A stretch of DNA of 24,266 nt from a virus. The position numbers and the translations under genes are program-made. Location of the stretch: the IMG/VR virus record IMGVR_UViG_3300034167_000147, positions 1-24,266 of that record; one strand, given 5' to 3'. This document shows, one piece after another, positions 1 to 24,266 of the stretch (position 1 is the stretch's first letter; every line of letters starts with the position of its first letter). A model generated the notes under the pieces. That model had not been told where the DNA came from. It saw only the letters and a program-made list of their open reading frames with translations, and did not search any database.

Positions 1-270
1 AAACCTTAGCGGTTCAAACCTTAGCGGTTCAGACCTTAGCAATTCAGACCTTAGCGGTTCAAACCTTAGCGGTTCAAACCTTAGCGGTTCAAACCTTAGC
101 GGTTCAGACCTTAGCAATTCAGACCTTAGCGGTTCAAACCTTAGCAATTCAGACCTTAGCTATTCAAACCTTCGCAATTCAGACCTTAGCGGTTCAAACC
201 TTAGCGGTTCAGACCTTAGCGGTTCAGACCTTAGCGGTTCAAACCTTCGCTATTCAAACCCTCGCGGTTC
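1..270. repeat. 15-bp tandem repeat array, 18 units
   Basis: Eighteen head-to-tail 15-bp units fill the first 270 bases with no spacer. The consensus is RACCTTAGCRRTTCA, here phased to start at each AAA/AGA. Variation falls at a few positions: A or G at unit position 2, GG/AA/TA at positions 11-12, A or C at position 8, and one T-to-C change in the last unit. Fifteen bp is exactly five codons, so in the frame starting at base 2 the array encodes repeats of [N/D]-L-[S/R]-[G/N/Y]-S. The array touches the left edge and its true length is unknown. Confidence 0.97.
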
Positions 271-493
271 AAAAAATAAAGAAACTGCAATGTTGCCGAT
301 TTTTTGCAAATGGAACGTCTCTATAATTGGAAACAAAATAAAAATTGGATGCAAGAAATTGACCATTGAAAATTGGGATATATTTTTTGAAAGTTCAGAA
401 GAATTTGATACAAAAAGAAATACTGATGATTTTAAACAAATACAAGCTGTATATTTAGCATATAAAGCTTATTTAACACACTTAACAAACTAA
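2..493 (+). CDS. pentapeptide-repeat protein, 5' end missing
   Basis: The frame beginning at base 2 is open through the whole repeat array and ends at the TAA at 491-493. The gene therefore starts upstream of the window, and the ATG at 290 is internal. Residues 1-90 are 18 pentapeptides of the form S-[DN]-L-[SR]-[GNY], matching the A(D/N)LXX consensus of pentapeptide-repeat proteins, which fold as a right-handed quadrilateral beta-helix. About 74 residues follow, with the segments CKWNVSIIGNKIKIGCK and FKQIQAVYLAYKAYL. From memory, this kind of C-terminus is common in Flavobacteriia phage pentapeptide proteins. Some family members mimic DNA and bind gyrase; nothing here shows that this one does. 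The next gene starts 5 nt after the stop. The fold is well supported and the function unknown. Confidence 0.85.
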   Translation, partial: NLSGSNLSGSDLSNSDLSGSNLSGSNLSGSNLSGSDLSNSDLSGSNLSNSDLSYSNLRNSDLSGSNLSGSDLSGSDLSGSNLRYSNPRGSKNKETAMLPIFCKWNVSIIGNKIKIGCKKLTIENWDIFFESSEEFDTKRNTDDFKQIQAVYLAYKAYLTHLTN

Positions 494-498
494 AACAA

Positions 499-711
499 AT
501 GAGCAAACAAAATGAAAACTGTGGAACTAAAGAACTGGTAAATTATTTAAGTCAAAGCAATGAAGCATTAAGAGTAGAAAATTCAAGATTGTTAGACCAA
601 GTAGAAAGACTAACTAATAACATTGAAATTTACGATGCAGAAGTAGTAAGCAACCAAATGAACCACTACTACCAATTTATGAATAACTTTAATTATACAC
701 TTAAAAAATAA
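499..711 (+). CDS. small coiled-coil protein, unknown function
   Basis: This is a 70-residue hypothetical protein. The central part (about residues 18-45) has leucines and other hydrophobic residues at heptad-like spacing (SNEALRVENSRLLDQVERL), so a short dimerising coiled coil is likely. The C-terminus is rich in Asn, Tyr and Phe. The start is preceded by the A-rich leader ACTAAAACAA and lies 5 nt after the previous stop; the next gene starts 5 nt after its own stop. Close packing suggests co-transcription with the recombination genes that follow. I do not recognise a family. Confidence 0.7.
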   Translation: MSKQNENCGTKELVNYLSQSNEALRVENSRLLDQVERLTNNIEIYDAEVVSNQMNHYYQFMNNFNYTLKK

Positions 712-716
712 TAACA

Positions 717-1103
717 ATGAAGAAAGCAATAGCAATGAAATGCAACCAAGAACAATGGGATGCAATTAAAGTGAAGTTAGTAGGTATTGAAAATCACATT
801 TGTGGTGATTTTATAAATTGTCCGATTTTAACATTTACAAATGATATTTTGATAAATGTTCAAGAGGTTCATTCTTTATTAAAATCAAAAGAATTACAAA
901 AAACTTGGAACGAGAAAATTTTCCTTGAAGCGTGTGGAATTGAAACAGAAAAGATTTTTAACGGTAGTGAGTTGCAGTATTGGAATTATTTTGATAAAAA
1001 ATGGGAAAATTGCAACGGAGATAAGAAATATAGACTTAAACCCGACTACTCCAAAGAAATTGAGGAATTAGAAAAACAAATAGAAATTTTAAAAAACAAG
1101 TAA
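717..1103 (+). CDS. hypothetical phage protein with YRLKPDY motif
   Basis: This 128-residue protein has a C-terminal half of a type often seen in phage early genes: a segment with FNGSELQYWNYFDKKWENC, then KYRLKPDYSKEIEEL, then a short charged helix that is probably a coiled coil (residues about 110-128). Phage proteins with a W...C...YR(L/I)KP pattern are common and of unknown function. The N-terminus holds two Cys in a C...C spacing (residues about 29 and 35). It ends 1 nt before the ERF-like gene, which suggests translational coupling and a possible link to recombination or replication. No catalytic motif is visible. Confidence 0.8.
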   Translation: MKKAIAMKCNQEQWDAIKVKLVGIENHICGDFINCPILTFTNDILINVQEVHSLLKSKELQKTWNEKIFLEACGIETEKIFNGSELQYWNYFDKKWENCNGDKKYRLKPDYSKEIEELEKQIEILKNK

Positions 1104-1104
1104 G

Positions 1105-1674
1105 ATGGAAATAAGACAATTAGAACTAGGCGAAAAGCTATCGAACATACAGTTTGAATTCAAAGCACAAAAAAGCAACTATAATTCATTCGGTAAGTAC
1201 AAATTTAGAAGTGCAGAAGATATACTAGAAGCACTTAAACCTTTCAATATCAAATACAAAGTTTACTTCACAGTCAACGAAAGTTTAGTAAACGCTAACC
1301 CGCCAATTATGCAAAGCATAGCGACTATCTTTGACGTTCAAAGCGGACAACAAATAGACGCACAGGCAATAGTCGAAGTCGACAAAGAGCAAAAAGGAAT
1401 GGCAATGCCACAGAGATATGGTTCAGCTTCAAGTTACGGTAAAAAATATGCATTAGGCAACTTATTATTAATAGATGATACTAAGGATTCAGATGCTACA
1501 AATACACACGGAAACGAGCCTAAAAAAGAGCCAAAAGAAAAACTACATTTAATAATTGGAAGTGAAGAGTTTTCAAAAGCAAAAATATATCTTGAAGCAA
1601 ATGGGGATATATCATTAATAGAAAAAAAATATCAATTATCCGCTGAAGTAAAAACAGCATTAACAAAAAAATAA
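1105..1674 (+). CDS. erf: ERF-family single-strand annealing protein
   Basis: The 189-residue product matches the ERF recombinase family. The N-terminus has IQFEFKAQKSNYNSFGKYKFRS and EDILEALKP (residues about 15-46), typical of ERF. The C-terminal part of the core has GSASSYGKKYALGNLLLI followed by DDTKDSD (residues about 106-130), the family's SYG..YAL...D signature. Beyond residue 130 comes a charged linker and a small helical tail. Known members such as P22 Erf bind single-stranded DNA and anneal complementary strands, supporting genome circularisation or recombination-dependent replication. It sits 1 nt after the previous gene and 3 nt before an SSB-like gene, a common phage pairing. Family assignment is strong; its role here is inferred. 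Confidence 0.88.
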   Translation: MEIRQLELGEKLSNIQFEFKAQKSNYNSFGKYKFRSAEDILEALKPFNIKYKVYFTVNESLVNANPPIMQSIATIFDVQSGQQIDAQAIVEVDKEQKGMAMPQRYGSASSYGKKYALGNLLLIDDTKDSDATNTHGNEPKKEPKEKLHLIIGSEEFSKAKIYLEANGDISLIEKKYQLSAEVKTALTKK

Positions 1675-1677
1675 ATT

Positions 1678-2043
1678 ATGGAAATTTCGGGAAAAATTAT
1701 CGTATTAAACGATACAGAAACAATAGGAGCAAAAGACTTCAAAAAAAGATTAGTAGTAGTTCAAACAGATGAACAATATCCACAAACTATTCCAGTTGAA
1801 TTTACTCAAGACAAAACAACAATTTTAAACTTTTATAAAGTTGGTGACTTGGTAAAAATAGGAATTAATTTAAGGGGTTCAGAATGGCAAGGTAGATACT
1901 TTGCAAACATACAAGGCTGGAAGATTGATAAAATTGATAGTACTTCATTAAGTGCAGAGCAGCATATGCCAGATAGGGAAGATGTAAAGCCTATTAATAA
2001 TGCAGTAGATTATGAAGATGAGTCAAGCGACCTTCCGTTTTAG
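1678..2043 (+). CDS. DUF3127-type SSB-like OB-fold protein
   Basis: This 121-residue protein resembles DUF3127, a Bacteroidota family thought to be an OB-fold single-strand DNA-binding relative. The beta-rich core (MEISGKIIVLNDTETIG, then RLVVVQTDEQYPQTIPVEF, then GDLVKIGINLRGSEW) is followed from about residue 90 by an acidic, disordered tail ending DESSDLPF. That ending parallels the DDDIPF tip by which bacterial SSB recruits replication and repair proteins. It follows the ERF-like gene by 3 nt, so the two are probably co-translated as an annealase/SSB pair. DNA binding is inferred from the family and the tail, not shown. Confidence 0.82.
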   Translation: MEISGKIIVLNDTETIGAKDFKKRLVVVQTDEQYPQTIPVEFTQDKTTILNFYKVGDLVKIGINLRGSEWQGRYFANIQGWKIDKIDSTSLSAEQHMPDREDVKPINNAVDYEDESSDLPF

Positions 2044-2060
2044 AATAAAATAATAATGCA

Positions 2061-2125
2061 GTTAGTATGTTGGCAATAAATAAATATGCGATGGGAGAGC
2101 CTAACTCCATTTGCCGACAACTAAC
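2061..2125 (+). promoter_or_regulatory. long leader hairpin, candidate structured RNA
   Basis: Two arms pair over 15 bp: 2061-2066 with 2120-2125 (GTTAGT/ACTAAC) and 2068-2076 with 2111-2119 (TGTTGGCAA/TTGCCGACA, one G-U), with a single bulged A at 2067. Inside, 2091-2097 can pair with 2105-2110 (ATGGGAG/CTCCAT, one bulged G), stacking on the 3' arm, while 2077-2090 is left single-stranded. No U-run follows, so it is not an intrinsic terminator. It lies between the SSB-like stop (2043) and the ATPase start (2149), in a gene block that is otherwise nearly gap-free. It could control translation of the ATPase, be a processed small RNA, or be a DNA dyad at a replication site. Confidence 0.6.
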
Positions 2126-2148
2126 ATTAATCACTAAATAAATAAATT

Positions 2149-3060
2149 ATGTTAATAGACTACAAACAACAACTTGGAATTTTAAAGGATATTAGAAGCG
2201 GTAAATTGAAAGAGGGGTATAGATTAGGTATTCCAGAAATAGACAAGTATATCCGCTTTAAACCGTCAAATTTTAATATAATACTTGGACACGCAAACGT
2301 TGGTAAAACTACTTCAATACTTTATTTGATGTTAGCCTATTCTTTGAAGCACGGTAAGAAATGGTTAATATGCAGTACAGAAAATGAAAGCTATTCTTTA
2401 ATAAGAAAATTAATTGAATTTTTAGATGAAACACCAATTAATTTGGTTTCAGATGCTAATTTCAAAACTCATACAGATTTTATCAATTTGCATTTTAAAT
2501 TTGTAGATAATTCTAAAATGTACACTTACATTACTGCTATTGAAATGTTCAAAGAAGTAAAAAAAGATTTTAAATTTGATGGTATATTATTAGACCCTTA
2601 CAATAGTTTAGCAAAAGAGCAAGAGTTAATGAAAAACTTAGGAGGTCACGAATACGATTATCAAGCTTGTACAGAGTTAAGAATATATTGCAAAGAGAAT
2701 AAAATATCTATTTGGTTAAATACACACGCAAATACAACAGCTTTAAGAATGTTATACAACCAGCAGCACCCGTTCGCTGGATTTCCACAACCTCCAATGG
2801 CTTCAGATGTTGAGGGTGGTGGTAAGTTTGTAAATAGAGCAGATGACTTTATAGTAATTCATAGGCTTGTAGGTCACAGTACATTATGGAATATGACAAT
2901 GATACATATACGTAAAGTTAAAGAGGTTGAAACTGGAGGTATTCCAACACCGTATGATGAGCCAATAGAATTAAAAGCAATGCATAATAATGTAGGTTTT
3001 GCATTAAATGGTAAATCAATACTTCAAACAATCAAAGAAAGTCAACTAAATTTCCTATAA
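2149..3060 (+). CDS. RecA/DnaB-like P-loop ATPase, probable replicative helicase
   Basis: The 303-residue protein has a Walker A motif GHANVGKT at residues 47-54 and a Walker B-like strand GILLDP at about 145-150, within the RecA-like fold shared by DnaB helicases and KaiC/RadA-type ATPases. A segment WLNTHANTTA (about 194-203) fits the sensor region. It has no DnaB N-terminal domain and is shorter than full DnaB (about 450 residues), so it is a stand-alone RecA-core ATPase, as in several phage replication modules. It likely unwinds or loads on DNA using ATP. Its start follows CACTAAATAAATAAATT, an AT-rich leader without Shine-Dalgarno sequence. A hairpin lies in its leader. The sigma-like gene follows with no gap. 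Confidence 0.85.
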   Translation: MLIDYKQQLGILKDIRSGKLKEGYRLGIPEIDKYIRFKPSNFNIILGHANVGKTTSILYLMLAYSLKHGKKWLICSTENESYSLIRKLIEFLDETPINLVSDANFKTHTDFINLHFKFVDNSKMYTYITAIEMFKEVKKDFKFDGILLDPYNSLAKEQELMKNLGGHEYDYQACTELRIYCKENKISIWLNTHANTTALRMLYNQQHPFAGFPQPPMASDVEGGGKFVNRADDFIVIHRLVGHSTLWNMTMIHIRKVKEVETGGIPTPYDEPIELKAMHNNVGFALNGKSILQTIKESQLNFL

Positions 3061-3594
3061 ATGATATTAGATCTACTTTTTTTGAAGCATAAAATGTGGT
3101 TAAATTATATAAAATCGTTTGACTGTTCAGATGCAATTGCTGAGGACTATGTTCAGGAAATGTACATCAAAATATATTTGTATGTTGAGAAAAATGGTAA
3201 CGAATTGATGTATAATAAAGATGAAGTTAATTTTTACTTTATTTATGTAACATTAAAAAATATGTATTACGATGATTTACGAAGAGCCAAAAGAATTAAA
3301 TTAGAACCTATAAGCCACGATATAATTCAAGACGAGTCAGAATACAGCGAGTTTGATTTCTACCTTAAAAACGATGCTATTGAAGCTTGGCACGATAATT
3401 TAATAAATGAGATAAACGAGATAGATGGTTACACCCGAACAAAGGCTAATTTATATTATGTTAAGTTTATTTTCGATATGGTATTTGTAAAAAGAGTATC
3501 AGTAAGCGAATTAAGCAGACGAGTAGGAATAACCTATTGGAGTTTAAGGCACACCGTATTATTAATAAAAAAACAAATAAAAGAGAAAATATGA
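3061..3594 (+). CDS. sigma-70-like factor (regions 2 and 4)
   Basis: The 177-residue product looks like a short ECF-style sigma factor. Residues 28-40 (EDYVQEMYIKIYL) and 57-80 (with FYFIYVTLKNMYYDDLRRAK) fit sigma region 2, which binds core polymerase and the -10 element. The last 32 residues (VSVSELSRRVGITYWSLR and onwards) fit the region 4 helix-turn-helix. Acidic linker residues lie between. It starts directly after the ATPase stop and overlaps the next gene by ATGA. If active, it could direct host RNA polymerase to phage promoters. It could instead be a sigma-derived DNA-binding protein, since the region 2 match is modest. Confidence 0.75.
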   Translation: MILDLLFLKHKMWLNYIKSFDCSDAIAEDYVQEMYIKIYLYVEKNGNELMYNKDEVNFYFIYVTLKNMYYDDLRRAKRIKLEPISHDIIQDESEYSEFDFYLKNDAIEAWHDNLINEINEIDGYTRTKANLYYVKFIFDMVFVKRVSVSELSRRVGITYWSLRHTVLLIKKQIKEKI

Positions 3595-3791
3595 AAAAAA
3601 CAGCAGTAGAATGGTTATTAAATGAATTAACTTTTCAAAGTTTTGACAAACAACAACTTGCAATTAACCAAGCCAAAGAAATGGAAAAGCAACAGATAAT
3701 AGATGCTATGGATGTTTGTCAAAGAACTGATTTTTATGTAAATTATTCTGATTCAGAACAATATTATAACGAAACATTTAAAAACAAATAA
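3591..3791 (+). CDS. small hypothetical phage protein
   Basis: The start chosen is the ATG at 3591, which overlaps the sigma-like stop as ATGA. A further in-frame ATG at 3537 lies inside the previous gene and is less likely. The 66-residue product begins MKKTAVEWLLNEL, has a helical core with QAKEMEKQQIIDAMD (residues about 31-45), and ends in an acidic, Tyr-rich tail. Short proteins with the pattern KTAVEWL...AK.ME..QI..A are frequent in Flavobacteriia phages and prophages. Function is unknown and no catalytic or membrane segment is seen. Confidence 0.78.
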   Translation: MKKTAVEWLLNELTFQSFDKQQLAINQAKEMEKQQIIDAMDVCQRTDFYVNYSDSEQYYNETFKNK

Positions 3792-3792
3792 G

Positions 3793-3993
3793 ATGAAATA
3801 CAATTTAAGTGACCAGTTCACACCAACAGAAAGAGCGATATTACTTTTAAATAAATATCCTTTGCAATACGTAAAAGATACAGTTAATGGAAATATAGAA
3901 CAAGCTAAAAGAAATACAGAAATCGATACTTTAAATTACTGGAATGAAGTTAGTTTGGAAATTAAAAGAATCTTAATACAAAATAAAAAATGA
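3793..3993 (+). CDS. small hypothetical protein
   Basis: This 66-residue protein has a helical character, with the segments PTERAILLLNKYPLQYVKD and YWNEVSLEIKRIL. The C-terminal YW.EV..EI pattern recurs in another small protein of this window (the product of 5175-5384, with YWQEVKQEIQKL), so the two may be distant paralogues. It starts 1 nt after the previous stop, and its own stop overlaps the next start as ATGA. Function is unknown. Confidence 0.75.
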   Translation: MKYNLSDQFTPTERAILLLNKYPLQYVKDTVNGNIEQAKRNTEIDTLNYWNEVSLEIKRILIQNKK

Positions 3994-4163
3994 CACGTAA
4001 AGAAGAAATAAAAGAGTATCACGAAAGTTTAAAACTTGGCGATAAATTAGAATGGTTATTTAAATGGACTGGTATAAAATGGATAGTTAAAAAGATATAT
4101 CCTAATTGCAACTGCGAAAGACGTAAAAATAAGTTAAACGAATTTAATTTTAAAAGAAAATGA
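3990..4163 (+). CDS. 57-aa basic protein with CNC motif
   Basis: An open frame of 57 codons starts at the ATG that overlaps the previous stop (ATGA) and ends in a TGA overlapping the next start (ATGA). The product begins MTRKEEIKEYHESL and is lysine-rich, with IKWIVKKIYPNCNCERRKN near the C-terminus. Paired cysteines followed by Arg/Lys are typical of a small phage protein family that I recall as having a C.C.(K/R)R pattern. The two-sided ATGA coupling is the main evidence that it is real. It may bind a metal ion or nucleic acid, but this is only a guess. Confidence 0.75.
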   Translation: MTRKEEIKEYHESLKLGDKLEWLFKWTGIKWIVKKIYPNCNCERRKNKLNEFNFKRK

Positions 4164-4366
4164 ATAATACAGATAAAACTTACTGGAGTGAATTTAGAAC
4201 ATCTACTCACACGACTTTACAACACGATGAGTATATGCAAGTATGTGAAATTTACGCACGTATAAAGAGCAAAAAACCATTTTACCCGTGCAAGAGTTGC
4301 GGAAGTTCTGGAGCAGTATTACAAGGTTATATAAATGAAATTAATTTAGAATTTGAGAAGCAATGA
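4160..4366 (+). CDS. small protein with CxxC motif
   Basis: The 68-residue product contains YPCKSCGSSGAVLQGYINEI (residues about 42-61), a CxxC knuckle that could form half of a zinc site or act in dimerisation. The N-terminal part is polar and probably helical. Starts and stops overlap with both neighbours as ATGA, so it is part of a tightly coupled run of small genes. I do not recognise a function. Confidence 0.75.
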   Translation: MNNTDKTYWSEFRTSTHTTLQHDEYMQVCEIYARIKSKKPFYPCKSCGSSGAVLQGYINEINLEFEKQ

Positions 4367-4776
4367 GCAATGAAAGTTCAAGCCACAAATGGGAGCAAGG
4401 TATTATTCATTTAATGAATTTAGACGGGTGGGAATTAGAATGGACAGGTGGAGAGTTTTCTCACTACGATGCAAAAGGAAAAACACCGAAAGGTTTTGAT
4501 TGCGTTGTAGAGTTCAAATTAAGAAATGCATACTACCCGACTAAAATTTTGGAACAGTTTAAATATGGGCATCTTATGGCTGTTCCTAATTGTTTAAAGT
4601 TCTATTATGTATTTGACGGTAAAGGAAACTATTTATACTTTTTAGATAAATTAGAACTACCAAAGATTGAAGTCGTAATGGCTGGAGCAACAACCGATTT
4701 TAATAATAAAAACAAAATGAATAAACCAGTTTATATGTTGTCAGAAAGTCAAGCAGCAATAATAAATAAATATTAA
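4363..4776 (+). CDS. PD-(D/E)XK-like nuclease
   Basis: The 137-residue protein has a putative PD-(D/E)XK core. D46, E50 and K52 lie in GFDCVVEFKLR, the D-x3-E-x-K arrangement of the catalytic strand. An upstream acidic residue (E11 in HKWEQGIIHL) could be the first conserved helix position. Small nucleases of this fold in phages serve as Holliday-junction resolvases, recombination exonucleases or packaging-related endonucleases. The position at the end of the ERF/SSB/helicase block favours recombination. It starts by ATGA overlap, and a promoter follows its stop. The fold assignment rests on one motif and secondary-structure impression only. Confidence 0.6.
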   Translation: MSNESSSHKWEQGIIHLMNLDGWELEWTGGEFSHYDAKGKTPKGFDCVVEFKLRNAYYPTKILEQFKYGHLMAVPNCLKFYYVFDGKGNYLYFLDKLELPKIEVVMAGATTDFNNKNKMNKPVYMLSESQAAIINKY

Positions 4777-4787
4777 GTTATAATAAA

Positions 4788-4818
4788 TTTGTTTATAACA
4801 TAATTAAGTTTATCTTTG
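4788..4818 (+). promoter_or_regulatory. Bacteroidota-type promoter
   Basis: The -33 element TTTG is at 4788-4791 and the -7 element TATCTTTG at 4811-4818, separated by 19 nt, which matches the published Bacteroidota consensus TTTG / TAnnTTTG. Transcription should begin a few bases downstream, near 4824, giving a short leader before the ATG at 4848. The segment 4788-4801 (TTTGTTTATAACAT) is identical to the corresponding part of the promoter at 9323. Confidence 0.8.
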
Positions 4819-4847
4819 TGCTTTATAAATCACTAAAATAATAAATT

Positions 4848-5027
4848 ATGAATTATCCAAAGTATTACGAGGTTGAGGGTTGGTATCGTTACAGAGGTTC
4901 AGACGAAAAAGATTTCGAGAAAGAAATTATAATTTCAATTAATCCAGAAGATGCAATTGAAAGTTTTAAAAATATGTTTAAAGAAGTTCGCTTTTTTAAA
5001 ATTGATTTAAAAGAGGTAACATTATGA
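4848..5027 (+). CDS. 59-aa hypothetical protein
   Basis: This is the first gene after the promoter, with the leader CACTAAAATAATAAATT directly before the ATG. The product starts MNYPKYYEVEGWYRYRG and continues with alternating charged and hydrophobic residues (EKEIIISINPEDAIESFKN), suggesting a small alpha/beta domain. Its TGA overlaps the next ATG as ATGA. No family is recognised. Promoter, leader and coupling together support that it is expressed. Confidence 0.75.
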   Translation: MNYPKYYEVEGWYRYRGSDEKDFEKEIIISINPEDAIESFKNMFKEVRFFKIDLKEVTL

Positions 5028-5209
5028 CGCCAGAGCAATGGAATGAAATCTACAAAGAAATGAAAAGTTTGCTTTTAAAAGATAGAACACTAACACATAT
5101 CGATGTATGTTTCCAAATTCAAAAAGTAGATATAGAACCAAAAAGAGCAAGAATAAACATTAAAACATTTAAAGATGACACCAAAAGAAAAAGCAAAAGA
5201 GTTAGTTGA
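5024..5209 (+). CDS. small basic hypothetical protein
   Basis: The 61-residue product begins MTPEQWNEIYKEMKSLLLKD and has a strongly basic C-terminus (KDDTKRKSKRVS). It starts by ATGA overlap with the previous gene. Its last 35 nt overlap the next gene in another frame, longer than the other overlaps in this block, so its real end or its reality is slightly less certain. Function is unknown. Confidence 0.6.
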   Translation: MTPEQWNEIYKEMKSLLLKDRTLTHIDVCFQIQKVDIEPKRARINIKTFKDDTKRKSKRVS

Positions 5210-5384
5210 TAAGTTTCAATCAGGATATACAATTAATGGATTTAATTATCAATTCCAAAATGATTTAGAAGATGCTAAACAATGTGCATTAATAGCAGTT
5301 GATGAGATAATAAACACTTTCATTGATATTGACCCAAAACTAAAGTATTGGCAGGAAGTTAAACAAGAAATACAAAAATTATGA
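5175..5384 (+). CDS. small helical phage protein
   Basis: The 69-residue product starts MTPKEKAKELVDKF and contains AKQCALIAVDEIINTF and YWQEVKQEIQKL. This three-part pattern is one I recall as very common in Flavobacteriia phages and prophages. It looks all-alpha and has no catalytic signature. It overlaps the previous gene by 35 nt and the next by ATGA. Function is unknown. Confidence 0.8.
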   Translation: MTPKEKAKELVDKFQSGYTINGFNYQFQNDLEDAKQCALIAVDEIINTFIDIDPKLKYWQEVKQEIQKL

Positions 5385-5587
5385 GTCAAGATAAACGCTG
5401 GGTTGTATTAGAAAATGGAGAACCACATACGCTTTTACTAACAGCAATCGAAGCTTTAAATTTAGCTTTTAATTTACAAGTAGAATTTCCATTAAAAAGG
5501 TTTACAACTTTCTACGATGAGTACTACGAATATATAGACTACTATTCAGAAGAAGAAAAAGAACAAGTAAATAGATTAATACCATAA
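5381..5587 (+). CDS. small acidic hypothetical protein
   Basis: The 68-residue product has an N-terminal segment RWVVLENGEPHTLLLTAIEA, suggesting a small beta-alpha unit, and a markedly acidic, Tyr-rich C-terminal half (YDEYYEYIDYYSEEEKEQ). Such acidity is seen in anti-restriction or DNA-mimic proteins, but also in many small phage proteins, so no function is claimed. It starts by ATGA overlap and ends 2 nt before the next small gene. Confidence 0.7.
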   Translation: MSQDKRWVVLENGEPHTLLLTAIEALNLAFNLQVEFPLKRFTTFYDEYYEYIDYYSEEEKEQVNRLIP

Positions 5588-5589
5588 TT

Positions 5590-5712
5590 ATGAAACAGAA
5601 ATTAGCAACAATTATTTGGAATTTAAGCGAGTATTTTAAAATAGGATTGGGAAAATATGCACCTAAAGTTTTTGAAAAAATGATTGGAATTAAAGGTAAA
5701 AAAATAAATTAA
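5590..5712 (+). CDS. 40-aa basic amphipathic protein
   Basis: Forty codons run from the ATG at 5590 to the TAA at 5710-5712. The product contains KLATIIWNLSEYFKIGLGKY followed by APKVFEKMIG, and ends in a lysine-rich tail. Very short proteins with a LGK.AP.VF..MIG pattern are familiar to me from Flavobacteriia phages. The amphipathic stretch could associate with membranes, but there is no clear transmembrane segment. The leader ATAATT is typical of starts in this window. Function is unknown. Confidence 0.65.
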   Translation: MKQKLATIIWNLSEYFKIGLGKYAPKVFEKMIGIKGKKIN

Positions 5713-5731
5713 CACTAAAACACTAAAACAA

Positions 5732-6382
5732 ATGAAAATATTAAATTTATATGCTTGTTTAGGAGGCAATCGCTACAAGTGGGATAAAGTAGCAGATATA
5801 GAAGTTACAGCAGTTGAACTTGACCCGGAAGCAGCTCGATTATATAAAGAACGTTTTCCAAATGATACAGTAATAGTAGCAGATGCACATTTATATTTAC
5901 TTAATCATTATAAAGAGTTTGATTTTATTTGGAGTTCACCACCTTGCCCAACACATAGCAGATTTAACTTTTCTATGAAAAATAATTGGGATTTACCATA
6001 TCCTGATATGAAACTTTATCAAGAAATAATATTTTTAAAAACTTGGTTTAATGGAAAATATTGTGTTGAAAATGTTATTCCATATTATGAACCTTTAATA
6101 CCTGCCCAACAAAGAGGTAGACATTTATACTGGACAAACTTCAATTTACCTAATAATATTAATGAACGTAAAAACCCACAATTAAGCAGGGGAACTGCAA
6201 AAGATATTATAGAAAGTTTATCAAAATATCACGATTACGATTTTAATAAATATAAAGGTAAACAAGATAGAAGAAAAATGGCTAGAAATTTAGTAGATTA
6301 TGAAGCTGGATTAACTATTTTAGAAACTGCTTTAGGAATAATAAGAGAAACAAATACAAATCAAATAACACTATTCAAATGA
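5732..6382 (+). CDS. short C5-cytosine DNA methyltransferase-like protein
   Basis: The 216-residue product carries the core motifs of a C5-cytosine methyltransferase: motif I-like LNLYACLGGNRYKW (residues 4-17, S-adenosylmethionine site), SSPPCPTHS (68-76) with the candidate nucleophile C72, ENV (113-115) and QRGR (127-130). The usual motif X (QxGN) is not visible, and the protein is far shorter than typical Dcm-type enzymes (over 300 residues), so the target-recognition region is minimal. Orphan phage enzymes of this kind probably methylate phage DNA to avoid restriction; no cognate nuclease is adjacent. Its leader holds two CACTAAA copies. It overlaps the exonuclease gene by ATGA. Confidence 0.82.
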   Translation: MKILNLYACLGGNRYKWDKVADIEVTAVELDPEAARLYKERFPNDTVIVADAHLYLLNHYKEFDFIWSSPPCPTHSRFNFSMKNNWDLPYPDMKLYQEIIFLKTWFNGKYCVENVIPYYEPLIPAQQRGRHLYWTNFNLPNNINERKNPQLSRGTAKDIIESLSKYHDYDFNKYKGKQDRRKMARNLVDYEAGLTILETALGIIRETNTNQITLFK

Positions 6383-7089
6383 TAATATTAGTAGATGCAG
6401 ACAGCCTAATCTGGAGCAGTTGTTATAAGACAAAAGAGCAACCAAAAGATACAGGCTACCATACTATTGAAGATGCTATTTTAAAGTTCGACGAGGTGTT
6501 TATGTCTATAATAAATACGATTGAAGAAACTTACGAAATCGACAAAGTAATGACATTCGCAGGAGCAAAAGGAAACTTTCGCAAAGAAATAAGTACAACT
6601 TACAAAGCCAATAGAATAGGACGTGAAATACCACCAATTTTAAAAGAGTTACAACATCACGTTAAGTTTCAATACGAATCAATTAGCGGTTATGGAGTTG
6701 AGACAGATGATGTGGTTGCAACCTATTGGAAAAGCCTAAGCGATACCTTCGGATGTAATGAAGTTATAATAGTAAGTATTGACAAAGATTACAAGCAACT
6801 ACCTTGTTTAATGTACAATTATCATTTAAAGCATCAATGCTATTATGATATTAATGAGCCAGAAGCAAAAAGAAACTTTTACACTCAAATGATTACTGGC
6901 GACACTGTGGACAATGTTAATTTTTGCAAAGGTTATGGAGATGCATACTGTAAAAAAGCATTTAAATACTGTTTAAGCGACTATTCTTATATCCGAGTAG
7001 TATTTATTCTATTTAAAAAGATATACAAAAGCAAGGCACGTGAGAACTACATACAGTGTTATAGATTATTAAAATTAAAAACAGAGTAA
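6379..7089 (+). CDS. 5'-3' exonuclease / flap nuclease (T5/T7 type)
   Basis: The 236-residue protein has the acidic clusters of FEN-family 5' nucleases in the expected order: VDADS (D6, D8), FRKEISTTYKANR (67-79), the ETDD cluster (108-111), SIDKDYKQL (D135, D137) and TGDTVDNV (173-180) before the KGYG helix-hairpin-helix start. These residues bind two metal ions and cut 5' flaps or degrade from 5' ends. In phages this enzyme removes RNA primers or feeds annealing-based recombination, which suits the ERF-like protein here. Length is slightly short but complete. The HTH gene overlaps its stop as TAATG. Confidence 0.88.
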   Translation: MIILVDADSLIWSSCYKTKEQPKDTGYHTIEDAILKFDEVFMSIINTIEETYEIDKVMTFAGAKGNFRKEISTTYKANRIGREIPPILKELQHHVKFQYESISGYGVETDDVVATYWKSLSDTFGCNEVIIVSIDKDYKQLPCLMYNYHLKHQCYYDINEPEAKRNFYTQMITGDTVDNVNFCKGYGDAYCKKAFKYCLSDYSYIRVVFILFKKIYKSKARENYIQCYRLLKLKTE

Positions 7090-7319
7090 TGATATATAAT
7101 ATATTACAAATAGCAGAGATATTAAAGATGTCTTCAAATACAGTAAGAGCAAGAACATATAAACTTAAGTTGAAGCCTTATTTATTAAAACCAAATAACA
7201 CGCATTATTTTACACTTGAACAAATGGAATTAATTAGAGATAATATTGCATTTAAAAGACAGGAGACAACATTTTTTGATAGAGTGTATTATATTTACGA
7301 AAGCAAAATGAATAAATAA
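7089..7319 (+). CDS. MerR-like helix-turn-helix protein
   Basis: The 76-residue product has ILQIAEILKMSSNTVRAR at residues about 5-22, a helix-turn-helix of the MerR/excisionase class, followed by FTLEQMELIRDNI, which fits the wing region in such proteins. It lacks the long dimerisation helix and effector domain of full MerR regulators, so it is a minimal DNA-binding protein. It could be a transcription regulator of the phage, or an excisionase-like factor, but no integrase is present in the window. It is coupled to the exonuclease gene by TAATG. Confidence 0.65.
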   Translation: MIYNILQIAEILKMSSNTVRARTYKLKLKPYLLKPNNTHYFTLEQMELIRDNIAFKRQETTFFDRVYYIYESKMNK

Positions 7320-7325
7320 ACAATT

Positions 7326-7700
7326 ATGACAAAAGAAACATACATAGCAGAATGCATAATGAAACTATACGACATTAACGTATATGATAATAGAAGAACA
7401 AAAGAAATAGTCGAGTATCGTTCGCTAATGTGCTATATACTTCACAAAGATTTGAATTTAACGTTATATAAAGTAAGAGATCATTTTAACAACAACGGGA
7501 AGCAAATGAGCCATTGTAATGTTCATCATAACGTTAAGTTGTTTGAAAAGTTAAGAGCAAAGAAAACACATTTAAATGAGCTTAGATTTGAAATATTAGG
7601 AAGCATAGACCCGAAGTATCTTTTATTAAAAAGAATAGAAAATATAGAAGACAAAGAGAAAATAGAACAGATAACTAATTGTATAAATCATTATGAGTAA
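7326..7700 (+). CDS. DnaA domain IV-like DNA-binding protein
   Basis: The 124-residue protein resembles only the C-terminal DNA-binding domain of DnaA. The segment from R32 to about K80 (EYRSLMCYILHKDLNLTLYK, then a DHF loop, then HCNVHHNVKLFEKLR) follows the helix pattern of domain IV, where R..AMYL is followed by the DnaA-box signature helix. The canonical DHST motif is replaced by SHCNVHH. No AAA+ domain is present. A stand-alone protein like this could bind DnaA-box-like sites to influence replication or transcription. It lies just before the terminase genes and overlaps the small terminase by 8 nt. Confidence 0.6.
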   Translation: MTKETYIAECIMKLYDINVYDNRRTKEIVEYRSLMCYILHKDLNLTLYKVRDHFNNNGKQMSHCNVHHNVKLFEKLRAKKTHLNELRFEILGSIDPKYLLLKRIENIEDKEKIEQITNCINHYE

Positions 7701-8106
7701 AATAGGTAAACCAAAATATATTGAAAGCCCAGAAAAACTAAAAGAATATTTTTCAGAATATCAAAAAGAGACAAAAAGTAAACCATTTATAATTAAAGAT
7801 TGGGTTGGAAAAGATGCAATAGAAATATATAGAGAGAAAGAAAGACCTTTTACTATTCAAGGTTTTGAATGTTGGCTATCCGATAATGATATAATTGAAG
7901 ACTTAGGAGACTATTTAAAGAATAAAGAAAACAGATATACAGACTATGCACCTATCTGTTCATACATTAAGAAACAAACGAGCAAAGACCAAATCGAGGG
8001 TGGAATGGCGGGTATTTACAATCCAAGTATAACACAAAGATTAAACGGATTAGTTGAAAAGACACAAACAGAAGTAAACATAACCAAGTTTGAATTTGAT
8101 GAGTAA
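7693..8106 (+). CDS. terminase small subunit (gp3-like)
   Basis: The 137-residue product precedes the large terminase and overlaps it by 8 nt, the standard position of the small subunit. The segment RPFTIQGFECWLSDNDII (residues about 52-69), then the helix around LGDYLKNKE and YAPICSYIKKQTSKDQIEGG, and the later YNPSITQRLNGLVEKTQTEV fit the P22/Sf6-type DNA-packaging gp3 family, in which a ring-forming helical core recognises the packaging site. The C-terminus is acidic and may contact the large subunit. The assignment rests on position plus a family-like pattern. Confidence 0.8.
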   Translation: MSKIGKPKYIESPEKLKEYFSEYQKETKSKPFIIKDWVGKDAIEIYREKERPFTIQGFECWLSDNDIIEDLGDYLKNKENRYTDYAPICSYIKKQTSKDQIEGGMAGIYNPSITQRLNGLVEKTQTEVNITKFEFDE

Positions 8107-9295
8107 CATAAAAGGATATAAACCACATATAAATCAAAGAGTAATCCACGATAGTATTAATAATGAACCGTATAAATATTACGTTTTAAATATTGGTAGG
8201 CAGTTTGGAAAAACTATGTTGGCTATTAACCAAATGTTATATTGGGCAATTAATAATCGAGGTTGTAATATTGCGTGGGTAACACCAGTTTATAAGCAAG
8301 GGAAAAAAGTATTTGCAGAATTAGAAAAGGCTACTCGATCGAGTGGCTTTTTTGAGTTTAACCAATCCGAATTAACTGTTAAAGGTTTTGGATCTACTAT
8401 ATCTTTTTTTAGTGGTGAACGTCCAGACAATATCAGGGGTAATACATTTGATTATCTTATAATAGATGAGACTGCATTTACACGTGAGGAACTTTGGAGC
8501 GAAGTATTAAGTGCAACTGTATTAGTAAAAGGTAAAAAGGTATTGTTTATATCCACGCCAAAAGGAAAGAACCATTTTTATAAACTATCATTACAACCTA
8601 ACTACGATGAACGTTATAAATACTTTCATTTCACATCTTACGATACACCATTTATAAATGAATTAGATTTAGAAGAAAGAAAAAGAAGTTTACCAAGTCA
8701 TATATTCAAACAAGAGTATTTAGCTGAGTTCTTAGATAACTCAAGCGGTTTATTTGCTAATGTAAGAGAATGTATAAAAGAGCCGTTACAATCAACTAAA
8801 TACTATGGAGGTTTAGATATAGGAAGAGCAGACGATTATACAGTATTAACTATTATAAATGAAAATAAACAAGTAGTAATGTGTGAACGCTGGAGGCACG
8901 ATGAGTGGACCAGAATAATAGACAAAGTAGCAATTAAAATAAATCAATATAATGCAAAGGTTTATGTTGAGGTTAACAATCAAGGTGATGTATTTTTTGA
9001 AATGCTTAAAAAGTTATGTGGACAAAAAGTATATCCATTTGTAACATCAACTAAAACTAAACCTATAATGATTGAGGATTTAGCAGTTCTCTTTGAGCAG
9101 AAAGATATTAGCATATTAAATATAAGTTGGTTAATAGATGAGTTAGAAGCTTTCACGTATGTATATAACCAGACAACAAGAAACGTTCAATATTCAGCAC
9201 CGCAAGGAGTTCACGATGACAGTGTGATTAGTTTATCATTATCTATTCAAGCACATAAAGAGTTGAAAAATAAAGGTACTTATGCGGTAAGATAA
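8099..9295 (+). CDS. terL: terminase large subunit
   Basis: The chosen start is the ATG at 8099, not the in-frame TTG at 8090. The 398-residue protein has a packaging ATPase domain with Walker A GRQFGKT (residues 33-39) and Walker B DYLIIDE (118-124, catalytic E following the D), and a coupling motif ISTPKG (151-156). The C-terminal RNase H-like nuclease domain shows GLDIGRADDYTVL (238-250, D240), a YVEVNNQGD strand and HDD (372-374), giving the metal-binding acidic residues. It pumps and cuts genomic DNA at the portal vertex. It is followed not by the portal, as in most phages, but by a promoter and a small cassette. Confidence 0.95.
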   Translation: MSNIKGYKPHINQRVIHDSINNEPYKYYVLNIGRQFGKTMLAINQMLYWAINNRGCNIAWVTPVYKQGKKVFAELEKATRSSGFFEFNQSELTVKGFGSTISFFSGERPDNIRGNTFDYLIIDETAFTREELWSEVLSATVLVKGKKVLFISTPKGKNHFYKLSLQPNYDERYKYFHFTSYDTPFINELDLEERKRSLPSHIFKQEYLAEFLDNSSGLFANVRECIKEPLQSTKYYGGLDIGRADDYTVLTIINENKQVVMCERWRHDEWTRIIDKVAIKINQYNAKVYVEVNNQGDVFFEMLKKLCGQKVYPFVTSTKTKPIMIEDLAVLFEQKDISILNISWLIDELEAFTYVYNQTTRNVQYSAPQGVHDDSVISLSLSIQAHKELKNKGTYAVR

Positions 9296-9322
9296 AATAA
9301 TTTAAAAATAAGTTATTAAAAG

Positions 9323-9355
9323 TTTGTTTATAACATTTATTTATTTGTATATTTG
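9323..9355 (+). promoter_or_regulatory. Bacteroidota-type promoter
   Basis: TTTG at 9323-9326 and TATATTTG at 9348-9355 are separated by 21 nt and fit the TTTG / TAnnTTTG consensus. The first 14 bases (TTTGTTTATAACAT) are identical to 4788-4801 in the other promoter, beyond what the consensus needs. The predicted start near 9362 gives a leader of about 30 nt before the ATG at 9391. Confidence 0.8.
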
Positions 9356-9390
9356 TCCCAGCAATAAAGCGAAACACTAAAACAGATATT

Positions 9391-9522
9391 ATGAAAATAG
9401 GAATTACAGTTAATTACTTTGGGAAACAAGCAGAAGTATTAGAATTTAATAAAACTCACGTATTAATTAAATTTAAAGATGGCAGCAAATTATGTACAAC
9501 TAAAACAGCATTTAACAGATAA
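9391..9522 (+). CDS. 43-aa hypothetical protein
   Basis: The gene follows the promoter and the leader CACTAAAACAGATATT. The 43-residue product (starting MKIGITVNYFGKQAEVLEF) alternates hydrophobic and polar residues, with HVLIKFKDGSKLCTT, suggesting a small beta-barrel or SH3-like fold. It is basic and has one Cys. No family is assigned. Promoter, leader and the following gene indicate it is expressed as the first gene of a two-gene unit. Confidence 0.7.
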   Translation: MKIGITVNYFGKQAEVLEFNKTHVLIKFKDGSKLCTTKTAFNR

Positions 9523-9536
9523 CTAAAACGAATAAA

Positions 9537-9755
9537 ATGAAAACATTATTAGAAAGATTAAAGCCAGAGTATTTAGAATTATTAGAAAGTGAAACATCTA
9601 AATATCCAAATACATATTTAATTATTAAAAGAGAATTACAGACTAAAATATTTTCTACTGATTTAACGGTAGGAACAGCACAAAGAATGTGTGCAGATTT
9701 TAATGTTCCATTTGAGTTTTATTTTATAAATGATTTATTTGGAAAATACGAATAA
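9537..9755 (+). CDS. 72-aa hypothetical protein
   Basis: The second gene of the cassette starts 14 nt after the first stop, again with an ACTAAA leader 9 nt before the ATG. The product begins MKTLLERLKPEYLELLESET, continues with YLIIKRELQTKIFSTDLTVG and ends in an aromatic stretch (VPFEFYFINDLFGKYE). It appears helical, with no visible catalytic motif. A terminator hairpin follows 25 nt after the stop. Confidence 0.75.
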   Translation: MKTLLERLKPEYLELLESETSKYPNTYLIIKRELQTKIFSTDLTVGTAQRMCADFNVPFEFYFINDLFGKYE

Positions 9756-9780
9756 CAACTACTACACTACACAACTAAAT

Positions 9781-9806
9781 AAGCCACTTTAACGAGTGGT
9801 TTTTTT
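9781..9806 (+). terminator. intrinsic terminator
   Basis: AAGCCACT (9781-9788) pairs with AGTGG plus the first Ts (9795-9802) around the loop TTAACG, and is followed by an uninterrupted T run to 9806. It closes the two-gene unit that begins at the promoter at 9323. The remaining bases to the next start (9807-9866) are AT-rich with no convincing promoter. Confidence 0.85.
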
Positions 9807-9866
9807 ATTTCTATATACTTTCATCAAATATAAATAATATTGCGTTATATCTAAAATAACAAAGCA

Positions 9867-10517
9867 ATGAGAGTAATAGTACCAACTTCACTAAAAGATA
9901 TATCATTAAGTCAATACCAAACTTACTTAAGAGAATTAGAAAATAATTCAGATGAAAGCGAAGACTACTTTAAAATTAAAAGGCTTCAGATATTTTGTAA
10001 CTTAAGTTATGAGCAAGTAATGAATATTCAATACGGTTCTATTACTGAAATTTCAAATAAAATAGATGAAGTATTAAATAGTAAAAACGATTACGTTGAA
10101 CGATTTATTATTAATGGAATAAACTTTGGTTGGATACCTAATTTAGATGAAATGAATTACGGTGAGTTCTTAGATTTGAATAATAATATATCAGATTGGG
10201 AAAATATTCACATTGCAATGGGTGTTCTTTATCGCCCGATTATCAAAGAGTTACAAAATAAATATGCTATTGAACCATACGCTGGAGACAAGTACCACGA
10301 GCAGTTAAAACATATTAAAATGGATTGCGTTGTAGGAGCAATGGTTTTTTTTTGGAATTTAGGAATGGACTTGGGGATAGCTACAGCGAACTATTTGGAG
10401 GTGGAAGTGAACAAGATGCCTTTGGAGCAACAAATACTTTTGCAAAGGAGTGGAGTTGGTATGCAACAATTGACGACCTCACTAAAGGAGATGTTACAAG
10501 AGATGAAGCAGTTTTAA
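9867..10517 (+). CDS. tail assembly chaperone candidate, zero-frame product (gpG-like)
   Basis: The 216-residue zero-frame protein begins MRVIVPTSLKDISLSQYQTY and contains ISDWENIHIAMGVLYRPI and then VVGAMVFFWNLGMDL. From memory this sequence type (VP.SL.DI.L.QYQ ... LYRPI ... FF.NLG) recurs in Bacteroidota phages just before the tail genes. Together with the -1 frame continuation it fits the tail assembly chaperone of long-tailed phages (lambda gpG), which coats the tape measure during tail assembly. It has no membrane segment. It begins the tail operon, 111 nt after the cassette's last gene. The chaperone role is inferred from the frameshift architecture. Confidence 0.75.
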   Translation: MRVIVPTSLKDISLSQYQTYLRELENNSDESEDYFKIKRLQIFCNLSYEQVMNIQYGSITEISNKIDEVLNSKNDYVERFIINGINFGWIPNLDEMNYGEFLDLNNNISDWENIHIAMGVLYRPIIKELQNKYAIEPYAGDKYHEQLKHIKMDCVVGAMVFFWNLGMDLGIATANYLEVEVNKMPLEQQILLQRSGVGMQQLTTSLKEMLQEMKQF

Positions 10518-10618
10518 ATTTACCTATGCATCAATGTTTAAAAAGAATATGTTATAAGATTGCAAAGGCTAAAATGGAGAATGATAATTTAAAAAAGATA
10601 CAAAGTAATGGCAGATAA
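9867..10618 (+). CDS. tail assembly chaperone candidate, -1 frameshift fusion (gpGT-like)
   Basis: A -1 shift on T_TTT_TTT at 10346-10352 joins residues 1-162 of the zero frame to an 88-codon extension that resumes at 10352 and ends at 10618, giving about 250 residues. The extension contains FAKEWSWYATIDDLTKGDV and LNLPMHQCLKRICYKIAK, which match a W.WY.(S/T)I..L..GD pattern I recall in such proteins. Its frame has no ATG before 10526, well after the WSWY motif, so ordinary initiation cannot make it. The stop overlaps the next gene start by 11 nt. By analogy with lambda gpGT, the T part would bind the tail tube protein. Frameshift efficiency is unknown. Confidence 0.75.
10334..10353 (+). other. 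-1 programmed frameshift site
   Basis: Nine T bases at 10345-10353 contain the heptamer T_TTT_TTT in the zero frame (10346-10352), allowing both tRNAs to re-pair perfectly after a one-base backward slip. AGGAG at 10334-10338 lies 7 nt upstream and resembles the Shine-Dalgarno-like stimulator of dnaX. In Bacteroidota the anti-Shine-Dalgarno is largely occluded, so its effect is uncertain. A downstream pseudoknot was not established by eye. Confidence 0.75.
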
Positions 10619-11081
10619 TTTAAGAGGTGTTGAGGCGATTTATAGAGTAGTACAAGCGTTGAATGACGAACTAATAAGTAATCCATTTTGCAACACGGTT
10701 ACGCTTGGCGAACAGACAGAAATAGACTTGGCAAAGATGACTATATTTCCAATGGCTAATATTACAATGAACAGCGTTACACACAATGACAATAGTTTAA
10801 CTTTTGATTTGACAATTGTAAATGTAGATATAGTTGAAGTATCGAAAGAGCCAATAGAAAATAATATCTACAACAATGATAATATGCTATATATCTGGAC
10901 AAACCAACTGTATGTTATTAATAGATTGATAGGTAGATTAAAGCACGGTTCACTTTACGAAAGCTGGGAATTGAACAACGACCCACAAAGCGAGTTTATA
11001 AATAAAGAGTTTGAAAATATGTTAGCTGGTTTGACAACTAACATTTCAATTACAGTACCGAATGATATTAGTGTATGTTAA
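10608..11081 (+). CDS. tail completion / terminator candidate
   Basis: The 157-residue protein starts inside the last codons of the frameshift product. It shows an early helix GVEAIYRVVQALNDEL, a strand-rich centre with TIFPMANITMNSV and LTFDLTIVNVDIVEVS, and a C-terminal part with LYVINRLIGRLKHGSLYE and FENMLAGLTTNISITVP. A small alpha/beta protein of this length next to a gp10-like gene often is the tail terminator that caps the tube, and proteins with an N.LAG...(I/F).I.VPND ending are familiar in Bacteroidota phages at this place. The assignment is positional and tentative. It overlaps the next gene by 7 nt. Confidence 0.6.
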   Translation: MADNLRGVEAIYRVVQALNDELISNPFCNTVTLGEQTEIDLAKMTIFPMANITMNSVTHNDNSLTFDLTIVNVDIVEVSKEPIENNIYNNDNMLYIWTNQLYVINRLIGRLKHGSLYESWELNNDPQSEFINKEFENMLAGLTTNISITVPNDISVC

Positions 11082-11620
11082 AAATTGACAACTTAAAAGA
11101 AGCATTAGACAATTTCAGTAATAAAATAACTGAAGATGCAATTGCGAACCTGGTAAGTAGTGGGAAAGTTGATACAGGAAAGTTAAAAGACAGCATTAAA
11201 AATTTAGGGGCAAAGGTTTCTAAAAATTCAATAGAGATAAAGATTGCAATGTTACCTTATGGTGCTTTTGTAGACAAAGGAGTTCGAGGTGCTGGAGGTG
11301 TTCGTAAAATTACATCAGCATTTAAAAGAACAAACAACAGAGGTAAGATATGGAAGCAAAAAGGAAAAGGAAGTCCTTACTCATTTAAAGAAGGAATCAA
11401 ACCAAGTGTAAAGCATTTTATTGAATGGTCAAACAAAAGAGGTTTAAGTCCTTACGCAGTACGTGAAGCGGTATATAGACAAGGTATAGAGCCAAACCAC
11501 TTTTTAGAAAAGGCAGTTAATAAAAACATAGGCGAATTATCGAATGTAATAATTGAAGCTTTTAATATTGATGTTAAAAACACGGTTGAATATTTAATAA
11601 AACAAAACTTTAAGAAATGA
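11075..11620 (+). CDS. HK97 gp10-like head-tail/tail protein
   Basis: The 181-residue protein fits the HK97 gp10-like family: an N-terminal helical region with VSSGKVDTGKLKDSIKN (residues about 27-43), then IEIKIAMLPYGAFVDKGVRG (about 53-72), where the (Y/F)G.FVD.G motif corresponds to the family core, and a C-terminal helix with NHFLEKAVNKNIGE. The middle is unusually basic (KIWKQKGKGS). Family members are neck or tail-completion proteins at the head-tail junction. Start and end overlap the neighbours, typical of a translationally coupled morphogenesis block. Confidence 0.75.
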   Translation: MLKIDNLKEALDNFSNKITEDAIANLVSSGKVDTGKLKDSIKNLGAKVSKNSIEIKIAMLPYGAFVDKGVRGAGGVRKITSAFKRTNNRGKIWKQKGKGSPYSFKEGIKPSVKHFIEWSNKRGLSPYAVREAVYRQGIEPNHFLEKAVNKNIGELSNVIIEAFNIDVKNTVEYLIKQNFKK

Positions 11621-12708
11621 ATATTATAAAGAGCAGAAGTCCATTTGTAATTTCGGTAAACGAAGCATTACAGATAGGGGCAAGAATAGAGTTAAGAATT
11701 TGGCACAACGGACAAGATGTACCATTGTTAGCAACTAAAACACTATCTAAATTAATTCCAAGTCCAACACAATTGAAATTAGACTGGAATATATCACAAT
11801 ATTTAGATGAAGCTATTGATATTATAAATGCTGTTAAAAGCAATAGTACTGTACTTGAAAATAATAACAATTGGGTTTATTGCAAAGTCAAAAGATATAA
11901 ATTAATAGGTTCAAATTATATAGCAATAGATGAGGTATTATATGTTTGTGTAAAAGGCTTCAATGATTTTATGGTAGGCAATCAGGTTGCAGAAAATTCT
12001 TTGTTGAAAGTATTAAATAACAATCTTATAAATAGCTATTATAACAAAGGAATAAATGAAACGCCCTATGTTAATATAGTAATTGACAAAGTTAGTGACA
12101 AAACTTTAACGGCAACTTATGAAAGAAACGATGGGGTTATTTATTCGGTAGTTCAAAACTTATTAGCTGGTCAAGTAGGTATTTTTAATTTAAAAGTTCC
12201 TTTAACTTTAAACCCAATTGATGGAAATTTTGCAAACGGTTGTAAATTAACTTTGAGTTACCAAACTTCAGGAGTACCAATTGTAAATATATTTAATACA
12301 TATCCGACAGAGGAATGCAAATACACGCCCGTTGAATGTTCATTTATAAATTCAAAAGGTGGTTGGCAGTTTTTAACGTTCTTTAAGGCACAAACTAATT
12401 CTATAAGTGTTAAGGGTTCAAATTATAATTTAATGCCAAGCGAGGTTAATTATAATGCTTTAAAAGGGCAAAGCAAATCATTTAATATAAATGGAAGTCA
12501 AAGCATAAAATTAAACACGGGATTTGTAGATGAGAATAATAATGAGTTAATAAAAGATTTAATGTTAAGTGAAACAGTTTTATTAGATAATAAACCTGTA
12601 AAATTAAAAACACAAAGTTTAACTTATAAAACTCATTTAAAAGATAAAAATATAAACTTTGAGGTTGAATTTGAATATGCTTTTGAATTAATAAATAATC
12701 ATTTATGA
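11617..12708 (+). CDS. tail structural protein, unknown role
   Basis: The 363-residue protein is strand-rich, with early segments INEAL-like SVNEALQIGARIELRIWHNG and LKLDWNISQYLDEAIDII (residues about 13-70), and a later CKYTPVECSFINSKGGWQFL (about 231-250). Proteins with this (S)P...EIRIW...ISQ(Y/F)..., CKY.P..C.F.N..G..Q pattern occur in Bacteroidota phages next to the large tail protein that follows here. It may be part of the distal tail or baseplate, but I cannot place it in a defined family. ATGA overlaps couple it to both neighbours. Confidence 0.7.
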   Translation: MNIIKSRSPFVISVNEALQIGARIELRIWHNGQDVPLLATKTLSKLIPSPTQLKLDWNISQYLDEAIDIINAVKSNSTVLENNNNWVYCKVKRYKLIGSNYIAIDEVLYVCVKGFNDFMVGNQVAENSLLKVLNNNLINSYYNKGINETPYVNIVIDKVSDKTLTATYERNDGVIYSVVQNLLAGQVGIFNLKVPLTLNPIDGNFANGCKLTLSYQTSGVPIVNIFNTYPTEECKYTPVECSFINSKGGWQFLTFFKAQTNSISVKGSNYNLMPSEVNYNALKGQSKSFNINGSQSIKLNTGFVDENNNELIKDLMLSETVLLDNKPVKLKTQSLTYKTHLKDKNINFEVEFEYAFELINNHL

Positions 12709-14915
12709 TAAATGTAGGTTTATATGTTTACACAGATGCAGTTGTAGATTTATCAAATGAACTTATAAAAGTTTTTAATGATAGAGTTATATCTGCTGGA
12801 GGTACATTTGAAAGTGGGAATTGTTTATTTGATATTACGCAAGACTTGGGCGGATATTATGGTACTTCATTTGTAGCTAAAAGAGTTGAGTTCTTTGACG
12901 ATGAAAAAATAAGTGTAACAAGTTCAATTCAAAACATTAATGATATTTCTAAAACTTATACAGACTTCAGCCAGACTTTCACTATTCCTGCAACAAAGAA
13001 TAATAATATTATTTTCAAACATTGGTACGAAAATTCTTTAGACGTTCAATTTAGTACATTAAAGAAAACAGATGCTTATATAGAATTAGATACGATACCA
13101 TTTCGAGTAGGGAAAATACAGTTAGAAAGTGCGGTTATAAAAGATAATTTTCCACAAAGTTATTCTATTACTTTTATTGGAAGTTTGGGAACTTTAAAAG
13201 ATAAATTTGCAGGATTGTTTTTGAAAGACCTTACAAGTACTGAATTTAACGAAGCACACAATGGAGTAATTGTAAGAGATAAAGTTGCGGTAACTGAAGT
13301 AAGTTCCAATGTAATGTATCCGTTAATTTCATCTTTGAACTATTGGACGTACAATGTAGGCACTTATGACATACACAAAAACAATCAGCCTATCTACTAT
13401 ACTGATTTGTTTCCCGCTTTGAGGTTGCAGTCTGTATTGAAAATGATACAAACACAATTTAATATTAATTTTACAGGAGACTTTTTAAATAACAATCGAT
13501 TCAAAGCTGCTTATTTATGGTTAAAAAATGCAGAGAAATTTACTATAAAAGGAACTTCGGATTTAGTAACTTGGGATTATATAATTGACGGTTTTGAATA
13601 TGGTTATACAGTTGATTTAGACAACGATAGTTTTACAGCGACAAATGATAGCAGCTGGATATATAAGTCCGCTACATTAACTGTTACACCAACGGTGGCT
13701 GGTTTAACTTATTATGTAGAAACATATCGTAATGGAATAAAGGTGTTAAGTCAAAATGTACAATCAATTGTAGGTGCTCAAACGTTTACAGTTTCAGGGG
13801 TTGGATTTGGATTAGCTGGAGATGTTTACACGATTAAAATTTCAGCACCTATACAAATAACTTTTCAAGCGGTATTGAATTTATCTACAACTATTTTTAC
13901 AGGAGATACACCCGATACATATATAATGAGAGTTGCTAAGAATATTCAGCAAACAACATCAATACCATTATTAGGAGTTTCTAATTATATGCCAGAAATT
14001 AAAATAGAAGACTTCTTTACGGGAATGTTAAAAATGTTTAATTTAACTTGTCATTCATCAGATGGATATAATTTTAAAATAGAAACATTAGAAAATTTCT
14101 ATGCTGTTGGGGAAATAGTAGATATTACAGAATTTGTCAAAACAGATGTTGTAAATTTATCAAGGGTACAAACGTATAAAAAAATTAATTTTCAATATGA
14201 AAAATCAGAGTCATTAGTCAATGCTGGTTTTCTTTCTGCTAATGGAATTGAATATGGAAATTTAAACTTTGATACTAATAATGACGGTGCGGAATATACA
14301 ATTAAACTACCTTTTGAGGATTTAAACTTTAATAATTTAAAAGATAAATTACAAGTTGGTTATTCTTTAAAAACTGATTTTCAAAAGTATATACCTAAGC
14401 CTATTATCTTATATGATTATAACCAATTAGCACAAACAAATTTAGTAGGTACAAATTATCATTTTTCAACGGGAATTAGTGGCAATGGTTTAAGTTATTT
14501 AAAATACAAACCATTTGGGCAAGAATTATTAGATAGTACGAATACTTATTCTTTAAATTTTAATGAGCAACAGTCAACCATTACAAATGTATTAGCTACA
14601 AATAGTTTATATAATGTTTACTATTCTAATTACATTGAAAATATATTTAATTATAAGGCACGATTAGTAAAAGTTGAGACAGTATTACCAATAAGTATTT
14701 TAACTACTTTAAAATTGAATGATAGGGTAATTATAAGAGACAAAAGATATTTAATTAATTCATTTACAACAGATTTAACAACGGGTTTTGCATCTTTTGA
14801 ATTACTAACAGACTTAAGAGACATAATAATAGAAGACCCTTATGCAAATTTCATAACAACAGAAAATTTAGCAATAATAGAAACAGAAAACTTTATAAAA
14901 TTAAAAATAATATGA
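12705..14915 (+). CDS. large tail structural protein, baseplate/hub candidate
   Basis: At 736 residues this is the largest protein here. The N-terminal region has SVTSSIQNINDISKTYTDFS then QTFTIPATKNNNIIFKHWYE (residues about 66-108) and later IPFRVGKIQLESAVIKDNFP, a DFS.(S/T)F.IPA(S/T)..N...F.H.Y pattern I know from structural proteins of Bacteroidota phages. The remainder is beta-rich and Asn/Thr-rich, ending in a strand segment RLVKVETVLPISILTTLKLN (about 651-670). Size and position suggest a baseplate hub or tail-tip protein, perhaps with receptor contact. There is no visible lysozyme or peptidase motif. Coupled by ATGA on both sides. Confidence 0.7.
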   Translation: MINVGLYVYTDAVVDLSNELIKVFNDRVISAGGTFESGNCLFDITQDLGGYYGTSFVAKRVEFFDDEKISVTSSIQNINDISKTYTDFSQTFTIPATKNNNIIFKHWYENSLDVQFSTLKKTDAYIELDTIPFRVGKIQLESAVIKDNFPQSYSITFIGSLGTLKDKFAGLFLKDLTSTEFNEAHNGVIVRDKVAVTEVSSNVMYPLISSLNYWTYNVGTYDIHKNNQPIYYTDLFPALRLQSVLKMIQTQFNINFTGDFLNNNRFKAAYLWLKNAEKFTIKGTSDLVTWDYIIDGFEYGYTVDLDNDSFTATNDSSWIYKSATLTVTPTVAGLTYYVETYRNGIKVLSQNVQSIVGAQTFTVSGVGFGLAGDVYTIKISAPIQITFQAVLNLSTTIFTGDTPDTYIMRVAKNIQQTTSIPLLGVSNYMPEIKIEDFFTGMLKMFNLTCHSSDGYNFKIETLENFYAVGEIVDITEFVKTDVVNLSRVQTYKKINFQYEKSESLVNAGFLSANGIEYGNLNFDTNNDGAEYTIKLPFEDLNFNNLKDKLQVGYSLKTDFQKYIPKPIILYDYNQLAQTNLVGTNYHFSTGISGNGLSYLKYKPFGQELLDSTNTYSLNFNEQQSTITNVLATNSLYNVYYSNYIENIFNYKARLVKVETVLPISILTTLKLNDRVIIRDKRYLINSFTTDLTTGFASFELLTDLRDIIIEDPYANFITTENLAIIETENFIKLKII

Positions 14916-15304
14916 GAATTTCACAACTACCAACTTACGAAGGAACAGCAACAGCAACAGCGGTATTCCCAGCATCAGAATTAGGCGTAACATATCAGAT
15001 GAGTTTATCTGATTTAGCTTTTGAAGTGTTTAATTTACCTTATACATATACACCAAAGGGCGATGTAACAACACAAACAATTAATAAAATTTCAGGAAGT
15101 GTAAACGCAATTACTGGAGCTTTAAGTATTAGTGTGACAAATAATAAGGTTACTTTAAACTCAATGGTATTTGCTGTTTTTATGAATAACGATGCAGCGG
15201 GTGGGGTTAAAAATGTTGTTGTAGGTAGTGGAACTTTTACAATAAATTTCACTGCTGGATTAAGTGGCGAATCACGAATTGGATTTATGGTTATTAATTC
15301 GTAA
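14912..15304 (+). CDS. small beta-rich tail-associated protein
   Basis: The 130-residue protein begins MRISQLPTYEGTATATAVFP and then contains KISGSVNAITGALSISVTNN and GGVKNVVVGSGTFTINFTAG, a Thr/Ser/Gly-rich beta pattern like repeated jelly-roll or fibre-tip domains. It starts by ATGA overlap with the large tail protein and probably joins the virion, for instance as a stabilising or fibre-associated domain. No family is firmly recognised. Confidence 0.7.
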   Translation: MRISQLPTYEGTATATAVFPASELGVTYQMSLSDLAFEVFNLPYTYTPKGDVTTQTINKISGSVNAITGALSISVTNNKVTLNSMVFAVFMNNDAAGGVKNVVVGSGTFTINFTAGLSGESRIGFMVINS

Positions 15305-15306
15305 TT

Positions 15307-15456
15307 ATGATAGAGCATATATTACAATGTCTAAAATTAGATTTAAAATCAGATAGCGAATATATAGCTATTGCAAGAGGTAAAAATAAGTTACCTATGA
15401 CAATTAAAGAGGGATATAAACAACTTAAACAAGAATTGAAATGGCTCAAGAAGTAG
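15307..15456 (+). CDS. 49-aa hypothetical protein before the tape measure
   Basis: Forty-nine codons begin at the ATG 2 nt after the previous stop (leader TAATT) and end at the TAG at 15454-15456, overlapping the tape measure start by 16 nt. The product is MIEHILQCLK..., with YIAIARGKNKLPMTIKEGYK and a lysine-rich helical end. It fills a gap that would otherwise be 136 nt in a block with almost no gaps. Function is unknown. Confidence 0.6.
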   Translation: MIEHILQCLKLDLKSDSEYIAIARGKNKLPMTIKEGYKQLKQELKWLKK

Positions 15457-17453
15457 AAGTAAAAATAAAAGTAAACACATCAGAAGCGGTAACTGGTGTT
15501 AATAAATTAGAACAAGGATTAAAAGGAGCCACAAAAGAATCTACTGCTTTAAGTAATACAATGCAAGGTGGAAAGCAATCTGAATTTATTAATAATTTAG
15601 GTGACGGAATAAGTAAACTTAACCCAGCTTTTGGTTCAGCGGTAAAAGGTGCAAATGGGTTAATTTTGAAGATGTGGGAAATGGTTGCCAATCCAGTTGG
15701 TGCTATTTTAGCTGGTATAGTTGTAACTGCTAAATTTTTATATGAAGCTTTTCAAAGTTCAGTCGCTGGAGGTAAAGAATTAAAAACAATATTCGCTGGA
15801 ATTTCAGCAGTAGGAGAACAAGTAAAAGATGCATTATTTGGTTTAGGTAGAGCATTAATAAATGTTTCAACTGCTGCTTATAAATTTATTACTTTAGATT
15901 TTGCTGGTGCTGCTGAAGATATGAAGAAAGCCAATAACGAAGCAACAGAATCTTATAAGCAATTAGGAAATGCAGTTGATGGAACTACTTTTAAAATAGT
16001 TAAGAATTTAGAAAAGCAACAACAAGCAAATGACAAAGCAAGAAAAGTTCAAGCAGTTGTTCAATCAGAAACTAATAAATTATTAGTACAGTCAAGGGAA
16101 ATTTTAACAGATGAAACTGCAAGTATTAAAGATAAAAAGAAAGCGTTAGAAGATGTTACAAAGGCTGAAATTGCATCAAGTAAAGAGAAAACAAGAATAG
16201 CTGCGGAAGATTTAAGAATACTTAAAGACAAGGCTAAGGCAATGGGTGGCGAAGCTGAAAAGAAAATGAAAGGCGAAATTCGTGATGCCACTATTGCATT
16301 AAATGAAGCGGAAACTGAAAATGCAATGACTGGGATAAAACTTAACAAACAAAAGAAAATGTTAGGTCGCCAAGAATTATCCGATGCTAAAGAAATTGCA
16401 GATGCTAAAAAAGAAGCTTTAAAAACACAACAAGAAGCAGAAAAAACAGCATTAAAAGAAAGAGAAGATAAGGCTAAATTATCATTTGAAAATGAAAAAT
16501 TATTAGTTGATGAACAATTAAAAAATACAAAAATATCTATTGACGAAAAAAGAAATATTGTTTTAAATGATAATAAACTATCAAAAGCAGATAGACAAAA
16601 ATATTTAATTGATTTACAAAATCAAGAAATTGCACAAGAAGATGCACACAATAAAGCAATAGCAGATTTAAACAAAAGATATGACGATGAAAAATTAAAT
16701 CGTTTAGCAGATACAGCTGTAAAAAAAGAACAATTAGATTATGATAGGAAAGTATTAGAAATTGAAAATTTAGCCAAAACAGAATTAGAGAAACAAACAT
16801 TAATTGAAAAATTAGACGGAGAACATAAAGCTAGAATGGGTATTGCTAATACTGCTGATGATAAAATTGCAGCAGATAAAAAGAAAGCGGCTGCAGATGA
16901 AGAAATAGAAAATACAAAAAGAAAATACCAAGCAATGTCTTTAATTGCTCAAAACGGTCAAGCTTTTATAACCGCTATTCAAGATGCTGGATTAGCAAAA
17001 GGAAAAGCTGGTCAGGCTGCAATGAAAGCATTAACACTTATTCAAATTGGAATTGATACAGCACAAGCATTTTCAACAGCAGTACCAATGGCAATTAAGG
17101 CTGGTTCAGAAGCTGCTAAATTAGCTGGTCCAGCTGCTCCAATTGTAGGACCATTAGCAACCGCAGCATCTTATTTAAGTTCGGCTACAATGATTGCATC
17201 AAATATTGCAAAAGCAAAAAAATTATTAGGTAGTGGCGGTGGTGTCAGTGGTGGTTCTGCTGGTGGTGGCGGTGGAATTTCTGCACCTCCTCCCGCAAGT
17301 TTTAATGTTGTAGGAGCTTCAGGAACAAACCAATTAGCACAGACAATAGCTGGACAACAACAACAACCAATACAGGCTTATGTAGTAGCTGGAGCAGTTA
17401 CAACAGCACAAAGTTTAAACAGAAATATCATATCGAGTGCTTCAATGGGTTAA
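15441..17453 (+). CDS. tail tape measure protein
   Basis: The 670-residue product has the composition of a tape measure. An N-terminal hydrophobic segment (residues about 72-106, MVANPVGAILAGIVVTAKFL) precedes a long Lys/Glu/Ala-rich coiled-coil region (about 185-500), then a second hydrophobic stretch near 550-590 (AAKLAGPAAPIVGPLATAAS), a Gly-rich linker and a Gln/Ala-rich end. Such proteins run through the tail lumen and set its length; at about 0.15 nm per residue, a tail near 100 nm would be expected. Unlike many siphophages, it does not directly follow the frameshifted chaperone gene but lies about 5 kb downstream. Confidence 0.85.
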   Translation: MAQEVEVKIKVNTSEAVTGVNKLEQGLKGATKESTALSNTMQGGKQSEFINNLGDGISKLNPAFGSAVKGANGLILKMWEMVANPVGAILAGIVVTAKFLYEAFQSSVAGGKELKTIFAGISAVGEQVKDALFGLGRALINVSTAAYKFITLDFAGAAEDMKKANNEATESYKQLGNAVDGTTFKIVKNLEKQQQANDKARKVQAVVQSETNKLLVQSREILTDETASIKDKKKALEDVTKAEIASSKEKTRIAAEDLRILKDKAKAMGGEAEKKMKGEIRDATIALNEAETENAMTGIKLNKQKKMLGRQELSDAKEIADAKKEALKTQQEAEKTALKEREDKAKLSFENEKLLVDEQLKNTKISIDEKRNIVLNDNKLSKADRQKYLIDLQNQEIAQEDAHNKAIADLNKRYDDEKLNRLADTAVKKEQLDYDRKVLEIENLAKTELEKQTLIEKLDGEHKARMGIANTADDKIAADKKKAAADEEIENTKRKYQAMSLIAQNGQAFITAIQDAGLAKGKAGQAAMKALTLIQIGIDTAQAFSTAVPMAIKAGSEAAKLAGPAAPIVGPLATAASYLSSATMIASNIAKAKKLLGSGGGVSGGSAGGGGGISAPPPASFNVVGASGTNQLAQTIAGQQQQPIQAYVVAGAVTTAQSLNRNIISSASMG

Positions 17454-17485
17454 TGCAAAATTAAAAATATAAACGTTAAACAAAT

Positions 17486-18106
17486 ATGAAATTAATAGAA
17501 CTTATTTTAGATAGTGAAATGGAATTAAGCGGAATTGATGCAATTAGTATTGTAGAAAATCCTGCTATTGAGGAAAATTGGATTGCTTTAAAAGGCGAAA
17601 CAAATGAGTACAAATTTGCAGAAGTAAGCAAAGAAAAGAAAATTATAATGGGTGCTTTGCTAGTTCCTGATAAACCTATTTATAGACGAGATGAAGAAAA
17701 TGGAGAGTACTATATTTACTTTTCGCAAGATACTATTCGCCAATGTATGGAAATGTTTTTCAAAAATGGAAATCAAAGCAATGCTACTTTTGAACATTTA
17801 GAAAGTGTAATGGGTTTAACAATGGTAGAAAGTTGGATTGTTGAAGATACAGAAAAAGACAAATCTAATTTATATAATTTGAATGTACCAATAGGTACTT
17901 GGATAGGAACTATAAAAGTTGATAATGATGTTATTTGGAATGACTTTATTAAGACTGGAAAAGTTAAAGGATTTTCGATTGAAGGATATTTTTCCGAAAA
18001 AGCAAAGATGCCACTTTCTAAAATAGAAGATGAAACAGATGCAGAAATAGAAGCGGGTTTACAATTATTAGAAATCAAAAAATGGTTAAACGATAATGGC
18101 TACTAA
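17486..18106 (+). CDS. XkdF-like prohead protease candidate
   Basis: The 206-residue protein contains MGALLVPDKPIYR (residues 55-67), ATFEHLE (100-106, H104) and VKGFSIEGYF (160-169, S164), a pattern of XkdF-like/phage serine proteases in which His and Ser form the catalytic pair. The N-terminal GIDAISIVENPAIEENWIAL also fits this family, whose members act on capsid scaffolds. It directly precedes genes for a scaffold-like protein and the major capsid protein, the standard place of a maturation protease. It overlaps the next small gene by 11 nt. Catalytic residues are assigned by motif only. Confidence 0.8.
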   Translation: MKLIELILDSEMELSGIDAISIVENPAIEENWIALKGETNEYKFAEVSKEKKIIMGALLVPDKPIYRRDEENGEYYIYFSQDTIRQCMEMFFKNGNQSNATFEHLESVMGLTMVESWIVEDTEKDKSNLYNLNVPIGTWIGTIKVDNDVIWNDFIKTGKVKGFSIEGYFSEKAKMPLSKIEDETDAEIEAGLQLLEIKKWLNDNGY

Positions 18107-18260
18107 AAACAAAGAATTTAAAACACCAAGTCGGACAAGTCCAAAAGGTGGTACAAGAGGTTGTTTATGTCCCGATAACACATATAGTTCAAAATGCTGC
18201 GATGGTTCATTACAGGCTCAAGGAATAGGCTTAATTTATCGAAAGGGAACAGAAGTATAA
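18096..18260 (+). CDS. 54-aa Cys-rich protein
   Basis: The frame starts at ATG 18096, overlapping the protease end by 11 nt. The product has a basic N-terminus (MATKNKEFKTPSRTSPKGGT) and a core GCLCPDNTYSSKCCDGSLQA followed by QGIG. The GCLC...TYS..CC.G.L.AQGIG pattern is strikingly recurrent in small proteins of Bacteroidota phages and elements beside capsid genes. Four cysteines (residues 23, 25, 34, 35) could bind a metal or form disulfides. It is probably a minor virion or assembly factor, but its function is unknown to me. Confidence 0.8.
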   Translation: MATKNKEFKTPSRTSPKGGTRGCLCPDNTYSSKCCDGSLQAQGIGLIYRKGTEV

Positions 18261-18324
18261 TTGAAAATGCAAAATAAAATAAACTTTCGTTATAATTGAA
18301 ATTAATTAATTTTAAAAAAAAAAT

Positions 18325-18870
18325 ATGAGTAACAAAACAATTTTAGAAAAAATTAACGCATTGTTAAGTTTCAACGTGAAGCTTGAACAAATGACGTTAG
18401 AAAATGGAACAGTTATAGAAGCTGAATCATTTGAAGTAGGAGCGGAAGTATTCGCAATTGATGGCGAAAATAAAACACCTTTAGAAGTTGGCGAGTACGT
18501 ATTAGCAGATGGTACAAAATTGTATGTAACTGAAATCGGAAAAATTGGAGAATTGGCTTCAGTAGAAACTGAAAAGTCAGAAGAAGAAATGCAAGCGGAA
18601 TTAGCTGCTCAAGAATTGGCTAAAACAGAAAGTGAAGATGCTTTAATTTTGAAAATTGCTGAATCATTTAAACCAACTTTTGATGCAATTAACGAACGAA
18701 TTGAAAACCTATCTAAGGTTAGCAATGAAGTTAAAGAAACTTTGTCAAAAGTAACAGAGAAAAAACCTTTAGTGCATAAACCAGCAGAGAAATCTAATTT
18801 TTCAGCATTGAATACTGGTAAAAATATTTCGGGAACTGAATCAAGAATTATGGCAATGTTGTCAAAATAA
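18325..18870 (+). CDS. capsid scaffold candidate
   Basis: The 181-residue protein sits between protease and major capsid. Residues 1-80 form a beta-rich part (LENGTVIEAESFEVGAEVFA, then GDGEN-like turns), and residues about 85-150 are a highly charged, Glu/Lys-rich helical region (SEEEMQAELAAQELAKTESE; ERIENLSKVSNEVKETLSKV). This composition and place fit a scaffolding protein that shapes the procapsid and is cleaved by the upstream protease. There is no sequence signature beyond composition. The leader before its ATG is a run of A bases. Confidence 0.65.
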   Translation: MSNKTILEKINALLSFNVKLEQMTLENGTVIEAESFEVGAEVFAIDGENKTPLEVGEYVLADGTKLYVTEIGKIGELASVETEKSEEEMQAELAAQELAKTESEDALILKIAESFKPTFDAINERIENLSKVSNEVKETLSKVTEKKPLVHKPAEKSNFSALNTGKNISGTESRIMAMLSK

Positions 18871-18895
18871 TAATTAATAAATAAAAAAATAAACA

Positions 18896-19807
18896 ATGGC
18901 TAATCAACCAACAATTACAACTAATTACGCTGGAGAATTTGCGGGTAAATATATCGCAGCTGCAGTATTATCAGCAAACACAATTGCAAACAATGGAGTT
19001 ACAGTAATTCCAAATGTGAAATTTAAAACTACTTTGAAAAAAGCAGTAGTTTCTGGACTTGTAAATGCTGCATCTTGCGACTTTACCGATACAGGAGTTG
19101 TTACTTTAAGCGACAAAGTTCTTACAGTTGAAGAAAAACAAGTGAATTTACAACTTTGTAAAACACCGTTTCAATCAGATTGGGAAGCTTCTCAAATGGG
19201 TTATTCTGCATTTGATACTTTGCCTTCATCTTTTTCTGACTTCTTTATTGCAAAAATATTAAAAGACATTGCTTTAGATACTGAAAACTTTTTATGGAGT
19301 GCTACTACTGGACTTGGTAAATTGTTAAAAACAGATGGAGCAAACGCTATCGGAACACCTTTGACAATTACAGCTTCAAATGTAATTACTGAAATGGGTA
19401 GAGTAGTTGATGGTATTCCAGCTGCTATTTATGGTAACGAGGGTTTAAGAGTTTACGTTTCTCAAAACGTTGCAAAAGCATACGTTCGTGCTTTGGGTGG
19501 ATTTAGCGTTGCTGCTACTTCTAACAATGGAGTACAAGGTTTAGGTACACAATGGTACAACGGACAAGAATTGACTTTTGATGGAGTTAAAATCTTTGTT
19601 GCAAATGGTTTACCAGCTAATACAATGGTAGCTGCTGAAATCGAAAATCTTTTCGTAGGTTTTGGATTGGCTGACGACCAGAATGTAATTAAAACTATTG
19701 ATATGCAAGATATCGACGGTTCTAAAAATGTGAGATTTATTGCACGTTTCACAAGAGGGTTGCAAGTAGGAATTGGAGCAGATGCAGTTACATACGGTAT
19801 TGCATAA
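18896..19807 (+). CDS. major capsid protein
   Basis: The 303-residue protein is followed directly by a strong terminator, as usual for a highly expressed capsid gene. It begins ANQPTITTNYAGEFAGKYIA and carries a helix-rich middle (QSDWEASQMGYSAFDTLPSS, then FFIAKILKDIALDTENFLWS) and a C-terminal beta part with RFIARFTRGLQVGIGADAVT. The length and the GLRVYVSQNVAKAYVRALGG segment fit an HK97-type capsid fold of the kind seen in Bacteroidota siphophages. There is no large N-terminal delta domain, which agrees with a separate scaffold gene. Placement after protease and scaffold genes supports the call. Confidence 0.8.
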   Translation: MANQPTITTNYAGEFAGKYIAAAVLSANTIANNGVTVIPNVKFKTTLKKAVVSGLVNAASCDFTDTGVVTLSDKVLTVEEKQVNLQLCKTPFQSDWEASQMGYSAFDTLPSSFSDFFIAKILKDIALDTENFLWSATTGLGKLLKTDGANAIGTPLTITASNVITEMGRVVDGIPAAIYGNEGLRVYVSQNVAKAYVRALGGFSVAATSNNGVQGLGTQWYNGQELTFDGVKIFVANGLPANTMVAAEIENLFVGFGLADDQNVIKTIDMQDIDGSKNVRFIARFTRGLQVGIGADAVTYGIA

Positions 19808-19810
19808 ATT

Positions 19811-19836
19811 AAGAGGGGTTTAACCGCCCCTTTTTT
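19811..19836 (+). terminator. intrinsic terminator after the capsid gene
   Basis: AAGAGGGG (19811-19818) pairs with CCCCTTTTT starting at 19827 around the loop TTTAACCG, with a T run to 19836. It begins 3 nt after the major capsid stop and would limit readthrough into the next gene at 19860. Confidence 0.85.
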
Positions 19837-19859
19837 ATTAACTTAATAAATATATACTT

Positions 19860-20396
19860 ATGGCTTGTTTAATGGCAACGGGGCGAAAATTAGCTTGTAA
19901 AGATGCAGTAGGTGGAATCCGTGCGGTTTACTTTGCAGATTACAGCACTTTGGGAACTGCAACGATAGCGGCTGGAGTTGTAACTGCATTTAGTGGAACA
20001 ACTTACACCCTTTACAAATACGATGTTAAAAGTGCTTCAGGATTGGAGCAGACAATCACTTCAAGTGATGAAAGTGGCACTACTTTTTACGAACAAGCTT
20101 TGACAGTTGTTCTTACTAAATTAGATGCACTTACACAGGCTGAATTGCCTAAATTAATTACAGGTAGAGCACACGCATTTATAGAAGATAATAACGGTAA
20201 TTTCTTAGCGGTAGGAATGACAAGAGGAACTAATGTTACTGGTACAATTAGTACAGGAGTTGCTTTAGGAGACTTAAACGGTTATACTTTGACTATTACA
20301 GCACAAGAACCTTTAATGGCTCAATTTGTAGCACCTTTATTGGTAACTGCTAAAATTGCTGGAGGTATAACACCAACGCAAATAACACCAGCATAA
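19860..20396 (+). CDS. major tail tube protein candidate
   Basis: The 178-residue product starts MACLMATGRKLACKDAVGGI and continues with RAVYFADYSTLGT, a series of strands with YKYDVKSASGLEQTITSSDE, and a C-terminal half with AHAFIEDNNGNFLAVGMTRG and GYTLTITAQEPLMAQFVAPL. The C..L..GR...C.D..GGI pattern with a closing (G)Y.(L/I)T....E is one I recall from abundant tail tube-like proteins of Bacteroidota phages. It lies alone between two terminators, which suits a highly expressed structural protein. A capsid decoration protein is the main alternative. Two N-terminal Cys (residues 3 and 13) are present. Confidence 0.6.
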   Translation: MACLMATGRKLACKDAVGGIRAVYFADYSTLGTATIAAGVVTAFSGTTYTLYKYDVKSASGLEQTITSSDESGTTFYEQALTVVLTKLDALTQAELPKLITGRAHAFIEDNNGNFLAVGMTRGTNVTGTISTGVALGDLNGYTLTITAQEPLMAQFVAPLLVTAKIAGGITPTQITPA

Positions 20397-20427
20397 AGGG
20401 GTTTTACATTTATTTACTTACTTACTA

Positions 20428-20458
20428 AAAGCACCGATTAATTTCGGTGCTTTTTTTT
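20428..20458 (+). terminator. strong intrinsic terminator
   Basis: AAAGCACCGA (20428-20437) pairs perfectly over 10 bp with TCGGTGCTTT (20444-20453) around a 6-nt loop, and the T run continues to 20458. It ends the single-gene unit 19860-20396. Confidence 0.92.
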
Positions 20459-20492
20459 ACACAAAATTTAAAATTAATTCGTTACATAAAAT

Positions 20493-20966
20493 ATGATAGT
20501 ACTAACCACATCTGCGGAGCAAACATTTTCTATAATTCCAATTAGACAAACTAATGGAGTTAAAGAATTAGTTATGGAATTTACTAATGAAACGACAAAA
20601 GAAGTATTTACAAGATTAGCAACTTTTAAAAGTTCGTCAAGTGATATTTTAGAAATTGGAATTTCATCTGTTCAAGATACTATTGACTATTTTAAATTAA
20701 GAATATCAAATGATATAGGAAATTTTGAAGCAGAAAGTTGTTTGGAAACTTTATTAAATCAATTAAATATTTTGCAACCAAATGAGCATTTATCTTTTTT
20801 AGTTCAAGATAATTTTTATAATTTAAAAGTGTATTTTGAAAACACAACAGATGTAATTTACAAAGACAGAATTTTCTGCACAAATCAAAGTACAGCTATT
20901 TATTCAATTAATAATTTAGAATATACTTTGCCAAATATTGACAATAACGACTATATAACAATATGA
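20493..20966 (+). CDS. small structural protein with FEAESCL motif
   Basis: The 157-residue protein has an N-terminal beta half (MIVLTTSAEQTFSIIPIRQT, LVMEFTNETTKEVFTRLATF) and a central segment YFKLRISNDIGNFEAESCLE (residues about 67-86) that recurs almost unchanged in the 81-residue protein encoded at 23474-23719. It precedes the portal gene by an ATGA overlap. Its role is unknown; a minor head or neck component is likely from context. The window shows no promoter directly before it. Confidence 0.65.
   Translation: MIVLTTSAEQTFSIIPIRQTNGVKELVMEFTNETTKEVFTRLATFKSSSSDILEIGISSVQDTIDYFKLRISNDIGNFEAESCLETLLNQLNILQPNEHLSFLVQDNFYNLKVYFENTTDVIYKDRIFCTNQSTAIYSINNLEYTLPNIDNNDYITI
20716..20737 (+). 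repeat. 22-nt direct repeat, copy 1
   Basis: These 22 bases, encoding part of the GNFEAESC peptide, are identical to 23661-23682, and near-identity continues a few bases on after one T/C change. The match preserves the reading frame in both genes, so it reflects a shared peptide module rather than a mobile element. Confidence 0.85.
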
Positions 20967-22822
20967 GACCAAAAAGAAAAATAATTAAACCAATTGAAAA
21001 TAAAAGTGGAGGGATAGGTATTGTTAATTTAGCAACTTATACATCGCCTAAAATTGTTGAAGTAAGAAATCAGGATTGGGTATCTTATGGCGATGACAAT
21101 AATTACTTTGGATATTTGCAAGATAGAATTAACGGAAGTCCTACTAACAACGCAATTGTAAACGGTATCAGTCAAATGATATTTGGAAAAGGGTTAGATG
21201 CTTCAGATAAAAAAATTAATGAAGAAGCTTATGCACAGGCTTTATTGCTGTTTGATGATGATACAACAGAACGTTTATGCTATGATTTAAAAGCAATGGG
21301 ACAATGTGCTATTCAAATAGTATATTCAATTGATAGAACACGAATTTTAGAATGTAATCATTTCCCAATTGAAACAATTAGAAGTGGTAAATGCAATGAA
21401 GATGGCGATGTTGAATTTTACTTTTATTCTGACGACTGGAGTAAAGTTACAAAGCAAAAACCAGCGTTACAAATACCAGCTTTTGGAACAAGTACTGAAG
21501 CTGAAGAATTAATGTATGTAAAACCATATAAGACTGGATTTTATTATTACAGTCCAGTTGATTATCAGGGTGGTTTACAATATTGTGAAACTGAAGAAGA
21601 AATTTCTAATTTTCACTTAAATAATATTATGAACGGTATGGCGCCGTCTATGTTAATTAATTTTAACAACGGTACACCGACAGAAACAGAGCAAAGAGAA
21701 ATCGAAAGAAATATTCAAAATAAATTTGGTGGTACTTCAAACGCTGGCAGATTTATTTTATCTTTTAACGATAGTGCTCAAAATGGTTCAACTATAACAC
21801 CCGTTCAATTATCAGAAGCACATTTACAATATGAATTTTTATCAAATGAATGTATGCGGAAAATTATGGTATCACACCGTGTAATTTCGCCAATGCTTTT
21901 AGGAATTAAAGATAATTCAGGATTTGGAAATAATGCAGATGAATTACAGACTGCAACTGTATTAATGGATAATACTGTTATACGCCCGTTTCAAAATTTA
22001 TTAATTAAAAGCTTTGATAAAATTTTAGCTTTTAACGATATATCTTTAAACTTATATTTTAAAACTTTACAGCCGTTAGATGCCAATAACGAATTGACAA
22101 TTACTGAAAAAACTAACACTATTATTGATGGTATTAATTCACTTTCGCCTTTAGTTGCTAATAAAGTATTAGAATCAATGACTGCAGACGAAATAAGAGC
22201 CTTAGTTGGATTAAAAAGTGTAATTATACCTGAAGTACCTACTGAAAATTTAAGTGCGGTAGATTTGTCTGAATTTGGCGAAGAAATAGACTTAGAAAAG
22301 TACGAATTAATCGATGCAAGACAAGTAAATTACGAACAAGAAGCTGAATTAGATACACAATTAAGCGTACATTTAAGCACAGGAACAGCTATTCCAAACG
22401 CTAATAGTAGAGAAGACAGCTCAGTTTATAAAGTTCGTTACAGATATGGTGGTAATCAATCTCCAGAACGCAAATTTTGTAAGCAAATGATGAGTGCAAA
22501 TAAGATATATCGTAAAGAAGATATAGAGAAAATGAGTAAAATGACTGTTAATCCTGGTTTTGGTATGAGTCCAAATCCTGATGAGCCTTATGATATATTC
22601 CTTTGGAAAGGTGGCGGACTTTTAAGCGATGAATTTCCAAATGGAACGTGTAAACACTATTGGATGCGTGAAACTTATGCTTCAAAAGATAGAACAACAA
22701 AAGTAGATGTTTATAGTCCAAATGCTGAAATAGTAAGTCCAAGTAAATCAATTTCAGAAGCTGGTTTTATACCTACAATTAACGACCCTAAAGCGTACAT
22801 TGCTCCGCACGATATGAAATAA
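20963..22822 (+). CDS. portal protein with C-terminal extra domain
   Basis: The 619-residue product has a portal-like body in residues about 1-440: NNAIVNGISQMIFGKGLDAS, LCYDLKAMGQCAIQIVY, YYSPVDYQGGLQYCETEEEI and MRKIMVSHRVISPMLLGI, with a helix-rich end typical of the portal crown. A linker near 440-485 is acidic. From about residue 489 a second unit follows: YRYGGNQSPERKFCKQMMSA, then VNPGFGMSPNPDEPYDIFLW, KGGG at about 548-551 and C563-K-H565-Y-W567, suggesting a Cys/His site. The portal is the dodecameric DNA channel at the capsid vertex. It follows the capsid genes rather than the terminase, which is unusual. ATGA and TAATG overlaps link it to both neighbours. Confidence 0.8.
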   Translation: MRPKRKIIKPIENKSGGIGIVNLATYTSPKIVEVRNQDWVSYGDDNNYFGYLQDRINGSPTNNAIVNGISQMIFGKGLDASDKKINEEAYAQALLLFDDDTTERLCYDLKAMGQCAIQIVYSIDRTRILECNHFPIETIRSGKCNEDGDVEFYFYSDDWSKVTKQKPALQIPAFGTSTEAEELMYVKPYKTGFYYYSPVDYQGGLQYCETEEEISNFHLNNIMNGMAPSMLINFNNGTPTETEQREIERNIQNKFGGTSNAGRFILSFNDSAQNGSTITPVQLSEAHLQYEFLSNECMRKIMVSHRVISPMLLGIKDNSGFGNNADELQTATVLMDNTVIRPFQNLLIKSFDKILAFNDISLNLYFKTLQPLDANNELTITEKTNTIIDGINSLSPLVANKVLESMTADEIRALVGLKSVIIPEVPTENLSAVDLSEFGEEIDLEKYELIDARQVNYEQEAELDTQLSVHLSTGTAIPNANSREDSSVYKVRYRYGGNQSPERKFCKQMMSANKIYRKEDIEKMSKMTVNPGFGMSPNPDEPYDIFLWKGGGLLSDEFPNGTCKHYWMRETYASKDRTTKVDVYSPNAEIVSPSKSISEAGFIPTINDPKAYIAPHDMK

Positions 22823-23325
22823 TGGCTACAACTCTTTTTATAACAGCAAAAGACTTAAAATCAAACACTATTTTAAACGGAAACGTTGATGTAGATTTGT
22901 TTATTCAGTTTATTAAAATTGCTCAACAGATGCACGTGCAAAATTACACAGGCACTAAATTATACGCTGCAATTACATTAAAAATCAATACTTCTGCTTT
23001 GACTGGCGATTATTTAGATTTGGTAGTAGATTATGTGCAACCTATGCTTATACACTTTGCGATGGTTGATTATTTACCATTTGCAAATTATCAAATTAGA
23101 AATGGTGGCGTATTTAAACACCGTTCTGAAAATTCAGAAACACCTACAAAAGATGAGTTAGATATTTTAGTACAAAAACATAGAACATTTGCAGACTTTT
23201 ACGCTAAAAGATTTGTAGATTATATGTCTATTAATGCTGCTGGAATTTTTCCAGAATATTGGACAAATTCAAATAGTGATATGTATCCTGACCAAAATCC
23301 AAATCCAAGTGGTTGGGTATTATAA
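22822..23325 (+). CDS. head-tail connector candidate (DUF6712-like)
   Basis: The 167-residue, mostly helical protein starts by TAATG overlap with the portal. It has ITAKDLKSNTILNGNVDVDL, then FIKIAQQMHVQNYTGTKLYA and VDYVQPMLIHFAMVDYLPFA, a pattern of head-completion connectors (gp6-like; DUF6712 in Bacteroidota phages) that sit beneath the portal. The C-terminus (PEYWTNSNSDMYPDQNPNPS) is polar. Position right after portal supports the role. Confidence 0.7.
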   Translation: MATTLFITAKDLKSNTILNGNVDVDLFIQFIKIAQQMHVQNYTGTKLYAAITLKINTSALTGDYLDLVVDYVQPMLIHFAMVDYLPFANYQIRNGGVFKHRSENSETPTKDELDILVQKHRTFADFYAKRFVDYMSINAAGIFPEYWTNSNSDMYPDQNPNPSGWVL

Positions 23326-23355
23326 GCTAATTTAAGCAACGATAATTTAAAAGAT

Positions 23356-23484
23356 ATGGATAAAAATAAAGATATAAAGCCTAAGAACGAAAATAAAAGC
23401 CTTTTATCGGCTCTTTATAGAATTAAAGATGAGAACATAAAAAAGATGAATGATTATTTAGACAAAGAGAAAAATGGCAAATGA
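23356..23484 (+). CDS. 42-aa lysine-rich hypothetical protein
   Basis: Forty-two codons start at ATG 23356 and end at the TGA at 23482-23484, overlapping the next gene by 11 nt. The product is highly charged (MDKNKDIKPKNENKSLLSAL, then an amphipathic helix ending KEKNGK). It fills a 148-nt gap in an otherwise compact block and overlaps its neighbour in the usual way. Function is unknown. Confidence 0.5.
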   Translation: MDKNKDIKPKNENKSLLSALYRIKDENIKKMNDYLDKEKNGK

Positions 23485-23719
23485 TATAGGTTGGGGACAA
23501 GGGGCGGTTAATAATACTATTGGCTGGGGACAAGGTGCTGTAAATAATACAATCGGTTGGGGTTCTATTTATTCAAAAAGTTATAGCGGTGAAACTGATA
23601 TTATTGGTTCGCCAGTTCCTACTTTAGTAATTAATTTTAAAACAAGGGTTTTAGCTGATTTAGGAAATTTTGAAGCAGAAAGCTGTTTAAATACAACATT
23701 AACAAATTTAAATATATAA
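23474..23719 (+). CDS. IGWGQGAVN-repeat protein
   Basis: The 81-residue product starts with three copies of a 9-11-residue motif (DIGWGQGAVNN, TIGWGQGAVNN, TIGWGSIYSK), then SYSGETDIIG and a C-terminal FKTRVLADLGNFEAESCLNT. Small proteins with NNxIGWGQGAVNN repeats and a closing FEAESCL motif are something I remember from many Bacteroidota phages, always near structural genes. The repeats form a Gly/Trp-rich stretch that may be surface-exposed. The C-terminal motif recurs in the protein at 20493-20966. It directly precedes the spike/fibre gene. Function is unknown. Confidence 0.75.
   Translation: MANDIGWGQGAVNNTIGWGQGAVNNTIGWGSIYSKSYSGETDIIGSPVPTLVINFKTRVLADLGNFEAESCLNTTLTNLNI
23661..23682 (+). 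repeat. 22-nt direct repeat, copy 2
   Basis: Exact match to 20716-20737 and in the same reading frame relative to its gene. The match is within coding sequence for GNFEAESC in both cases. Confidence 0.85.
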
Positions 23720-23720
23720 A

Positions 23721-24266
23721 ATGAGTTTATTAGAAAAAGCAAGTTTGGTAGTTACACCAAATGGTTATAAGGCTGGGAAATTATATAGTGTAATTCCAAA
23801 CACAACGTTAGGAGATATGGATGTTGTAAGAGCAACAACAGCAACAAGAGTAAATGAGTTAGGATTAATTGAAGAAGTAGGTTTAAACATTCCACGTTTA
23901 GATTATTCAAACGGAAGTTGTCCGAGTTTATTGGTAGAACCGCAGAGAACGAATTTATCTTTATATTCAGAACAATTTGATAATGCTTATTGGGAAAAAA
24001 TACAAGCAGGAGTAGCTTTAGCTCCTGTAGTTACTCAAAATATAGAAATTGCTCCTGATGGAACAACTTCTGCTGATAGAATAGTTTTCAGTTTAAATGG
24101 TGGGACTTCAAGTGGCGATATAAGTCAATTAGAATCAGCATTATTTACTTCTGTTTCAATAACAAGAACACAGAGCTTTTATATTAAAACAACTGATGGA
24201 ACTACAAAAGTATTTAGTTTTGTTTCTCCTACAGGAAATTTAATACCTATTACTGTAACTTCAACA
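23721..24266 (+). CDS. phage spike/fibre protein, 3' end missing
   Basis: An open frame starts at ATG 23721, one base after the previous stop, and reaches the right edge without a stop (182 codons visible). The visible part contains DMDVVRATTATRVNELGLIE, IPRLDYSNGSCPSLLVEPQR then TNLSLYSEQFDNAYWEK, a signature I know from the phage head spike/tail fibre domain that is often followed by carbohydrate-binding modules. The following region (TQNIEIAPDGTTSADRIVFS and onwards) is typical of a beta-sandwich lectin-like domain. It is likely a virion surface protein in host or polysaccharide contact. The C-terminus is outside the window. Confidence 0.8.
   Translation, partial: MSLLEKASLVVTPNGYKAGKLYSVIPNTTLGDMDVVRATTATRVNELGLIEEVGLNIPRLDYSNGSCPSLLVEPQRTNLSLYSEQFDNAYWEKIQAGVALAPVVTQNIEIAPDGTTSADRIVFSLNGGTSSGDISQLESALFTSVSITRTQSFYIKTTDGTTKVFSFVSPTGNLIPITVTST

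Follow-up and report, generated by a model that had tools for sequence, protein, structure and literature searches.

A conserved T-run between two overlapping frames of Bacteroidota phages points to a probable tail-assembly chaperone pair, probably fused by RNA polymerase slippage

In a 24,266-base IMG/VR virus record (IMGVR_UViG_3300034167_000147, analysed over its whole length and hereafter called the window), we identified two overlapping reading frames, the second in the −1 frame, connected by a run of nine Ts. A run of at least nine Ts was found at the homologous place in every relative recovered by protein searches, and both frames are under purifying selection where they overlap. On balance, we favour reading the locus as a G/GT-type pair, probably a tail-assembly chaperone, in which the fusion would arise through polymerase slippage at the run. 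Expression of the fusion is strongly implied by the conserved sequence features described below.

Layout of the locus

The features of the locus, all on the + strand of the window, are as follows.

9867..10517, +: upstream ORF ("G" part), 216 aa, phrog_32199 family; translated when no slip occurs, with residues 1–162 also present in the fusion
10334..10338, +: AGGAG word 5′ of the run, probably no stimulator
10345..10353, +: slip site of nine Ts, read in the zero frame as GTT TTT TTT TGG
10346..10352, +: T_TTT_TTT heptamer in phase with the zero frame, candidate position for a shift of ribosomal type
10346..10618, +: −1 frame ("T" part), with the WSWY..GD domain and a C-terminal helix; stop codon at 10616–10618
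10354..10517, +: overlap in which both frames read as protein, each under purifying selection in relatives according to phase-specific substitution rates
10608..11081, +: next gene, its ATG lying within the final codons of the −1 frame

The −1 frame from 10346 holds KEWSWYATIDDLTKGD. Its first ATG, at 10526, lies 3′ of the motif, and a TTG at 10325, 5′ of the run, gives a mechanical ORF of 10325–10618. The preliminary description of this DNA had reported the zero frame from 9867 with T_TTT_TTT at 10346–10352, as well as a −1 frame open to 10618 with a WSWY...GD segment and no ATG before 10526; these points held, with the heptamer placed inside the nine-T run and the mechanical start being the TTG. 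A next-gene ATG placed in this way over the end of the −1 frame recurs in several relatives, as would suit ribosomes that translate as far as the −1 stop codon. We propose that the locus should be annotated with a joined CDS (9867–10352 plus 10352–10618, one T being re-read) beside the 216-aa CDS.

Conservation of the run and of both frames

Relatives were collected as 249 loci in all. The 102 that came from a T9 pattern search were dropped from the unbiased count, leaving 147 non-redundant loci found by protein searches, whose retrieval was independent of the run. Among these 147, the homologous run was T9 in 114, T10 in 32, and T12 in one, and none had fewer than nine Ts, although such counts overstate significance because the relatives share ancestry. 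Most loci read the run in the register NTT TTT TTT T. In four loci (L293, L305, L310, and L317), the register is 0 (ATG/TTG TTT TTT TTT CTG): a T has been lost at the 3′ end and one regained at the 5′ end, so that nine are kept. A third register, GCT TTT TTT TTG with exactly nine Ts, occurs in two divergent Flavobacteriales prophages that are 41% identical to each other and were recovered through a match at E 6e-8 and an onward search. We also searched 2.9 million viral contigs by pattern: the exact-T9 pattern gave at least 120 matches, with 80 of the 80 tested being homologues, the exact-T8 pattern gave none, and the T7C pattern matched 33 contigs, none of them homologous.

In all relatives whose contig covers the region fully, the −1 frame stays open for 80–91 aa through F..KWGWYQS(I/L)(Y/F).LA.GD(I/V).., and the WSWY...GD segment that had looked conserved from the window is part of a W-S/G-W-Y...GD domain present in all of them. 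Conservation of the −1 frame begins directly at the run end (FRDRL..Y.ELFG). In the loci inspected, the +1 frame closes within 5–6 codons. The conserved run together with the open −1 frame bears out the programmed shift joining two parts in a G/GT-like architecture that the preliminary description had put forward.

Substitution rates between close pairs indicated coding in both frames of the overlap. Rates at codon positions 1/2/3 were 0.096/0.055/0.300 in the upstream region read in the zero frame and 0.086/0.066/0.273 in the downstream region read in the −1 frame only; in the overlap, numbered in the −1 frame, they were 0.121/0.071/0.134. Across these approximately 170 nt, the third position no longer evolves fast, which shows that purifying selection acts on both frames. 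The zero-frame tail of the relatives mostly extends 57–65 codons from the run start, and the constraint on both frames implies that this tail is itself selected, unlike a mere run-out to the next stop. Given that the run always has at least nine Ts, that the −1 frame is open through the domain, and that both frames are selected, it is close to certain, as judged from sequence, that a G-GT type fusion of approximately 250 aa is made from the locus. As a separate observation, the zero frame of one relative (L042) ends only 10 codons past the start of the T-run, which reflects a genuine premature stop or else an indel introduced in assembly.

The Nonlabens phages P12024L and P12024S were the only relatives in culture that the searches recovered, and both carry T9 and an open −1 frame. 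A profile scan of genome contigs with the zero-frame alignment gave no match; with the −1 part as query, seven contigs of metagenome-assembled genomes (MAGs) were obtained, and the hosts of the MAG loci were mainly Flavobacteriales/Bacteroidota. One T part (L246) lies in a MAG labelled Epsilonproteobacteria and is probably on a mis-binned phage contig.

Mechanism of the frame change

We consider RNA polymerase slippage of the kind described for mxiE the probable explanation of the frame change, and a better one than ribosomal slippage, going by the pattern of conservation across loci. In this mechanism, most mRNA would carry nine Us and yield the 216-aa G protein, while in some transcripts a host-type RNA polymerase would slip at the T-run and insert one extra U. 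Ordinary translation of the U-inserted transcripts would join G residues 1–162 (..GAMVFF) to the −1 frame (LEFRNGLGD...WSWY...GD...) in a protein of approximately 250 aa, and indels leading into the other frame would end in termination within 5–6 codons.

Nine has been given as the slippage threshold, and a run kept in all homologues as the mark of purposeful transcriptional slippage (PMC1088944). A second source likewise uses conservation of the run among all homologues as a criterion and places the RNA–DNA hybrid at 9–10 bp (PMC5009743), matching a run length of nine. The run at our locus is such a conserved A/T run, and runs of this length are avoided elsewhere in phage and host coding sequence. 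In 669 kb of other coding DNA from the loci, T8 occurred 4 times (26 expected), T9 0 times (8.2 expected), and T10 0 times (1.3 expected), so that runs of at least nine Ts numbered 0 against approximately 10 expected. In 606 kb of coding DNA from one host (800 kb sampled), T8 was hardly avoided (33 counted, 38 expected), but we counted only 2 T9 (9.4 expected) and 11 A9 (47 expected). Avoidance of T9 can also stem from replication slippage.

The alternative that survives best, though we regard it as unlikely, is that ribosomes make a −1 programmed frameshift of the classical kind at U_UUU_UUU, as they do in lambda G/GT, with the additional length of the run explained by amino-acid constraint or by higher ribosomal efficiency. 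An in-phase T_TTT_TTT heptamer is present at every locus, ribosomal frameshifting is described as the usual mode for G/GT in tail genes (PMC5009743), and U_UUU_UUU and U_UUU_UUC both belong to the class that is efficient in Escherichia coli (PMC4066793). Amino-acid constraint does account for part of the T conservation, since the run codes for hydrophobic residues in almost every relative, but it does not reach the doubly silent site. Replacement of the last heptamer T by C alters no residue in either frame (Phe TTT/TTC; Leu TTA/CTA or TTG/CTG). It yields U_UUU_UUC, one of the H_HH.U_UU.Y heptamers that are efficient in E. coli (PMC4066793), so that a heptamer would be kept. This change was nevertheless seen in 0 of 91 cases in the run, against C at 90 of 243 matched sites in the rest of the overlap where it is likewise silent in both frames, and the T7C pattern, as noted above, recovered no homologue; the rules of heptamer efficiency applied here are those of E. 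coli, not of Bacteroidota. Furthermore, a heptamer requires seven Ts, whereas the minimum seen was nine in each of the three registers.

The usual stimulators of ribosomal frameshifting were also examined. Shine-Dalgarno-like words 5′ of the run were present in 6 of 88 loci, and we therefore rejected the AGGAG of the window as a stimulator on grounds of conservation. Downstream RNA structure was rejected as well: the mean folding z was −0.15 (n = 78), near the 0.08 of the control region. What is conserved is at least nine Ts in several registers, not a seven-base heptamer, and neither a Shine-Dalgarno-like element nor a structure is conserved with it, which points to slippage by RNA polymerase. 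The preliminary description, which had ascribed the shift to ribosomes on the heptamer with AGGAG as helper, had thus recognised a real and strongly conserved frame transition and probably the right product class, but its Shine-Dalgarno-assisted ribosomal mechanism is probably wrong. Because every run of at least nine Ts contains an in-phase heptamer, ribosomal slippage alone or in addition is possible, long U-runs might favour it, and a mixture of polymerase and ribosomal slippage is likewise possible.

Two further explanations are very improbable. In the first, the −1 part would be a separate gene with an internal start, or would be unexpressed. The GenBank annotation of P12024L and P12024S does place a second gene there, starting from an ATG just 5′ of KWGWY; however, these two phages are the only loci with an ATG between the run and the W-G-W-Y motif. 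Of the 88 loci, 69 have no ATG, GTG, or TTG in this interval and 17 have TTG only, and thus no conserved start for a separately initiated second part was found in the relatives. The −1 frame is also conserved and selected from the run end onward, and that of P12024L is open from its own T9. In the second, phase variation, replication slippage would toggle genomes between fused and unfused states. The length of a T-run can shift in replication (see also the discussion of GeneTack in PMC3711429), but run length changes here only alongside codon changes that preserve the −1 relation (the T9, T10, and T12 registers), and the two parts are in frame in 0 of 147 relatives. A homopolymer sequencing or assembly error splitting one fused gene is refuted for practical purposes, because the identical frame relation recurs in well over 100 independent assemblies, isolates, and MAGs with downstream constraint in both frames, even though homopolymers are error-prone and one-ORF fusions may exist among viral proteins of 226–267 aa that match both part models.

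Product, gene neighbourhood, and known systems

Judged by architecture, a tail-assembly chaperone function is quite likely for the pair. The identity that the preliminary description had assigned is plausible: it draws on the architecture, the neighbourhood of tail and head genes, and family and fold matches, and the last of these were weak. The zero-frame protein matches phrog_32199 (9e-16). Matches to phrog_166, "tail protein", were obtained for 15 of 83 members and were weak (best 1.8e-4), and no sequence similarity to the Pfam chaperone families was found. The AlphaFold2 model of the G part, built from an 82-row alignment, is mainly helical with few strands (mean pLDDT 89). That of the T part (pLDDT 70, approximately 80 in the C-terminal half) has a low-confidence linker followed by a helical domain. 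Sequence and fold searches of the PDB (both parts; the G model) gave nothing significant, and fold matches in BFVD were mostly uncharacterised phage proteins. Foldseek matches to two annotated tail-assembly chaperones were weak (E 0.21, probability 0.82; E 1.4, probability 0.75). Several viral proteins of the one-ORF size mentioned above, which is near the approximately 250 aa predicted for the fusion, match both models, such as A0A516L611 (G, E 5e-9; T, E 2.5e-3); at the level of match scores, this suggests that one-ORF G–T fusions may exist. In the Flavobacterium phage 6H (L325, 9900–10960), a relative of the G part by fold, there is a G-like ORF, but several changes of frame would have to be made to connect it with a T-like part; they are possibly homopolymer sequencing errors in the record.

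The neighbours on the 5′ side are the small and large terminases (large terminase, 8090–9295), and those on the 3′ side are a Neck1-like protein, a probable tape measure, a head protease, and a portal. The likely tape measure, assigned from sequence character, is at 15441–17453, several genes downstream. The pair has the overlapping layout, with its downstream ORF in the −1 frame and a slip site that is conserved, and is not directly 5′ of the tape measure; given this distance, we class it as working like G/GT rather than as a proven member.

With gpG/gpGT of lambda, the pair shares an upstream ORF with an overlapping −1 ORF, a change of frame close to where the upstream ORF ends, and a location in a block of head and tail genes. 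It differs in that the shift of lambda is ribosomal, whereas a T-run of at least nine is conserved here without the stimulators of ribosomal frameshifting; in an overlap of approximately 170 nt in which both frames are selected; and in adjoining the large terminase instead of the tape measure. If the pair works as in lambda, the tape measure would be coated by G, and tail-tube subunits would be recruited by the added domain of the fusion. The coding-strand T-run is shared with mxiE of Shigella flexneri, in which insertion of a single U links a pair of overlapping ORFs (PMC1088944); runs of Tn with n>8 are given for this slippage class (PMC3711429). Slippage has been demonstrated for mxiE, a gene of other function and not of a dsDNA phage, whereas we infer it here. 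In dnaX of Thermus thermophilus and in IS elements, a nine-base A/T homopolymer conserved among homologues is likewise the slip signal (PMC1088944), but slippage in dnaX leads to a shorter product and would here give a longer one.

The Nonlabens phages P12024L and P12024S (Inhavirus) carry the homologous pair at approximately 25% identity, also adjoining the large terminase and with T9 and the open −1 frame. GenBank lists it as two separate hypothetical genes, the shift having been missed; the gene call from the internal ATG in P12024L (L007, 7001–7695) and P12024S (L008, 2001–2695) is probably a misannotation, which recognition of the shift corrects.

G/GT frameshifting is among the most conserved recoding events of tailed phages and has nearly always been treated as ribosomal. 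If polymerase slippage operates here, selection would keep the ratio of the two products and not the ribosomal mechanism, and searches restricted to heptamers with stimulators would overlook or misname such cases. We slightly favour the idea that, throughout a family of Bacteroidota phages with dsDNA and tails, the ratio of the chaperone forms is set by polymerase slippage at T9/T10, with run length as the dial. Our search of the open-access literature found no paper linking polymerase slippage to a tail chaperone, with precedent elsewhere possible, and the portions of PMC5009743 that treat polymerase slippage in viruses list it for RNA viruses.

Several other features of the window were observed. 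It starts within a tandem 15-base repeat (1–290) that reads as a pentapeptide-repeat protein (NLSGSDLSNS...), with a second open frame in the same place (TLAVQ...). An ERF-type annealing protein followed by a DUF3127 protein occupies 1105–2043. The region 5732–6382 encodes a short protein that matches the C-5 cytosine methylase family over just the first ~75 residues of the latter and appears truncated or divergent. At 3061–3594, a small ORF has a weak match to Sigma-70 region 2 (0.007, under the Pfam cut-off), for which a phage sigma-like factor is possible; P12024L has an annotated sigma-70 region 2 gene 5′ of its terminase.
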